NCBI GenBank assembly: GCA_937981765.1
Contig: CALJOM010000004.1
Coordinates: 62,001-126,000 of the forward strand
Source: an uncultured Bacteroidales bacterium
Lineage (GTDB): Bacteria; Bacteroidota; Bacteroidia; Bacteroidales; Salinivirgaceae
Direction of reading: 5' to 3'
DNA length: 64,000 bases
Made by a program: the position numbers and the translations under genes. Below, one piece after another: positions 1 to 64,000 of this stretch. Under the pieces are notes generated by a model. That model was not told the origin of the DNA, made no database searches, and saw only the letters and a list, made by a program, of their open reading frames with translations. Every line of letters starts with the position of its first letter. Position 1 is the stretch's first letter.

Positions 1-1189
1 GGTGGTCGGTATATACACACAATTTTAACACGTTTTCAACAAAGCCCTGATGTGTGTTTGACAAAACATAGTTAACCCGCAATGCGGGGTGTTTTTGGGC
101 AATAATAGCATTGATTCGCTCAAGTTGTCGGCTTTGTTCCGAGGCAATAAAAACGGTGTACCCCCGTTCCGATAAATGGGAAATGTTGTCGATGAAAAAA
201 TCGATGTTTTTTGATAATGCCGGTTGTGGTTGAGTGTCAAACACGACGCCCTCATTATCAAACGAAAACGATCGTATAATGGATTGAAAAGAACAGAGTT
301 CGGAAATTAACAGCTCACTGTCAGCCAATCTTTCAGACAGGGATGGGTTGCTATTTTTCTTTTCGCCGGCCATCCTACTTAAAGCATGCAAACGTTCCGA
401 AATAAACCGCAGATCGTCGAAAACCACGAGGGTTTGCTTGGCTATTATTTGTGTTAGAGGAATTTGCTCCCCCAGCGAAGTGTCTACCGCTAAGTTAGGG
501 ATAAGGCCAATCGTATCGTAAAAATTGTCGGAAACCTGAGAGTCAATGTCAAATGTACGGATGCTTTCCACCATATCACCAAAGAAGTCGATTCGATAAG
601 GCTTAGTATTCGAGTAGGAAAAAACATCGATAATCGACCCCCTGACGGCAAAATGCCCCGGTTCGTAAACAAAATCCTCTTGGCGGAACTTGTAGCTTCG
701 CAGAAGATCGATTAAGAAGGTCATGGATATTTTTTCTCCCTTATGAAGCACCATGCTATTGGATTCAACGGCATTAACCGATGGAACTTTTTCAAGTATG
801 GCTTCTGGATACGAAACCATGAATAATGGCTTGCGAACAGGATCGATTATTTTACGTATTGCTTCACTTCGTAGCAGAGCCGATTCTTCGTCAACTTGTC
901 CAAAAACAGCGGATTTTTTGTAACCGGATATTAAAAATTCGCATCTATCATCGCCTAAAATATCCTGTGCTTCGTTATAAATATAAGCGGCCTCTTCTCT
1001 ATCGTTTAACAAAACCAGAAAATCGCGGCCAAACTCCTGAAAAAGCGAAAACAGCGTAAGCCCAAATGCTGAGCCATGCAGGCCAGATACGTAAACCGGG
1101 GAATCTTTCAATCGTATCCGAATATCTGCCAGAAGGGGGTGTTGACGAAAATAGGTGTTGAGCAGTTGAACGCTTGACAATGTCTCCAT
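1..1189 (-). CDS. mfd: Transcription-repair coupling factor Mfd, N-terminal part (cut by window edge)
   Basis: The minus strand is open from an ATG at 1189 to the left edge, about 396 codons with no stop, so only the N-terminal third of a roughly 1,100-residue protein is present. Mfd removes RNA polymerase stalled at DNA lesions and recruits UvrA. The visible part matches the UvrB-like N-terminal module: it starts METLSSVQLLNTYF, contains HGSAFGL and a YEPGHFAVRGSIIDVF-type stretch followed by YRIDFFGDMVESIR, the hallmark of UvrB/Mfd domain 1. The RNA-polymerase-binding and translocase domains would lie outside the window. No frameshift is seen. Identification rests on family recall of the RGSIIDVF / RIDFFGD signature. 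Confidence 0.9.
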   Translation of the reverse strand, partial: METLSSVQLLNTYFRQHPLLADIRIRLKDSPVYVSGLHGSAFGLTLFSLFQEFGRDFLVLLNDREEAAYIYNEAQDILGDDRCEFLISGYKKSAVFGQVDEESALLRSEAIRKIIDPVRKPLFMVSYPEAILEKVPSVNAVESNSMVLHKGEKISMTFLIDLLRSYKFRQEDFVYEPGHFAVRGSIIDVFSYSNTKPYRIDFFGDMVESIRTFDIDSQVSDNFYDTIGLIPNLAVDTSLGEQIPLTQIIAKQTLVVFDDLRFISERLHALSRMAGEKKNSNPSLSERLADSELLISELCSFQSIIRSFSFDNEGVVFDTQPQPALSKNIDFFIDNISHLSERGYTVFIASEQSRQLERINAIIAQKHPALRVNYVLSNTHQGFVENVLKLCVYTDH

Positions 1190-1352
1190 AAAATATATTG
1201 GAATTTCGAATCTCACCAATATCTAATAAAAATCACTAACATAACAAACTTTTTGCCACATTTGGCGGTTTTAATACATGGTTTGCTGTTTACACGTGGC
1301 TAAAGCCTATTAAACGACCAAAATTTGAAAGACATTAGGAGAACCTACCGTT

Positions 1353-2402
1353 TTAAAAATCAAGCAAGTTGGCAAGGTTAACCTGAAGCGATATGTGGTT
1401 AGCAACCTGAGCTAAATGGTATTGTGCACGGGCATAGTTTAGGGTAACCCCTTTGTATTTAATGCCTAATCCAACAGAAATGCCCGATATTGAAGGCTTT
1501 GGAATAGTTTTAAGCTCACTTCGACGTAAAAAGTTGTAGCCAAACTGTAAATAAAAAGCGCGGCTTGGTATTAATTCAACACCGAAGATTGTATGTCGCA
1601 ATAAATTTTCAAGCTCGTCGTAGATGTAATCTTTTTCAATTGCCTCCGGAGGCATGTTGGTGTTGTTGGGTTCGCTTACGTTTTGGTTGGTATATAACAG
1701 ACTTTTGTGAGTAAGGTTATAAAACATAAACGAGAATCGAAAAGGCGCATGTTGCAACTTAGTGCTGAAACCGGCCTGAATATCATAAGGAATTTCTTCA
1801 ATTGATCCGTCAACATAAGGTCTAAACTGTTTTCCAACATTGGTTACCACGAGACTAAATGTGGTTCCGATGGTTGGATTAAGATAGTGCAGACCAAGAT
1901 CGAAAGCAGCCCCGTACGACACGTAAGTTTCAATTTTAGAATAAATTGGTTTGACCGTAGCTCCAAGATGAATGTTCTTAAACAATTCCTTTGACCATAT
2001 CAGATAAAACACAAAATCGTTTCCTGTAAAGTGGCCTAAGTCGTACCCGAACTCATCCATACGTCGAAACTCCCCATAGTCGAGCATTTGAAGACCAACG
2101 GCAATATTCCCCCGTTCCTTGAGGGTATAGGAGTATAAAAAACTACCATACTTGATTCCGGCGCCGTAAGTGGTTGCCTGCATAGAAAAATCATGGCTCA
2201 TCTCCTTTTTCAGGAGCGACGGATTGTTAAACGTTAACGACAGGTCGTTATCGGCCACAGCTATCGACTTCCCACCTAATCCGGCAATTCGTGGAGATTG
2301 TGGAAGTTCATAGGTCCTGTAGATTCCAGTAAACCTACTTTGTGCTATTGCACCAAATTCGGTTAACAAAAACAGGGAAAGAATGATTTTTTGTAAATTC
2401 AT
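1353..2402 (-). CDS. porQ: Type IX secretion system protein PorQ
   Basis: PorQ is an outer-membrane beta-barrel protein of the Bacteroidota type IX secretion system, where it works with PorU, PorV and PorZ in anchoring and processing of cargo at the cell surface. The family pattern is clear: residues after the signal peptide give a RIAGLGG block, an NDLSLTFNNPSLL motif, then alternating amphipathic strands with a KPIYSKIETYVSYG segment and an NVGKQFRPY turn. I start at the internal ATG at 2402, because MNLQKIILSLFLL...AIAQ is a signal peptide; the longer frame up to 2462 adds 20 residues that would bury it. About 349 residues is normal. The protein encoded at 62689-63744 carries a type IX sorting domain, so substrate and machinery part share the window. 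Confidence 0.88.
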   Translation of the reverse strand: MNLQKIILSLFLLTEFGAIAQSRFTGIYRTYELPQSPRIAGLGGKSIAVADNDLSLTFNNPSLLKKEMSHDFSMQATTYGAGIKYGSFLYSYTLKERGNIAVGLQMLDYGEFRRMDEFGYDLGHFTGNDFVFYLIWSKELFKNIHLGATVKPIYSKIETYVSYGAAFDLGLHYLNPTIGTTFSLVVTNVGKQFRPYVDGSIEEIPYDIQAGFSTKLQHAPFRFSFMFYNLTHKSLLYTNQNVSEPNNTNMPPEAIEKDYIYDELENLLRHTIFGVELIPSRAFYLQFGYNFLRRSELKTIPKPSISGISVGLGIKYKGVTLNYARAQYHLAQVANHISLQVNLANLLDF

Positions 2403-2490
2403 AATGGGAGCCTCGAATGTAAATAAAACGCTTTGCTTCAGCGGATAGTATACCTTCAACAAGAAATAGCCATTGGATTCTCCATAAGTA

Positions 2491-2521
2491 AAACAAAAAA
2501 CCGCCCGTTTAATCCGGGCGG
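2491..2521 (-). terminator. Rho-independent terminator after ahcY
   Basis: A perfect 7-bp GC stem CCGCCCG / CGGGCGG (2501-2507 with 2515-2521, seven-base loop) lies 8 bases past the ahcY stop. On the minus strand it is followed by TTTTTTG, a good intrinsic terminator tail. Confidence 0.85.
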
Positions 2522-2528
2522 AATTTTG

Positions 2529-3947
2529 TTAGTATCTGTAATGATCGGGTTTATACGGGCCTTCTAGGGGCACACCAATGTAATCCGCCTGCTCTTTGGT
2601 TAATTGTGTAAGTTTAACGCCTATTTTTTCCAAATGAAGGCGGGCAACCATTTCGTCAAGATGTTTGGGTAGTCGATAAACGCCTATTTTGTAATTATTT
2701 TTCCACAAGTCGATCTGAGCGAGAGTTTGATTGGTAAACGAGTTGCTCATAACAAACGATGGGTGTCCTGTTGCACAACCGAGATTAACCAAACGCCCTT
2801 CGGCTAAAAGAATGATGCTGTGACCATCAGGGAAGTAATACTGATCGACCTGGGGTTTGATATTAACCTTTTTAATTCCCGGCCAGGCTTCCAATTCGGC
2901 TACCTGGATTTCATTGTCGAAGTGGCCAATGTTGCAAACAATAGCCTGATCTTTCATTTTCGACATGTGTTCGGCCGTAATCACATCGCGGTTTCCGGTA
3001 GCTGTAACGTAAATGTCAGCTATTGGGAGAGCATCTTCAACTGTTTTAACTTCAAAGCCCTCCATAGCAGCTTGAAGTGCACAAATGGGGTCGATTTCGG
3101 TTACAATCACGCGTGCACCATAGGCACGAAGACTTCTGGCCGAACCTTTACCAACATCACCATAGCCGCATACCACGCAGACCTTACCGGCTAGCATGAT
3201 GTCGGTTGCGCGTTTAATACCATCGGCCAACGACTCCCGACATCCGTAAAGGTTGTCGAATTTGGATTTTGTAACCGAGTCGTTTACATTGATGGCAGGG
3301 AAACGAAGTTTGCCTTGATCCATCATTTGGTAGAGACGATGCACTCCGGTTGTTGTTTCCTCCGAAACACCTTTGATATCACCGATACGCTTGCTGAAAT
3401 AGTTGGGTTCGTTGGCTAAAATTTTCTTTACCATTTTCAGCAATTCTGCCTCATCTTCACCCGAGGGTTTTCTGTCGAGGATGGATGGGTTTTGTTCGGC
3501 ATCCAAACCGAGATGAATCATGAGGGTTGCGTCGCCACCGTCGTCAACTATAAGATTGGGACCTTTGCCTTCGGGAAAATTGAGTGCCTGGAATGTACAC
3601 CACCAGTATTCTTCCAACGTTTCGCCTTTCCACGCAAACACAGGTATGCCTAAATCTGCTATTGCGGCTGCGGCATGGTCCTGAGTGCTGAAAATATTGC
3701 AGCTTGCCCAACGAACCTGAGCACCAAGTTTTACAAGGGTTTTAATTAAAACGGCTGTCTGAATGGTCATATGAAGCGAGCCGGTGATACGCGCCCCTTT
3801 TAGCGGTTGTTCGTTACCATACATTTTCTGAAGGGCCATTAAGCCTGGCATCTCCTTTTCGGCGAGTTCTATCTCCTTGTGGCCCCAACGTGCCAACGAC
3901 ATATCGGCAACTTTGTAGGGAATTGTTTCTATCGATTGTAATAGCAT
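2529..3947 (-). CDS. ahcY: Adenosylhomocysteinase (SAH hydrolase)
   Basis: It hydrolyses S-adenosylhomocysteine to adenosine and homocysteine, relieving product inhibition of methyltransferases in the activated methyl cycle. The 472-residue length fits the family. Visible motifs are [12 protein letters not shown] near residue 57, a substrate-site stretch [11 protein letters not shown] at about 222-232, the NAD-binding GYGDVGKG at 261-268, and the C-terminal PYKPDHYRY tail that reaches into the neighbouring subunit. It follows the protease gene at 3975 by only 27 bases on the same strand, so the two may be cotranscribed, and it is closed by the hairpin at 2501-2521. No SAH riboswitch is evident upstream. 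Confidence 0.97.
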
Positions 3948-3974
3948 AAAGTGATGTTGTTTATTTGATTTTTA

Positions 3975-5567
3975 TTACTTGCTAAGGACCTCCAACGCTT
4001 TTAGCACAGTTGGATCTATTTCGTTCATTATTTGATAGTAAACACCGTCGCCCAAGAGATTTCTGATTACCAATGCTTTAACTTGCTTAACAAGAAATTT
4101 ATCGGCCGGTTTTGTGTTGAAATCATTGGCTTTTACACCTTTGCCTTTGGCATAGCGAACAAATTCATCAATGATGTTTTGGCCGTCGAGATATTTTTCA
4201 AGATCCAACGGGGATTTAAATTGTGAAAGGGTTGCACGATTCCGGTCGGAGTAGTCGTAAGAGAATTGATAGGCCAATCCGCGTGCATGAACTGTTTCAG
4301 CAAAACCGGAGGCGCTGGTTGTATCGGCGGGCACAAAAATGTCGGGCATTATTCCTCCGCCCCCATAAACAACTTTTCCTCCTGGAGTTACATATTTTTC
4401 GTTCTTGTTGAGTTTAATACTGTCAACCACGGTAAACTCACCCCGCTGATATCGTTTTAACAAATCTTTGCTATACTCTTCTTCATTTTTATAGGGTTTT
4501 TGAATGCATCGTCCGGTGGGCGTGTAATATCGGGCAACCGTGAGCCTCAACTCACTACCGTCGCGGAAATAGATAGGTTCTTGCACCAAGCCTTTTCCAA
4601 AACTACGCCGGCCTATAATAGTACCTCTATCGTTATCCTGGATAGCTCCGGCTAATATTTCGCTGGCCGACGCGCTCCATTCGTCGATCAGGATTGTCAA
4701 CGGGTTGTTTTGTAAAAATCCACGTGCCGAAGAGAAATAATCGAATCTGGGTCGGGCCTGCCCCTGTGTGTAAACAATTAATTTTCCGGCCGGAAGAAAT
4801 TCATCGACAATACGAATTGCATCCTGCATAACTCCTCCGCCATTTCCCCGGAGGTCTACAATAAATCTCTCCGCCCCTTGTTGCTTCAATTCTTTGATTT
4901 TTTCCATAAACTCCTGGTAGGTGGTCATGCTAAAGCGGTCGATACGGATAAATCCAATCTTAGGGCTAATGATATAGGCAGTTTCAACACTACGGATAGG
5001 AATTTTATCGCGAACAATTTCAAAATCGAGCAATTTATCCACATCGGGACGAAGAATGCTCACCTTAACCCTGGTGCCTTTGGGGCCTTTAAGTTTCTTC
5101 ATTACCTGATCGTTGGAAATTTTTACACCGGCAATTATGGTGTCGTTAACCTTTACGATTCTATCGCCTCCACGTATTCCTACCTTTTCGCTCGGACCTC
5201 CGGGAATGGTGTTAATAACATGAACCGTGTCGTTCCGTATATTAAACTGGATTCCGATTCCCTCAAAATTGCCGCGGATGGGCTCATCGAGAGCTTCTCT
5301 ATCTTGGGCAGGAATGTACACCGAATGGGGGTCGAGTTGTTCTACCAAAATTGGAATGGCCTTTTCAACCAAGGTATCGTATTTTAGCGTATCGACATAG
5401 TTACGCACTACAATTTCGAGCAAATCGTTTAGCTTATTGTGCGTGATATAGCCTGAATGGGTAGTTGAAAATTTTTGAAACAGGGATTTTTGTAACAACA
5501 TCCCAACAACTAAACTAATTCCAACAATGGCAGGAATCAGGGTCTTAACGTTCGATTTAAGGTTCAT
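3975..5567 (-). CDS. S41 family C-terminal processing peptidase (CtpA-like)
   Basis: A periplasmic serine protease of the Tsp/CtpA group, which cleaves substrates near their C-termini. A membrane anchor or signal segment at residues 9-25 precedes an N-terminal helical part. A PDZ domain follows at about 100-180, with a GIGIQF and RGGDRIVKVND pattern. The S41 catalytic core has FIVDLRGNGGG at 236-245, the SASASE box around 298-303 carrying the nucleophile, and RSFGKGLVQ supplying the general-base lysine at about 325. The region after residue 340 holds a two-Cys-free YYTPTGRCIQKP stretch common in Bacteroidota members. At 530 residues it is the usual size. Physiological substrate is unknown. 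Confidence 0.92.
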   Translation of the reverse strand: MNLKSNVKTLIPAIVGISLVVGMLLQKSLFQKFSTTHSGYITHNKLNDLLEIVVRNYVDTLKYDTLVEKAIPILVEQLDPHSVYIPAQDREALDEPIRGNFEGIGIQFNIRNDTVHVINTIPGGPSEKVGIRGGDRIVKVNDTIIAGVKISNDQVMKKLKGPKGTRVKVSILRPDVDKLLDFEIVRDKIPIRSVETAYIISPKIGFIRIDRFSMTTYQEFMEKIKELKQQGAERFIVDLRGNGGGVMQDAIRIVDEFLPAGKLIVYTQGQARPRFDYFSSARGFLQNNPLTILIDEWSASASEILAGAIQDNDRGTIIGRRSFGKGLVQEPIYFRDGSELRLTVARYYTPTGRCIQKPYKNEEEYSKDLLKRYQRGEFTVVDSIKLNKNEKYVTPGGKVVYGGGGIMPDIFVPADTTSASGFAETVHARGLAYQFSYDYSDRNRATLSQFKSPLDLEKYLDGQNIIDEFVRYAKGKGVKANDFNTKPADKFLVKQVKALVIRNLLGDGVYYQIMNEIDPTVLKALEVLSK

Positions 5568-5612
5568 GATAGTGGTTCAGTTAAATTTTCCCGCATTTGA
5601 GTATGGAAGATT

Positions 5613-6056
5613 CTATTCTTGTGAATCGAGTGGAATATAAACCATTTCTACACCGGCTCTTTCGAGCAATCGCTTGCCGTCGTCGAGGCGATAAAGTTCG
5701 GAGTAAACCACGCGCTTTATTCCGGATTGAATTATCAACTTGGCACATTCTATACATGGGGCGGCTGTAACGTAAAGCGTAGCGCCTTCCGACGAGTTTG
5801 AACTTTTAGCAACCTTTGTAATGGCATTAGCCTCGGCATGGAGCACATAGGGTTTTGTTGTTTCGGGGGTTTCTTCGCACTCGTTTTCAAATCCTGCCGG
5901 TGTGCCATTGTAGCCGTCGGAAATTATCATCTTATCCTTAACCAACAAAGCACCTACTTTTCGACGTTTACAATAGGAGTTTTCGGCCCAGATTCTGGCC
6001 ATTCGAAGGTAACGTTCGTCAAGTTTCCGTTGTTTTTCGGTGCGGTTTTCTTCCAT
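5613..6056 (-). CDS. Deoxycytidylate (dCMP) deaminase
   Basis: A zinc enzyme that deaminates dCMP to dUMP, feeding thymidylate synthesis. Zinc-site motifs are HAEANAI (histidine ligand plus proton-shuttle glutamate) and PCIEC (two cysteine ligands), with the GYNGTPAGF substrate loop before them. I start at ATG 6056 rather than 6071: a TAnnTTTG promoter box at 6069-6076 overlaps the upstream ATG, and MEENRTEKQRKLDERYL looks like a natural N-terminus. The gene lies 45 bases upstream of the S41 protease on the same strand. A dUTPase that also supplies dUMP is at 49105. Confidence 0.93.
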   Translation of the reverse strand: MEENRTEKQRKLDERYLRMARIWAENSYCKRRKVGALLVKDKMIISDGYNGTPAGFENECEETPETTKPYVLHAEANAITKVAKSSNSSEGATLYVTAAPCIECAKLIIQSGIKRVVYSELYRLDDGKRLLERAGVEMVYIPLDSQE

Positions 6057-6068
6057 AACTGTCGATAA

Positions 6069-6076
6069 CAAATTTA
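6069..6076 (-). promoter_or_regulatory. Candidate promoter -7 box for the dCMP deaminase gene
   Basis: On the minus strand TAAATTTG matches the Bacteroidota TAnnTTTG -7 box. It sits 12 bases before the chosen ATG at 6056, implying a very short leader. A clear -33 TTG was not found. Confidence 0.4.
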
Positions 6077-6095
6077 CAGCAGCTTTGTTTTAAAT

Positions 6096-6983
6096 CTACT
6101 TGAGGGTAAATGAACTTGTTCCAATATGGCGGTTATCGGCAAATAGTTCAATTTTGTAAATACCTTTGGGAAGTTCATCGGTAACGTCGACAAAGATACA
6201 CACATCCAACGACTCGTTTTGATAATCAACCTCGCGACGGGCGCTGTATAAAAGTTTTTCGCCATCGACATTGACCGAGTCTTGCTGTTCATTGGGAATA
6301 ATTGCTCCGCCGGGTGCGGTAACCTGAACATAAATGAATCTGTTTCCAGGCTTTGCAATTGGATTTTGATCGAGCGTAAAGCAAACTTTTATTTTTTCAA
6401 CGTTGCGGGCACGGGTTGCCTCTTTACCTCTACGGGTTAAACCCAGGGCGAAAATGTTTATCGGACGTAAAACACTGGCAAGATCCACCTTCTCAGAGGC
6501 CTCTTCAAGCTTTTTGGAAATTTGAGCCCGTTCGGTTTCAACCTGCTGAATACGTTTTTTAACCTGCTGATTTTCCTGACGCAAGGCTATGTTGCTTTGA
6601 TTTAATGAATCAATTTGCACGATATAGCTACGCATGATTTTTCTAAGAGTTGCTAGCTCGCGTTCGTATTCGGTAAATTTAGCCTGACTGAAATTTCGTT
6701 CTCTCTGGAGGCGCGTTAGAAGTTCTCTAACTTTCTCCTTTTCCGCCAGCAGTTGTCGATTTATTTCTTCGTTGTTGGTTTTCAGGTTGTCGTATTCTAA
6801 AATCATTTCAACTAAACGTCCCTGAAGGCTGTCTTTAGTAACCGTAAGTTCGGTATTGATTTCAACCTGTTTAATGTTTTTCGATTTCTCTCTAAAGTAT
6901 AAAACACTCAGCCCGAGGGTAAGCACCAAAAGAATAGCAATCAGAATGTTTTGAGTTTGATGCTGTTTCGAATTTTCTGTCAT
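6096..6983 (-). CDS. Membrane-anchored coiled-coil protein of unknown function
   Basis: I do not recognise a named family. From the ATG at 6983 the protein has about 295 residues: a short cytoplasmic tail, one membrane helix at about 10-28 (NILIAILLVLTLGLSVLYF), a long heptad-rich charged coiled coil to about residue 165, then a compact beta-rich C-terminal domain with IYVQVTAPGGAIIP and GIYKIELFADNRHIG segments, resembling an immunoglobulin-like fold. The alternative ATG at 7004 lies inside the promoter box at 7002-7009, so the shorter start is preferred. Topology suggests a periplasmic spacer protein; a role in envelope or gliding/secretion is only a guess. Confidence 0.8.
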   Translation of the reverse strand: MTENSKQHQTQNILIAILLVLTLGLSVLYFREKSKNIKQVEINTELTVTKDSLQGRLVEMILEYDNLKTNNEEINRQLLAEKEKVRELLTRLQRERNFSQAKFTEYERELATLRKIMRSYIVQIDSLNQSNIALRQENQQVKKRIQQVETERAQISKKLEEASEKVDLASVLRPINIFALGLTRRGKEATRARNVEKIKVCFTLDQNPIAKPGNRFIYVQVTAPGGAIIPNEQQDSVNVDGEKLLYSARREVDYQNESLDVCIFVDVTDELPKGIYKIELFADNRHIGTSSFTLK

Positions 6984-7001
6984 AACTTTTGATTTTTTTT
7001 G

Positions 7002-7009
7002 CAAAGATA
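7002..7009 (-). promoter_or_regulatory. Candidate promoter -7 box for the coiled-coil gene
   Basis: TATCTTTG on the minus strand is an exact TAnnTTTG match, 18 bases upstream of the ATG at 6983. It overlaps the ATG at 7004 and therefore decides between the two possible starts. Confidence 0.55.
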
Positions 7010-8273
7010 GTTTTTAATATTTCATTTAAATATCGATCCAACTATGAAACGTAAAGTCTATCTTTTGTGAGCCAAAAAGTGTGAGTTTCATTTAGCTTTG
7101 CGTCACAATAACAAAAGTTTTGCCATATAATTTCGGGTTGTTTTGTTTCAATAAATGAATAATTGGGTCTAAAGAGATAGGCGATAAAAGTATGTTTTTT
7201 AAAAGCAACTTTTTCCCCGACAGCAAAAAATAGCTTTATAGTTTGGCAATTTTATAAGCTGGTAAAAATTAAACTCTTATTCAAATGCCTTTCTTTATCT
7301 ATATTAATGCCCTCACTCATTACGTAGGTTTTGTAGAAAACAATATAGAGCGGAGAATTTTTGGATTATGGATATCGAAATGATTAAGCAGTGTTGAAAA
7401 ACATGAAATATACCATTAACATTAAACAAAAAAAGTTTATAGCCTATTGAATCCAAAGCCTCTGATTATTTTAACCAAGTAAATAAAAAACAGAACATTA
7501 GAGAATGCAATAATATCGAAAAATAGCATTTAAAAGCCGATAAAATATGTTTTTAAATGGATATTTCCTTTAGAAAGATTCTTTGTTGAATTTTTCAAAA
7601 CAACTTTAGGAAAATAGATGTGATTAAAATAATATGCCGCGTTGGTAGCGTTAAACCCTTTTGGTAAGGATGTTAACATACAAAACAATAATAGTTCACA
7701 ATTTACGGCCAATAACAGTGCCCATTAGAAGCTTACAAGAAATTTATTCCTATTGTCTTCCCGGCATTGAAGCATTTCTTAACATTTTTTAACACAAAAT
7801 GATAAATAGGCCTAATTTCAACAGATTCTACCAAGCCAACATTTCAATGTATATAAAAATGATGGGTCGGTTTAGAAGTTAACCGTTTCTAGTGCAGTTA
7901 CCGTTGAAAGGGAATAAATAAAAGTACTACCAATCCAAAATAGAAGAAAGCGATTACACGTTTATATAAGATTAATGTGTTTTTAGTGGGTTATATTCTT
8001 TTCAGGGAAAAACATCAATAAAAGGTTATCGAAGGGTGGTTTAAATACCTTTTTTTGCTTATTTTTATAGCTAAAAATTTTGTTTTTATTAATAAATTAT
8101 AAAAAAAGGTTTCAACAACGACACGCCTTTGATGCTCCTCGGTACTTTGTTTTTAACCAAACAGTTGGTGTAAAACATCCTCCTTAAGATTAATGATATA
8201 AACAGTTTTTTTATCTTTTATCGAAATAATAAAACACTGCAACGATTCTATTGTTTTTTTTAAAAATAACCCT
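7010..8273. other. 1.26 kb AT-rich gap without a credible gene
   Basis: No open frame here has a recognisable product. A 60-codon frame on the minus strand (7530-7712) looks random. A 32-codon plus-strand frame at 7285-7383 contains HYVGF...NNIERRI, which is reminiscent of the GIY-YIG nuclease core (YxGxTxxxxxR) but is far too short and lacks the preceding GIY strand, so at most it is a decayed fragment. Runs of T and A are frequent. I see no tRNA, clear riboswitch or convincing terminator. Confidence 0.4.
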
Positions 8274-9674
8274 ATGAACCACTACCGAATTGAACACGAC
8301 ACCATGGGTGAAGTTAAAGTTCCATCCCACAAATATTGGGGAGCACAAACCGAACGTTCGCGGCAAAATTTTGCCATTGGACCCGAAGCCTCTATGCCCA
8401 AAGAGGTTATTTACGCCCTTGCCATAGCTAAAAAAGCAGCTGCGTTAGCCAACCATCGCTTGGGAAAACTCTCTGCCGAAAAAATGGAGCTCATTTGCAC
8501 CGTATGTGACGAAATAACCCAAGGCAAACTCGACGACCAGTTTCCGCTGGTTATCTGGCAAACAGGCTCAGGCACACAAACCAACATGAACGTCAACGAG
8601 GTTATTTCCAACCGAGCCCATGTGCTTCAGGGGAAAAAGCTGGGAGAAGGTAAACCATTACTTCACCCGAACGATGATGTTAACATGTCGCAATCGTCGA
8701 ACGACATTTTCCCCACGGCAATGAATATTGCTGCCTACCTTATTGTAACTCAAAAACTCCTTCCCGCCTTAGAAAAAATACACCAGGTTCTTCTGCAAAA
8801 GTCGGAAGAATACTCTGGCATAGTTAAAATCGGGCGAACCCACTTTATGGATGCTACCCCGTTGACTTTAGGACAAGAGTTTAGCGGCTATGCAGCGCAG
8901 GTGGCATTTGCTATTAAATCCATCAAAAATTCGCTTCCAGGACTAGCACAATTAGTCATTGGCGGCACTGCTGTAGGAACAGGCCTGAACGCTCCCAAAA
9001 ATTTCGACGTGTTGGTTACCGAAATCATCTCCAACCTAACCAACGCCCCTTTTACCCCTGCCGACAACAAATTTGCTGGACTAGCCGCTCACGATGCGTT
9101 TGTAATTACACACAGCGCAATCAAACAAGCGGCAATTAGTTTATTCAAAATGGCCAACGATTTGCGGGTAATGGCCTCCGGCCCAAGAAGTGGTATCGGA
9201 GAGATAATTCTGCCAGCCAACGAACCCGGTTCATCCATCATGCCCGGAAAAGTAAACCCAACACAAATAGAGGCGCTTACCATGGTTTGTGTTCAAATTT
9301 TCGGTAACGATACAGCCATCTCGTTCGCCAACGCCAACGGACATTTTGAGCTCAATGTTTTTAAGCCCTTAATTATAGCCAATTTCCTCTCTTCCGCCCA
9401 CCTTCTTGCCGATGCTGTTATAAGTTTCATCGACCATTGTTTGGATGGTTTGAAGCCCAACTATGTTCGAATACAAAAGCATGTGGAAAACTCTTTGATG
9501 TTGGTTACTGCCTTGAGCCCACACATTGGGTACGAAAAAGCCGCGGAAATAGCTAAGCTGGCGCATAACCAAAGCCTTTCGTTAAAAGAGGCTGCCCTAA
9601 AACTTGGATATGTAAGCGCCGAGGAATTCGATAAGATGGTTGTTCCCGAAAAAATGACACATCCCGACCATTAA
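8274..9674 (+). CDS. fumC: Class II fumarate hydratase
   Basis: Reversibly hydrates fumarate to L-malate in the TCA cycle; a cofactor-free homotetramer of the aspartase/fumarase superfamily. Diagnostic stretches are [13 protein letters not shown] (residues about 99-111), [14 protein letters not shown], the [17 protein letters not shown] histidine segment near 185, and the signature loop [11 protein letters not shown] at about 320. The 466-residue length is standard. The gene stands alone on the plus strand after a long AT-rich gap. Its TAA overlaps the stop of the convergent glycosyltransferase in a shared TTAA. Third positions look C-rich, as expected if this side of the chromosome is the C-rich half. 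Confidence 0.96.
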
Positions 9675-10819
9675 TCTCTTTTCGATATTTTACCTAGAGA
9701 AATCTCTAGAGCGTCGTTAAATAACCGAGCTGTTTTTTCCCAGGAAAACAGCTCTTTCCTTATTCTTCCTCTTTCTATGAATTTCTGCCTAAGTTCTGGG
9801 TTTTTAAACAAGGCGTTCATTGCCGAAAATATCGATTCCGGGTCGGATGGCTCAACAATCATAGCAGCATCGCCGGCCACCTCAGGCATTGAGGAAGTAT
9901 TGGAGGTGATAACGGGCACTTCGGCCTGAAATCCTTCAATTATTGGAATTCCAAACCCCTCGAAAACAGAAACATACATCAGGGCAAAAGCCGAGGCCGT
10001 TAATTTCGACAATTTTTCGGTTGGCATGTGGCCGTAAAAGAGTATGTCGGCTGAATATTTTGTGTTGTCAAGAAACTCTTGTAATTTTTCTTCAACAATC
10101 CATCGTGTTCCTACGATAATAAACTTGTGCCGTGTTTCGGGGTTTTCGTTTCTAAAGCGCTCATAGGCAATAAGTTGGTTCATAAGGTTTTTTCTGGGAT
10201 GGATAGTTCCAACAAACAAAAAATACTCCTCGCCTTGTGCGTATGTCTTTTTAATCTCCAGTTTTTCTTCGTCACCGATTGGATTAAAATGGTGGTGTGT
10301 TCCATTAAAAACAACACTAATTTTTTCTTTCGGCACCCCATAAATTTGGTGAATATCGTTACGCGAATATTCCGAAACGGTTGCAATGTGAAACGCTTTT
10401 TGACAACATTTCCCGGTTGTTTTTATTAGATATTCCGACATATATTTCGGAATAAAATGCGGATAGTGAACAAACGCCAAATCGTGAATCACAAGCAGCG
10501 TTGGCACTGAAGTTCTAAGCGACATTATACCCTCTGGAGCGATAAAAAAGTCGATCTTATAGTTATTTAAGGCCCGATAAACCTTAATGTCGTACCAAAG
10601 GCGATAAAACAATGGGTGAAACCGGCATTTGGGTTTTAAAACGACCGGCCTAATATTTTTTGCTGTAATGAATTGATGACTGTATGGCCGATCAAAAAAA
10701 TATATAAATTCATGCTCCGGGTGTTGTTCAACAATACGTTGCATGGTTTCAAAAATAAACCAACCAATTCCGGTCATATTGTTTTGAATTAACAAGCGGG
10801 CACTAACGGCTATTCTCAT
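9671..10819 (-). CDS. Glycosyltransferase family 4 (GT-B fold)
   Basis: A retaining glycosyltransferase that moves a sugar from an NDP-sugar to an unknown acceptor. The C-terminal Rossmann half shows the GT4 pattern: [10 protein letters not shown], an [13 protein letters not shown] turn, [25 protein letters not shown] containing the E-x7-E donor-binding element, and [13 protein letters not shown]. The N-terminal half has the [15 protein letters not shown] loop usual at the start of such enzymes. ATGs at 10828 and 10819 are both possible. I prefer 10819, because the promoter box at 10839-10846 leaves almost no leader for the first. It is convergent with fumC, sharing a TTAA. No other sugar genes adjoin it, so the product is unknown. 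Confidence 0.87.
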
Positions 10820-10838
10820 TTCAGACAAAATTATTTTA

Positions 10839-10846
10839 CAAAGCTA
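10839..10846 (-). promoter_or_regulatory. Candidate promoter -7 box for the glycosyltransferase
   Basis: TAGCTTTG on the minus strand matches TAnnTTTG. It lies 19 bases before the ATG at 10819. A second weaker match, TAATTTTG, overlaps it downstream at 10826-10833. Confidence 0.4.
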
Positions 10847-10881
10847 TGAATATTTTTCTCATCCACGAACAAAACTCATCA

Positions 10882-11688
10882 TTAGGGGCTAAGCGGACCA
10901 GCCTGAATGGGGTGTTTTAGTTCAGTGGTCGCTTTCAGATATGCTTTAACCGAACCCACCAAAATTTTTGCGTCAATCACCAAGGGTATTTTGGCATTAT
11001 CGGCAGTAAACCATACCAACAGGTCTTCGCCGCTGCGAAATATTGTTCCCTCAATAAGTTTAGCGGAAATTTTGTGGGTTAGATACTTTTCACCGTTCCG
11101 TAATGTAATCTGCTCTTTTCCAAGATAACGAATGTAGAGATTGTACACAGAATCGTCTACCACAGCACGTATAGGAACAGTTTGATTTACCAAAAGGTTT
11201 GAATAATCAATGGCCCGGCAATAGTAAACGGCCGTCAGAAGGTCAAAAATGGTATCGGTAAGTGTAAACGTTTTTTTTCGGGCACCTCTTTTGCTGTTGT
11301 ATAATTTGGCATTTATTGTTTTATCGAAGTAATTAAAAAAAAGGAGATCGTTTACACGATATCCGCCTTCCAACGTATTCCGTTGCGCAAAATAGGGCAG
11401 TAAGGTTTGGCGGTCGGCATAACTCACAAACGTGTCGCGAACCATAAAAAACCAATCGTAATTGGAATGGGTAATCCCTGTTGAAAAAAATCGGTAAACC
11501 TGTACTCCGTGATAATTTCGTTCGGTAACGGAAAAAGTAACCTTCGCGGAATTAAACCACAAAAAGCCCACGTTGTAATAGACATCGTATTCTACCTTTT
11601 CGCCGGGCGAAAATGGATGCTCCCCTTGCGCAAACAAAGGCAACAACCATAAAATCAAAATAAAACATCTATATCGCCATTTAATCAT
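10882..11688 (-). CDS. DUF3108 domain-containing secreted protein
   Basis: The 268-residue protein starts with a signal peptide (MIKWRYRCFILILWLLPLFAQG) and then FSPGEKVEYDVYYNVGFLWFNSAKV, the characteristic opening of DUF3108 proteins, which are predicted periplasmic beta-rich proteins of unknown function. Later segments such as YRVNDLLFFNYF and VWFTADNAKIPLVIDAKI(L)VGSVKAYL fit the family. The start overlaps the stop of the thiamine-binding-type gene by 4 bases (ATGA arrangement), so they are translationally coupled within a three-gene operon reaching up to 12829. No catalytic residues can be named. Confidence 0.85.
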   Translation of the reverse strand: MIKWRYRCFILILWLLPLFAQGEHPFSPGEKVEYDVYYNVGFLWFNSAKVTFSVTERNYHGVQVYRFFSTGITHSNYDWFFMVRDTFVSYADRQTLLPYFAQRNTLEGGYRVNDLLFFNYFDKTINAKLYNSKRGARKKTFTLTDTIFDLLTAVYYCRAIDYSNLLVNQTVPIRAVVDDSVYNLYIRYLGKEQITLRNGEKYLTHKISAKLIEGTIFRSGEDLLVWFTADNAKIPLVIDAKILVGSVKAYLKATTELKHPIQAGPLSP

Positions 11689-11999
11689 CCGGCATTCACA
11701 TCCCCAATGTGTTTTTTAATTGAATCAACCTTCTGTTTCATCCTATCGCCTTTTCCCTGGCGAATGTCAAACTTAGCGGTACAATACACCCGCGCACAGT
11801 CTTTTTCCATTATGGCAGAGGCATGATTAAGTACTTTGGTTGCCTCTTCCATGGTTTCAACTTCTACTACCGTACCCATGGGGGTAAGCCTGTAGTTGTA
11901 ATTTTGTTCGCGAAGCATAGCTATTACGCGGCTTACGTATTGACTAACACTGTCGCCCTTGTCGGTTGGAAATATGGCAAACTCCATTAAAACAGACAT
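11685..11999 (-). CDS. MTH1187/YkoF-like thiamine-binding family protein
   Basis: A 104-residue ferredoxin-like fold protein of the DUF77/MTH1187 family. Typical features are the N-terminal MEFAIFPTDKGDSVSQYV strand-helix, LTPMGTVVEV and the C-terminal helix rich in K and D. Family members have been shown or proposed to bind thiamine or its analogues, often as homotetramers. No thiamine biosynthesis genes lie next to it here. It is 11 bases downstream of the radical-SAM gene and overlaps the DUF3108 gene by 4 bases, which indicates one transcript. Confidence 0.85.
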   Translation of the reverse strand: MSVLMEFAIFPTDKGDSVSQYVSRVIAMLREQNYNYRLTPMGTVVEVETMEEATKVLNHASAIMEKDCARVYCTAKFDIRQGKGDRMKQKVDSIKKHIGDVNAG

Positions 12000-12010
12000 A
12001 ATACTGCAAA

Positions 12011-12829
12011 TTAAGGGGTTACTATTGTATTTATCCCAACGTGTTCAACCTTTTGAGCAATAGTTTGAAGGGTTTGAGCATCGATTTTTTCAACAGAACG
12101 CTCTGCCGGAACTCTAGAAATGCTGTATATCTGCACTAAATGGGGTTTTATTTTAAGCAAGGCGTTAATCCATGCATCCACTTCCTGGTCTGTAGTGTTA
12201 TCAATTATTGTATCCCCAACACTGGCTTTTACAAACATGGTCTGAATTATACATTTGCTGCCCAATTTAGCTGCCAACGAAATTACCTCATCGATAGTAA
12301 ACTTTTCGTTAGGGCAGTTAAGTTTTTCAACCGTAGTTTGAATGGCCGAGTCGAGTTTTATAATTGCATCGTCAACCAACGAAAGAGAATTTATTATCCC
12401 GGGTTTTTGAAGTCGGGTACCATTGGTTAATACAGCAATACGGGCTTGCGGAAAATATTTTTTACGTAAAACAATGAGTTTGTCAACAACTTTAGTAAAA
12501 TAGGGATGCAACGTTGGCTCTCCATTTCCGGCAAACGTAATGGTGTCGACCGTTTGGTTGGCAAGACGCATATCGATAAACTTCTTTTCGAGTTCCTTAA
12601 CTACCTCCTCGACCGTTGGTAAAAGGGCGTCGCCTTGATTTTGAGGTGTATGTCCGCACTCGCAATAGATACAATCGAATGTACAGGCCTTCCGTTTTGT
12701 GGGCAGCAAATTTATTCCAAGCGACACGCCAAGCCGTCGGCTTAGTACAGGGCCAAAGACAATACTGTCGAACAGAAAGGCATACGGATCGTTTGTTTGT
12801 TGAATCAAAGATCTCTGTATCGGTTTCAT
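12011..12829 (-). CDS. Radical SAM protein (COG0731-type)
   Basis: The cluster motif is C-TFD-C-IY-C near residue 48 (CxxxCxxC), the [4Fe-4S] site that cleaves S-adenosylmethionine. GNGEPTLHP, a SAM-binding GGEP-type motif, and VLTNGT follow, all typical of this radical SAM group. The upstream stretch SIVFGPVLSRRLGVSLGINLLP is shared with COG0731 Fe-S oxidoreductases, distant relatives of the wybutosine enzyme TYW1. The substrate is not known for bacterial members. First gene of an operon with the thiamine-binding-type and DUF3108 genes. A TAnnTTTG box lies 45 bases upstream. Confidence 0.87.
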   Translation of the reverse strand: MKPIQRSLIQQTNDPYAFLFDSIVFGPVLSRRLGVSLGINLLPTKRKACTFDCIYCECGHTPQNQGDALLPTVEEVVKELEKKFIDMRLANQTVDTITFAGNGEPTLHPYFTKVVDKLIVLRKKYFPQARIAVLTNGTRLQKPGIINSLSLVDDAIIKLDSAIQTTVEKLNCPNEKFTIDEVISLAAKLGSKCIIQTMFVKASVGDTIIDNTTDQEVDAWINALLKIKPHLVQIYSISRVPAERSVEKIDAQTLQTIAQKVEHVGINTIVTP

Positions 12830-12873
12830 GGTTTTTTGAGTGTTGAATTTCTACGTTAATAAATTTTTGGCTA

Positions 12874-12881
12874 CAAAAATA
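12874..12881 (-). promoter_or_regulatory. Candidate promoter -7 box for the radical-SAM operon
   Basis: TATTTTTG on the minus strand matches TAnnTTTG, 44 bases upstream of the ATG at 12829. The divergent gene at 13061 has only a weaker match, TATTTTCG. Confidence 0.4.
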
Positions 12882-13060
12882 AATATTTGAAACAATTTGC
12901 TATAATTTGTCATAAGATGCGCTGTAAGCTTTTCCCCACAAAGGGTTCAATTAAAACAGAAGTTGTGCATATAACCGAAATGTTTAACAACATCGGCTTT
13001 TACATGAAAAATGAATATTTTCGCAAAAAATTTCAATCAACCTTGTAAAACTACTGTATC

Positions 13061-14407
13061 ATGGGAGCATTTCATGCCTACGACATCCGTGGAGTATATG
13101 GAAAAGATTTTAATCGGGACGATTGCTATAAAATTGGCTATCACCTTGTGGATTTGATGAAAACCAATAAGTTCCTTGTTGGCCACGACGCTCGCACCTC
13201 ATCGCCTGAAATATTCAGCGCCTTATGCGAAGGAATTACCGATGCCGGAGCTGATGTTTATTATATTGGGCTTTCAACTACACCAATGGTCTATTTTGGT
13301 ACGGCAAAATATAACTTCATGGCCTCGGTTCAAATAACCGCATCGCACAACCCGCGTGAGTATAACGGCATGAAAATTTCACGGGAAAACGCTCTTCCGG
13401 TTGGTTACGATGCCGGGTTAAAAATTATTAAAGAAAAAATTGAGTCGAATCATCCCATTCAAAAGGCTGTAACCAAAGGAAAGATTCACAACTTCGATAT
13501 TAAAAACGAATACCTAACCTTTTTGCGAGGGTATGCTAAGGATTATCGTGATCTCAAAATAACTGTCGACTGCTCCAACGGAATGGCAGGCCTGATTGCC
13601 CGCGATATTCTGGGTAACACACCAACCTACCTATACGAAGAGTTAGATGGAACATTTCCTAACCATGAAGCCAACCCACTTGACCCTAAAAACATTGTAG
13701 ATTTACAACAAACTGTTCGCAAAAACGGCAGTGATATAGGTATTATATTCGATGGCGATGGTGACCGTGTTATGTTTGTGGATGAAACGGGAAAATTTGT
13801 TTCACCTGACCTTATGATTGCACTTTTAGGGCACTATTTTCTGGAAGAACGCGGTGAACAAGGTGCTGTTCTGCAAGACATTCGAACCTCAAAAGCCGTA
13901 GGCGAATACCTTACTCCAATGGGAGCCGCCATGCATACCTGGCGGGTAGGTCGTGCTTTTGCCGCCCCAAAACTCCGCGAAATTGACGGAATTTATGGCG
14001 GTGAGTTGGCAGGCCATTACTATTTCCGCGATTTCTTTTACAGCGACTCCGGAATGTTAGCGTGCCTTCTTATATTGAACATTGTTCAAAAATTTAAGCG
14101 ACAGGGAACACCACTTTCTGCCGTTATTTCCAAAATTGCTACGTATGCAAATTCCGGTGAAATAAATTTTAAAATATCCCGTAAAATGGAAGCCATGGAG
14201 GCAGTTGTAAATTACTTCTCTCAAAAGGAAAAACCAACAGCCTTTATGGACTTTGACGGTTTTAGAGTGGAATTCCCCGAGTGGTGGTTTAACATCAGAC
14301 CATCCAACACGGAACCTTACCTGCGATTTTTATGCGAGGCTAAATCGATAGATCTTATACATGAAAAAGTAGAAAAAGTTCGGGAAATAATCAGCATTTT
14401 TGAGTAG
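13061..14407 (+). CDS. Phosphomannomutase/phosphoglucomutase family enzyme
   Basis: An alpha-D-phosphohexomutase that interconverts hexose 1- and 6-phosphates. Visible elements are the phosphoserine loop TASHNPREYNGMKIS (residues about 89-103), the Mg-binding DGDGDR at 229-234 region (FDGDGDRVMFVD), the sugar-binding GGELAGHYYF loop near 310 and the phosphate-binding RPSNTEPYLR near the C-terminus. At 448 residues it is the bacterial ManB/AlgC size. Specificity for mannose or glucose cannot be read from sequence, so no symbol is given. Convergent with the porin gene, the stops sharing a TAGGCCTA palindrome (14405-14412). Confidence 0.93.
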   Translation: MGAFHAYDIRGVYGKDFNRDDCYKIGYHLVDLMKTNKFLVGHDARTSSPEIFSALCEGITDAGADVYYIGLSTTPMVYFGTAKYNFMASVQITASHNPREYNGMKISRENALPVGYDAGLKIIKEKIESNHPIQKAVTKGKIHNFDIKNEYLTFLRGYAKDYRDLKITVDCSNGMAGLIARDILGNTPTYLYEELDGTFPNHEANPLDPKNIVDLQQTVRKNGSDIGIIFDGDGDRVMFVDETGKFVSPDLMIALLGHYFLEERGEQGAVLQDIRTSKAVGEYLTPMGAAMHTWRVGRAFAAPKLREIDGIYGGELAGHYYFRDFFYSDSGMLACLLILNIVQKFKRQGTPLSAVISKIATYANSGEINFKISRKMEAMEAVVNYFSQKEKPTAFMDFDGFRVEFPEWWFNIRPSNTEPYLRFLCEAKSIDLIHEKVEKVREIISIFE

Positions 14408-14409
14408 GC

Positions 14410-16410
14410 CTAATCGTAGAAAGTCCAACTAAATCCAAACTTTGTAGAAAACGGCCGGGCAGGATATCCATACGCATCAAAATGTGTTCGGCCGCTTATC
14501 AGAGATGGAATATTGTCGAAACGGGCAAAAATTACCATCCGCTTTATGTGGGCGCTAATAAACATGTCGTAAATAAAATATCCCCCCATTTTTTCATTCC
14601 GCTGTATAAAAAATTGATTTACAGCCGGATCATAGTCTGGCATATAAAACGCCGTATTGTACCATAAATCAAGTCCTATTTGAAGCGTGGCTCTACCCTG
14701 TGTTTGACGAAAATAGACTGGAGTTTTAAACAACACTGTAGCTGCTGAAATAATTTCCGGTATATCGATAATTGTATCCGCCGAATGTTGAAATAAAATT
14801 CTTGGATAAACAGATAGTCGGGGGGTTATGTTTTGCTCTTTGGAAAGTTCAATTCCATGAACCTCCAATGGCTGAGAGTTAACTTTTCGAATTCGGGTTT
14901 TGTCGTAATAAATAAAATTCACGATGCGGCTAAATCGATAAGATATTTCCAGTTCCGACCTTCGCAATGTCTCCGAAATTTTAAGGTTTAGTCCCACCAG
15001 ATTCGGCAGTCGGTTACCCCATCGGTAATGATTGGAATAATATCGCTGTTGAAAATAATCGGGGGTTTGGTTATAGTTGGAAAAATCCAGCCGCAAAACA
15101 GTTGGTTGCCATAAGAGATTGTGATAGAAAAACACGTGCCCTTGAGCTCGATAATTGCCTTTACGATAGTTGTTTAAAAGATTTTTTTCAAGCGACACTG
15201 AAAATCGTACTCTATCCGAAAAAATATTTCCTGATGAGTTAATAACGCCAGAATAGCTGTTTATTATGGTGTCGTTTTGATAAATGAACAGCGTGTCGCT
15301 AAAAAAATTGGAGTATCTATCTTTTTGATATTTTACAAACGTTTGAAACATTATCCGGTTTTGATTACCTATGTCACCAAAAATCCCAAGCAATTGCTGA
15401 GCGGTAACCACCGAAAGAGTATCTGAAGTGCGTTTTTGGTTAAACCGGTTCGCAAAATAATCAACGTTTTGTTGTTGAAAAAAATCGAAATATTCAGTTT
15501 TTTGTGGATCAAAATATTTTCGCTGCAGCTTGTTAAACCCCATTTCGTGAGCCAATCCAAACCGAAAAACTGAATTTTCTTTACGATTTCTCCCCACAAG
15601 ATAGTACTGCTGTTGAATCTTTCCGTCGAAATATCGGATATCGTTTCCTGTTTGTGAGAGCTTTACCCGAATTTCGCGTATATCGTAATCAGTAGAGTCT
15701 GTAACAAAGGAGGGTAAAATAACTCCACCGTTATTATCGTTTCGTATTCGATTAAAATTTGCTGTGGCAAACGCCTTATATCGCGGAGTATTGGAATCGA
15801 TCCAAAATGAACCGTTTCTATTTCTAGATTGCTGAAAAACCATGAGCCCTTGGGAGCTAAATATATCGTAGCGTAATCCAATATTTATATCCCGAATAAT
15901 GTTTTGCGTGTGAATAAAGTGAAATGTTTGCCACTTTCGTTCCGAAGTAGTGTAATATAAACGGGTAAACGGGGTTTTTGTGTTGAATGCGTTCACCTTT
16001 TGATGGTATTGCAGGTATGGTTCATAAAATTCAACCATCCAATGAACTGTTTGGTTAACCGATATACGGGAATAGAAATCGGGGTTCATCACGGGTTGAC
16101 CTAAATTCCCTAATCCTATTTTGTAATATTTATCTATTCGACTTGGATCGTGATACACAACATTTTGTTGAGCCGTATCTACCTCTTTTTCCACGGTTAA
16201 AAATCCTGGTAAATGAGACCATGAATAAATAGTTGTATCGGGGATAACAGTGTCTCTATTAACCTTTTCGCGTACAACACCCAACCGCTTGTTCGACTTT
16301 TGTTCGTTTTGAGGAAAAGCAAACCATGGGTTGAAAAGAATAGCACAAACAAGTAGAAATGTAAAATTTTTGATCGGAACGTTATGTTTATATGATGATA
16401 TCAAACGCAT
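14410..16410 (-). CDS. Putative outer-membrane porin (Porin_10-like)
   Basis: A 666-residue predicted outer-membrane beta barrel. An N-terminal signal segment at about 14-34 (NFTFLLVCAILFNPWFAFPQ) is followed by an extended soluble stretch, and then by many alternating strands ending in aromatic residues. The C-terminus reads ...FSTKFGFSWTFYD, ending in aromatic-rich strand as barrels do. The arrangement (YKIGLGNLGQP, YYTTSERKWQTFHFIHTQN, GLRYDIFSSQG) matches the Bacteroidota putative-porin family. An alternative start at residue 1 versus an internal ATG is not resolvable. Substrate unknown. Not part of a SusCD pair. Confidence 0.8.
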   Translation of the reverse strand: MRLISSYKHNVPIKNFTFLLVCAILFNPWFAFPQNEQKSNKRLGVVREKVNRDTVIPDTTIYSWSHLPGFLTVEKEVDTAQQNVVYHDPSRIDKYYKIGLGNLGQPVMNPDFYSRISVNQTVHWMVEFYEPYLQYHQKVNAFNTKTPFTRLYYTTSERKWQTFHFIHTQNIIRDINIGLRYDIFSSQGLMVFQQSRNRNGSFWIDSNTPRYKAFATANFNRIRNDNNGGVILPSFVTDSTDYDIREIRVKLSQTGNDIRYFDGKIQQQYYLVGRNRKENSVFRFGLAHEMGFNKLQRKYFDPQKTEYFDFFQQQNVDYFANRFNQKRTSDTLSVVTAQQLLGIFGDIGNQNRIMFQTFVKYQKDRYSNFFSDTLFIYQNDTIINSYSGVINSSGNIFSDRVRFSVSLEKNLLNNYRKGNYRAQGHVFFYHNLLWQPTVLRLDFSNYNQTPDYFQQRYYSNHYRWGNRLPNLVGLNLKISETLRRSELEISYRFSRIVNFIYYDKTRIRKVNSQPLEVHGIELSKEQNITPRLSVYPRILFQHSADTIIDIPEIISAATVLFKTPVYFRQTQGRATLQIGLDLWYNTAFYMPDYDPAVNQFFIQRNEKMGGYFIYDMFISAHIKRMVIFARFDNIPSLISGRTHFDAYGYPARPFSTKFGFSWTFYD

Positions 16411-16468
16411 TTTAAATTTTTATCTATATTTTTTTTGAAATAAAAACTTTTAATGTAAGGAATTAAAG

Positions 16469-18004
16469 CTATCTAGCCCAGTTTTCTCTGTCAAGAGTTC
16501 GATATTGGATTGCTTCGGCTATGTGAGAACTTTTTATTTCAACACTATTATCCAAATCTGCGATGGTACGCGAAACTTTAAGTATTCTGTCATAAGCTCT
16601 TGCTGATAAGCCTAATCGCTCTACGGCTGTTTTAAGAAGGTTTTTAGATGCTTCATCGAGATGCACATATTTTTTTATGTGTTTGGAAGACATTTGAGCG
16701 TTTGAAAATATTTTATCGTTTTTAAATCGTTCTTGTTGAACTTTTCTAGCTCGTACAACCCTCTCGCGAATTACTGCTGAACTTTCGGCAGCAACATTGC
16801 TGGTTAAATCGGAAAAAGGAACCGGAACTATTTCAATATGAATATCTATTCTATCCAATAGAGGTCCGGATATACGATTTAAATATTTTTGCACCATTCC
16901 GGGAGCACAAACACAACTCTTTTCCGGATGATTATAGTACCCACAAGGGCATGGATTCATAGATGCTACCAACATACAATTGGATGGATATTCTACCGAA
17001 AAACGAGCACGGCTTATGGTAATTTTTCGGTCTTCTAAAGGTTGTCGCATGACTTCAAGTACCGTGCGTTTAAATTCCGGCAACTCATCGAGAAAAAGTA
17101 CGCCGTTGTGCGCCAGAGATATTTCTCCCGGTTGAGGATAAGTGCCACCACCAACTAGGGCAACATCCGAAATAGTGTGGTGTGGCGATTGGAAAGGGCG
17201 CTGAGTTATCAACGAGGTTTCTTTTCCTATTTTTCCTGCAACAGAATGGATCTTAGTTGTTTCTAAGGCTTCTTCTAGGGTAAGCGGTGGTAAAATTCCG
17301 GCAATTCGTTTGGCCATCATGGTTTTTCCGGACCCCGGAGGGCCAATCATAAGCACATTATGTCCTCCAGCAGCCGCAACCTCCAACGCACGTTTAACTT
17401 TTTCCTGTCCCTTGACATCAGCAAAATCCAACTCACTAAGCTGCAACTGCCGGTTGAATATTTCTTCTAAATCGATGTTTGTTGGCTCAATGGATATTTT
17501 ATCATTCAAAAAATTAATGACTTGCCGTAGGTTTTCTAAACCATAAACCTTGATTCCCTGCGCTAAAGCCGCCTCCATAGCATTTTGGCGAGGAATAATT
17601 ATTCCTTCAAAATTCTCTTCTTTGGCATTTAATGCAATGGGGAGAACGCCTTTTATCGGTTGTAAACTACCATCCAAACTTAGTTCCCCCATAATTATGT
17701 ATCTGGCCAGTTTGGTTTCGGATACTTGTTGGTTTGCCGCAAGTATGCCCACAGCCAACGTTAAATCATAGGAAGCACCCTCCTTTTTTATATCGGCGGG
17801 CGCCATGTTTATAACAATTTTTTTCCCAGGCATTTTTAATCCCACCGACATTAAGGCGCTTTCTATACGATGCTGCGATTCCTTAACAGCACTGTCAGGC
17901 AACCCCACTAAAAAGAAACCAAACCCCGAAACAATATTCACCTCAACAGTTATCGTTTGGGCATGAATTCCGTGGATAGAAGAGCCATAGCTTTTAACCA
18001 GCAT
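16469..18004 (-). CDS. YifB/ComM-family Mg-chelatase-like AAA+ ATPase
   Basis: A 511-residue member of the YifB family; the gamma-proteobacterial homologue ComM is a DNA helicase that promotes branch migration during transformation. The N-terminal part is the ChlI-like lon-type domain (residues 1-170, NMAPADIKKEGASYDL). The AAA+ core has Walker A GPPGSGKT at about 220, Walker B LFLDELPEF near 300, and the C-terminal YifB domain ends with KVSRTIADLDNS and AEAIQYRTLDRE. Four cysteines in MNPCPCGYYNHPEKSCVC suggest a zinc site, a normal feature of the family. A clean TAnnTTTG box lies 22 bases upstream. Confidence 0.93.
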   Translation of the reverse strand: MLVKSYGSSIHGIHAQTITVEVNIVSGFGFFLVGLPDSAVKESQHRIESALMSVGLKMPGKKIVINMAPADIKKEGASYDLTLAVGILAANQQVSETKLARYIIMGELSLDGSLQPIKGVLPIALNAKEENFEGIIIPRQNAMEAALAQGIKVYGLENLRQVINFLNDKISIEPTNIDLEEIFNRQLQLSELDFADVKGQEKVKRALEVAAAGGHNVLMIGPPGSGKTMMAKRIAGILPPLTLEEALETTKIHSVAGKIGKETSLITQRPFQSPHHTISDVALVGGGTYPQPGEISLAHNGVLFLDELPEFKRTVLEVMRQPLEDRKITISRARFSVEYPSNCMLVASMNPCPCGYYNHPEKSCVCAPGMVQKYLNRISGPLLDRIDIHIEIVPVPFSDLTSNVAAESSAVIRERVVRARKVQQERFKNDKIFSNAQMSSKHIKKYVHLDEASKNLLKTAVERLGLSARAYDRILKVSRTIADLDNSVEIKSSHIAEAIQYRTLDRENWAR

Positions 18005-18026
18005 AAAATGAAAATATTGCTTTAGG

Positions 18027-18034
18027 CAAAGCTA
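18027..18034 (-). promoter_or_regulatory. Candidate promoter -7 box for yifB
   Basis: TAGCTTTG on the minus strand matches TAnnTTTG, 22 bases before the ATG at 18004. Confidence 0.5.
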
Positions 18035-18084
18035 ATACTTTTTTGGGGTAAAAAAAAGCATCCTTTTGGTTGCTGTCTGATTGA

Positions 18085-18924
18085 CTAAGAGAACGACCCA
18101 TACTTAATGAGGTCGGTTCTAGGTGGAACTACTAGAATGGGAATTTCCAGCTTTATTTCTTTATCCTTATCAATCCACTTTCGGAAGCGTTTTGCCATCA
18201 TAACAACAACATCAGCATCAATTAATTCCGCAAAACGGAACACCTCTTTTTTGAATGGCTGCCCCTTTTTGGCTGTTTTTATACCATAAACAATTCCTTG
18301 CTTGTCGAGCATTTTTTTGGTAAAGTAAATGTTATTGGCCATGTCTTTTTTGGCAAAACTTTCGTTAATAAAGGGTTTAAAAAGGTTTATGTTACATTTG
18401 TAGTAATGAGCCAAGTAAATAATCCAGCCTATAGTTTCCTTATATTTTCTGTCAATTTCAATGGGCACTACTAACTCCTTATAATATTCGTGCTTGGGAG
18501 GGGTTTGAACAACAATGAATGGCATAATGCTAGCTTTCAATATATTCATAAAATCAGTGCCCTGAAAACAGAATTTTCCGAATTTTTGTCTAAACGGCAT
18601 AACTACAAGGTTGGCATTTGCCCGTTTAAGTTCTACCGGGAAAATTTTTCGAATATCCCCTTCAACCAACCTTACTTTAACTTCAAGGCGATTTTCCTCA
18701 GCAATTTCAGCTGCCCGCTCTTCGAGCTTTTTAAACAGTTTGCCTTTTTCTTCTTCAGACACTTTCTTCGGTTTGAAAAATAAAGTTTTTTTAAGATGAA
18801 TGGTGTGCAACAACATTATTCCGTTTCCCATTACTGCAGCTAATTTCAACGCATGTTTTAATGCAATTTCCGTTTCGGGGGAAAAATCCCAGGGCACCAC
18901 TACATATTTTTTACCTGCGTCCAT
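18085..18924 (-). CDS. Tandem-domain universal stress protein
   Basis: A 279-residue protein with two Usp folds. The first (about 1-145) begins KYVVVPWDFSPETEIALKHALKLA, the usual Usp strand-helix. The second (about 148-279) begins YYKELVVPIEIDRKYKETIGW. A complete G-2x-G-9x-G(S/T) ATP-binding loop is not evident in either half, so it may belong to the non-nucleotide-binding class, although this is hard to judge by eye. It starts 15 bases after the cyclase-HD stop on the same strand, so it is likely cotranscribed with that signalling protein. Confidence 0.85.
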   Translation of the reverse strand: MDAGKKYVVVPWDFSPETEIALKHALKLAAVMGNGIMLLHTIHLKKTLFFKPKKVSEEEKGKLFKKLEERAAEIAEENRLEVKVRLVEGDIRKIFPVELKRANANLVVMPFRQKFGKFCFQGTDFMNILKASIMPFIVVQTPPKHEYYKELVVPIEIDRKYKETIGWIIYLAHYYKCNINLFKPFINESFAKKDMANNIYFTKKMLDKQGIVYGIKTAKKGQPFKKEVFRFAELIDADVVVMMAKRFRKWIDKDKEIKLEIPILVVPPRTDLIKYGSFS

Positions 18925-18939
18925 GATATTGTAAATTTT

Positions 18940-20688
18940 CTATTCCATTTTTCTAGTTAGTTGGTTTTTAATGGTTTCAAGCTGCTTGTTTTTATTTACA
19001 TCCCTCAATTCCTTCGCGGTTTTGGTAAAATACTGATGTTTTGAGATAAATTCGAACTGCATCTGATTCCATCGGTCAATATCATCCTCAATGGCCCCGT
19101 TTTCAACTAACTCTTTAAAAAGCATGTTAGAAACCGGAATAAAATCAGCTCTTCCCAGGTAATCCAAATCCGCATCGCAAATTATTTCTTCAAGCTTGTT
19201 TTTTGGATTGGGTGGCAAACGTGTTGCAAAAATTAAATCGCAAATAGTGTTTATCTGTTCCTCCGAGTAGTGGAATCGAGGTAATGTTTCTTTTACAATT
19301 TTTATCCCTAAAAGTTCATGGTCTTTATACCCAACGGTAAATCCTACATCGTGAAACAAGGCCGCTGTTTTTAGAAGCAAAAGCTCTTCGTCGGTAACTT
19401 CTTCCTTCCTGCCAATTATCTCAACCTGATTCACTACATCTATAGTATGTTTAACATTGTGATAATATAAGTTTTTAGGCAACTCGCGTTCAAGTTTATC
19501 AAGAATTTCTTCTTCAAGATCGTCGAAACGAATAAAAGCAAGCTTAACCTCAAATGCTTTATTGGGAACAAGCCCACGATTTTCAACCGAAAGCAGCGGG
19601 CGAAAACCCTCGATGATATACAAATCAATATCTCCCCGATATTTTACCGGTAGTTTACCATAATATTGACACAAGAAATAATCGCGTACTAATTCGTAGG
19701 TACTGGCTGATATACTAACCTTTCCTAACTCTCCGGTAGCTTCCACTCGGTTGGCAATGTTGACCGTTTCGCCCCATATTTCGTATTTCTGACTTTTAAT
19801 ATTTTCAAACTGTGCAAAAACAGGTCCGGTATGAATTCCTATCCTCAATCCCCAAATTTTTTGTCGATCCTCTGGATATTTGCTTTTCATCTGGTTCATG
19901 TATTGCTGCATTTCAAATGCTGCTAATACAACTTCGATTGGGTTGGTCCTGTTTTTCTTCGGAATTCCTCCTGCGCACAAATATGTGTCGCCAATTGTTT
20001 TTATTTTCTTTATGTTAAGCCGTTTTACAGTGTTGTCGAAATAGAAATAAAATTTATCCAAATCATCAATTAAACGTTCAGCATTATCTTGTTCGGTTAA
20101 TTTTGAAAAACCAACCACGTTGCTGAAAAGCACTGTTACCATTTTGTAACGTATTCCCTTATCCTTTTTCTTATCATCTAAACTCTCGGTTTCAACATCT
20201 CGCTGAGATAAAGCCCGTTCATAACTCTCTTGTTGCCGGATAAATTTTTCTGTACTCTCAAACAATTTACTATTTAGGCGTTTCCTTTCATAGGCAAAAC
20301 GATACGATAGACCTAAATAAATTAACAAAACCGATGAAATCAGAAGCAATCCGTAAGCAGTATAAATTTCTTTGGCTGACAGCGATTTACTGACAGTTAT
20401 TTCTCCCCTAACTTTATTGGTATTGTTTATGTCTAGTAAAAAATGATATTTCCCTTCATTTGGAAAAAGAACTAGGGTGTTTACACTATCGATTGGGATT
20501 GTAGGTACTTGGGTTGGCTGAAAATCTGGTTGCTTTCCGGCCTTATGGCTAAAAAGAACAGAATAGTTTCTTACACTAAGATGTTTATTCAATGTGTCTG
20601 GTTCTATATGTATTGAAAAATGTTGCCCTCGGATGGATACTGACATTCCCACCCACATTGCAAGGGTAACATATTTTTTCCAAATCAT
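18940..20688 (-). CDS. Membrane class III nucleotidyl cyclase fused to an HD domain
   Basis: A 582-residue signalling protein: signal peptide (1-21), a short extracytoplasmic domain, one membrane helix at about 109-130, a linker, a class III cyclase domain at about 180-365 and an HD domain at about 395-560. The cyclase domain keeps KTIGDTY with Lys230 and Asp234, the Glu303-containing EIWGETVN, Asn310 and Arg314. The first metal Asp of the usual FxDxxGF motif is Asn190 (LFSNVVGF). The HD domain has H410/H414, HD at 446-447 and D505/D507, as in metal-dependent phosphohydrolases. It may both make and degrade a cyclic nucleotide, or the cyclase part may be a sensor only. The universal stress protein gene follows directly. 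Confidence 0.85.
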   Translation of the reverse strand: MIWKKYVTLAMWVGMSVSIRGQHFSIHIEPDTLNKHLSVRNYSVLFSHKAGKQPDFQPTQVPTIPIDSVNTLVLFPNEGKYHFLLDINNTNKVRGEITVSKSLSAKEIYTAYGLLLISSVLLIYLGLSYRFAYERKRLNSKLFESTEKFIRQQESYERALSQRDVETESLDDKKKDKGIRYKMVTVLFSNVVGFSKLTEQDNAERLIDDLDKFYFYFDNTVKRLNIKKIKTIGDTYLCAGGIPKKNRTNPIEVVLAAFEMQQYMNQMKSKYPEDRQKIWGLRIGIHTGPVFAQFENIKSQKYEIWGETVNIANRVEATGELGKVSISASTYELVRDYFLCQYYGKLPVKYRGDIDLYIIEGFRPLLSVENRGLVPNKAFEVKLAFIRFDDLEEEILDKLERELPKNLYYHNVKHTIDVVNQVEIIGRKEEVTDEELLLLKTAALFHDVGFTVGYKDHELLGIKIVKETLPRFHYSEEQINTICDLIFATRLPPNPKNKLEEIICDADLDYLGRADFIPVSNMLFKELVENGAIEDDIDRWNQMQFEFISKHQYFTKTAKELRDVNKNKQLETIKNQLTRKME

Positions 20689-20796
20689 GTCTCACAAAAT
20701 TTCGCCTAAATTTAAAGATTAAAAAGTAAATACAAAATTTTATTCATCAACTTTCTGATAAACGCACTTTTGTTGTTGATAAAAGATAGCTACAAA

Positions 20797-21819
20797 CTAG
20801 CGAAAATTTAGACGGTTTTTAGCCGATAGCATTCCACAGGCAGCTAAAATATCTTGTCCACGAGACCGCCTTATGGTGGTGAATATGCCTTTAGATGTAA
20901 GTTGATCTCGAAACCATACTATTTTTTCATCGGACGAAGGTAAAAGTGTCAATCCTGGTATTTCGTGATAACGTATAAGATTTACTCTACATTTCAGGCC
21001 ATTAAGCAATTTTGTTAACGCGGCAACATGTTTAGAAGTGTCGTTGAAATCTCTAAACATTATGTATTCGAAAGAAACTCTTCGACTATCCGACCACTTA
21101 TGTTGTTTGAGTATGGAAATCACCTCCGAAATTGGATTTTTGCGTTGTACGGGCATCAACTCCATACGCTCATTTTCAAATGGTGTGTGTAGCGATATGG
21201 CAATATGGCAATTGGTTTCGTTAATAATTTTCTCTAAAGTATCTATAATGCCAACGGTTGAAATAGTAATTCGTCGGGAGCTCCAACCTAATCCCCACGG
21301 TTCGGTTATAATTTTGCATGTTTTAATAACTTCATCCATATTATCAAGTGGTTCTCCCATACCCATAAAAACAACATTCGTTATTCGTTGATAATGAGGG
21401 GCAGAAAGCAATTGGTTTACAATTTCTCCACTGGTTAAGTTCCCTTGAAACCCTTGCTTACCAGTCATACAAAAAACACAACCATATCTACATCCACTTT
21501 GTGAGCTGATGCAAAGGGTTGCCCGATCATCTTCCGGTATAAAAACTGCCTCCACAAACCCCTTCTCAGTATGGTATAGATACTTTTCTGTCCCATCACT
21601 TGACACTATTGAGTCAATTGGTAGTGTTTTCCCTATGTAGAAATGCTTTGCCAGTAAACTTCTGTTTTGCAACGAGAGGTTTGTCATTTCTTGAATGTCA
21701 GAAATACGCTTTTTATAAATCCAATCAATGATCTGCGACGCAGCATACCTTGGCAAGGAGAAAAAATCTAAGGCCTCGAATATTTCTTCTAACGTCTTTC
21801 CTAAAAGAGGAGTTTGCAT
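20797..21819 (-). CDS. rlmN: Dual-specificity rRNA/tRNA adenine-C2 methyltransferase RlmN
   Basis: A radical SAM enzyme that methylates C2 of A2503 in 23S rRNA and A37 in some tRNAs. The 340-residue sequence has the cluster motif C110-RYG-C114-VF-C117, then MTGKQGFQGNLT, the GMGEPLDN motif and the near-C-terminal RSRGQDILAACGML containing the resolving cysteine. A Cfr-type resistance function is unlikely given the RlmN-like C-terminus. It is transcribed divergently from the phosphonate operon with 90 bases between the start codons. Confidence 0.96.
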   Translation of the reverse strand: MQTPLLGKTLEEIFEALDFFSLPRYAASQIIDWIYKKRISDIQEMTNLSLQNRSLLAKHFYIGKTLPIDSIVSSDGTEKYLYHTEKGFVEAVFIPEDDRATLCISSQSGCRYGCVFCMTGKQGFQGNLTSGEIVNQLLSAPHYQRITNVVFMGMGEPLDNMDEVIKTCKIITEPWGLGWSSRRITISTVGIIDTLEKIINETNCHIAISLHTPFENERMELMPVQRKNPISEVISILKQHKWSDSRRVSFEYIMFRDFNDTSKHVAALTKLLNGLKCRVNLIRYHEIPGLTLLPSSDEKIVWFRDQLTSKGIFTTIRRSRGQDILAACGMLSAKNRLNFR

Positions 21820-21867
21820 TATATATTTTAATTTAATAGTTTCTAAAGGTAAAGTTAATAATTTTTT

Positions 21868-21875
21868 TACTTTTG
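21868..21875 (+). promoter_or_regulatory. Candidate promoter -7 box of the phosphonate operon
   Basis: TACTTTTG matches TAnnTTTG and lies 34 bases upstream of the aepX ATG. A -33 TTG at the expected distance was not found. No operator or riboswitch was recognised between rlmN and aepX. Confidence 0.45.
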
Positions 21876-21909
21876 CAGGTCAGAAAACTTCATTGTCAAA
21901 TCTTGTTCC

Positions 21910-23211
21910 ATGAAAAAAATAGTCTATGTGGGGATGAGTGCAGATTTAATTCATCCCGGTCATATGAACATTATTAAAGAAGCTAGCAATTTAGGTGAGG
22001 TTGTTATAGGGCTTTTAACAGATAAAGCCATTGCAAGTTATAAGCGATTACCTGCATTAAATTATGAACAAAGAAAAGCCGTAGTTGAAAACATTAAAGG
22101 CGTATCAAAGGTAATCCCCCAGGAAGAGCTCGATTATACAAAAAACCTCCGCGCTTTGAAACCCGACTATGTTGTTCACGGTGATGATTGGAAAGAGGGG
22201 GTTCAAAAGCAGACCCGCGAACGGGTAATCGAGGTTTTAAAAGAATGGGGGGGGCAGTTAGTAGAAATACCATACACTCAGGGGATTTCATCAACACAAC
22301 TAAATCAATCTTTAAAAGAAATTGGTACCACTCCCCAGATTAGAATGGAGCGTCTGCATCGATTAATTGCAGCAAAACCGATTGTTCGGGTCCTTGAAGC
22401 ACATAACGGATTAACCGGGCTAATAATTGAAAATACCTCTGTAAATGAAAACGGAATTAAAAAAGAATTTGACGCTATATGGCTAAGCAGCCTTACAGAC
22501 TCTACGGCTAAAGGCAAGCCTGATATTGAGGCCGTTGACTTAACATCAAGGTTACATGTGGTTAATGATATTCTCGAAGTAACCACAAAACCAATTATTT
22601 TTGATGGCGATACCGGTGGTATCCCTGAACATTTTGTTTTTACTGTACGGTCGCTCGAACGTCTTGGTGTTTCCGCAGTTATCATTGAAGACAAAGTAGG
22701 TCTAAAGAAAAATTCCCTATTTGGAACAGACGTTCCTCAAACCCAAGCCACAATTGAAGATTTTTGCCACAAAATATCCCTAGGCAAAAAAGCTCAGGTT
22801 ACAAAACACTTTATGATAATTGCACGAATAGAAAGTCTCATTCTTAAAAAAGGTGTAGACGATGCTATTCAAAGAGCCCAGGCCTACATAGATTCCGGAG
22901 CCGATGGAATTATGATCCATAGCAAAGAAAAAGATGGTCTCGAAATATTTGAGTTTTGTAAACGATATCAAAAATTCTCGAAACGAGTACCTCTGGTAGC
23001 TGTTCCATCAAGTTATAGCCATGTATACGAAAAAGAGCTTGCCACAGCAGGAGTTAACATTGTAATTTATGCTAATCACCTTTTGCGAGCTGCTTACCCA
23101 GCCATGGTAGATGTGGCAAAAACAATCCTTACTCACGAAAGAGCCCTAGAAGTTGAGCCTAAATGTATGGCGATTAACGAAATTTTGAACTTAATTCCAG
23201 GAACGAAGTAA
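21910..23211 (+). CDS. aepX: Cytidylyltransferase-like domain fused to phosphoenolpyruvate mutase
   Basis: PEP mutase makes phosphonopyruvate by forming the C-P bond, the entry step to nearly all phosphonates. Residues 1 to about 135 are a cytidylyltransferase-type Rossmann domain with the HPGH motif at 15-18, ISSTQ near 126 and HGDDW at 90-94. Residues about 145-433 are the mutase, with DGDTGG at 232-237 and the diagnostic EDK-x5-NS at 260-269, which separates true mutases from isocitrate-lyase relatives. Its length, about 433, fits such fusions. The nucleotidyl domain is thought to attach CMP to a phosphonate product. First gene of a five-gene operon; the next starts 4 bases on. The natural substrate of the N-terminal domain is inferred. 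Confidence 0.94.
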
Positions 23212-23215
23212 AAAT

Positions 23216-24355
23216 ATGATTGAACCAAAAGAATTTTTTGAGTGGCTTAACCATCACGATGTAGATTTTTTCACTGGTGTTCCCGACTCATTATTAAAAG
23301 ATTTCTGTGCCTTTGTCACAGACAATGTGGATAATAACAAACATGTTATTGCCGCCAACGAAGGTAATGCTGTCGCAATAGCAGCCGGATATCATTTAGC
23401 CACCGGAAAAATTCCACTAGTCTATTTGCAAAACTCCGGGATGGGAAATACTGTCAACCCCTTGTTATCGCTCGTTGATGAAAAGGTTTACAAAATTCCA
23501 ATTCTTCTCCTAATTGGCTGGCGAGGAGAACCCAACGTTCACGACGAACCTCAGCACATTTCCCAAGGAGAACTCACCCTCCCACTACTCCAAACGTTAC
23601 GAATTCCTTTCACCGTTTTGGATGATGATTCCCAAATTGCTCTGCAACAAGTTAATAACGTTTTGATCAATTTAAAAAGTTCAGGAATTTCCCATGCAAT
23701 TGTTGTAAGAAAGAACACGTTTGAAAAATATCCACTGAAAACAAAAATCGATTTCCCTTATTCAATGACTCGTGAAGAAGCCCTAAGTATAATTGTTGAA
23801 AACACCTCTACCAACGATGTTTTTGTTTCTACTACCGGTAAAACTTCACGAGAACTTTTCGAATGCAGAGCTCAGAAAAATCTCCCCCACCATTCCGATT
23901 TTTTAACTGTTGGATCAATGGGGCATACATCGCAAATTGCCCTAGGCATTGCTTTGGCAAAACCCGACCGCCGTATTTTTTGTCTCGATGGTGATGGCTC
24001 GGTTCTTATGCACATGGGGGGAATGGCTATCATAGGACAGCTAAAGCCTGCAAATCTGATTCATATAGTCATAAATAATGGTTCTCACGAATCGGTTGGG
24101 GGTCAGCCTACTGCTGCATTCAGTATCGATCTCCCAGCTGTGGCCTTGGCCACTGGATACAAGTTTGCTTGTTCGATAACCACAAAGGCAGAGTTAGAGA
24201 AGATTATAAAAAACATAAAAGCTAATATTTGTCCTGCTTTAATTGAAGTAAGAGTAATGATAGGATCACGGGAAAATTTAGGTAGGCCAACCATTAAACC
24301 GGAAAACAATAAGCTCGAATTCATGAAATTTCTTGGGCCAACTATCAAACTATGA
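23216..24355 (+). CDS. aepY: Phosphonopyruvate decarboxylase
   Basis: A thiamine-diphosphate enzyme that decarboxylates phosphonopyruvate to phosphonoacetaldehyde, pulling the unfavourable mutase equilibrium forward. The 379-residue protein opens with FFEWLNHHDVDFFTGVPDSLLKDF, the usual Ppd start. The catalytic glutamate is Glu49 in AANEGNAVAIAAGYH, and the cofactor-binding GDG-x-NN motif spans 259-288, with NNGSHESVGGQPT completing it. The gene starts 4 bases after aepX and belongs to the same operon. Confidence 0.95.
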   Translation: MIEPKEFFEWLNHHDVDFFTGVPDSLLKDFCAFVTDNVDNNKHVIAANEGNAVAIAAGYHLATGKIPLVYLQNSGMGNTVNPLLSLVDEKVYKIPILLLIGWRGEPNVHDEPQHISQGELTLPLLQTLRIPFTVLDDDSQIALQQVNNVLINLKSSGISHAIVVRKNTFEKYPLKTKIDFPYSMTREEALSIIVENTSTNDVFVSTTGKTSRELFECRAQKNLPHHSDFLTVGSMGHTSQIALGIALAKPDRRIFCLDGDGSVLMHMGGMAIIGQLKPANLIHIVINNGSHESVGGQPTAAFSIDLPAVALATGYKFACSITTKAELEKIIKNIKANICPALIEVRVMIGSRENLGRPTIKPENNKLEFMKFLGPTIKL

Positions 24356-24389
24356 TGTGAACAAGCAACCATAGAAGAAAGTGCCATAA

Positions 24390-25529
24390 ATGATGAAAGA
24401 AATGCATCAACTTCTATTTTTCTCATCCGATATCGATAGACTTAAAAGCACAATCCATAGCCTAGAGGCGAATCGTATACTGTTAGTTCGTGGCAAAAAT
24501 TCTTTTTTTACCTCCTCCGCTAACTCTTTTATTAAAAACTTACTAGGCAATCTGCCCTATATTGAATTCTACGAGTTTGAAACTAATCCGAAATGGTTGC
24601 AAATGAAATTAGGGGTGAATTTAGTTAAAGAATATATTCCGGAATTAATAATTGCCATTGGGGGAGGTAGTGTTATGGATATGGCAAAAATGTTGAGTGT
24701 TTATGCCTTCACCCCCCTAGAGGATAGATTGCTAACGTCAAATGAAGGCTTTTCGTTTCGAAAGAAAATTCCAGTTCTAGCAATTCCCACTACCGCCGGC
24801 TCAGGCTCTGAAGCAACTCAGTTCTCTGTCATTTATCACCACAATACCAAATATTCGGTCGACCATCCCCTGTTGCTACCCGATTACGTTTATCTTTCAG
24901 GAAGCTTTTCCGGCAAAGCCGATTCATACACAATTGCAGTATCTGGTCTGGATGCATTGTTTCAGGCTATTGAATCTATCTGGAGTGTTAATTCAACAAA
25001 AGAGTCGGAATTATATGCTTTAGAAGCACTTAAATTATCTTGGAACAACTTACCTTTAGCGATAGAAAAAAAACATCTGGCCCTAGAAAACATGCAATTG
25101 GCAGCGCATCTAGCCGGGAAAGCTATTAATCTAACCCGAACAACTGCTCCCCATGCTATAAGCTACGCGTTTACCACCTTTTACGGTATACCTCATGGGC
25201 ACGCAGTGGCACTAAGTTTCCCGTTTTTTATAAATTACAATTACAATCTTTCTGAGAGGGATTGTAACGATCCACGTGGTGTGGAGTCTGTTAAAAATCG
25301 AATAAAAAAGGTGTTTGAAATTATTGAGTGTTCTCCAGATACAGCCAGCCGTTATATTAACGATTATATAATCAGGCTTGGAGTCGACACTAATATCTGG
25401 CGTTTAATAGAGGGATTTAACCCACTGTTAATTACCCAAAACGTGAACACTCAACGACTCTCTAACAATCCACGAGTGGTAAATACAGAAGATTTGTTTA
25501 ACTTTTTAACCAATAAACATGGTATTTAA
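24390..25529 (+). CDS. Iron-type alcohol dehydrogenase, probable phosphonoacetaldehyde reductase
   Basis: A 379-residue group III metal-dependent alcohol dehydrogenase. It has the dinucleotide motif IAIGGGSVMDMAK at 89-100 and TTAGSGSE at 134-141. Of the metal ligands known from FucO, Asp188, His255 and His269 are present, but the second ligand of the D-x3-H element is Gln192 and the proposed catalytic histidine is Tyr259. Beside aepX and aepY such an enzyme is expected to reduce phosphonoacetaldehyde to 2-hydroxyethylphosphonate, as PhpC/FomC-type proteins do. No aminotransferase for aminoethylphosphonate is present in the operon. A start at the fifth residue (24402) is also possible. Third gene of the operon. 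Confidence 0.85.
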   Translation: MMKEMHQLLFFSSDIDRLKSTIHSLEANRILLVRGKNSFFTSSANSFIKNLLGNLPYIEFYEFETNPKWLQMKLGVNLVKEYIPELIIAIGGGSVMDMAKMLSVYAFTPLEDRLLTSNEGFSFRKKIPVLAIPTTAGSGSEATQFSVIYHHNTKYSVDHPLLLPDYVYLSGSFSGKADSYTIAVSGLDALFQAIESIWSVNSTKESELYALEALKLSWNNLPLAIEKKHLALENMQLAAHLAGKAINLTRTTAPHAISYAFTTFYGIPHGHAVALSFPFFINYNYNLSERDCNDPRGVESVKNRIKKVFEIIECSPDTASRYINDYIIRLGVDTNIWRLIEGFNPLLITQNVNTQRLSNNPRVVNTEDLFNFLTNKHGI

Positions 25530-25539
25530 CTATGCTATA

Positions 25540-26766
25540 ATGGGTTACATTGACCCGGCATCGACAGGCACACTTCTCTACATCATTATTGCCTTGGCAG
25601 CATCGTTCCTGTTTACTGTTCGTGGTATATTATTCAGCCTTTCAAACTTTCTTTTGGGAAAAGGATTTAAAAAACAAAACGATTTTGAAAATGCCGAAAT
25701 AGTGTTCTATTCTGAAGGAAAACAATATTGGCAGGTATTCAAACCAGTTATTTTGGCACTCATTCGTAAAGGATATCCAGTAGTTTATCTCACTAGCTCC
25801 AAAGAGGACCCCGGATTAACTCTAGAAAACACACTTTACAAGTCTAAATATATTGGAAATCTAGCCATTACATCGGTTTACCTTAAGCGACTTAAAGCTA
25901 CGTTTGTAGGAATGACCACTCCCCAACTCGATGTTATGATGATCCGGCGTTCAAAACACGTTAAACACTATGCTCATATAGTACATGCCCCCGTTGATAT
26001 TTTCACCTATCGTAAATTTGCTTTTGATTATTTTGACTCTGTGTTTTGTTCTGGCCCTCATCAAATTGAAAACATACGCAAATTGGAAGAAAAACGTAAA
26101 ACAAGGAAAAAGATACTTTTAGAAACCGGGTTAACCTATTACGACGAAATGATTCAGGAGGTCATTTCATTACCCCCAATTTCTAAAGAGCGTCCCTGTG
26201 TTTTGGTGTCTCCTACATGGAAGGAATATTCTATAATAAACCGATTCGGTGCTAAATTTTTTGAATACTTGCTGGCCGATGATTCCTACGACGTAATTCT
26301 GAGACCACACCCACAAACCTACATAAGTTTTCCAAAACTTATTGCTGAAATTGAAGAACGCTTTTCCAATAATCCAAGATTTTCTGTCGACAAAGAACGT
26401 TTAGGCACATTAAGTATGGCAAAATCAGATATCATGATTAGCGACCTGTCTGGGATTATTTGGGATTATGCTTTTTTATTCACTAAACCTGTATTATTGT
26501 TAAAAACCGATTTCGAATCTATTGAAGGCTTTGAAGGTAGCGAATTAAATCCCCCAATGTGGGAGATGAAGGAACGTAAGCGTATAGGACGCGAGTTTGA
26601 CGAAAACGAACTTCAAAATCTTCCAAAAATTGTAAAAGAAACGTTAAACAATCCGTGTAACGTTAATATCGAAAATCTAAGAAATGAATCGGTGTTCAAC
26701 TTTGGTAACGCCGGTGAAATTGCTGCAGCACAGATTATTGAAATCATTAAATCGTTAAAAAATTGA
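25540..26766 (+). CDS. CDP-glycerol glycerophosphotransferase-like membrane protein
   Basis: From ATG 25540 (preferred over 25519, which would overlap the previous gene by 11 bases) the protein has about 408 residues. The opening MGYIDPASTGTLLYIIIALAA is a YIDP...G motif plus one membrane helix at about 11-30. The rest is a GT-B-like TagB/TagF-type transferase: a His149 in the position of the HG motif (IVHAPVD), TWKEY near 226, RPHP with His257, and SDIMISDLSGIIWDYAF with Asp302. Family members move glycerol phosphate from CDP-glycerol to teichoic-acid-like acceptors. In this operon the likely donor is a CMP-phosphonate instead, by inference from the cytidylyltransferase domain of AepX. Confidence 0.82.
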   Translation: MGYIDPASTGTLLYIIIALAASFLFTVRGILFSLSNFLLGKGFKKQNDFENAEIVFYSEGKQYWQVFKPVILALIRKGYPVVYLTSSKEDPGLTLENTLYKSKYIGNLAITSVYLKRLKATFVGMTTPQLDVMMIRRSKHVKHYAHIVHAPVDIFTYRKFAFDYFDSVFCSGPHQIENIRKLEEKRKTRKKILLETGLTYYDEMIQEVISLPPISKERPCVLVSPTWKEYSIINRFGAKFFEYLLADDSYDVILRPHPQTYISFPKLIAEIEERFSNNPRFSVDKERLGTLSMAKSDIMISDLSGIIWDYAFLFTKPVLLLKTDFESIEGFEGSELNPPMWEMKERKRIGREFDENELQNLPKIVKETLNNPCNVNIENLRNESVFNFGNAGEIAAAQIIEIIKSLKN

Positions 26767-26769
26767 TAT

Positions 26770-26778
26770 ATGGAGGAG
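26770..26778 (+). promoter_or_regulatory. Strong Shine-Dalgarno site before the YidC-like fusion gene
   Basis: ATGGAGGAG stands about 5 bases before the ATG at 26783. Most genes in this window lack such a site, as usual in Bacteroidota, so this one is notable and fixes the start. Confidence 0.6.
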
Positions 26779-26782
26779 TTTT

Positions 26783-29700
26783 ATGAATGTATTAGATGCC
26801 TTACTAGCGCCTTTTTATTTATTAATCAAGAATTTATACATTTCGTTTCTTACTCTAACGAATAGCAACGGGCTCTCTATTTTTCTGCTTAGTGCATCAG
26901 TTTCTATTCTTTTACTTCCTCTTTTTATCTTTATTGAAAAAGCTAAGAAGCGAAACGATTCTATCAAACTGAAAATGAAGCCGCTGATAGATGAAATTAA
27001 ACGCGTGTATTCGGGTCAGGAGCGACACTATTACATTCAAACAATTTATAGACAGCATAATTACAATCCTCTTAGGTCTTTAATTCCTATTTTAAGCCTA
27101 TTCATTCAAATTCCCTTCTTTATTGCTGCCTACAAGTTTTTAAACACTTTTGAACCACTCAAGGGGGCAAGCTTTCTCATTTTAGATGACCTAAGCCGAC
27201 CAGATGGGTTAGTCGCCGGAATGAATCTGTTGCCCATCCTAATGACTGTAATTAATATAGTTACTGCCTATTTTTACACAATCAACGGTAACATCTCTGA
27301 ACGAAAACAAACCTTTTTAGTTGCTGGCATATTTTTGGTGCTCCTTTATAATTTCCCATCAGGGTTGGTTCTTTATTGGACCATGAACAACGTTTTTAGC
27401 TTTTTACGACTACTAATTACCAATCCGGAAGTTTTTAGCTCTTTCTCACACCAGACAACCCTATGTTTTCGATATAAACACATTAAGGCTAAAATATTAG
27501 AAAATAAGAGGCCTGTTATAGCTCTAATTTTTGCCCTATTTGTAATAGGACTGCTTGGTCAACTGCATTGGGCAATTCATCACACATTTAAAGATTTTCC
27601 CTTACGGTTGCTAATGGTGTTTATTTTAACGTTAATAGTAACTTACACGCTAATAGGAATTAATGTCTTAGAAAAGTTATCTCTTAAAGCATTTGCTAAT
27701 CTACCCCCGATATATTTTTATTCTTTGCTATTTTTTGCTACATACTTTCTCTTGGCAGGGGAATTTTATTTTTCAGGTAAAAACATAACTCTCTTATACC
27801 TATCAACTACCTTTTTAGTTCCGGCCCAGATCCTAGGATTTTCCAGAGTGATTTATACCAAAGCATGGGTGCCTAAAATATTAAAAACCGTGACGTTGGT
27901 TATGTGTGTTTTATTACTAATAAGCCAAATAGTTGTTACCTTATATATTCTTTTTGGAGAAAAAGTGGTGTTGACAAATTTTATAATAAGTTCTTTGAAA
28001 TATGAACATTTAGGTGCGTTAGGAATTTTTCTATGCTTTATCTCCCTACCTTATTCTCTGGCAAATCACTCTCCGGTAGGTATTCGATATAATTCGTTAC
28101 ACCATCCAATATACCTTCTATCCATATTGTACTTAACGGGTTATATAACCCTTTGGCAACCACTAATCGTTTTTTCATCAAGTGTAGAAACATTTTCATT
28201 TTCAGCAATAGATATTTTGAAAAACAATGGTTTGCCATTTATTATTTCTTTCCTGATATTAGCCATTGTTTATTATCTTCTTCCACAAAAATTCAAGTCT
28301 ATTGCGGCTTTTATAATGCTGTTTCTAACGTCTTTATTAATATTCAACAGCCAAATTTCACCCCTAAATCTCGGTGCTTTACACGAAAATCGTTTTGCTG
28401 AACATCAAAATCTAGCAGCACCGTTGGTTAAATATTTTATCGATAGTTTAATCCTTATTATCCTATCCATAACCCTATGGCGTTTGTTCATAAAAAATCG
28501 ATGGCTAAAAGCCGTTCTAGTATCCCTGGTTCTTTTAAACCTTTTTATAATAGGAGACAGTTTACACAAAGCAATTAAAACACAGCGATTTTTCCCAGCA
28601 AACATAAATCGTGTAAATAACATAGCATTCTCCCAATTTTCTCCAAACATTGTTTTCTTCCTTGCCGACGCATTTCAGGGTAAATATATCGGTCAAATTA
28701 TGGAAGAAAACCCAGAAATACGGGAAAATTTCACCGGGTTTGTTTGGTTCCCAAACACACTTTCTGTAACAAATTATACCCACTCCTCAATCCCCTCTTT
28801 ATGGGGTGGTGAAAAATATAATGTTGATTGGATGAATTCAGATTCATCAACCACTATAAGTGAAAAATTAACAATGGTTTCACGCCTATTTCTTACATCT
28901 GTGAATCAGAAGGGATATGTACTCTCGGGAAATAAATTCTATGGTTCACAAATCGAAGAAACAGAATATAACTTTATCCCATTATGGCACCCTTTATGGA
29001 AAGACCTATACACCGATATTGTGAAAACCGAAGTGTCAAACTTTTGGTTTAATCGGCTAATAGAAAATGCAATTTTTCAGAGCGTTCCCCTAGCTCTAAA
29101 ACCCAAAATCTATAACAATACCAAGTGGTTTTTTCCAAAAGCAAAAATTCTGGAAAACGATTATGGATGGCACGATCATGCATTTATTAAACTTCTTCCC
29201 AAGATTTCGGTAAACACGGCAAAAGAACCACAATTCATCTATATACATAGCGAAGCTTGCCATCATCCTTGGAAAATTTTAAAAGAAGATGGTACTCTTA
29301 AAGTTAACGTTTCACCTTTAGAAAGTGCCACGTGGTTAATTAAAGAGCTAAACAATTGGATTACGTGGATGAAAAAAAGTGGGGTATATGATAACACAAA
29401 AATTATTCTTGTATCTGATCATGGTCCAAGCTGGTATCATTTCGACAAGGATAGAAATTTCTTGTGGAATGGAATAATACCAGACCCTAATGAACCCAAA
29501 AAAATTAATCCTGAGGACCTATGGAACCTTCAACCCTTACTTATGGTTAAAGATTTTAACTCAAAATCACCATTACTAACTAATTGGACATTAATGTCAA
29601 ACGCAGATGCTTATGGTTTTACTTTTTATGAAAAATACTTGCAGTCGATTGAAGCAAAAAACAGGGAAGTAAAAACATGGTGGACTATTTGGACTGGGCG

Positions 29701-29791
29701 GATGCTTGAGCAAAAAGTTATGAAAATACGGTTCCGATTTAAGGTTCACGAAAATATTTACGATTTAAAAAATTGGAAACGGGAACAATAG
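26783..29791 (+). CDS. YidC/Oxa1-like domain fused to polytopic membrane region and LtaS/sulfatase-type domain
   Basis: A 1002-residue protein of unusual architecture. Residues about 5-212 align with YidC/Oxa1: SILLLPL at 41-47, QHNYNPL, a QIPFFIAAYKFL helix, FLILDDLSRPDG and NFPSGLVLYWTMNN. The groove arginine of insertases, five before the LPL proline, is Ser41 here. About ten more hydrophobic segments run from 243 to 590. Residues about 615-950 are an alkaline-phosphatase-superfamily domain with candidate metal ligands Asp629, His822/His828 (HHPW) and SDHG at 878-881, and a candidate nucleophile Thr666 or Ser668 in NYTHSSIP. Last gene of the phosphonate operon, preceded by a strong ribosome site. 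A transferase placing a phosphonate or glycerol-phosphate group on a surface polymer or lipid is the best guess; a sulfatase or phosphatase is possible. Confidence 0.85.
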   Translation: MNVLDALLAPFYLLIKNLYISFLTLTNSNGLSIFLLSASVSILLLPLFIFIEKAKKRNDSIKLKMKPLIDEIKRVYSGQERHYYIQTIYRQHNYNPLRSLIPILSLFIQIPFFIAAYKFLNTFEPLKGASFLILDDLSRPDGLVAGMNLLPILMTVINIVTAYFYTINGNISERKQTFLVAGIFLVLLYNFPSGLVLYWTMNNVFSFLRLLITNPEVFSSFSHQTTLCFRYKHIKAKILENKRPVIALIFALFVIGLLGQLHWAIHHTFKDFPLRLLMVFILTLIVTYTLIGINVLEKLSLKAFANLPPIYFYSLLFFATYFLLAGEFYFSGKNITLLYLSTTFLVPAQILGFSRVIYTKAWVPKILKTVTLVMCVLLLISQIVVTLYILFGEKVVLTNFIISSLKYEHLGALGIFLCFISLPYSLANHSPVGIRYNSLHHPIYLLSILYLTGYITLWQPLIVFSSSVETFSFSAIDILKNNGLPFIISFLILAIVYYLLPQKFKSIAAFIMLFLTSLLIFNSQISPLNLGALHENRFAEHQNLAAPLVKYFIDSLILIILSITLWRLFIKNRWLKAVLVSLVLLNLFIIGDSLHKAIKTQRFFPANINRVNNIAFSQFSPNIVFFLADAFQGKYIGQIMEENPEIRENFTGFVWFPNTLSVTNYTHSSIPSLWGGEKYNVDWMNSDSSTTISEKLTMVSRLFLTSVNQKGYVLSGNKFYGSQIEETEYNFIPLWHPLWKDLYTDIVKTEVSNFWFNRLIENAIFQSVPLALKPKIYNNTKWFFPKAKILENDYGWHDHAFIKLLPKISVNTAKEPQFIYIHSEACHHPWKILKEDGTLKVNVSPLESATWLIKELNNWITWMKKSGVYDNTKIILVSDHGPSWYHFDKDRNFLWNGIIPDPNEPKKINPEDLWNLQPLLMVKDFNSKSPLLTNWTLMSNADAYGFTFYEKYLQSIEAKNREVKTWWTIWTGRMLEQKVMKIRFRFKVHENIYDLKNWKREQ

Positions 29792-29838
29792 ATTTATGAA
29801 ACAAAATAATTTATTTATCTAAGACTATTACCTTTAAT

Positions 29839-29868
29839 AATACCAAAGATTTATTATCTTTAGGTATT
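29839..29868 (+). other. Inverted repeat after the phosphonate operon
   Basis: AATACCAAAGAT (29839-29850) pairs with ATCTTTAGGTATT (29856-29868) apart from one bulged base. There is no T-run after it on the plus strand, so it is a weak terminator candidate or an mRNA 3' stabiliser. Confidence 0.35.
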
Positions 29869-29953
29869 GCCGATTATTCAATCTATGCACTATAGTTATG
29901 CAAAACAAAATTTTGCACCCCATTTTCCAATACATTTTGTGGAATTTTTAGTT

Positions 29954-29961
29954 TAATTTTG
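29954..29961 (+). promoter_or_regulatory. Candidate promoter -7 box for the receiver protein
   Basis: TAATTTTG matches TAnnTTTG, 22 bases before the ATG at 29984. Confidence 0.4.
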
Positions 29962-29983
29962 TTTATAACTAAAGGCTTACAAA

Positions 29984-30379
29984 ATGCAAGATATCTTTCT
30001 TAAAAGAAATTGGCATGGTAAGAATCTCCTCCTGGTTGAGGATGATTTTCCTAGCCTACTTTATCTCAAACAAGCACTAGAGAACACAGGAGCAATAGTT
30101 TCCGTTGCACAAAATGTTGAAGAAGCTCTCAGATACATTTATGCCGACAAACCCATTGATTTAGTACTACTTGACCTTAGATTCCCCGATGGTGATGGCT
30201 TTGAAATTATTCATAAGATAAAAATCCTCCGTAAAAATCTTCCAATTATTGTTCAATCTGCATATGCCCTCTCCATAAATAAAGAAAAGGCTTTTCAAAA
30301 TGGTTGCGACGAATTTATTACCAAACCAATTCATAGAAACATCTTGCTGACAACACTTGACAAATATTTAAACGAATAA
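29984..30379 (+). CDS. Single-domain response regulator (CheY-like receiver)
   Basis: A 131-residue protein that is only a receiver domain. It has the acidic pocket in LLVEDD (about residues 16-21), the phospho-accepting Asp in LVLLDLRFPDGDG near 60, a Ser/Ala-type switch in VQSAYA and the conserved Lys in FITKP near 113. There is no output domain, so it presumably acts by protein contact or phosphotransfer. No histidine kinase is adjacent. The TPR membrane protein 300 bases on, with a phosphatase-like domain, is a possible partner on position alone. Confidence 0.9.
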   Translation: MQDIFLKRNWHGKNLLLVEDDFPSLLYLKQALENTGAIVSVAQNVEEALRYIYADKPIDLVLLDLRFPDGDGFEIIHKIKILRKNLPIIVQSAYALSINKEKAFQNGCDEFITKPIHRNILLTTLDKYLNE

Positions 30380-30609
30380 ATCTTTTTCAAACAGCAATTA
30401 TAGTTAAATATGTTAATCTTAATATTTATTTTTATTGTTTCAACAACTTTATTATAAATATTATACGCATGGTCAATTAGATTAAATTTCCGGGTTTTTC
30501 TCACCGGCAAATTATCAAAGCCCCCACCCCATTTAGTAATAATAAAAACCGTGTTTGCAATTCTGCTAAGGCCTCTGCCACGCCTTCTGAAATAAGAACT
30601 CTTAATTTT

Positions 30610-30617
30610 TATTTTTG
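30610..30617 (+). promoter_or_regulatory. Candidate promoter -7 box for the TPR/phosphatase-like gene
   Basis: TATTTTTG matches TAnnTTTG, 60 bases before the ATG at 30678. The rest of the 298-base gap after the receiver gene (30380-30677) shows nothing else I can name. Confidence 0.35.
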
Positions 30618-30677
30618 TAAAGTCAGATTAATAGTAAATTAGATTAATTTTACAGCGGATTGAAAATTTAGATAATT

Positions 30678-33074
30678 ATGAAATGGCTAAGCGGGCTAAT
30701 TTTTCTAGTGTTTCTATGGATACCTGAAACTTATTCACAAAAATCTATTGATTCACTATTTACTAAAATTCAACAGGCAAGGCATGACAGCATACGTTTC
30801 CGCCTATTTATTGATATTGCTCATGAATATAAAGGTAAAAACCTGGATTCCGCACGTATGTACTATGAAAAGGCAGCCAGTCTTTCAACCATTAAAAAGC
30901 CCCTAACAGAGGCTAAACTATTCTATCAAATAGGAGAAATATATGCCAAACAAGGAGCCCACGACAAGGCCTTAGAATGGCTTAAAAGAGCAATATTACT
31001 AATTGAGAAGAACAATAATAAAGATGATCTGTTGCAGCAAATTTTGAACGAAACTTATTTTTTAACCGCCAGGATATTTTCTGCAAAGACAGAATACGAC
31101 AAGGCCATTGATTTTTACCGTAATGCTGCTAAAGGATTCTTAATTTCCGGCGATAAAAATTTAGCCTCAAGATGCTACAATAATTTAGGTGTTGTTTTCT
31201 ACACACAATCGCTTTACGATTCATCTCTCATCCACTATAATACGGCGATAAACCTTCGCAAAGAAATTCACGACACATCAGGAATTTCAAACGGGCTATT
31301 AAATATAGCCGTTGTGCACATGGATAAAGGCGAACCTGTGCAAGCATTAAGTGTTCTACAAGAGGCGCTCGAGCTTAAACTCGCAATTAAGGACACGCTC
31401 GGAATAGCACACTGCTATAACAACCTGGGAAATCTACATGCGGAATTAAAAAATTATAACTATGCTGTTGAATACTTCTCCAAAGCCCTAGAACTCAGAA
31501 GGCTTTCCAACGATTTAGAAGGAATTGCTGGGGCATTAATTAACATTGGTACAACTTATTCAGACAATAAGGAATATCATAAATCTTTAGAATATTTTCA
31601 AGAAGCCTTAAGTATAGCCACAAAATTAGAAGACCCGTCTCTTATGGCTCATTGCTACACCAATATAGGTAATGCTTATAAAAACCTTAATGATTATCCT
31701 AAGGCTATATCATACTTAGAAAAATCCAGAAAGATTCGACAAAATTCCGCCAATATTATAGAATTAGCCAATATTTTAACAAACTTGTCTGCTTTGTATT
31801 ACAAAATATCGGTTGAAAAATCGCCTTATAATAGAGAATACATATCGTTAGCAAAATCATATGCACAACAATCTTATGATTTGATAAAAAACAGCGGTTA
31901 TTTAAACCTAGAGAAAACTACAGCCGATATTTTAATGGAAATTTTTAAACTCGATAATAACTATACTAAAGCCCTTTTGATGGCCGAAAAAACTATTGCC
32001 TTGCGCGACTCAATATATTCAAGTGAAAAAATTCAACAATTTGCCGAATTAGATAAAAAGTTTCAAGCTGCCTTAAACAAACAGTTAATAGAAAATCAGA
32101 AGCTTACGATAGAAAAACAAACGTTGCTTTTAGAAGCTACTGCTACACGACAAAAAATGCTATTGATTATTGGGCTACTTCTTTCTTTAAGTATCACCAC
32201 ATTAGTAATTCTTGCAATTTCAATCTACAGAAATTATCGAATACAGCAACAATATACCGTAGAATTGAAAGATCTTAACAATCAAATTCTGCTACAAAAT
32301 GAAGAAATAAATTTTCAAAAATCTAGTCTTAATAAATTTAATGAAAATCTTTTAAATGATATTAATAGAGCAAGAATTGTTAAAAATTCACTTTTAGGTA
32401 TAGAAAATAAACATATTAACGGAATTAAAGAGTCATTCATCATAAATTTTTCACGCCACTTTGTGGAAAACGATTTCGTTTTTGTCCAAGAGAAACCACA
32501 TGGAACTCTTATTGTGATATATGACTCAAAAACCGAAGGCCTATCTGGTTTGGTGTTAAGCGTTATAGGATACACAATCCTTCGCGAAATAAACAATATG
32601 GACATCGATATAAGAATTAATATCCTCTTAGAAGAGTTCAGAGCCAGAATGAAAAAATTGTTTCCGTCGTCTGAAAAAAATTTATCTTCCTACACCTATG
32701 ATATTTCGGCATTACTTATTCCAAAAAACAAAGAAAATGTTTTATTCAGTTCATCAAAATCGTCGTTATATATAGTTCGCCATGGTGAAGATGAAAACGA
32801 AGCCTTTCTGTTAGAGCATTCTATATCCCCCAATATCAACGAAAATAAACCTTTTGATTATAAAAATATTCCTGTATATGACGGGGATCAGTTATATCTT
32901 TTTTCTGAAAGCGTATTATCATCATGCCAATGGAATAATGATTTTGAAAAGTTTAAAGAATTTCTTATCCAAATTAGTACGTTTCCAAACGAAGAGCAAC
33001 GGGATAAAATTATTGAGCATTTGACCAATTGTAATGAGGCTCAAGAATATTGTGGACTTGGAATTAGATTATAA
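30678..33074 (+). CDS. TPR sensor protein with degenerate SpoIIE-type phosphatase domain
   Basis: A 798-residue protein: signal peptide (1-20), about ten tetratricopeptide repeats to residue 450 (YNNLGVVFY, YNNLGNLHAEL, LINIGTTYSD and similar), a membrane helix at about 494-517, a coiled coil, then a C-terminal domain matching the SpoIIE/PP2C output of Bacteroidota TPR phosphatases. The usual metal-binding signatures have decayed: the GDFYW block reads NDFVF, the DCTGHGVPGA block reads DSKTEGLSGL, and the TDG block near the end reads SESVL. It is therefore probably catalytically dead and may sense or bind partners only. No other catalytic domain is seen. It lies 29 bases before ribF. Confidence 0.8.
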   Translation: MKWLSGLIFLVFLWIPETYSQKSIDSLFTKIQQARHDSIRFRLFIDIAHEYKGKNLDSARMYYEKAASLSTIKKPLTEAKLFYQIGEIYAKQGAHDKALEWLKRAILLIEKNNNKDDLLQQILNETYFLTARIFSAKTEYDKAIDFYRNAAKGFLISGDKNLASRCYNNLGVVFYTQSLYDSSLIHYNTAINLRKEIHDTSGISNGLLNIAVVHMDKGEPVQALSVLQEALELKLAIKDTLGIAHCYNNLGNLHAELKNYNYAVEYFSKALELRRLSNDLEGIAGALINIGTTYSDNKEYHKSLEYFQEALSIATKLEDPSLMAHCYTNIGNAYKNLNDYPKAISYLEKSRKIRQNSANIIELANILTNLSALYYKISVEKSPYNREYISLAKSYAQQSYDLIKNSGYLNLEKTTADILMEIFKLDNNYTKALLMAEKTIALRDSIYSSEKIQQFAELDKKFQAALNKQLIENQKLTIEKQTLLLEATATRQKMLLIIGLLLSLSITTLVILAISIYRNYRIQQQYTVELKDLNNQILLQNEEINFQKSSLNKFNENLLNDINRARIVKNSLLGIENKHINGIKESFIINFSRHFVENDFVFVQEKPHGTLIVIYDSKTEGLSGLVLSVIGYTILREINNMDIDIRINILLEEFRARMKKLFPSSEKNLSSYTYDISALLIPKNKENVLFSSSKSSLYIVRHGEDENEAFLLEHSISPNINENKPFDYKNIPVYDGDQLYLFSESVLSSCQWNNDFEKFKEFLIQISTFPNEEQRDKIIEHLTNCNEAQEYCGLGIRL

Positions 33075-33103
33075 ATTTTACATTTAAAAACGAAGCGTTT
33101 AGT

Positions 33104-34039
33104 ATGCAGGTAATATATTTATTAGATGATACATCCATTGAGTGGGACGGTTGTGTTTTAACTATCGGTGTTTTCGATGGTGTTCATATTGGTCATAGAT
33201 TTGTTCTCGAGTCTCTTAATAGAGAGGCGGCTGAATCAAATTTACCTTCGGTGGTGCTAACATTCGACCATCATCCGCAACTATTTTTTGCCAAAGATCC
33301 CTCGTTTAGGTTATTAAACACTCCGGAAGAAAAACTTTCTCTACTATCTACAACATCAATCAATGCTCTCATTATTGCTAGTTTTAAGAAACTGTCATCG
33401 CTAACATATCAAGATTTTATTGATAATTATTTAGAGAAAATGTTAAAAGTAAAAACTCTTCTTTTAGGACACAATCAAAAAATCGGGAAAAATGGTTATG
33501 GTACTACTGAACAAGTTATAAATTACTGTATACAAAAAGGTATCAACGTTAAGGTTCTAGATAAACTTTCTAACGATGTACATATTAGTAGTTCAGAGAT
33601 TAGGAAATCATTACTGAATGGTAAAGTTCTATCTGCAAATTCCTTGTTAGGCTACAACTATTCTTTTGAGGCTATTGTTGTTGAAGGGAAAAAATTGGGA
33701 AAAAGACTTGGTTTTCCGACGGCCAATTTACAGCCGCTTGACCCATTAAAAATAATGCCTGCTCCCGGGGTATATGCGGTTAAAGTTCATTATAAAAATA
33801 ATAATTATTTTGGTATGATGAACTATGGGTATAGGCCGACAATTGAGCACTCACAAGAATTATTAGCAGAAATTCACCTTTTTGATTTTAACGGCCATTT
33901 ATATAACCAAAAAATTAAAGTTGAGCTGATTGACAAAATTCGCAACGAAATAGAATTTCCTTCGTTAGAGGCATTAAAACAGCAGTTAGAATTTGATAAA
34001 ATTGCAAGTTTATCAATTTTTAAGAACCTTCGGGATTAA
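33104..34039 (+). CDS. ribF: Bifunctional riboflavin kinase / FAD synthetase
   Basis: Makes FMN from riboflavin and FAD from FMN. The N-terminal FAD synthetase domain (residues 1 to about 180) has GVFDGVHIGH, a nucleotidyltransferase HxGH motif, and the ISSSEIRKSL loop near 166. The C-terminal kinase domain has GKKLGKRLGFPTANL near 198-212 and the MNYGYRPT and AEIHLFDFNG motifs. At 311 residues it is standard. The last 20 bases overlap the convergent TPR gene. Confidence 0.96.
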   Translation: MQVIYLLDDTSIEWDGCVLTIGVFDGVHIGHRFVLESLNREAAESNLPSVVLTFDHHPQLFFAKDPSFRLLNTPEEKLSLLSTTSINALIIASFKKLSSLTYQDFIDNYLEKMLKVKTLLLGHNQKIGKNGYGTTEQVINYCIQKGINVKVLDKLSNDVHISSSEIRKSLLNGKVLSANSLLGYNYSFEAIVVEGKKLGKRLGFPTANLQPLDPLKIMPAPGVYAVKVHYKNNNYFGMMNYGYRPTIEHSQELLAEIHLFDFNGHLYNQKIKVELIDKIRNEIEFPSLEALKQQLEFDKIASLSIFKNLRD

Positions 34040-35687
34040 TTGGGATGTCTATAAATTTAAGTTGCTCTTCAAGATCCTTCTTTAAATCACGGATAATTTT
34101 ATTATTATGCATTGAAGTTCCTTTGGAAAGCATCGAAAATTTTCTTTCAAAATTGGGAAAAACAGTTTCTTCAAGCATTATGGCTATTAATCTCTTAGCT
34201 TTTTTATAATCTGGCTCTTTACCCGTTTGGTTTGCAACATCCAGCATATTTAGGAGCGATCCAAGGCGATAATAAAAAAGCTTAACATTTAGCGGTTTGT
34301 ATTGTTCAACAAACACAAAAATCGGGTTATCAATATACTTATTTAAAATTGAAATTTTAATCGCTTGCTTATTGGAAATTCTTTGCAGGTTTCGATATTT
34401 AAAAAGAATAATGCTTATTGCGCAAAATATAATAAGGAGCATGACAAAGAAGAGAAGATATCCTTGTCTAATAATTCGATTCGTTTGATAAGATTCTTTC
34501 ACAACATTTTGGCCAATTGAATCTATCATGCTTTTATACTTCTCTTGTATGTCAATCAATCGTTCACTACTATTTATTTTGAGTAGGCTGTCTTTTAATT
34601 TTAATATTTGTTTCTGTATTACCACAGCCTTCTTGTAATCATTTAAAGCAAGGTAGACATCGGTAAGTTGTTCAAAAATTTCGAGTTCTAAGTCGGTTTT
34701 CCGAATCTTATTAGCAATATTCAATGCTTTATTAAGAATTTTTTCGGCTTGTGCAAAATCTTTTTTCGCAACACTACATTCCGACAACTTAATCAAACAA
34801 TCTACTTGTGATAAATAATCATTTAATTGTAAGCCTATTTCATAGGCTTTTTTGTAGTAAAACAAAGCCTTATCAATATTTTGGTATTCGTACAGGTATA
34901 TTTCGCCGATATTAAAAAAGGTTCTAGATAAACCACGTATATCTTTAACTAGCTCATAGATTTTTAGGGCTTCTAAAAAATAGCTTTCAGCCGATTTAAT
35001 ATCGTTCTTAAAATAATTAACTATGGCTAAATTATTGTATAAAACAGATATACCTTTAATGTCCTCATGTTTTTGTTTAATTTTTAAGCTTCGAATGTAA
35101 TATTCTTCAGCCAAAGCATACTCCTTTTGGTTTTGATATAGCACACCTATATTTAAAAATGTTTTTGATAATTCTAAATCGAGAGAATTATCCTTGACAC
35201 TATCCACAAACGTAAGAATCGAAAATAAGTAGCCTGCTGCAGAATCAATATTCCCGTACTCTTCATGTAATGCACCAAGATTATTATTTACCGCCATATA
35301 TCCACGATAATCCTTTAAGCTATGTAAAATTGGCCGCGATTTGTGGTAATAAAACAATGCAGAATCGTAGTTATTAATCCGGTGATAATATATTCCGGTG
35401 TATAACAAATATTTAGCACAATCATATAGCTTAAATCCTAATCTACATCTCTCTTTTAGAACGCCTAAATAAGTTACTGAAGAATCGATATCTAAATCCA
35501 AATAATAGAGAAAGAGCCTTTCGAGTGAATCTGTGGAGACAGCATTATTATCAATATTTGTTTTTTCTAATGAGGGCAAAGAAAGCTTTTGTGAGTATAT
35601 TTTGGTTCGAAAAATTAGACTAAGAACCACTAAGATTATGAAACCCCACAAATTAAAAGCAAGCGTTTTTCTAGGATTCATTATCAT
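34020..35687 (-). CDS. TPR membrane protein of unknown function
   Basis: A 555-residue protein with a signal or anchor helix at about 10-27, eight or so tetratricopeptide repeats (for example YLLYTGIYYHRINNYDSALFYYHKS, then FFNIGEIYLYEYQNIDKALFYYKKA), a membrane helix at about 408-428 (LLFFVMLLIIFCAISIILF) and a cytoplasmic tail of about 125 residues. The tail has no helix-turn-helix, kinase or phosphatase motif I can recognise. Architecture resembles the TPR sensor at 30678 without its output domain. The start overlaps the hflX stop by 17 bases; ATG 35681 is an alternative. The 3' end overlaps ribF by 20 bases. Confidence 0.8.
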   Translation of the reverse strand: MIMNPRKTLAFNLWGFIILVVLSLIFRTKIYSQKLSLPSLEKTNIDNNAVSTDSLERLFLYYLDLDIDSSVTYLGVLKERCRLGFKLYDCAKYLLYTGIYYHRINNYDSALFYYHKSRPILHSLKDYRGYMAVNNNLGALHEEYGNIDSAAGYLFSILTFVDSVKDNSLDLELSKTFLNIGVLYQNQKEYALAEEYYIRSLKIKQKHEDIKGISVLYNNLAIVNYFKNDIKSAESYFLEALKIYELVKDIRGLSRTFFNIGEIYLYEYQNIDKALFYYKKAYEIGLQLNDYLSQVDCLIKLSECSVAKKDFAQAEKILNKALNIANKIRKTDLELEIFEQLTDVYLALNDYKKAVVIQKQILKLKDSLLKINSSERLIDIQEKYKSMIDSIGQNVVKESYQTNRIIRQGYLLFFVMLLIIFCAISIILFKYRNLQRISNKQAIKISILNKYIDNPIFVFVEQYKPLNVKLFYYRLGSLLNMLDVANQTGKEPDYKKAKRLIAIMLEETVFPNFERKFSMLSKGTSMHNNKIIRDLKKDLEEQLKFIDIPINPEGS

Positions 35688-36903
35688 CGTCTATTTCATA
35701 AACATTAGGATATAGGAAATCGTCGTAAGGGTAGCGTTGTTGGTGAATTTGTTTTACTCGTGAATAAAGTAGTTCTTTAAACTCGTTAATATATGTTTTT
35801 TGCTTAGCCGATATAAACAAGCAGTCGCAATGTATATTAGCAAGCCACATATTTTGAAGGTCTTGCAAAGTGAGATTTTTTCGTTCAACAGGGGTTAGGT
35901 CGTCCTCATCTTTTGGGATAAAAGTATACGCGTCGATTTTATTAAACAATACAATTGTAGGTTTATCTCCAGCACCAATGTCTGTAAGTGTTTGATTTAC
36001 AATTTTAATTTGTTCTTCATGGTTTGAGTGAGAAATATCCACCACATGTATCAATAAATCAGCTTCTCTAACTTCATCAAGCGTTGATTTGAATGATTCT
36101 ATAAGATGGGTTGGTAGTTTTCGAATAAAACCAACGGTATCCGACAATAAAAACGGAAGGTTATGGATTACAACCTTTCGAACTGTAGTATCAAGAGTAG
36201 CAAAAAGTTTATTTTCAGCAAAAAGGTTTGATTTACTTATGAGGTTCATTATAGTCGACTTTCCTACATTGGTATAGCCGACCAAAGCAACCCGAACCAA
36301 TTTTCCACGATGTTGCCGTTGCGTTTCCATTTGTCGGTCAATTTTTGCTAACTGTTCTTTACAACGGGCAATTTTTTCGCGGATAATTCGACGGTCAGTT
36401 TCAATTTCAGTTTCTCCAGGGCCCCTTAATCCAATACCTCCTCTTTGCCTCTCTAAGTGGGTCCACATTCTGGTTAGCCGTGGTAATAAATAAGTATACT
36501 GTGCCAGTTCAACCTGCACCTTAGCATACGAGGTTTTAGCTCGTTGAGCAAAAATATCGAGAATTAAATTTGTTCTGTCAAGAATTCGAATGTTAAGGGT
36601 TTTCTCAATATTTCGTAGTTGCGATGGGGAGAGTTCATCATCAAATATTGCTAAATTGATTTTATTGTCTTTGACAAACAGTCGAATTTCTTCAAGCTTT
36701 CCTGAACCAACAAACGTACGTGGATTGGGTGTCTCAATTTTTTGGGTAAACCTTTTAATAATCTGAACACCAGCAGTATAGGATAAAAATTCAAGTTCAT
36801 CCAAATATTCTTTAACTGCTTTTTCATCCTGAAACTCGGAAATAACACCTACAATTACGGCTCTATATTCAGTTTTGCGAATGGATTCTATCATACTTCT
36901 CAC
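35671..36903 (-). CDS. hflX: GTPase HflX
   Basis: A ribosome-associated GTPase that binds 50S and splits or rescues stalled ribosomes. The N-terminal HflX domain carries GSGKLEEIR and a DDELSPSQLRNIEK stretch. A helical linker follows with RRGGIGLRGPGETEIETDRR near 160, the classic HflX signature. The G domain then shows G1 GYTNVGKST, G3 DTVGFIRKLP and G4 NKID. At 410 residues it is standard. It is the first gene of a unit that continues into the TPR gene, and it lies just after the tonB terminator. Confidence 0.95.
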   Translation of the reverse strand: MRSMIESIRKTEYRAVIVGVISEFQDEKAVKEYLDELEFLSYTAGVQIIKRFTQKIETPNPRTFVGSGKLEEIRLFVKDNKINLAIFDDELSPSQLRNIEKTLNIRILDRTNLILDIFAQRAKTSYAKVQVELAQYTYLLPRLTRMWTHLERQRGGIGLRGPGETEIETDRRIIREKIARCKEQLAKIDRQMETQRQHRGKLVRVALVGYTNVGKSTIMNLISKSNLFAENKLFATLDTTVRKVVIHNLPFLLSDTVGFIRKLPTHLIESFKSTLDEVREADLLIHVVDISHSNHEEQIKIVNQTLTDIGAGDKPTIVLFNKIDAYTFIPKDEDDLTPVERKNLTLQDLQNMWLANIHCDCLFISAKQKTYINEFKELLYSRVKQIHQQRYPYDDFLYPNVYEIDDDNES

Positions 36904-36910
36904 TAAATAT

Positions 36911-36947
36911 TGAATAAAAAACTCCGAACAGGTGCGGTTCGGAGTTT
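36911..36947 (-). terminator. Rho-independent terminator after tonB
   Basis: AACTCCGAA (36920-36928) pairs with TTCGGAGTT (36938-36946) around a nine-base loop. On the minus strand it is followed by TTTTTATT. It sits 25 bases past the tonB stop and before hflX. Confidence 0.75.
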
Positions 36948-36971
36948 ATAGAAAATTTTTATTGAAAAGTG

Positions 36972-37661
36972 CTACTGTAACTGGAAATTAATGGGCAAAT
37001 TATATTGCACATACACTGGTTTACCTCTCTGTTTTCCGGGTTTCCACGGTGGCATATTTTCAACCACTCGTATTGCCTCGGCATCTAAAGCGGGATCGAC
37101 TCCACGAACAACTTTTATTCGAGTAACTTTACCGTTTGGGTCAACAACGAAACTAACGAAAACTTTCCCTTGAATACCGTTTTCTTTGGCAATTTGGGGA
37201 TACTTAATATTGTTTCGCAGATATTCCATTAATTTGGTCATTCCACCCGGAAATTCAGGTTGCTCTTCAACAACTAAGAAAATTTCTGGTTCCTCAACAA
37301 CCTCTTCTTCTTTAACTTGCACAATGTCTCTTTGACTAATACGGGTATCTTCGGTTGCTTCGGTTGAGAAATCGATATTAGTTTCCTGCTGGTTATCCTC
37401 CACAATCGTTAATTGCTCTATTACCAATTCTTGTGGTGGTGGAGGTGGTGGCGGTGGTTCTGGTAGTTGCTCGCGCTCTGTTGCAATCATCTCCTCCTCA
37501 AGATTTACGGCAACAACAACACCTAGGGAATCAATCTTTTTCTCTGAGGTTGTCCAATTAAAGGCAACCAGCATTAATCCTAAAACAACGGCTAATCCGA
37601 TCTGTGTGTAGGTAGTTCTATGCCGTTCTAGGTCTGCTTGTGGATTTTTCTTAATTTCCAT
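36972..37661 (-). CDS. TonB-family energy transducer
   Basis: A 229-residue TonB-like protein that couples the inner-membrane proton motive force to outer-membrane transporters. One membrane helix lies at about 21-38 (QIGLAVVLGLMLVAFNW). A proline stretch at 68-76 is followed by acidic periplasmic linker sequence and the C-terminal TonB domain with YPQIAKENGIQGKVFVSF, VVDPNGKV and ENMPPWKPGKQRGKPV, typical of Bacteroidota. No ExbB/ExbD or receptor gene is adjacent, so its partners lie elsewhere. It is ended by the hairpin at 36920-36946. Confidence 0.93.
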   Translation of the reverse strand: MEIKKNPQADLERHRTTYTQIGLAVVLGLMLVAFNWTTSEKKIDSLGVVVAVNLEEEMIATEREQLPEPPPPPPPPQELVIEQLTIVEDNQQETNIDFSTEATEDTRISQRDIVQVKEEEVVEEPEIFLVVEEQPEFPGGMTKLMEYLRNNIKYPQIAKENGIQGKVFVSFVVDPNGKVTRIKVVRGVDPALDAEAIRVVENMPPWKPGKQRGKPVYVQYNLPINFQLQ

Positions 37662-37760
37662 CGTATTGAATTTTCGCGTAAAGTTAAACAGTCCGGATTA
37701 AATATCAAAATGTAAACCTCAATTTTGTACATTATGTATACGATTTCGACAAAATTTTGT

Positions 37761-39398
37761 TTACGATTCGGGTATAAATAAGTTTACGAATTGGAATTTT
37801 TCAACATCAAAGAGCCCCTTGTCGGATATTTTAATTTTTGGAATAACTAAGAGACTCATGAACGATAGCGTCATTATAGGTGACGATAGGGTACAGCCCT
37901 TGTCAGAAATCAATTTTTGAAGAGTTTCATATTTCTGTCCAATTGATTTTGCGTCTTCAAAACTCATAAGTCCAGCTATTGGTAAGGGAATGTGTACTGA
38001 TGTTTCCTGGTCGGTGAAACATATACCACCTTTTGATTCAATAACTTTATTAATAGCGGTTACAATGTCGGTGTCCGTGACCCCAACGGCAACAATGTTA
38101 TGGCTATCGTGAGATATGGTTGTTGCGATAGCCCCGGATTTAATGCCAAACCCTTTGATAAAACCAACCGCAGGTTTAGGATTATTTTTATATCGATTTA
38201 AAACTACAATTTTTAATAAGTCTGTGTTAATGTCTGATAGGCAAAAGCCATCCTGAATGCGTGGTTTATCTATGATTTTATCTGTATAAATTTGTTTATC
38301 AATGCATTGAATTGCGTTAATTAAACTCGACTCGGCCCTTACAGCAACATCGTTGATAGTTATGGGTGAGGCATTAAAATAATTAATCGGAAAAACATTG
38401 CTATCGTATTCATGACAGAAAGAATTAATTCCATCGAACGCGAGATTTCCGTCAACCCATGTTTGAATGACATTCATAGAATATAAGTTGTCAACTACTA
38501 TAAAGTCGGCCGGATCTCCTTTGCGGAGTAAACCAACATTTAATTTGTAATGTGCCACAGGATTTATGGTTAATGCCTGAAGAATATTCCAAAAATCAAG
38601 ACCTTTATCACGACCAATAGGAATAAACCGGTTGAGATATTGCGAAGTTAGGCTTTCAGGATGACAATCATCGGTACAAATCATTACATGGTCTGGGTGT
38701 AAATCTATTAAGGGAAACAAGGCGTTAAAATTTTGTGAAGCAGAGCCTTCTCGAATTAATATTTTCATTCCAAGATTTAATTTTTCTTCCGCTTCTAATA
38801 GTGTAGTACACTCGTGGTCGGTTTCTATTCCCGAACGGACATATTCCTCAAGTGCAGCTCCAGTCAACATTGGTGCGTGGCCGTCAATTGGCAACCCACG
38901 TTCCGTTGCAGCATGTATTTTTTTCATAACGAAAGAATCTTTTTGAACTACACCTGGGAAATTCATAACTTCAGCAAGGAACTTCAGGTTCAGGTTATCG
39001 AATAAATACTCTATATCATGCCCATCTAAAGAGGCTCCTGAGGAATCAAAAGGAGTTGCCGGAACACAAGATGGAGCGCCAAAATAAAACTTAAAGGGAA
39101 TGTTTTTGGCATCATCAACCATAAACCTTACTCCATCAATACCGCAGACGTTAGCAATTTCATGGGGATCAGCCACGGCAGCCACAACTCCAAAACGAAC
39201 TGCCTCCTGAGCAAACCGAGCCGGTGAAACCATTGAACTTTCAACGTGAACGTGGGAATCGATTAGCCCCGGAAGAATATACACCCCGCTCACATCTTCA
39301 GAAGGCTGTATATCAACAATTTTACCATTGTTTATATAAAGTCTTCCTTTATATATTGTTCGGCGCAACACATCGACAATATTACCACTTATTACCAT
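37761..39398 (-). CDS. ade: Adenine deaminase
   Basis: A metal-dependent amidohydrolase that deaminates adenine to hypoxanthine. The 545-residue sequence shows the amidohydrolase opening GLIDSHVHVESSMVSP (residues about 45-60), HEIANVCG, EVMNFPGVV, the DGHAP histidine and the CTDDCHPE metal-ligand box, then DPADF(I)VVDNLYS and a C-terminal domain ending in the Ade-type KGGICFTD and LPLPIAGLMS motifs. It is read leftwards away from the CACGTG palindromes that separate it from mnmG. Confidence 0.94.
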   Translation of the reverse strand: MVISGNIVDVLRRTIYKGRLYINNGKIVDIQPSEDVSGVYILPGLIDSHVHVESSMVSPARFAQEAVRFGVVAAVADPHEIANVCGIDGVRFMVDDAKNIPFKFYFGAPSCVPATPFDSSGASLDGHDIEYLFDNLNLKFLAEVMNFPGVVQKDSFVMKKIHAATERGLPIDGHAPMLTGAALEEYVRSGIETDHECTTLLEAEEKLNLGMKILIREGSASQNFNALFPLIDLHPDHVMICTDDCHPESLTSQYLNRFIPIGRDKGLDFWNILQALTINPVAHYKLNVGLLRKGDPADFIVVDNLYSMNVIQTWVDGNLAFDGINSFCHEYDSNVFPINYFNASPITINDVAVRAESSLINAIQCIDKQIYTDKIIDKPRIQDGFCLSDINTDLLKIVVLNRYKNNPKPAVGFIKGFGIKSGAIATTISHDSHNIVAVGVTDTDIVTAINKVIESKGGICFTDQETSVHIPLPIAGLMSFEDAKSIGQKYETLQKLISDKGCTLSSPIMTLSFMSLLVIPKIKISDKGLFDVEKFQFVNLFIPES

Positions 39399-39413
39399 AA
39401 TGTAAAAATTTTT

Positions 39414-39427
39414 GCTCCACGTGGAGC
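39414..39427. repeat. CACGTG-centred palindrome, copy 1 (parS-like)
   Basis: GCTCCACGTGGAGC is a perfect 14-bp palindrome. It differs from the widespread ParB site TGTTCCACGTGGAACA by one T-to-C change per half-site. Its centre is exactly 40 bp from that of copy 2. It lies between the ade start and the mnmG stop. A role as ParB site is inferred. Confidence 0.5.
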
Positions 39428-39450
39428 GTTAAAAAAAATAATCAAAATTT

Positions 39451-39470
39451 CGTGCTCCACGTGGAGCACG
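39451..39470. repeat. CACGTG-centred palindrome, copy 2 (parS-like)
   Basis: CGTGCTCCACGTGGAGCACG is a perfect 20-bp palindrome containing the same core as copy 1. It is 7 bases past the mnmG stop, so a terminator role for mnmG is a rival reading, but the T-run after it on the minus strand starts only 13 or more bases later, and it has no spare loop. Confidence 0.5.
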
Positions 39471-39476
39471 GTTTAA

Positions 39477-41327
39477 CTAACGACCTAAAACCATAAGAAT
39501 AACAGCGATATCGCTTGGATTGACCCCACTAATGCTGATAGCCTCGCCAATGGTTTTTGGCCTAAACCTGCTTAACTTTTGTCTAGCCTCAGTACTAAGA
39601 TTATGTAATTCGTAGTAGTTTATAGTTTCAGGTATTACTAAGTTGTTTAAACGAATTATCTTTTCTGCCTCAAGTTTTTCCTTTTCTATATATCCTGCAT
39701 ACTTAACCCTCACATCGACTGCCTCATAAAACTCTTGCCTACGAAATTCTTCCGGTAAGGCAAAAGAAATGTCTCTTGTGGAAACCTCCGGCCGTAAAAG
39801 TATTTTAAGTAACTTCGTTTTTTGCGTAATTTCTGATGATTGTTTTAATCGTAAAAAATTATTTATTTCCTCAGGACTAATGGAAAAATCAGAAATATAC
39901 TCAATTATTTTTCCGATAGTATTATATTTCTCCTGAAAGGATTTATACCGAAGATTATCAACTAGCCCTATTCTATGACCAATCGGTGTTAAACGTTCGT
40001 CAGCATTATCCTGGCGTAATAAAATCCGAAATTCTGCCCGACTTGTAAACATTCTATATGGTTCAAGTACGCCTTTAGTAACAAGGTCATCAATTAGAAC
40101 TCCAATATAAGCCTCGTTACGTTGTAAAACAAGAGGTTCCTTTCCTAAAACCTTCATCGCTGCATTTATTCCAGCCATTAAACCTTGTGCAGCCGCTTCT
40201 TCGTAGCCGGTTGTACCATTAATCTGTCCAGCAAAAAATAGTCCTGAAATGATTTTGGTTTCTAATGTGTGGAATAATTGTCGAGGATCAAAAAAATCAT
40301 ATTCAATAGCGTATCCAGGCCTAAAAATATGAACATTTTTAAATCCTGGTATGTGTTTTAAGGCTTTTAATTGTGTCTCCCAAGGTAAGCTACTGCTAAA
40401 ACCATTTAAATAGTATTCAGTGGTATTCCAACCTTCAGGTTCAAGAAATAACAGATGTTTTTCTTTTTCAGGAAAGGTTTTTATTTTATCTTCAATGGAA
40501 GGACAATATCTTGGTCCAATGCCTTGGATTGTTCCGTTAAATAAGGGTGACTTAACAAATCCCTCTTTTAAAATATTATGTACTATTTCGTTTGTATAAA
40601 CAATCCAGCAACTTAGCTGCCTATCGGGTGGTGAAAAATGATTAAGGTAGCTAAATTGCTGCGGTGGGGTGTCACCTTTTTGCTCAATAAATTTTGAGAA
40701 GTCTAATGAGCGAGAATCGATCCTAACAGGGGTTCCAGTTTTTAGTTTTCCAACGGTAAATCCGTACGATTTTAGCTGAGTAGAAAGTGTTGAATTATTT
40801 CTATCACACATCCTACCGCCTATTAATTGTGTTTCGCCTATATGGATTTTACCGTTAAGAAATGTACCGGCAGTTAAAATCACAGCTTTTGCTTTAAAAA
40901 TAAATCCTATTTGGGTCTTAACTCCTGAAATAGAATTGTTATCTATAATTAACTCAACAACATCATCTTGAAACATATACAAATTTTGTGAGCTTTCTAA
41001 GGTAGTTCGCCAATATTTAGAATACAAGCTACGATCAGATTGAACTCTGGGAGACCAAACAGCTGGTCCCTTACTTTTGTTGAGCATTCGAAACTGTACT
41101 GCGCTCCTGTCGGCAATAATCCCCATCATGCCACCCATAGCATCAATCTCACGTACAATTTGTCCTTTTGCAACACCTCCTATGGCAGGATTGCAACTCA
41201 TAGCTGCAATTTTTTCCAAATCATGCGTTATTAATAGGGTTTTCATTCCTAATTTAGCCAAAGCGTGTGAAGCTTCACAACCTGCATGTCCTGCACCTAC
41301 AACAATAACATCAAATTGAAAATCCAT
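39477..41327 (-). CDS. mnmG: tRNA uridine-5-carboxymethylaminomethyl modification enzyme MnmG (GidA)
   Basis: With MnmE it installs the 5-carboxymethylaminomethyl group at the wobble uridine of several tRNAs, using FAD and folate. The 616-residue protein opens with [12 protein letters not shown], the FAD dinucleotide site, then [15 protein letters not shown] and a GRMCDR motif, and near residue 270 [11 protein letters not shown], the conserved MnmG/TrmFO-type cysteine motif. [17 protein letters not shown] follows at about 434, and the C-terminus has [12 protein letters not shown]. It is near the candidate origin, as gidA often is in other bacteria. Confidence 0.97.
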
Positions 41328-41344
41328 TTTTTCTATAATTATTT

Positions 41345-41758
41345 CTACAGAGAGAGGTAATAATTTTCCTTATCAGCCATATTTTTACGTTGGATTCTAG
41401 TAGAATCATCTAGACCTACTAAGTGAAGGCACCCGTGAATTATTACTCTCTTTAATTCCTCAAAAATTGTACAATTATAAATTTTTGAATTTTCAATTAT
41501 GCGATCAACACTAATGTACAGATCTCCTGATATTTTAAACGATGAATTGTAATTAAAGGTAATAATATCAGTATAATAATCATGTTTAAGAAATGTTTGG
41601 TTAACATTTAATAGCTGTTCATCCGAGACTATTATAATGTTTATCTGCCCCGTTTTAAATCCATGATCTATAGCTATTAAGTTTATAATTTTTCGGCAGG
41701 AATTTTTAAATCCTCTTGGCAGTTTAAACCTTTCTATCTCAAGAAAAAAATAGACCAT
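41345..41758 (-). CDS. ybeY: Endoribonuclease YbeY (rRNA maturation factor)
   Basis: A metal-dependent ribonuclease needed for 16S rRNA 3'-end maturation and ribosome quality control. The 137-residue sequence carries the motif [12 protein letters not shown] with two histidines in place. The third position, His in the proteobacterial HGxLHLxGxDH, is Asp here; several Bacteroidota homologues differ at this place as I recall. [10 protein letters not shown] is the usual preceding strand. It sits between the ATPase gene (1 base overlap) and mnmG (17-base gap), a tight operon. Confidence 0.9.
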
Positions 41759-42174
41759 TATACAAACTCGCGATATTTTTCAGGGTAAAAACTTAATATG
41801 AAAGAACGATTTTCGTAATTATATTCAAATCTATCAGTAAGTTTTTTCATTAAAAAAATTCCGCGTCCGTGAGGATTTTCAATATTTTCAGATTTAGTTG
41901 GATCAGGAATTGAAGAAATATCAAAACCTTCTCCTTCATCTCTAATGATAAATTTAATTATTTCACGACTTGCCTCTATTTCAATTATTACAATCTTGTT
42001 GATGTCTCTCTTATTTCCGTGAATTATGCAATTGGTAACAGCTTCCAAAACTGAAATTAATATATTTCCATGCAATTCTTTACCACCGAATATATGATCG
42101 CAGATTTCTTCAACCAGTTTCTCAACAATAGCTATATTTTTGATTTCGCTATTTATATGAATACGTCTATACAT
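41758..42174 (-). CDS. Anti-sigma-factor-type ATP-binding protein (RsbW-like)
   Basis: A 138-residue stand-alone HATPase_c_2 domain. The N-box is in EAVTNCIIHGNK, the G1 box DEGEGFDISSIPDP, the G2 box NPHGRGIFLMKKL. Such proteins are serine kinases that bind sigma factors or STAS anti-anti-sigma proteins. No STAS or sigma gene is nearby; in Bacteroidota such an ATPase is commonly found in this same cluster, so the target is unknown. Its start is 2 bases after the DUF4175 stop, which implies translational coupling. Confidence 0.85.
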   Translation of the reverse strand: MYRRIHINSEIKNIAIVEKLVEEICDHIFGGKELHGNILISVLEAVTNCIIHGNKRDINKIVIIEIEASREIIKFIIRDEGEGFDISSIPDPTKSENIENPHGRGIFLMKKLTDRFEYNYENRSFILSFYPEKYREFV

Positions 42175-42175
42175 G

Positions 42176-45100
42176 TTATTTGTGACCCGAATTTATATAA
42201 TATTGATACAAATCTAAATAATATTTTGACAAATTTAGCATTCGCAAATTTAGATTATCATCAAAACTACGTGTCTTTGAAGAATCAAGATTACGAAAAT
42301 CAATACTCCTAACAAATTCCTTTTTATTCTCTTTTGATTCGCGTTTTTCCTCAAATTTGCGTTCTTTCTCGGCTTTTTCAGATTCTAATAACCTAGTTAT
42401 TATTCTTTCATGACGCAAAATAGTTTCATTGGATATGCGTTTATTTAATATATCTTGTATATTTTCTTCAATTAATCGCTGTGCTTCTTTAATCATTTCA
42501 CTAGCTTGACTTCCCACATTTCCGGAATTTAAAATTTGCTGAAGAAGAGAATTAAGCATCTCTTGACGAGATAAAAATTGTCCCATCTGTTCACTCAACA
42601 TAGATCCATCTTTAGCATTTTTTAATTGATTTAACATGTTCTTAAGAGACTGTTTTAAATTTCCTTGTTCCTTAGCTATATCAGACGTAGATGGTTTAGA
42701 TTTTCCAGGCCTGGGACAACCACCTCCATTGCCGGATGAGTTAAGTTCTTGTTCAGATCGTTGAATTGCTTCATCAATATATAGTAAGAGATTGTTAAAA
42801 TGGGATAGTAATTTTTGGTCTATTACAACAGTTGATAAAGGATTTTCGAGATTCCAATTGGTACTTATTTCCTTTTTATATGATTCTATATACTTTAAAT
42901 CATCCTCTATAATTTTTCCTAAAAAGACATTTCGTGATGATAGAGAAATCAAACTATCATAGATTATATTCCATTGCTCAAAAACTAATCGTTGATTAAT
43001 TAGTAAATTTTTATTGTTTTTAGTAACGTTGTATTTAACTCCATATGTAATATTATCTTCTTGAGCAAAACTTAATTTTAGCAAATTTGACCTTAGTTGG
43101 CGCAGATTTTCCAAGTCCTCAGCCTGCATGCTATTTTGGTTCATTTGAAAGTCAGTATCAATCATTTTCGATAGTTCTTTCACCCTTTTGGAGTTCTCAT
43201 AATTATCTTTCGTGTTGTTTTTATCATTGTTGTTTTTATTTAATTCTCGTAAAATATCTCTTTTATTTTCATCAAAGCTGTTAATTTTAAATGGTTTTTT
43301 TAATTCCTTATTTTTTTCAAGAATTTCATTATGTTTTTCAATTGTATTTATTATTTTTTCTTCTATTTTTTCTCGTTCTTCTTCCTTTTTTGCATCAGCA
43401 AGATCGGTGGCAAATTGATCTAAATTTTGGGTTATTCGTTGAATACTATTCTCAATTTCAAACCTTTTTAGTAATTCTAAATTTCTATCCAATAACTTTT
43501 GTAATTGTTCAGCTGAAATTATCTTCTCATTTTTTTCAGGAACCTTATGTAATATATCACGCTTTAATTCAGCAATATTTTTTATCAGTTCACTAAGTTC
43601 ATTGTCCATTAGTTTTTCAAAAAGATTTAAAATTTCTTCATTTTTCTTCCGTATATCATCAGAAACTAAATCTGTAAACTTATTTAAATTTTTCAATTGC
43701 TGGCTTAAACTTAAAATTTGTTGCATAACCATCTGAAATTCCTTGTAGTTTTGAACTAAAGATTCGTTAAGTTGCTTTTTTTCCCATTCAGTTAAAATTT
43801 GCGTTTTACTTCGATTTTCAAGATTTTTTCGCTCTACATTTAATTGATTTATAAGATCAATACTAAGTTTAAGTTTATCTTTTAATTCATTTGTAACGTA
43901 CGTTGTTTGATTATCAATAAAATCCTTTGTAGGTAAACTAAATTCAAACATTTCACTCCTAGTTGATTTATACCCATTAAATGAATCATTGTCGCGTACT
44001 TCGAAATAAATTTTTATTTTCTCTGTAGAATTGTTTTTTAAAAAATCGAAAATATCAAATTGGTAAAAGAAATTTTGAATAACAGTATTCTTAGCTATCG
44101 GCAAATTATAGACATTTTGATTTCCATTAATATCAACGATTAAAGAAAGAGACGTGAAACCGTAATCATCAGAGATTTTACCCGTGAACAGAATTGGTTT
44201 TGTAAGGTTGATCTCTGCATTATCAGAAGTTACAAAAATTTCAGGATACAAATCTTTCTTAACTGTAGCTAAATAAGAATATAAATCACGGTTAGAAATT
44301 GAGTCAGAAATCAAAGAAATTTGATATTGAATACTTTCGTTAGAATTAAAGGCAAGGGTTGAAATGTTATTTTCAATAGGTAAAAATACGGTATCGTTTG
44401 GTAATACAAAGTAGCATTTTTTTGAATTTATTGTCTTAATAAAAAATTCAATCTTACTATTTTCAGGAAAAATAAAGTTGCCATTTCCAACAACGGTGAA
44501 AGGTTCTAAATCTGTATATTTTGGAGGATATACATTAACATGCAATTCGATAAGTTTAGGAATTCGTTGAACAATAATAGATTTATAAGCTCCTTCATTT
44601 AAAAAATCGTGAACATAAAATTTAAGGTTATTACGTACGTTTTCAAAAGTGTAAGTCCAAAGTGTGTCGTTAACTTTTTGAGCACGATAGTCAGCATTAC
44701 CGTATCTTACAAATACTTGTGATGGAGTATAAACGCCTTTAACTGAAATTTGCAGGTTAAAATTTTCTCCTTCTAAAACTGTGTAGAATGGGTTTAGGTA
44801 ATAAAAATTCAATACATTATACGAAATTTTCCTAAGTGGAAATAATATTCTTTGTTGAGCAATTCGAAGTTTTTGATTGAAGGTAAGAGGAATAAATATT
44901 ACAACAAATATTAAAACAATATAAAACTTAAGTTTATTAAACCGAAAGTATTTTGGTATAATTGATTTTACCGGAATACCATTGAAAGTGGCAACATAAT
45001 TATTTAATGCATTAAGAACTATTTCGGGCTTAAGATCAAAATTTTGAAGTTCTAGGTAGTTGAGAGCTTTATCTTCAATCTCTTCCTTAGAAATCAATTT

Positions 45101-45379
45101 TTTTGCAATTTCATAATCTGAATAACCCTTTACTAATTGAAAATACCGTAAAATATTAATAATAAAATATTTATATACATAATATAAAGCGATAGATATT
45201 AACAATATAAAATTACAAACACGTAACAATAAAGAAAACTCAAATATTATATCGACTAAGGATATAAGAAAAAATGGAATAACCACGTAAAGTGACAGGA
45301 AGAAAAAGCCCAATAACAATTGGTTATAAAACGTAAAAAACCTGTATTTTGATATGATTATTTCTACATTATTCCTCAT
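42176..45379 (-). CDS. DUF4175 family membrane protein
   Basis: About 1,067 residues from ATG 45379. The earlier ATG at 45403 would overlap envC by 22 bases; the preferred one starts right after its TAG. The N-terminus has three membrane helices (about 17-38, 45-65 and, after a cytoplasmic stretch, 140-160). A periplasmic region with repeated beta domains follows, and the last half is a long coiled coil rich in K, E and N, with a GNGGGCPRPGKS glycine patch near 890. The layout fits the DUF4175 family of Bacteroidota, whose function is unknown. The position with EnvC, YbeY and MnmG suggests an envelope or cell-division job. Confidence 0.82.
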   Translation of the reverse strand: MRNNVEIIISKYRFFTFYNQLLLGFFFLSLYVVIPFFLISLVDIIFEFSLLLRVCNFILLISIALYYVYKYFIINILRYFQLVKGYSDYEIAKKLISKEEIEDKALNYLELQNFDLKPEIVLNALNNYVATFNGIPVKSIIPKYFRFNKLKFYIVLIFVVIFIPLTFNQKLRIAQQRILFPLRKISYNVLNFYYLNPFYTVLEGENFNLQISVKGVYTPSQVFVRYGNADYRAQKVNDTLWTYTFENVRNNLKFYVHDFLNEGAYKSIIVQRIPKLIELHVNVYPPKYTDLEPFTVVGNGNFIFPENSKIEFFIKTINSKKCYFVLPNDTVFLPIENNISTLAFNSNESIQYQISLISDSISNRDLYSYLATVKKDLYPEIFVTSDNAEINLTKPILFTGKISDDYGFTSLSLIVDINGNQNVYNLPIAKNTVIQNFFYQFDIFDFLKNNSTEKIKIYFEVRDNDSFNGYKSTRSEMFEFSLPTKDFIDNQTTYVTNELKDKLKLSIDLINQLNVERKNLENRSKTQILTEWEKKQLNESLVQNYKEFQMVMQQILSLSQQLKNLNKFTDLVSDDIRKKNEEILNLFEKLMDNELSELIKNIAELKRDILHKVPEKNEKIISAEQLQKLLDRNLELLKRFEIENSIQRITQNLDQFATDLADAKKEEEREKIEEKIINTIEKHNEILEKNKELKKPFKINSFDENKRDILRELNKNNNDKNNTKDNYENSKRVKELSKMIDTDFQMNQNSMQAEDLENLRQLRSNLLKLSFAQEDNITYGVKYNVTKNNKNLLINQRLVFEQWNIIYDSLISLSSRNVFLGKIIEDDLKYIESYKKEISTNWNLENPLSTVVIDQKLLSHFNNLLLYIDEAIQRSEQELNSSGNGGGCPRPGKSKPSTSDIAKEQGNLKQSLKNMLNQLKNAKDGSMLSEQMGQFLSRQEMLNSLLQQILNSGNVGSQASEMIKEAQRLIEENIQDILNKRISNETILRHERIITRLLESEKAEKERKFEEKRESKENKKEFVRSIDFRNLDSSKTRSFDDNLNLRMLNLSKYYLDLYQYYINSGHK

Positions 45380-45381
45380 TT

Positions 45382-46578
45382 CTATCGCTTTATTGTAAGC
45401 CAATCTTCAGGATTCAATTTTTCGTTTTCTTTCCAAATTTGAAATTTTACAATAGAAAAATCTCTATTGCCATCGCTATTAACTTTACCAATTATTTCTT
45501 TTGTCTTAACTTTTTGACCTCTCTGCACATAAACCTCTTCTAGATTTGAATAAACGGTAAGATATCGGCCATGACGTACTAAAACAACCTTATTTAGACC
45601 CGGAATAATCAAAACATTTGTTACAATTCCTTCAAATACAGTCCTAACCGATGAATTATTTTCAGTGGCAATATCAACACCGTCGTTTCTTGTAACCACT
45701 CCCTTAAAAACAGGGTGTTCGTGTGTACCAAACCTTTCAGTAATAAAACCTCTTTCAATAGGCCAAGGGAGTTTTGATTTATTTTTTTCAAAACTATCGC
45801 TCACAACAATTTCTTCAGGAGTGAGATCAAACGACAACTTTCCTTTTTTATTTTTAGCAATTTCATTTTCAATAATCTGTTTAATTTTTCTATTAAGCTC
45901 TTCAGCAAGTTTTTGACTTTCGCGAATTTTTCTTTTTATACGTTCTTCCTCTTGTTTAAGTTTACCAATTTGCTCATCGAGCAACTTAAGATCACGATTT
46001 AAAACAACTAATTCATTATCCAGACTTTTTATAAGTTCCCTTTTTTCATTTCTCAACACAACAACATTTGTAAGCTGTTTATTAAGATCATTTTGTACTT
46101 CTTGGATCTGTTGAACTTTTTCTCTTCTTGATTTTGAAATAATTGATAAATATTTAAATCTTTGAAATGCTTGATCTAAATTATAACTCCCAAAAATATA
46201 CATTAATTGAATTTTTGAACTTTTTAATTTATAGGCCAATAAAATATCATTAGCGTAATTTATTTTAATCCTATTTATAGTTGCTTCATTATTGGTTATG
46301 CTTGAATTTAAAATTGCAATTTCCCGCTCTAATATATTTAATTCAGATTTCAAGGTAGTTATGTTAGATTGTCGTAAAGTAATTCTTTTTCGTAGTAATA
46401 CTATTGATTCAACGCTTCTATCCTTTTGTAAACCTACAGATTTTAATAATTCGTTAGCTTCATTGATTTCTTTTTGCAATTGATTTCTTTGTTGCTCAAG
46501 TTCTTTACGATCTTGGCCTATAAGATAATTCAGACTAACACATAGGAAAAGAATATAAGCTAAAAATATTTTGACCAT
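45382..46578 (-). CDS. Murein hydrolase activator EnvC-like (degenerate M23 domain)
   Basis: A periplasmic coiled-coil protein with a LytM domain, about 398 residues from ATG 46578. That start is 2 bases after the upstream stop and begins the signal peptide MVKIFLAYILFLCVSLNYLIG; the long frame to 46689 is rejected. The coiled coil covers residues 20-240. In the C-terminal LytM domain the zinc ligands are gone: the HxGxD position reads NDGVD, and the HxH position reads VKFQ. This matches EnvC-type activators, which stimulate amidases without cutting peptidoglycan themselves. Confidence 0.88.
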   Translation of the reverse strand: MVKIFLAYILFLCVSLNYLIGQDRKELEQQRNQLQKEINEANELLKSVGLQKDRSVESIVLLRKRITLRQSNITTLKSELNILEREIAILNSSITNNEATINRIKINYANDILLAYKLKSSKIQLMYIFGSYNLDQAFQRFKYLSIISKSRREKVQQIQEVQNDLNKQLTNVVVLRNEKRELIKSLDNELVVLNRDLKLLDEQIGKLKQEEERIKRKIRESQKLAEELNRKIKQIIENEIAKNKKGKLSFDLTPEEIVVSDSFEKNKSKLPWPIERGFITERFGTHEHPVFKGVVTRNDGVDIATENNSSVRTVFEGIVTNVLIIPGLNKVVLVRHGRYLTVYSNLEEVYVQRGQKVKTKEIIGKVNSDGNRDFSIVKFQIWKENEKLNPEDWLTIKR

Positions 46579-46579
46579 T

Positions 46580-47371
46580 TTAAAGCTTTTTGATTTCATA
46601 TCTACCTGGAATTTTAAACGGTATATTAATTTCCCGGTACGACTCAATTTTTCTATAATTAATTTCAATCTTGGTGTTTTTATTTCCATTTTTTATAGAA
46701 ATAATTTCCATTGATTGTGGCAGTTGAATTTTATCTATGGTTATAAAGTTTTTAAACCTAATCTCTAAATTTATAGGATCGATACTACGATAAATTTTAA
46801 TATTTTTTGGCTTCAATGTTTTTGAGTCAATAACGACATCGGTATAATAGTTTATATTCCGAGAAAACATTAATATATCATCGCTTGGGCCAGATTCAAT
46901 TCTGGCTTCAGTAAAATCAAAAACGTTTTCAACAGCCAATAAACTACCAGTAAGGGCATATTGAAGGCTATTAAAATTTAATGGTGAACCTAAAAACTTT
47001 TCTGCAAGAGAATAACTACCTTCATAAACAGTCTTTTGGGTAGGTATCATAATTTTAAAATCGTTAGTGGTAAATAATGCTCTACCTATCTCTATCCCGA
47101 CTTTTGCATTAGCATTAATCCAAATTGCGCTATCTTTTATAATACGTATCTGTCCTGTTATAGATTGTTCTACATGATTATACGAAACAATAGCGCTATA
47201 GAAAATAATAATGTTGGATATTTGTTTATTTTCATATATTATGCTTTCAATAAGATTACTTTTGTCGAAGTCCTTAAAACGCAATTCGTATTTTTTTGTT
47301 ATAGAACAAGATGTGTCTAATAAAAGTATTAATCCACTGCAGAAAATAAAAATTTTATTTCTATTCGACAT
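46580..47371 (-). CDS. DUF4292 lipoprotein
   Basis: About 263 residues from ATG 47371, which overlaps the upstream TPR gene by 11 bases. The start gives MSNRNKIFIFCSGLILLLDTSC with a lipobox ending in cysteine, so it is a lipoprotein. The rest is a beta-rich domain (GQIRIIKDSAIWINANAKVG, FLGSPLNF, ISIKNGNKNTKIEINYRKI) resembling the LolA/LolB fold, which is the usual relation given for DUF4292. Possible lipid or lipoprotein handling in the periplasm, inferred. It is cotranscribed with the TPR lipoprotein and envC. Confidence 0.83.
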   Translation of the reverse strand: MSNRNKIFIFCSGLILLLDTSCSITKKYELRFKDFDKSNLIESIIYENKQISNIIIFYSAIVSYNHVEQSITGQIRIIKDSAIWINANAKVGIEIGRALFTTNDFKIMIPTQKTVYEGSYSLAEKFLGSPLNFNSLQYALTGSLLAVENVFDFTEARIESGPSDDILMFSRNINYYTDVVIDSKTLKPKNIKIYRSIDPINLEIRFKNFITIDKIQLPQSMEIISIKNGNKNTKIEINYRKIESYREINIPFKIPGRYEIKKL

Positions 47372-49091
47372 ATTCCTTTCGTTCAATTTTTATTGGTAAA
47401 TACTTTGACCCTCCACCTCTTTCAAAGGCCTCCTTCCAAGCCATAAGAGCATCTTCTATTTGATTATTGAAAAATAGAATGTCTCCATAGTGCTCTAAAA
47501 TCGTACCGTTTTGCCCACCTCCATATAAAATAGCCAGTTCGATGTATTTTAGGGCTTCTTCAAAGCGTCCTAAAACAAAAAGAATGTATGCGTATGTATC
47601 TAAATAGGTAGGATTTTTAGGTTCAACTTTAATAGTTTTTAAACTCATTTCTAACGCTTTGTCTAAATCCTTTTTCTCTAAAGAAAGGAAATATGCATAG
47701 TTATTAAGAGCAACAATATCGTTGGGTGATTCTTTCAAAATCTCTTCATAGTAGGAGTAAGTTTCAATATTTCTTTTCAAACGATGTGTAACTTCAGCCA
47801 AGGCATGAAGTATATCTATCTTGGTTTTATCAAGAGAACCGGTTAATTTTAAAGCCGATAAAAAATCATCATAACTTCTCAGTAGGGAATCTAAATTAAG
47901 AAATGCATATCCTCTAAGCATATAAAGGTCTCGAATATTAGGATAATATTTTAAAGCGCTAGTAGCAAGTTTAATTAACCGTTCGTAATCTTTAACTTGA
48001 TAACAGAGGTAAATTGTTAAATTCCATAACTCAAGATTATCGGGTTTAAAATTTAAAGAAACTTCAAAAGAATTTATTGCAGAATTAAATTCTTTTTTCC
48101 GATACATTAACTCTCCATATAAGTAACTAATACCCGGGTTATCAGAATAAAGAGTATTGAGGGTTGTAATAAAATTTTCAATTTTAACCTTTAATTCATT
48201 GTTAAACTTTTCACTGTAAGAAAATAAATCTAGAAGAATCGAGATTTTGTCATTTACATCAATAGTTGAATTAATAATGTTATTTTCAAAAATGTTAAAA
48301 GCGAAATTGTATTGCCCGTCTTTTAAAAATAACTTAATTATTTCTTTATTTGCATGAAGATTATTTGGTTCAAGATTTAAAACATAATAATAATTTTTTA
48401 TTGATTGTTTAGTATCTCCTAAAGATGAATAAATATCTCCTAAAAGAAGATAAACAATAACACGGTTGGAATCAACCTCTTTAACTCGATTTAAATATTT
48501 TAAAACCTCTTTAATTTTTCCTTTTTTTAGGTAAATTTGACATTTACTAACTATTATTTCGTCACTATATCCAAACCTTTTTTCAAAAATATCTATAACC
48601 TTGAGCATCTCTCTATATAAACCGTATTCTGAAAATAAATCGATTACATCAAAATATATTTCTATATTTTTTGAATCCAATTCAATTAATTTAAATATAA
48701 GCGGAATTGCAACATTAATTTTATTATTTTTCAATAAGGAATTTATGTATAAAGAAGAATAAAACTGGTTATTTTTTTTTAATTGGTAAGCTTTTCCGGA
48801 ATAATATTCGGCATTAGAAAAATCCCCTTTGGCATAATAAATTTTTCCTAATTCATAATTCGCAGAGTGATAAAACGAATCCTGATGAAGAATTTCAAGC
48901 AATTTTGTTTCAGCAGTTTCAGAACTTCCGTATAATAAGTCGCGTTTTGCATCAATGAGTAAACTAGTATGCTCTTTTTTTGGTATATAGCTGATATTTT
49001 CAACATTTTTAACAACTTTCTTTGTGCAACCGGTCCAAATAACAACAGTAACCAAAAAAATTGTAAGGTGATAACTTTTAAGGGATTCCAT
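47361..49091 (-). CDS. TPR-repeat lipoprotein
   Basis: A protein of about 576 residues beginning MESLKSYHLTIFLVTVVIWTGC, where the cysteine marks a lipoprotein signal. ATG 49100 is a close alternative; the long frame to 49130 is unlikely. The mature part is almost all tetratricopeptide repeats (SANYELGKIYYAKGDFSNAEY, VYLLLGDIYSSLGDTKQSI, LDTYAYILFVLGRFEEALK). Such proteins act as scaffolds in protein assembly. Conserved position between dut and DUF4292 is typical in Bacteroidota; the partner is unknown. Confidence 0.85.
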   Translation of the reverse strand: MESLKSYHLTIFLVTVVIWTGCTKKVVKNVENISYIPKKEHTSLLIDAKRDLLYGSSETAETKLLEILHQDSFYHSANYELGKIYYAKGDFSNAEYYSGKAYQLKKNNQFYSSLYINSLLKNNKINVAIPLIFKLIELDSKNIEIYFDVIDLFSEYGLYREMLKVIDIFEKRFGYSDEIIVSKCQIYLKKGKIKEVLKYLNRVKEVDSNRVIVYLLLGDIYSSLGDTKQSIKNYYYVLNLEPNNLHANKEIIKLFLKDGQYNFAFNIFENNIINSTIDVNDKISILLDLFSYSEKFNNELKVKIENFITTLNTLYSDNPGISYLYGELMYRKKEFNSAINSFEVSLNFKPDNLELWNLTIYLCYQVKDYERLIKLATSALKYYPNIRDLYMLRGYAFLNLDSLLRSYDDFLSALKLTGSLDKTKIDILHALAEVTHRLKRNIETYSYYEEILKESPNDIVALNNYAYFLSLEKKDLDKALEMSLKTIKVEPKNPTYLDTYAYILFVLGRFEEALKYIELAILYGGGQNGTILEHYGDILFFNNQIEDALMAWKEAFERGGGSKYLPIKIERKEYVE

Positions 49092-49104
49092 AATAAACAT
49101 TTTA

Positions 49105-49545
49105 TTAAATACCTGTATGTCCAAAACCACCGTGTGAACGCGTAGTTTCGTTCAAATTATCATTAATATTCCAACTAATTTTCTCATAACGAGTAATAAC
49201 TAATTGGGCAATTCTATCGTGATTTCGAATTCTAAAAATATCTTTCCCTAGATTTATTAATATAACTTTTATTTCTCCTCTATAATCAGAATCTATAGTT
49301 CCAGGGGTATTTAAAACAGTAATACCGTTTTTAAAAGCCAATCCACTTCTTGGCCTAACTTGAGCTTCATATCCATCAGGTAGCTCTATATATATTCCAG
49401 TATTAATTAATTTTATCTCACCCGGTGAAATAATTTCTTCTGTATTATCTGGTATAAATGCGTATAAATCAAGTCCAGAACTACCCTCCGTTTTATACTC
49501 AGGCAGTTTTGCACCACATTCATGTTTAATATTTACAGATATCAT
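49105..49545 (-). CDS. dut: dUTP diphosphatase
   Basis: Hydrolyses dUTP to dUMP and pyrophosphate, keeping uracil out of DNA and feeding dTMP synthesis. The 146-residue protein has the five trimeric dUTPase motifs, with [43 protein letters not shown] and the C-terminal [13 protein letters not shown]-loop-like arm. It overlaps the flippase by 4 bases. Confidence 0.97.
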
Positions 49546-50996
49546 AATTTAACCTTTATTTTAATTTTGTAGAAAACTAACACAATAAATGATGCTAAAA
49601 GTAATAATTTGATAGAAAATTTCAGAAATATATTTTCAATATCTAAAAAATGATTTAATGCTAAAATCAACATAAAAACGAAAAATCCTAAAAACATATT
49701 TTTAAAATCGTAAGGGATGGGATATATTCGTTGATTGTAGTATGTAGTTAAAATAAACATGAGAAAATAGCATATTAGTGTAGCAAAAGCAGCTCCCATA
49801 TACCCTTTACTAGGAATTAAAATTATATTTGATATAACAGTTACAATAGCACCTATTAAGGAAAATCGAACGGCATATATTGTTTTATCCAAAATTTTAT
49901 ACCAAACACTCATTGTATAATAAAGACCAAAAAAAACATTAGCAATTAATATTATGGGTACTATTTTTAAACCAATATGATAATTACTGCCAATAAAATA
50001 TTTGAAAATATCCAAGAACAACAAAATAATAAGTGATACGATTAATGCAATGTATAAATAATAAAGTGTAACACGAGAATATTTTTCCTTATTATCAATT
50101 TCTTTAGATATTTTAAATATAAATGGCTCAAAGGCATACCTGAACATGGAATTGAAAATCGTTATTAAAGCAGCAATCTTATAATTGGCAGTATAAATAC
50201 CAATCTCCTTAAAAGAATCAACATTTTTAGGTAGGAAAAATTTTAGAAAAATTTTGTCAGCAACTTCATTAATCATTCCTAATAATCCACTAACCATAAT
50301 AGGTGAAGAGTAGGGTATCATCTTTATAAACAAATTAAAGCTAAAAGCACCCCAGTTATTCTTGATATCTTTAATTAGAAAAATTAGAGTAAAAAGATTA
50401 GCAAATAAATTAGAGTAAAAAGTATATTTAAGTAGATTACTTTTATCGTAAAATTTTAAAACATTTAACTCAAAACAATTTAATTTTGGTAGTATGTACA
50501 AGAATAAAATGTTGAATCCGATATTAACTATTATATTAAAAATTTTTAAAAATGCAAAAGTGCTAGCTCTGTTATGAATACGAAGATTTGCGAACGGAAT
50601 TGTACTTATTACATCAGTTACAATTATTCCAGTAAAAATTAAAACATAATCAGGTTTAGTATCAAGATAATATGAAATATTATTTCTAAACAAAAAAATA
50701 AAACAAGAAAAAAGAAATGAATTAATAAAAAGAAAGATAAACGAGGTAGTAAAGGTATTTTTAAAATCACTATCCTGAGAGGCAAACCTAAAATAAGTAG
50801 TCTCCATTCCATATGTTAGAAGGATAATCACAAAAGCACTGAAAGCATAAAGATACGAGTGAGTACCATAATCACCTTGGGAAGTAAAAATACGAGTGTA
50901 AAAAGGTGTTAAAACGATATAGTTCAGAATTCTTGGTATAACCGAGCCTAAACCATAAATAAAAGTTTGATTAGCAAGCGATTTTAAATTACTCAT
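49542..50996 (-). CDS. Oligosaccharide flippase (MOP superfamily)
   Basis: A 484-residue polytopic membrane protein with about twelve to fourteen hydrophobic helices and the N-terminal motif [22 protein letters not shown] of Wzx/RfbX-like flippases. Such proteins move undecaprenyl-linked glycans across the inner membrane. The TM3-like stretch [24 protein letters not shown] is characteristic. The sequence is strikingly A/T-rich. It overlaps nadA and dut by 4 bases each, so expression is coupled to these housekeeping genes. Another flippase is at 60763. Confidence 0.87.
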
Positions 50997-51931
50997 CTAG
51001 CGCTAATGTCAAGCATACGTAAAATAGGAGCTTCAGCTCTGATTCTTAAATTTTCATCGATAAATATTTCTGGACCTTCAGACACTAAACTATTGTAAAT
51101 CTTTTTAAGATCAATAAGCTTCATAAATTCACAATCGTTACACCCACAATTAGAATCTTCTGGGGGGGCAGGAATAAATGTTTTTTTTGGATTTAATATT
51201 TTCATTTGATGTATTATTCCAGTTTCAGTTACAACAATAAAGGTGTCGTTTTCTGAAAGTTTAGTGTATTCAAGTAAATTTGATGTACTTCCAATAAAGT
51301 CGGAAACAATTAGAATTTCATTAGAACATTCAGGATGAGAAATTATTTGAGCCTTGGGAAATTTTCTTTTCAGCACCAGAATTTTTTCCAAACTAAATTT
51401 TTTGTGTACATGGCAACCACCTTTCCAAAGAACCATAGGCCGTTTTAATTCAAGCGACAGGTAGTTTCCTAAATTGTAATCCGGTGCGAAAATTAATTTT
51501 TGATTTGGATAAAAACTTTCAATAATTTTTTTGGCGTTACTCGATGTACATATAACATCTGATAGAGCTTTTACTTCAATGGAACTATTGATATAGGTTA
51601 CAACTTTATGATTGGGGTATTGATCTATAAATTTTTTAAATTCATTTTCAGGACAACTATCGGCTAAAGAACACCCGGCATTCAGATCTGGTAAAATAAC
51701 TTTTTTTTCTGGGTTTATAATTTTAGCCGTTTCAGCCATAAATTTTACGCCGGCAAACACAATGATGTCTGCAGTAGTTTTTTGAACGGCCTGCGCTAAA
51801 TATAAACTATCGCCAAGAAAATCACTAATATCTTGAACTTCTGGCCTTTGATAGAAATGTCCAAGAATTATGGCATTTTTTTCTTTCTTTAAACGAAGAA
51901 TTTCTTGCTTCAAATCGTTGATATCTGCCAT
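50993..51931 (-). CDS. nadA: Quinolinate synthase A
   Basis: A [4Fe-4S] enzyme that condenses iminoaspartate with dihydroxyacetone phosphate to quinolinate in NAD synthesis. The 312-residue form has the N-terminal AIILGHFYQRPEVQDISDFLGDS, the GCSLADSCP cysteine motif near 87, PDYNLGNY, a WKGGCHVH stretch and the C-terminal CGCNDCEFMK cluster. The iron-sulfur cysteines appear to be in place. No nadB or nadC is next to it. It is the first gene of the long leftward unit, next to the candidate origin. Confidence 0.95.
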   Translation of the reverse strand: MADINDLKQEILRLKKEKNAIILGHFYQRPEVQDISDFLGDSLYLAQAVQKTTADIIVFAGVKFMAETAKIINPEKKVILPDLNAGCSLADSCPENEFKKFIDQYPNHKVVTYINSSIEVKALSDVICTSSNAKKIIESFYPNQKLIFAPDYNLGNYLSLELKRPMVLWKGGCHVHKKFSLEKILVLKRKFPKAQIISHPECSNEILIVSDFIGSTSNLLEYTKLSENDTFIVVTETGIIHQMKILNPKKTFIPAPPEDSNCGCNDCEFMKLIDLKKIYNSLVSEGPEIFIDENLRIRAEAPILRMLDISAR

Positions 51932-51945
51932 TGCATTATAGCTTT

Positions 51946-52346
51946 ATTGTTTTACCATAATATTTATTTAAAATTTAAGGTTTGAAAATACTTTAAGATG
52001 ATTATGATGTATGGTTAGTTTGGTTAAAAAATTTTTCAAAAAATTCTTGCAAATTTCGTTCTAAAATGTTTTTAAAACGTTATCAACAGCAAGAAATTTC
52101 GGATGTGATATTAAATAAATTAGTTAGAGGCAAAATTAACAATTGTTGATAAATTTACGTTAAATTAAAATAGCAAGGTGTTAGGTTTAAGTTATGTTAA
52201 AATATTTGTTAAAAAAACGATAAAAATTCTTAGGTCGAATATTTTGATATTTTATGAAAATCTATAAATAAGCAATAGAGGTAAAACTCCAAAAGAAAAA
52301 CAAAAAATTTTTCAACAGGGATTTTCACAATCTATTAACAAAGGAT
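51946..52346. other. Candidate replication origin (oriC)
   Basis: A roughly 400-base AT-rich stretch without a gene, between nadA and the channel gene. It holds DnaA-box-like sequences: TTATCAACA at 52080-52088, the same on the minus strand at 52144-52152, TTTTCAACA at 52309-52317, and weaker relatives at 52322-52330 and 52332-52340. The boxes differ from the E. coli TTATCCACA at one or two positions. It has long A/T runs that could melt. Genes up to 34.0 kb on the left point left, the four genes after 54.4 kb point right, and sampled lines change from C-rich to G-rich on the plus strand. Inferred, not proven. Confidence 0.5.
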
Positions 52347-54344
52347 TTACCTAAGCACTTTACGGGCAAATGCAACAGTGAAATAAGACATCATAAACAT
52401 TCCTATAAATCCTTCTATACCAGATAAAACTCGTAAAACTCCATCTGGATAGTAATCGCCATAGCCTATTGTAAAGAACGTAATTATACTATGATAAAAT
52501 GAACGGCTAACAATGCTAAGATATCGAGTGTCTAAGGGATTAAAAAGTGATGAGTAGATATGGGAATCTGTATGTAAATCAATAATTAAATAAAGTATAG
52601 AAAAAAATAAATAAACATAAATCATGCTCAGCAATACACGCAAGGGATTTGTTGCGTAATGTCCCATGCGGTCAAAAATTAATTTTTCAGTAAAATATGA
52701 TAAGTAAAAAATAGGTTTAAAATATTTAGGCTTAGAACGGATTTTTTTATTCAAGGATGTTTTGGCGTAATGTCGTTTAAATTCAACGTATGCTAGGTCT
52801 TCTTGATCGTAATTTCCTATGGCGTTAAAATTTTCTTTTAAAAGCCTAAATTGTTCCGCTTTTATAAAATCGTCGGTTTTTTGGTTTTTTATTAACTTTT
52901 TTAAATTCAGTGTATTCCAGTCGATGTAAATTTTGCCTAATAATCGAATACCGGCCAAATTAAGATTTTGAACCTTTAAAGTATACTCCGTGGGATTAAT
53001 GTCTACAATGTCTTTTATGATAGTGTCGCTTAAATCTAAGTTGGAACAGGCAATTAATCTTAAATCGGTATAGGTATCCAGTTCACAGTCTGAAAATTTT
53101 AAACAGTGGAGTTGGGAACGTTTGAAAGAAATCATACCTTGACCAAAATCAACATTTTCGAAGGAGATGCAAGCATTTTCCGATTCAAGATTTGAAAAGT
53201 TGAGAATTCCTTTGCCAAAACGGCAATTTTTAAACATTACATTGGATGCTCCTAACTTAGCAGCTTCAAAGATTTGATCTCCATCGGCAAATATATTTCT
53301 GTAAAAATTAATAGTTCCTGAATTGAACTCTATGGCTCTTAAATCGAATACACACGAACCAAATTCAGCTCGATCGAACATTAGTTCACCTTTGTCAAAT
53401 GTTGAAAAATGAAAATCAATCAGATTTCCGTTGAAGAGGACATTCTTAAAAGAAACTTTTCCGGAATTAAAATTTGAGCCGGTAAATATTTTTTTTTCGT
53501 TACTAAATATCGTATTGCTGAAATCTTTATTGCCATTTCCAAAATCTATACGAGACATGGAAAAATTACCTAGTTTATGGGTTACGTTTCTAAAAATAAA
53601 TTCTCCGTTACCAACTTCAGATTTATCAAAATTGAAATCGCCGGATTCAATAACACAACGATTAAAGTTTTTACGTCCCTCCTTTATGTGAATTATTTCG
53701 AATTGAATAGTAGTGCATTTAAAGAAGTTTTCCGAGAAATCTACATCACCACTACCAAAATCCAGATTTTTAAATTGCACCAGTTTCCCAGAAAAATTGT
53801 TTTGATTGAAGTATTTATTACCGTTGGTAAATAGAGAATTTTTAAGTATTAGATCGGTATTAATAAACTGGTTGCATTTGAAATAGATTGTAGAACAAAC
53901 GAAATTGGAGTTTTCAATAGTAATGCTTTGACAATTCAACTGATTATAAATAAAATAGAACTCTAGTGAAATAATTATAGTATCTTTAATCTTACCAGCT
54001 GTTTCTAAAATCGATAGTTTGCTTAAATTTACCTGGGTTGAACTGAAAAGTATGGAATCAGAAATTGAAAATTTAGCAAGCTCAATGAAGTGAGAATCTT
54101 CTAGGTTTATTCTCTTTCTAATAAGATCGATATCAAAATTTTCAATAAAGCAGTTTTCGAAATCTACCCTATTTTTTTCTAAAACCAAATTTATCCAAGT
54201 TTCAGTGGAAACATAACCCAACAATCGTTTTTGAATAACGGAGTTGTCTTTGTCAAGAAGTAGAAATTCTACGGATTTATCCAAATTCAGTGATGGGGTA
54301 AAAAATGGAACATGAACCACTCTATAATTGAAATTTAGTCTCAT
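52347..54344 (-). CDS. Pentapeptide-like beta-helix protein fused to a two-helix potassium channel
   Basis: A 665-residue protein. Residues about 30-470 repeat a short pattern with F, N, S, G and D at regular spacing (LVQFKNLDFGSGDVDFSENFF-type turns), like a degenerate pentapeptide or right-handed beta-helix. The C-terminal 100 residues hold a helix at about 565-588, a pore loop with TIGYGD at about 625-630 and a last helix at about 640-660, the K+ channel pore layout. The intervening stretch (about 480-560) is charged and may be a linker. Function of the soluble sheet as gate or sensor is inferred. It starts a minus-strand gene next to the candidate origin. Confidence 0.85.
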   Translation of the reverse strand: MRLNFNYRVVHVPFFTPSLNLDKSVEFLLLDKDNSVIQKRLLGYVSTETWINLVLEKNRVDFENCFIENFDIDLIRKRINLEDSHFIELAKFSISDSILFSSTQVNLSKLSILETAGKIKDTIIISLEFYFIYNQLNCQSITIENSNFVCSTIYFKCNQFINTDLILKNSLFTNGNKYFNQNNFSGKLVQFKNLDFGSGDVDFSENFFKCTTIQFEIIHIKEGRKNFNRCVIESGDFNFDKSEVGNGEFIFRNVTHKLGNFSMSRIDFGNGNKDFSNTIFSNEKKIFTGSNFNSGKVSFKNVLFNGNLIDFHFSTFDKGELMFDRAEFGSCVFDLRAIEFNSGTINFYRNIFADGDQIFEAAKLGASNVMFKNCRFGKGILNFSNLESENACISFENVDFGQGMISFKRSQLHCLKFSDCELDTYTDLRLIACSNLDLSDTIIKDIVDINPTEYTLKVQNLNLAGIRLLGKIYIDWNTLNLKKLIKNQKTDDFIKAEQFRLLKENFNAIGNYDQEDLAYVEFKRHYAKTSLNKKIRSKPKYFKPIFYLSYFTEKLIFDRMGHYATNPLRVLLSMIYVYLFFSILYLIIDLHTDSHIYSSLFNPLDTRYLSIVSRSFYHSIITFFTIGYGDYYPDGVLRVLSGIEGFIGMFMMSYFTVAFARKVLR

Positions 54345-54461
54345 ATTCTACGTTTTTCCAAGATGGTCTTTTATCAACCTAAAATTAGATCAGAATGAGA
54401 ATTGTTTTCTTTAAGCTGTCGTGTAAAACTCAATTATAGGTAAATTTACAACAATTTTGGT

Positions 54462-55079
54462 ATGAAAAAAGTAGTTACAATCATTTTGTTGTTTGGGCTG
54501 GTTGCTCAACTTAATTCTCAATCTCATTTTGAGGGTGGAATTTCTATTGGTGCAGTTAGCACTCAAGTTGACGGCGATAGCTATTCAGGATATAATAAAT
54601 CGGGTATCAAGGCTGGCTTTTGGGTGGCTAAACCGCTAAATCCCAAAGTTTATCTAAGCTTTGAAATGAATTATTTTCCGAAAGGTTCCAAAAGTTCCAT
54701 TGTTTTAACACCTGAGGATACGGATTTCTATCTCTTGGTGTTGCATTACATTGAGATGCCAGTTTCTATGCTGTATAATTACGATAAATATTTTTTCGAA
54801 GTAGGTGTTGCTGTAAATTACTTGTTTTCAGACAAACAGGAGGGAATATATCTTCAAAACCAACACTATTCAAATAAAACAGGTTTTAATATGTTTGATT
54901 ACACTTCGTTTGCAGGAATTGGAAAAATTCTTAATGAGCGCTGGCGTATCTCAGCAAGGATCTGCTATTCGATGTGGGATGCTGCAAAAGAGTATGTGCC
55001 ACCAAGTGAAAGATTATATAAAAGACAATATAACAACACGTTATCTGTATCCTTATTTTGGCGGTTAACCTTTTTATGA
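54462..55079 (+). CDS. PorT-like outer-membrane beta-barrel protein
   Basis: A 205-residue protein: signal peptide MKKVVTIILLFGLVAQLNSQS, then eight or so amphipathic strands with repeated aromatic endings (FEGGISIGAVSTQVDG, KVYLSFEMNYFPKG, MPVSMLYNYDKYFFEVGVAVNYLF, WRISARICYSM, LSVSLFWRLTFL). This is the outer-membrane protein beta-barrel/PorT-related fold found in many copies in Bacteroidota. No specific function can be given. It lies 117 bases from the divergent channel gene and begins the rightward gene block. Confidence 0.8.
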   Translation: MKKVVTIILLFGLVAQLNSQSHFEGGISIGAVSTQVDGDSYSGYNKSGIKAGFWVAKPLNPKVYLSFEMNYFPKGSKSSIVLTPEDTDFYLLVLHYIEMPVSMLYNYDKYFFEVGVAVNYLFSDKQEGIYLQNQHYSNKTGFNMFDYTSFAGIGKILNERWRISARICYSMWDAAKEYVPPSERLYKRQYNNTLSVSLFWRLTFL

Positions 55080-55187
55080 GTAAAATAACAGCATTTTAAC
55101 AAATGCGCTGAACCAACTTTATAAAAATATTGTAATTTCGTAAGCAGGTAATTAAGTTATTTTGTAAAATATCTAATTAGTAAAACT

Positions 55188-55856
55188 ATGAAAAGAGTAG
55201 CGTTTACGTTTGTAATTATTGCCCTTATTAGCAGTGTTCACGGTCAATTGCTAAAATTTGGCATACGGGGAGGAGTAAGTTCTACCCAAGTTAAATTGTC
55301 GGATGCGGTTAACATTGTTTCAACTGCCAACGACACCATTATGCTTAGATTTGCATCAAATACGCCCATGGGGTTCCACTTTGGTGGTTTTATGCAAATT
55401 GGTATAGCCGGAATTTTCATTCAACCGGAGGTTTTGTTTGCCACAACCGGTGGTGAAGTTACTATCCGGGATGCTGTGACTCAGATTGAGAGATCTGCAA
55501 AACAAAGGGATTTACGTATCGATGTGCCTGTTTTAGTTGGAATGAAATTAGGTCCTGCTAGATTAGGTACTGGGCCGGTTGCCTCTTTTAATCTTTTAAC
55601 TAAAGATGAAGTAGCCGATATGGTTAGTGAACTTTCGGGTACCGGAACTTCTACAACAGCGGAAACAATTTTTAAGAAAGCTGTTTGGGGATGGCAAATT
55701 GGTGCCGGAGTAAATATTTTTGGTAAGATAGCTTTAGATGCAAAATATGAGTTTGGATTAAGCAAACTCGGCGATGGATTAAATATCGGTGGCCAGCGTT
55801 ATAATTTCAGTAAAAGAGCTAATCAGGCAATATTTTCTGTTGGATATATGTTTTAA
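55188..55856 (+). CDS. PorT-family outer-membrane beta-barrel protein
   Basis: A 222-residue protein with signal peptide MKRVAFTFVIIALISSVHGQ followed by a barrel pattern of alternating residues (FGIRGGVSSTQVKL, GFHFGGFMQIGIAGIFIQPEVLF, VLVGMKLGPARLGTGPVASFNLL, WQIGAGVNIFGKIALDAKYEFGL) that closes with AIFSVGYMF. It is a relative of the protein encoded upstream, though no detailed duplication is evident. Function unknown. Ended by a strong terminator. Confidence 0.83.
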   Translation: MKRVAFTFVIIALISSVHGQLLKFGIRGGVSSTQVKLSDAVNIVSTANDTIMLRFASNTPMGFHFGGFMQIGIAGIFIQPEVLFATTGGEVTIRDAVTQIERSAKQRDLRIDVPVLVGMKLGPARLGTGPVASFNLLTKDEVADMVSELSGTGTSTTAETIFKKAVWGWQIGAGVNIFGKIALDAKYEFGLSKLGDGLNIGGQRYNFSKRANQAIFSVGYMF

Positions 55857-55872
55857 AAATGCACTGTTTTTT

Positions 55873-55905
55873 AAAAATCCCGCAATAATTGCGGGATTTT
55901 TTTTT
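55873..55905 (+). terminator. Strong rho-independent terminator
   Basis: AAAAATCCCGCAA (55873-55885) pairs with TTGCGGGATTTTT (55889-55901) around a TAA loop, followed by more T. It ends the barrel-gene transcript. Confidence 0.9.
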
Positions 55906-55977
55906 GCGAATAATTTATAGTCCAACAGGGGTAAACGTATAAGAATGTTTCCATGAGCTTACTTAAATAAAAATCAG

Positions 55978-55985
55978 TAACTTTG
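55978..55985 (+). promoter_or_regulatory. Candidate promoter -7 box for ruvB
   Basis: TAACTTTG matches TAnnTTTG, 19 bases before the ATG at 56005. Confidence 0.5.
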
Positions 55986-56004
55986 CATATTCAACACTGC
56001 CGTC

Positions 56005-57030
56005 ATGCCGGAACCCTTTAACATACGAAACCCAAGGCAAACATCACAGGATATTGAAATCGACCAAAAGCTAAGGCCGTTATTGTTCGAGGATTTTAAA
56101 GGCCAAACCCACGTTTTGGAGAACCTGAAGGTGTTTGTTTCGGCTGCTCGGATGCGCGGCGAAGCGTTAGATCATGTGTTGTTGCACGGTCCCCCCGGCC
56201 TTGGTAAAACAACTTTATCGAATATCATTGCCAACGAACTGGGAGTTTCTCTAAAGATTACCTCGGGTCCTGTACTCGAAAAACCCGGTGACTTGGCGGG
56301 AATTTTAACTTCATTACAGGCTAACGATATACTTTTTATAGACGAAATTCACCGCCTAAACGCTGTGGTAGAGGAATATCTCTACTCTGCCATGGAGGAT
56401 TTCAGAATTGATATAGTTATTGACAAAGGTCCTGCAGCCCGTACCGTCCAACTTGGTTTAAATCCGTTTACACTTATAGGAGCCACTACGCGTAGTGGGC
56501 TTCTTACAGCCCCGTTACGTGCTCGTTTTGGGATAAACTGTCATTTAGAATATTATGACAACGATGTTATTGCCGGAATAATTAAACGCTCGGCTAAAAT
56601 ATTGAACGTTCCCATTGAGGATAATGCTGCAGAGGAAATAGCCCTGCGAAGTAGGGGAACCCCGAGAATTGCTAATGCCCTACTGCGTAGGGTTCGCGAT
56701 TTTGCCCAGGTTAAAGGAAGCGGTGTTATCGATAAAGAAATTGCAACTTACGCATTGGAAGCCTTGAATATTGACCGATTCGGGTTAGATGAAATGGACA
56801 ATAAAATTTTGACCACAATTATTGATAAATTTAACGGGGGTCCAGTTGGGCTAACAACTATTGCAACTGCTTTAAGCGAAGATCCCGGAACTCTTGAAGA
56901 GGTTTACGAACCCTTTCTTATTAAAGAGGGTTTTCTGAAACGAACACCACGAGGCAGAGAAGCTACTCCCTTGGCATACAAACATTTGGGTAGAAATTTT
57001 GGTTATCGGCAAAATTCTTTGTTTGATTGA
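56005..57030 (+). CDS. ruvB: Holliday junction branch-migration ATPase RuvB
   Basis: The AAA+ motor that works with RuvA and RuvC to process recombination junctions. The 341-residue protein has Walker [10 protein letters not shown] near 65, Walker B FIDEIHRL near 114, the sensor [18 protein letters not shown] near 160, the [17 protein letters not shown] block near 215 and the C-terminal winged-helix DNA-binding domain with [12 protein letters not shown]. The stop overlaps the queG start in TTGA. Third positions are G-rich compared with genes left of 50 kb. Confidence 0.98.
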
Positions 57031-57956
57031 TAACTGACAATAACATTTTTACACAGGTAATTAAAGCCAAAGCCTTAGAGTTAGGTTTTGATGATTGCGG
57101 TGTTGCTTGTGTAGAGTATTATCCGGAATTGGAAAACCATTTTCGGTGGTGGCTGGAACAAGGCTATGCCGGCCAGATGGAATATATGTCGCAGACAGCA
57201 AACTTTCGAGCCAATGTAAAAAGTTATTTTCCCGAAGCAAGGTCGGTAATAGTTTTGGTAGCTTCATATCTTGTGGAAGATACTCCGGTAGAGTCGAGGT
57301 ACAAGGTGGCTAAATTTGCTAAGGTATCCGATTACCATTATGTTTTAAAGAGTAAACTTCAAGAACTTATTGGCTTTCTGGAGATTAAGTCTCCCGGCAG
57401 CAAAAACATCTACAGTGTTGATGCTCAGCCTGTTGCTGAACGTTTTTGGGCAGTAAAGGCTGGATTAGGTTTTCTGGGTCTGAACAGCATGTTTATTCAC
57501 CCAAAATTTGGCTCGCATGTGTTTTTGTGCACTGTAATTACTAGCATTGAACTCACACACGACGAGCTAAACACGGAAAGTTGTTACAGCTGTGGCAAGT
57601 GTATTGAATCGTGTCCAAACAATGCAATAGTAAAACCATTTTTTGTTGATGCTCGTAAGTGTATTTCCTACTTAACAATTGAGTATCGTGGTGATTTTGA
57701 TGAGACCAATCCGGTGGTTTTGAATTCATACCTATTTGGTTGCGATATTTGTAATGATGTTTGCCCGCATAATGCAGATGTAAGAAAATCTAACAATAAG
57801 TTGTTTCATTTGAAGAAACACGTTACCTATAGCGAAGAAGAGTGGGAACAAATGGGTTCGGCACAATTTAAACGAGAATTATCGAGCACACCATTACGAA
57901 GAGCCGGACTTCGTCTATTAAGGAGAAACATTCGTAAAATTAAACGAGAAAAATAA
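57027..57956 (+). CDS. queG: Epoxyqueuosine reductase
   Basis: A cobalamin-dependent iron-sulfur enzyme that makes queuosine from epoxyqueuosine in tRNA. The 309-residue protein has the [18 protein letters not shown] region near 150, two ferredoxin-like 4Fe-4S motifs in [12 protein letters not shown] and [11 protein letters not shown], and the [11 protein letters not shown] stretch. The start is TTG 57027, whose TTGA overlaps the ruvB stop; there is no early ATG. No other queuosine gene adjoins it. Confidence 0.94.
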
Positions 57957-57961
57957 AATTG

Positions 57962-58999
57962 TTATAGTCTCTCCAATTTTTGGCAATGGTTATCGATAAG
58001 GTGGTCGTTGTCAAGGGGTATATTTCCCCAGTTTTTTTGTATGGTCTGAAATATTTCTTCTATTTCTTCAACCGATAATGTAGTCACCAATTTTAGCCGT
58101 GTTTCTTTGAAATTAGGCAGGCCTTTAAAATAGTTTCCAAAGTGTTGGCGCATTTCAAGTATTCCGTATTTTTCGCCTTTAAATTCGATGCTTTTATTTA
58201 AATGCATGCGGGCAATTTCAACTCTTTCGGTAACTGTAAGCGGAGGAAAAAGGGTACCGGTGTTCAGGAAATGGCGAATTTCTTTGAAAATCCATGGTTT
58301 ACCAATAGTTGCCCGACCAATCATAACTCCATCAACTCGATAGTGGTCAAAGGCACGAGCGGCGTCGTGAGGGGTTTTAATGTCGCCGTTTCCAACAATG
58401 GGAATGGTAATTTTTGGGTTGGCTTTTAATGCGCCAATAGGTTCCCAGTTGGCTACACCCCGGTAAAATTGCGAACGAGTACGGCCGTGAACGGTTAGCA
58501 TAGAAATCCCAACATCCTGGAGGCGCAGAGCAAGGTCATGGATAATAATCGAGCTATCGTCCCAACCGAGGCGGGTTTTCACGGTTACTGGTAGGGAAAC
58601 ATTTTTCGCCACTGCTTCTGAGATGGCAACCAGTAGCTCTGGGTTTTGAAGCATTCCTGCCCCAGCTCCTTTGGTGGCTATTTTTTTTACTGGGCAACCG
58701 AAATTCAGGTCGATAAAATCGGGTTCAAAGGTTTCTACAATTTTAGCGGCTTCTACCATGGTATGGAGATTGTTGCCAAAAATTTGAATGGCAACCGGCC
58801 GTTCATAGTCGAAAATTCGCGTCTTCCGCAGAGTTTTCTCACTTTCGCGGATTATTGCTTCGGAGGAAACAAATTCGGTGTACATTACATCAGCCCCGAA
58901 ATGCTTACACATGTACCGGAAGGTTAAGTCGGTAACATCCTCCATGGGCGCCAGAAACAGAGGTTTATCCGGTAGTTGAATACGGTTAAGGGCTATCAT
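57962..58999 (-). CDS. tRNA dihydrouridine synthase (DusB-like)
   Basis: A flavoprotein that reduces uridines in tRNA D-loops. About 345 residues from ATG 58999; the open frame goes on to 59191, but those 64 residues are not family-like and would overlap the CPBP gene, and the promoter box at 59015-59022 lies in them. Motifs are LAPMEDVTDLTFR, the catalytic Cys in NFGCPVKKIATKGAGAG, VKTRLGWD, TVHGRTRSQFYRG, GNGDIKT and GVMIGRATIGKPW. Convergent with queG. Confidence 0.94.
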   Translation of the reverse strand: MIALNRIQLPDKPLFLAPMEDVTDLTFRYMCKHFGADVMYTEFVSSEAIIRESEKTLRKTRIFDYERPVAIQIFGNNLHTMVEAAKIVETFEPDFIDLNFGCPVKKIATKGAGAGMLQNPELLVAISEAVAKNVSLPVTVKTRLGWDDSSIIIHDLALRLQDVGISMLTVHGRTRSQFYRGVANWEPIGALKANPKITIPIVGNGDIKTPHDAARAFDHYRVDGVMIGRATIGKPWIFKEIRHFLNTGTLFPPLTVTERVEIARMHLNKSIEFKGEKYGILEMRQHFGNYFKGLPNFKETRLKLVTTLSVEEIEEIFQTIQKNWGNIPLDNDHLIDNHCQKLERL

Positions 59000-59014
59000 G
59001 GTAAAAAATTTGTG

Positions 59015-59022
59015 CAAAGGTA
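59015..59022 (-). promoter_or_regulatory. Candidate promoter -7 box for the dus gene
   Basis: TACCTTTG on the minus strand matches TAnnTTTG and lies 15 bases before the ATG at 58999. A TTG is about 18 bases upstream. Confidence 0.5.
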
Positions 59023-59068
59023 GTAAATTCCAACTAGCTTCAATTATCGATATTTTTGGGAAAAAAGG

Positions 59069-59076
59069 TATTTTTG
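59069..59076 (+). promoter_or_regulatory. Candidate promoter -7 box for the CPBP protease
   Basis: TATTTTTG matches TAnnTTTG, 15 bases before ATG 59092. A second identical octamer lies at 59051-59058. The box supports 59092 over an upstream TTG start at 59056. Confidence 0.35.
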
Positions 59077-59091
59077 TCCAAAATAGCGAAT

Positions 59092-59952
59092 ATGTGCCAT
59101 AGAGATCAAGAGATCCATTCTTCGCTGGCGTTGATGGGTTGGTTGTTAGTTTTGTTTTTTTTGGCGGCAATTGTGGCCTCGGGAGTTGCAATGCTTATCT
59201 CGTGGATAGGAGTGCCGAATCCATGGGATAATTACCTAAGATTGGCATCTCAAACAGTTTTGATTTTTGGGATACCCTCGTTGGTTTTAGGAACTATCTA
59301 TGGTTATAACGAAATCATTAGGGCACCCAAAATTGATACTACATTTTGGAAAATGCTTCTGTGGATTTTAGTTGCATGGTTGTTAAGCCTATTTCCTGTT
59401 CAAACGTTGTGGGAAATTAACCGAAGCGTTTCTTTTCCGGACAGTTTAGCTGGTATTGAAAGCACTTTACGAAGAGTACAGGAGGAAAACGAGCAATTTG
59501 TGCTGAATTTGATTTGTAACAGCCACTTAGGCCATTTATGGATACTAATTATTGTGGTTGCCCTGTTGCCGGCTGTGTTTGAAGAGTGGTTTTTTAGGGG
59601 CTGTCTACAGGTATTCCTAACTAAGAAATTTGAAAAAAAGTGGACAGCCATTGTTATTACGGCGGGGGTATTTTCGGTTTTTCATGGTGAGTTTTTTTCG
59701 CTAATGCCCAGAATTTTTTTGGGTTTGGTTTTAGGATATCTATATTTTTATACCCAAAACCTCTTGTATCCTATAATAATGCATTTTGTGAATAACCTGG
59801 CAAGTATTGTAATACTTAAAGCCACAAAGCCGGAAAATATTGAAGAACTTTTTAAAGTTTCAGATATAGGTTTTTGGATGATTTTATCGATAGTTGGATT
59901 AGGAATTATGTTGGCTGTTTTTAAAAGAATAAAGGCTTTATGTTCTGAATAA
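59092..59952 (+). CDS. CPBP-family intramembrane metalloprotease (Abi/CaaX type)
   Basis: About 286 residues from ATG 59092, with seven or eight hydrophobic helices. The protease motifs are EEWFFRG (the EExxxR element), FHGEFF (the FxxxH-type histidine) and HFVNNL (HxxxN/B). Members cleave or process membrane-linked peptides, some in bacteriocin immunity; the role here is unknown. It begins 93 bases from the divergent dus gene. Convergent with the hypothetical gene, stops 4 bases apart. Confidence 0.87.
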   Translation: MCHRDQEIHSSLALMGWLLVLFFLAAIVASGVAMLISWIGVPNPWDNYLRLASQTVLIFGIPSLVLGTIYGYNEIIRAPKIDTTFWKMLLWILVAWLLSLFPVQTLWEINRSVSFPDSLAGIESTLRRVQEENEQFVLNLICNSHLGHLWILIIVVALLPAVFEEWFFRGCLQVFLTKKFEKKWTAIVITAGVFSVFHGEFFSLMPRIFLGLVLGYLYFYTQNLLYPIIMHFVNNLASIVILKATKPENIEELFKVSDIGFWMILSIVGLGIMLAVFKRIKALCSE

Positions 59953-59955
59953 CTG

Positions 59956-60672
59956 CTATTCGGCTTCTTTGGTGGCGAGCTTTTCTTTTTCTTCTTTACG
60001 ATAAACATATACAACTCCATACGTTGCGGCATTCTCGCGCATCTGCTCGGGCGAAAGGTTGGAGAAATAGGATTCTATCTGATTCCAAAGCTCGATAATA
60101 AGAGCATCTGCCTCTTTACGCATTTCGGCAACTTTTTCTGTAGCTCTTTTTGAAATTTCTTGTAAATTTTTTTGATTTCTGTAGACTCGTATATAATCTT
60201 CGTATTTTACTTTCACCAAGGCAGCCGTAGGATTTGTTATAGGACTGGCCCCGGTAGCTAATCGTTCTGCTTCGCCTTTAATAATTCGTTCGCCCCATGC
60301 GAGAATGTCGTTTTCGGAATTTAAAGCCGGCACGGTTTTATTGTTTACCCCTAGGCCATAGAATTTTCGAATTTCAGGTTTTAACTCCCCGCGGGCGATG
60401 GCAAGATTCATTACCTGAATAAAATGAGATATGTAGAGTTTGGCTTTTCTTAAACTTTCGGCATAGGCCTTACTGTTTTGGTTTTGGCGTCGAAAAGTTT
60501 CTCTCTGGTGGTCAACGGTTTGTTTAAACAAGGGTAGAAAAGCTCGAACTTTGAGCAGCATGCTTTGGCTAACGGCCAGTTTATTGACCGGAAAGTGATT
60601 CGACTGTTTCAAAACTTCGTTTAGTGCACGAATACGGGCCATGTCTGTATTGGGCAACCTACGATAGGGCAT
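59956..60672 (-). CDS. Conserved-looking hypothetical protein, helical
   Basis: I do not recognise this family. From ATG 60672 it has about 238 residues and is nearly all helix, rich in R, K, E and N, with no signal peptide or membrane helix (MPYRRLPNTDMARIRAL at the start, a KSEE-type tail). GERIIKGEAERLATGASPITNP near the middle is the least helical stretch. A role in nucleoid or cytoplasmic structure is only speculation. The frame extends to 60723, but the added residues look non-coding. Confidence 0.7.
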   Translation of the reverse strand: MPYRRLPNTDMARIRALNEVLKQSNHFPVNKLAVSQSMLLKVRAFLPLFKQTVDHQRETFRRQNQNSKAYAESLRKAKLYISHFIQVMNLAIARGELKPEIRKFYGLGVNNKTVPALNSENDILAWGERIIKGEAERLATGASPITNPTAALVKVKYEDYIRVYRNQKNLQEISKRATEKVAEMRKEADALIIELWNQIESYFSNLSPEQMRENAATYGVVYVYRKEEKEKLATKEAE

Positions 60673-60762
60673 AGTAAATAAATTTTGCTGCGAATATACA
60701 CATTTTTTCAAACAATACAACACCTTCGCAAACTTATTTTGTTAAAATTAAGTGGTTTAGAG

Positions 60763-62136
60763 TTAAAAGATGGGTGCTAGGTCTGTAAACACCGAGGGAT
60801 AAAGATGTTTGAAAATAAACACAAATAAAAGAATGATACTTAGGGGAAAAAAGGTTTTAAGGGGAATGTATTCCGATGGCCAAACAGAAAATTTTCTGTA
60901 AACGTAGGTTACTAACAGAATTTTTTCTATAAGAAACGAAATAAATGTTCCCATGGCTATTCCGGCGATTCCCCATATAGTTCCCAGCCAGAGGCTTAAC
61001 AGAATGTTACTCACAATTTCGCATATGGCAATCGGTATCAAAATGTTGTTATGCCTAAGGCCCAGAATTATAGTTTGGGGAAAAAGCAAGCGAGGAAGAA
61101 CCAATAAAAGATAAATGTCGAAAACTATGGCTGAACTGACAAATTCGGGGTTAAAAACATGAAAAAATAACCATTGGCTAGTTACCATCAATAGAATTGA
61201 AAGCGGAATCAAAGAAATTAGCAACCGTTGAGATTTAAAACGGATTTGCCGGATGCTCTCCGTTGAGGATGGATTGGCTGCCAAGAGGGGAACCATAGCG
61301 TTTCCCAATCCGGTGGCAAGAATGCTTGTTATGGGTAGCTCACGAGCTCCGTAGCGAAAAATAGCAAATGTCTGTTCATCAAACATAGCAGTTACAATGA
61401 TTCCGTCGATATACGTTCCGGATTCAGCAATTAATCCTGAGACGATAAGCGGAAGCGAGAATTTCGCATATTTTTTTATCCAGATCCAATCGGGATATGA
61501 TATTTCCGGGTGCCACAAAATATACAATGTGGCGCAGAAACGCAGGAATGAATAGAAAACCATTCCCAGAACCGCGCCTTCAATGGAGTGAAGCATAAGC
61601 AGGCCTAAAACTACGGAAAGGACTAAAAACAATGGGGTTAAAAAGCCGCTGTATATTAAGGGAATCTGTCGCTTTTGCAAAACAAACAGATATTCCAATA
61701 CCATAGAAGGTGTCCAGAATAATACGTAAATAGTAGAGCTGAGAATAATAAACAATCCGGAACCATTGTAAAAAAGATTGCAAAAATAGAGAATCATTGC
61801 TACAATGCCGACAATCAATGATAGGCCAATGAAAAGGTAGAATATTTGTGACATTTGTTTCTTAATGGAATTTGGATTGGAAGTATCGGCATAGCTGAGT
61901 ATGGCTTTGATAAAGGCATTTACCCAGAAAAAACTAAGCAACCCGGATAAAAATACGAAAAGCTCAAATTGTCCGATATCTGCCATGGGAAGGGTGGTTG
62001 AAAACCACCAATGCGATTTTGCAAGAAGAATAGACACCAATAACATTCCACCAAAACGACCTAATAAAAACACCTGTAAACCAAGCGTTTGGTTCTTTTC
62101 TAGGTTAGCGATAAGGCGTTTTAGAGAAGGAAGCAT
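60763..62136 (-). CDS. Oligosaccharide flippase (MOP superfamily)
   Basis: About 457 residues from ATG 62136, with some twelve hydrophobic helices and the paired-repeat layout of polysaccharide flippases such as Wzx. The longer frame to 62220 is less likely, as a promoter box lies inside it at 62182-62189. A conserved SGLIAESGTYIDGIIVTAMFDEQTFAIFRYGARE stretch is the usual helix 7 to 8 region, where the protein would handle a lipid-linked glycan. No glycosyltransferases are adjacent. It might flip the phosphonate-bearing polymer predicted from the operon at 22-30 kb, but distance makes that weak. Confidence 0.85.
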   Translation of the reverse strand: MLPSLKRLIANLEKNQTLGLQVFLLGRFGGMLLVSILLAKSHWWFSTTLPMADIGQFELFVFLSGLLSFFWVNAFIKAILSYADTSNPNSIKKQMSQIFYLFIGLSLIVGIVAMILYFCNLFYNGSGLFIILSSTIYVLFWTPSMVLEYLFVLQKRQIPLIYSGFLTPLFLVLSVVLGLLMLHSIEGAVLGMVFYSFLRFCATLYILWHPEISYPDWIWIKKYAKFSLPLIVSGLIAESGTYIDGIIVTAMFDEQTFAIFRYGARELPITSILATGLGNAMVPLLAANPSSTESIRQIRFKSQRLLISLIPLSILLMVTSQWLFFHVFNPEFVSSAIVFDIYLLLVLPRLLFPQTIILGLRHNNILIPIAICEIVSNILLSLWLGTIWGIAGIAMGTFISFLIEKILLVTYVYRKFSVWPSEYIPLKTFFPLSIILLFVFIFKHLYPSVFTDLAPIF

Positions 62137-62181
62137 TAGTTGAATAGTATTTTCCCCGTGATAATTTGGCAAAATATAAAA

Positions 62182-62189
62182 CAAAAGTA
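62182..62189 (-). promoter_or_regulatory. Candidate promoter -7 box for the flippase
   Basis: TACTTTTG on the minus strand matches TAnnTTTG, 45 bases before the ATG at 62136. It lies inside the longer frame and argues for the shorter start. Confidence 0.4.
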
Positions 62190-62327
62190 GTGTAAATATT
62201 TCAGAAATAAAGATTAGCACAATCGTAAATACGTTGGGAAATGTCTTTCAGATGAAAATTCTGATAATCGCTGCTGGTAAAATGATACAAAATTTGGATC
62301 GGGGTTGTCTAAAATTAAAGATAAATA

Positions 62328-62358
62328 TTGCAAAGATCAAATCTTTATATTATCTTTG
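62328..62358 (+). promoter_or_regulatory. tRNA-His promoter
   Basis: TTG at 62328-62330, a 20-bp spacer and TATCTTTG at 62351-62358 make a complete Bacteroidota promoter (TTG, TAnnTTTG), 12 bases before the tRNA. Confidence 0.7.
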
Positions 62359-62370
62359 CATCGTTAAAAT

Positions 62371-62445
62371 GGTGGATGTAGCTCAGTTGGTTAGAGTAGC
62401 GGATTGTGGTTCCGTTGGTCGTGGGTTCGAGTCCCATCTTCCACC
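62371..62445 (+). tRNA. tRNA-His (GTG anticodon)
   Basis: The sequence folds into a cloverleaf: acceptor GTGGATG with CTTCCAC, including an extra G at 62371 that would be G-1 opposite C73, the histidine identity pair. The D-arm is GCTC/GAGT, the anticodon stem GCGGA/TCCGT carries GTG, and the T-arm GTGGG/CCCAT has the TTCGAGT loop. The second acceptor pair from the T-side is a T-T mismatch. CCA is not encoded. A terminator follows directly. Confidence 0.95.
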
Positions 62446-62447
62446 CA

Positions 62448-62482
62448 AAAAAGCACACCGAATGCGGTGTGCTTTTTGTTTT
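62448..62482 (+). terminator. Rho-independent terminator after tRNA-His
   Basis: AAAAAGCACACCG (62448-62460) pairs with CGGTGTGCTTTTT (62465-62477) around AATG, followed by GTTTTTG. Confidence 0.9.
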
Positions 62483-62688
62483 TGTGTGCATGATGATTTG
62501 TTTTAGGGTGGATCTGGAAAAGAGGTGTAATTTTTAAGAATTCTTGGGGTGCAATATTAAATGATTGGATGCTGATAAGAAAAGCGTTTAGTATTCTTAT
62601 GTATTAATTTAATAATTTTTGGGGTATAAAAAACAATTTAAACTTTGAACGGTTTTTAATATAGCTAACTACCTAAAAATAACCAACT

Positions 62689-63744
62689 ATGAAAACAATA
62701 GTGTTATATGTTTTGGGATTTATTAGTGTAAATGTTTCAGGGCAAAATTATTGTTTGCGTTTTTTTGGTAATGGAACCAACGACATTGATCGAGTGAAAA
62801 TTCCTTTGGATAATCCCCACAGAGAAATAGACATAGGTTTAAGTTTTACGATTGAATTTCAGATTAAAGCCAATTTGGAAGATAATCCTTTGGGTGGTTC
62901 TGCTATCGAGGGTTATAATGACGATTGGACTTTAGGTCATATTATTATCGACCGTGACATTTATGGCGCAGGAGATTATGGCGATTACGGGATTTCTCTG
63001 GTGAGTGGTCGAATAGCCTTTGGTATTAACAATGGTTCGGATTCGTACACGATGATTAGTAATGCAATAGTTGCTGATGGAGATTGGCACTTTGTCGCTT
63101 TTACGCGCGATCATATTTCTGGGGAAATGAGAGTTTTTATTGATGGCAATTTAGATAAAGCCGTAATGAGTGGGATATTTGGCGATATTAGTTATCGAGA
63201 TGGCAGGAATACGGAGTGGCCTAATGATTCTTATTTAGTAATTGGTGCTGAAAAACACGATTATGACAATACAACCTATCCGTCGTTTAATGGATTTTTT
63301 GATGAGCTAAGATTTTCTGACATAGTTCGATATTCATCCAATTATACGCCTGTTATTCGCTTTAGTGGTGATCAAAACACCATTGCTCTTTATCATTTCG
63401 ACGAAGGTGAAGGGATTATCGTTCATGAGAGCAGCAATTCTCAAACGAGTTTGTTAAATGGAATTATCCATTTTGGAGGAAATCCGGCCGGGCCTTTATG
63501 GGTTTTGAATGATTTTCAATCCATTGTTGAAAAACCAAATAGCCTCAGGTGGTTTTATCCTAACCCAGTACAAAATTTTTTATTCGTAGAGCGATATGAT
63601 GGTGACTATTCAGAGATTTTTGATATTCTCGGAAATGTAGTTATCCGTTTTGATGGAAAATCGACAGATGTAAGCGGCTTAAAAGCCGGTATTTATTTTT
63701 TAAGGGTTGGGGACTTGAATTCAAGATTTGTTAAAATTCCATAA
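62689..63744 (+). CDS. LamG-domain protein with type IX secretion sorting signal
   Basis: A 351-residue predicted surface or secreted protein. A signal peptide (MKTIVLYVLGFISVNVSG) leads to a concanavalin A-like/LamG domain at about 25-245 (FTIEFQIKANL, DGDWHFVAFTRDHISGEMRVFIDG, GFFDELRFSDIVRYSS, TIALYHFDEGEG), typically binding carbohydrates. The last 80 residues form a type A sorting domain, with WFYPNPVQNFLFVE, IFDILGNVV and the ending SGLKAGIYFLRVG. That domain guides export through the type IX system, whose component PorQ is encoded at 1353. Ligand unknown. Confidence 0.9.
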   Translation: MKTIVLYVLGFISVNVSGQNYCLRFFGNGTNDIDRVKIPLDNPHREIDIGLSFTIEFQIKANLEDNPLGGSAIEGYNDDWTLGHIIIDRDIYGAGDYGDYGISLVSGRIAFGINNGSDSYTMISNAIVADGDWHFVAFTRDHISGEMRVFIDGNLDKAVMSGIFGDISYRDGRNTEWPNDSYLVIGAEKHDYDNTTYPSFNGFFDELRFSDIVRYSSNYTPVIRFSGDQNTIALYHFDEGEGIIVHESSNSQTSLLNGIIHFGGNPAGPLWVLNDFQSIVEKPNSLRWFYPNPVQNFLFVERYDGDYSEIFDILGNVVIRFDGKSTDVSGLKAGIYFLRVGDLNSRFVKIP

Positions 63745-64000
63745 TCATAAAGGGATCTCACCAATTTAGGGGTATTTCAGACTTGGCGTTATGCTCCAGA
63801 CCGATGGTTATACATGTGTTTGAATTTAAATATTGTTTATAGGCGAATCGTTAATAAGTGAATTTACTTTGAGTTTTCTGAACATAAGCTAATTGGGGTT
63901 GCCAAAGAGTAATAGCCGAGTTAATGCTGATTTTAAGTATGTATTGAATAAAACGATATTTTATGCATAATTGGGGTCGCACGACAAAGATTGTTTGTGA

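Follow-up and report, generated by a model that had tools for sequence, protein, structure and literature searches.

Genes of the operon and parts of the fusion protein

Within the window, i.e., the whole 64-kb stretch of DNA analysed here, an operon is formed by five genes on the same strand that overlap or lie only a few bases apart. The first (21910..23211, +) encodes a cytidylyltransferase-PEP mutase fusion of Fom1-like architecture, with an N-terminal PF01467 domain (HPGH at position 15) and a PEP mutase part that matched TIGR02320 over its cut-off (E = 4e-125) and carries the motif EDKx5NS at position 260. It is followed by a phosphonopyruvate decarboxylase (23216..24355, +; TIGR03297, E = 2e-147, over cut-off) and by an iron-type alcohol dehydrogenase (24390..25529, +; PF00465, E = 2e-31), a predicted phosphonoacetaldehyde reductase yielding hydroxyethylphosphonate, whose top NCBIfam model was the phosphonate Fe-ADH model TIGR03405, with a score under its cut-off. 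The fourth gene (25519..26766, +; PF04464, E = 1e-8) encodes a TagF-like CDP-alcohol phosphotransferase with an N-terminal membrane helix bearing YIDPAST, and the last (26783..29791, +) encodes a 1002-aa YidC-LtaS-like fusion, recognised from its open reading frame, Pfam matches and an AlphaFold model; its terminal place in a phosphonate operon had been noted in a preliminary description of this DNA. Fom1 makes CMP-hydroxyethylphosphonate (PMC6697681), and the cytidylyltransferase-PEP mutase is predicted from its sequence to form the C-P bond and CMP-hydroxyethylphosphonate. Since the five genes include no aminotransferase, CMP-hydroxyethylphosphonate is the predicted product of the operon. 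None of the five matched a LicD-type final transferase model in Pfam or NCBIfam, and the only cytidylyltransferase matches in the window were the operon's own. A scan of the operon for promoters and terminators found sites no more frequently than in shuffled sequences. Nearby, on the opposite strand, lies a gene for a protein combining an adenylate/guanylate cyclase domain with an HD domain (18940-20688, -).

The TagF-like protein matched only the Cps3D, TagF and TarL profiles, and a Glyphos_transf domain, a GT-B fold and an RxH motif were all present. Its AlphaFold model (pLDDT 89) has a helix at residues 13-45, and its fold matched TarL/TagF at Z 21, a value equalled by UDP-GlcNAc 2-epimerases. 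It has the fold of TagF, TarL and Cps3D and, like them, RxH and DxS motifs; unlike them, it is short and single-domain and has a YIDP(G/A) membrane helix.

The fusion protein consists of a YidC-fold domain (residues 1-215; 26783..27427, +), a polytopic middle (residues 216-600; 27428..28582, +) and an LtaS/EptA-like domain of the alkaline-phosphatase superfamily (residues 601-1002; 28583..29788, +). The YidC-like N-terminus and sulfatase-like C-terminus of the preliminary description were recovered as separate Pfam matches, 60KD_IMP (PF02096) on residues 30-213 (E = 7.9e-26; 91.4 bits against a cut-off of 35) and Sulfatase (PF00884) on residues 621-897 (E = 1.4e-10), and the AlphaFold2 model, built on a 76-member alignment, agreed with both (mean pLDDT 87). 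The NCBIfam model for the YidC/Oxa1 C-terminal domain, TIGR03592, also scored above its threshold (92.2 against 84.3). Hydropathy gave about 11 hydrophobic segments in the middle region, which had likewise been described as polytopic. By hydropathy, the number of these segments is odd in most members of the family, which would place the catalytic domain outside if the C-terminus of YidC is inside. PbgA (6xlp) could be aligned to residues 434-1002 of the model with an rmsd of 15, which is only suggestive of a likeness between the end of the middle region and the membrane domain of EptA/PbgA-type proteins. A chance overlap of YidC and Sulfatase domains was ruled out by the E-values, the 97 members and the fold, and the misassembly of a housekeeping YidC onto a sulfatase was ruled out because isolates, including Treponema berlinense, T. 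ruminis, T. parvum and [Clostridium] aminophilum, carry the fusion together with a separate canonical YidC. The fusion of YidC with an alkaline-phosphatase-superfamily domain is genuine.

An altered groove and an intact catalytic set

Residues 1-216 of the model superposed on the YidC of B. halodurans (3wo7) with Z 19.5 and an rmsd of 2.7 over 207 residues. Sequence alignment to the B. halodurans and E. coli proteins placed the groove arginine at Ser41 of the fusion (26903-26905), as had been proposed. The replacement is general: the 90 fusions readable at this position have Asn (47), Ser (27) or Thr (16) and in no case Arg or Lys, which occupy it in 17 of 18 rows first labelled canonical YidC, one of which (L118) turned out to be a YidC-TagF fusion. 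Other polar residues of the membrane helices are strongly conserved along with position 41 itself, i.e., S37, N/S/T41, Q/E109, N158, T200, N202, N203 and S206. The fusion thus resembles YidC/Oxa1 insertases in its fold, first amphipathic helix and membrane helices, and differs from them in lacking the basic groove residue and the large preceding periplasmic domain, in occurring beside a canonical YidC and in forming a separate clade (100/100). Since every genome checked (that of the window and 13 others) has a further gene for a canonical YidC, the YidC-fold domain probably does not serve as the insertase of the cell.

The catalytic set of the C-terminal domain is conserved almost without exception. 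Asp629 (28667-28669), Thr666 (28778-28780) and Asp879-His880 (29417-29422) were kept in 97/97 distinct fusions and His827 (29261-29263) in 96/97. Thus, Asp629 and Asp879/His880 stand as the metal ligands first suggested, the conserved histidine is His827 and not His828, and between the two nucleophiles considered earlier the choice falls on Thr666, as Ser668 is not conserved among the 97. Residues 619-1002 of the model matched sulfatases, LtaS, YejM/PbgA and phosphonate monoester hydrolases at tied values (Z 19-21), so that fold comparison cannot tell an LtaS-type enzyme from a sulfatase and the residues decide. A threonine at the nucleophile position, in place of Cys or Ser, argues against the formylglycine type. 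Apart from His827 and His880, no histidine is near-invariant, and the aligned fusions contain no second invariant histidine for a two-metal site; this pattern fits the one-metal site that is typical of the LtaS/EptA type. Judged by these residues, the domain appears to be a transferase of LtaS/EptA type with its catalytic set intact. It shares with LtaS, EptA (MCR) and MdoB the alkaline-phosphatase-superfamily domain, the Thr nucleophile and the Asp and Asp-His ligands, and by hydropathy it may likewise lie outside, behind several transmembrane helices, whereas only the fusion has a YidC fold, extra transmembrane segments, a TagF-like partner and CDP-headgroup genes around it. Loss of the basic residue, an intact LtaS/EptA-like domain and the place in the operon all point to a membrane transferase with a role in surface decoration, as originally envisaged.

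Distribution, gene neighbours and alternative layouts

The 97 distinct fusions came from Bacteroidales, Spirochaetes, Clostridia and one Myxococcota bin. When 84,980 species genomes were scanned with a query restricted to the middle and C-terminal part, to avoid bias from YidC, relatives were found in Bacteroidales, Treponema and other Spirochaetes, Lachnospiraceae and other Clostridia, a Myxococcota bin, Steroidobacter and a Thermoanaerobaculia bin, and the great majority had a YidC domain at the N-terminus. No further fusion was found at E = 1e-20 in 395 genomes spread over the whole phylum, which indicates that the fusion is rare in Bacteroidota outside Bacteroidales. In a tblastn search of plasmids, all matches were partial and fell short of 80% coverage; those listed covered ~20% and lay in the YidC part. 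Tandem copies are common, with at least two fusions in 23 of 74 loci. Several tandem copies in three Treponematales genomes (G563, G550 and G616) contain internal stops and are decaying or fragmented. Programmed frameshifting was considered for the tandem copies of L044 and rejected, as the frame breaks are assembly gaps of N.

The fusion closely tracks the TagF-like gene. It was present in 5 of 99 Bacteroidales genomes, including that of the window; all five had a TagF-like gene, compared with 0/94 of those without the fusion (Fisher's test, 1.4e-8, uncorrected for shared ancestry). PEP mutase occurred in the same five genomes and in two more, in one of which (G094) it is followed instead by a capsule-synthesis-type gene. 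Among 119 Treponematales genomes, likewise uncorrected for shared ancestry, 48 had both the fusion and the TagF-like gene, one had only the fusion, one only the TagF-like gene and 69 had neither; the two genes lay within 200 bp of each other in 35. The 43 loci of at least 15 kb contained a TagF-like gene in 35 cases, a cytidylyltransferase in 31, at least one of the two in 37 and PEP mutase in 13, leaving six with neither TagF-like gene nor cytidylyltransferase nearby. In the phosphonate operon of L039 (6615-11307), the dehydrogenase gene and the YidC-LtaS fusion have no TagF-like gene between them. In another Bacteroidales bin (L027:2025-7806, -), two genes for MBOAT-like acyltransferases come after the YidC-LtaS gene, which suggests acylation of the same surface polymer.

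The genes that would supply the headgroup are far less constant. A tie to aepX had been expected, and fusions lying mostly away from aepX and glycan genes had been named as evidence against; PEP mutase was present in just 15 of 74 fusion loci, and the tie was given up. Besides PEP mutase sets, the pair is accompanied by LicC-PhnW fusions, which from their sequence would yield CMP-aminoethylphosphonate, by LicC-CobD-like and LicC-HisC-like fusions, by LicA/LicB/LicC-like sets, probably of CDP-choline type by resemblance, and by TagD-like enzymes with an aminotransferase. The fusions of a LicC-like cytidylyltransferase with a CobD- or HisC-like PLP enzyme (L054, L063, L072, L075 and L076) are predicted to synthesise an amino-alcohol phosphate and to activate it. 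Two loci (L058 and L092) have a cytidylyltransferase-Gfo/Idh/MocA oxidoreductase fusion near YidC-LtaS, and L092 also has a class V aminotransferase; these genes suggest a CDP-linked headgroup. The occurrence of different CDP-headgroup genes around the same pair suggests a constant core of TagF-like, YidC and LtaS-like parts for which phosphonate is one cargo. A phosphonate-specific function was therefore dropped: the kind of function first proposed stands, its phosphonate framing was too narrow since the CDP-headgroup genes of most other long loci are of different kinds, and the wider reading, transfer of CDP-derived headgroups, survives the failure of the aepX tie.

The same three parts, with intact active sites and coupled across phyla, occur in three layouts: a TagF-like protein with the YidC-LtaS fusion, three separate proteins, and a YidC-TagF fusion with a separate LtaS-like protein. 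In Steroidobacteraceae (L078 and L095) and in L093, the YidC-like and LtaS-like proteins are encoded by separate, adjoining genes. The YidC-TagF fusion, P0002 (L148:1179-3086, -), occurs in Lachnospirales, where 16 of 246 genomes had strong matches, with related loci in L159-L173 and cytidylyltransferase genes beside it in 11 of 15 loci. It is commonly adjoined by a gene for a separate 5-TM membrane protein with alkaline-phosphatase-type motifs; five loci have this neighbour by profile, most of them with the Asp, Thr, His and Asp-His set, and the remaining neighbours show a DHG or DHS motif only. A 1113-aa protein joining acyltransferase-3 to a Sulfatase/LtaS-like domain is encoded beside one YidC-TagF gene (L162:2272-5613, -). 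YidC-TagF fusions retain the basic groove residue (Lys or Arg), and residues 50-411 of the TagF-like protein align to residues 258-626 of P0002, so that the TagF-like part begins after its own anchor helix. Phylogenetic analysis placed the YidC domain of YidC-TagF as sister to canonical Firmicutes YidC (100/96) and the YidC-LtaS and split forms in a separate clade (100/100), positions which imply two independent recruitments of YidC.

A candidate relay for surface headgroups

In the Lic and Pnt pathways (LicABC-LicD; PepM-PntC), as in the loci described here, CDP-choline or a CMP-phosphonate is made beside genes for its transfer (PMC6697681), and the operon in the window shares with Pnt a PEP mutase with EDKx5NS and a cytidylyltransferase; in contrast to both, the expected place of LicD is occupied by the TagF-like, YidC and LtaS-like parts. 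The best explanation of this arrangement, which we consider to have about an even chance of being correct, is a three-part transmembrane relay for surface headgroups. Inside the cell, the operon would make a CDP- or CMP-activated headgroup, here predicted to be CMP-hydroxyethylphosphonate. The TagF-like enzyme, held at the membrane by its N-terminal helix, would move the nucleotide-activated (phospho- or phosphono-)alcohol onto an inner-leaflet lipid. The lipid headgroup would then slide to the outer leaflet through the groove of the YidC fold, which is polar and has lost the insertion-linked basic residue, much as in lipid scrambling by insertases. Finally, the LtaS/EptA-like domain would take the headgroup onto Thr666, with one metal held by Asp629, Asp879 and His880 and with His827 touching the phosphonate, and pass it to a surface glycan or lipid. 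In this scheme, we infer the lipid intermediate, its flipping, the acceptor and the exact headgroup.

Two properties of the known enzymes make this the most economical model. LtaS/EptA enzymes take their headgroups from lipids (PG or PE). Lipid scrambling in vitro has been observed for E. coli YidC and for Oxa1, along a path that simulations put through the insertion groove (PMC10491306). Therefore, TagF may load, YidC pass and LtaS transfer. The repeated fusion of the YidC fold to enzymes for surface phosphate or phosphonate headgroups further suggests that it probably carries a lipid-bound group across the membrane, and a conduit suits a fold that is fused now to the inner (TagF-like), now to the outer (LtaS-like) enzyme better than does the membrane platform of the preliminary description, which is only one option among others. 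Several observations count against the relay. TagF itself extends a polymer, YidC-TagF fusions keep their Lys or Arg, so that loss of the basic residue is not essential to the module, and YidC replaces the anchor helix of the TagF-like protein in these fusions, which an anchor role would explain as well; furthermore, the six long loci without either partner nearby and L039 without an adjacent TagF-like gene do not fit.

The main rival is a docking or anchor role, for which the YidC-TagF fusion speaks: the YidC fold would bind or replace the TagF-like helix and join the inner and outer enzymes while the lipid crosses elsewhere. Single hydrophobic helices are the usual binding partners of YidC, the anchor has an almost invariant YIDP motif and the TagF-like part of YidC-TagF starts after its own anchor, but the conserved polar residues in the membrane helices exceed what a passive dock needs, and we regard docking as the less likely account, if a serious one. 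It is rather improbable that the fusion is a polymerase-type LtaS working on PE or PG headgroups after the TagF-like enzyme has loaded the CDP-derived group onto a cytosolic glycan, with both modifying one polymer in turn. PG and PE are donors of LtaS/EptA enzymes, TagF and TarL work on lipid-linked glycans and some Treponema loci lie among genes resembling glycan-synthesis genes; this scheme, however, leaves unexplained both the fusion of YidC to either enzyme and the tight tracking of the fusion with the TagF-like gene. An insertase devoted to a particular membrane partner and combined with a headgroup-releasing hydrolase would be consistent with the intact YidC fold and is nonetheless very unlikely, given the replacement of the basic groove residue in 90/90 readable fusions, the canonical YidC in every genome checked and the biosynthetic nature of the neighbouring genes. 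Least probable is a scavenging formylglycine sulfatase or phosphonate monoester hydrolase: such enzymes match the fold at similar Z, but the nucleophile is Thr in 97/97 and not the Cys or Ser of C/S-x-P-x-R, and the operon is biosynthetic.

Returning to the relay, its broader form holds that surface-tailoring enzymes acquired the YidC fold on at least two independent occasions as a lipid-headgroup flippase or scramblase, giving rise to a general machine, spread over several phyla, that exports and transfers CDP-derived headgroups (phosphonates, phosphocholine and aminoalcohol phosphates), a generalisation that we put forward tentatively, with its chances slightly short of even. A literature search found no paper linking YidC to PEP mutase, TagF-type genes or sulfatase fusions, and no description of a TagF-like, YidC and LtaS-like module. 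The steps after C-P bond formation have been termed enigmatic (PMC6697681), and the fusion module is a concrete candidate for the poorly known transfer step of bacterial phosphonate tailoring, one that seems common to phosphocholine-type decoration in gut Clostridia and to Treponema. The relay would fill a gap in the pathways that decorate surfaces with phosphonate and phosphocholine. The module also offers a natural test of the physiological use of lipid scrambling by insertases, since the fold is here a permanent companion of lipid-headgroup enzymes and one lineage no longer has the basic residue linked to insertion.
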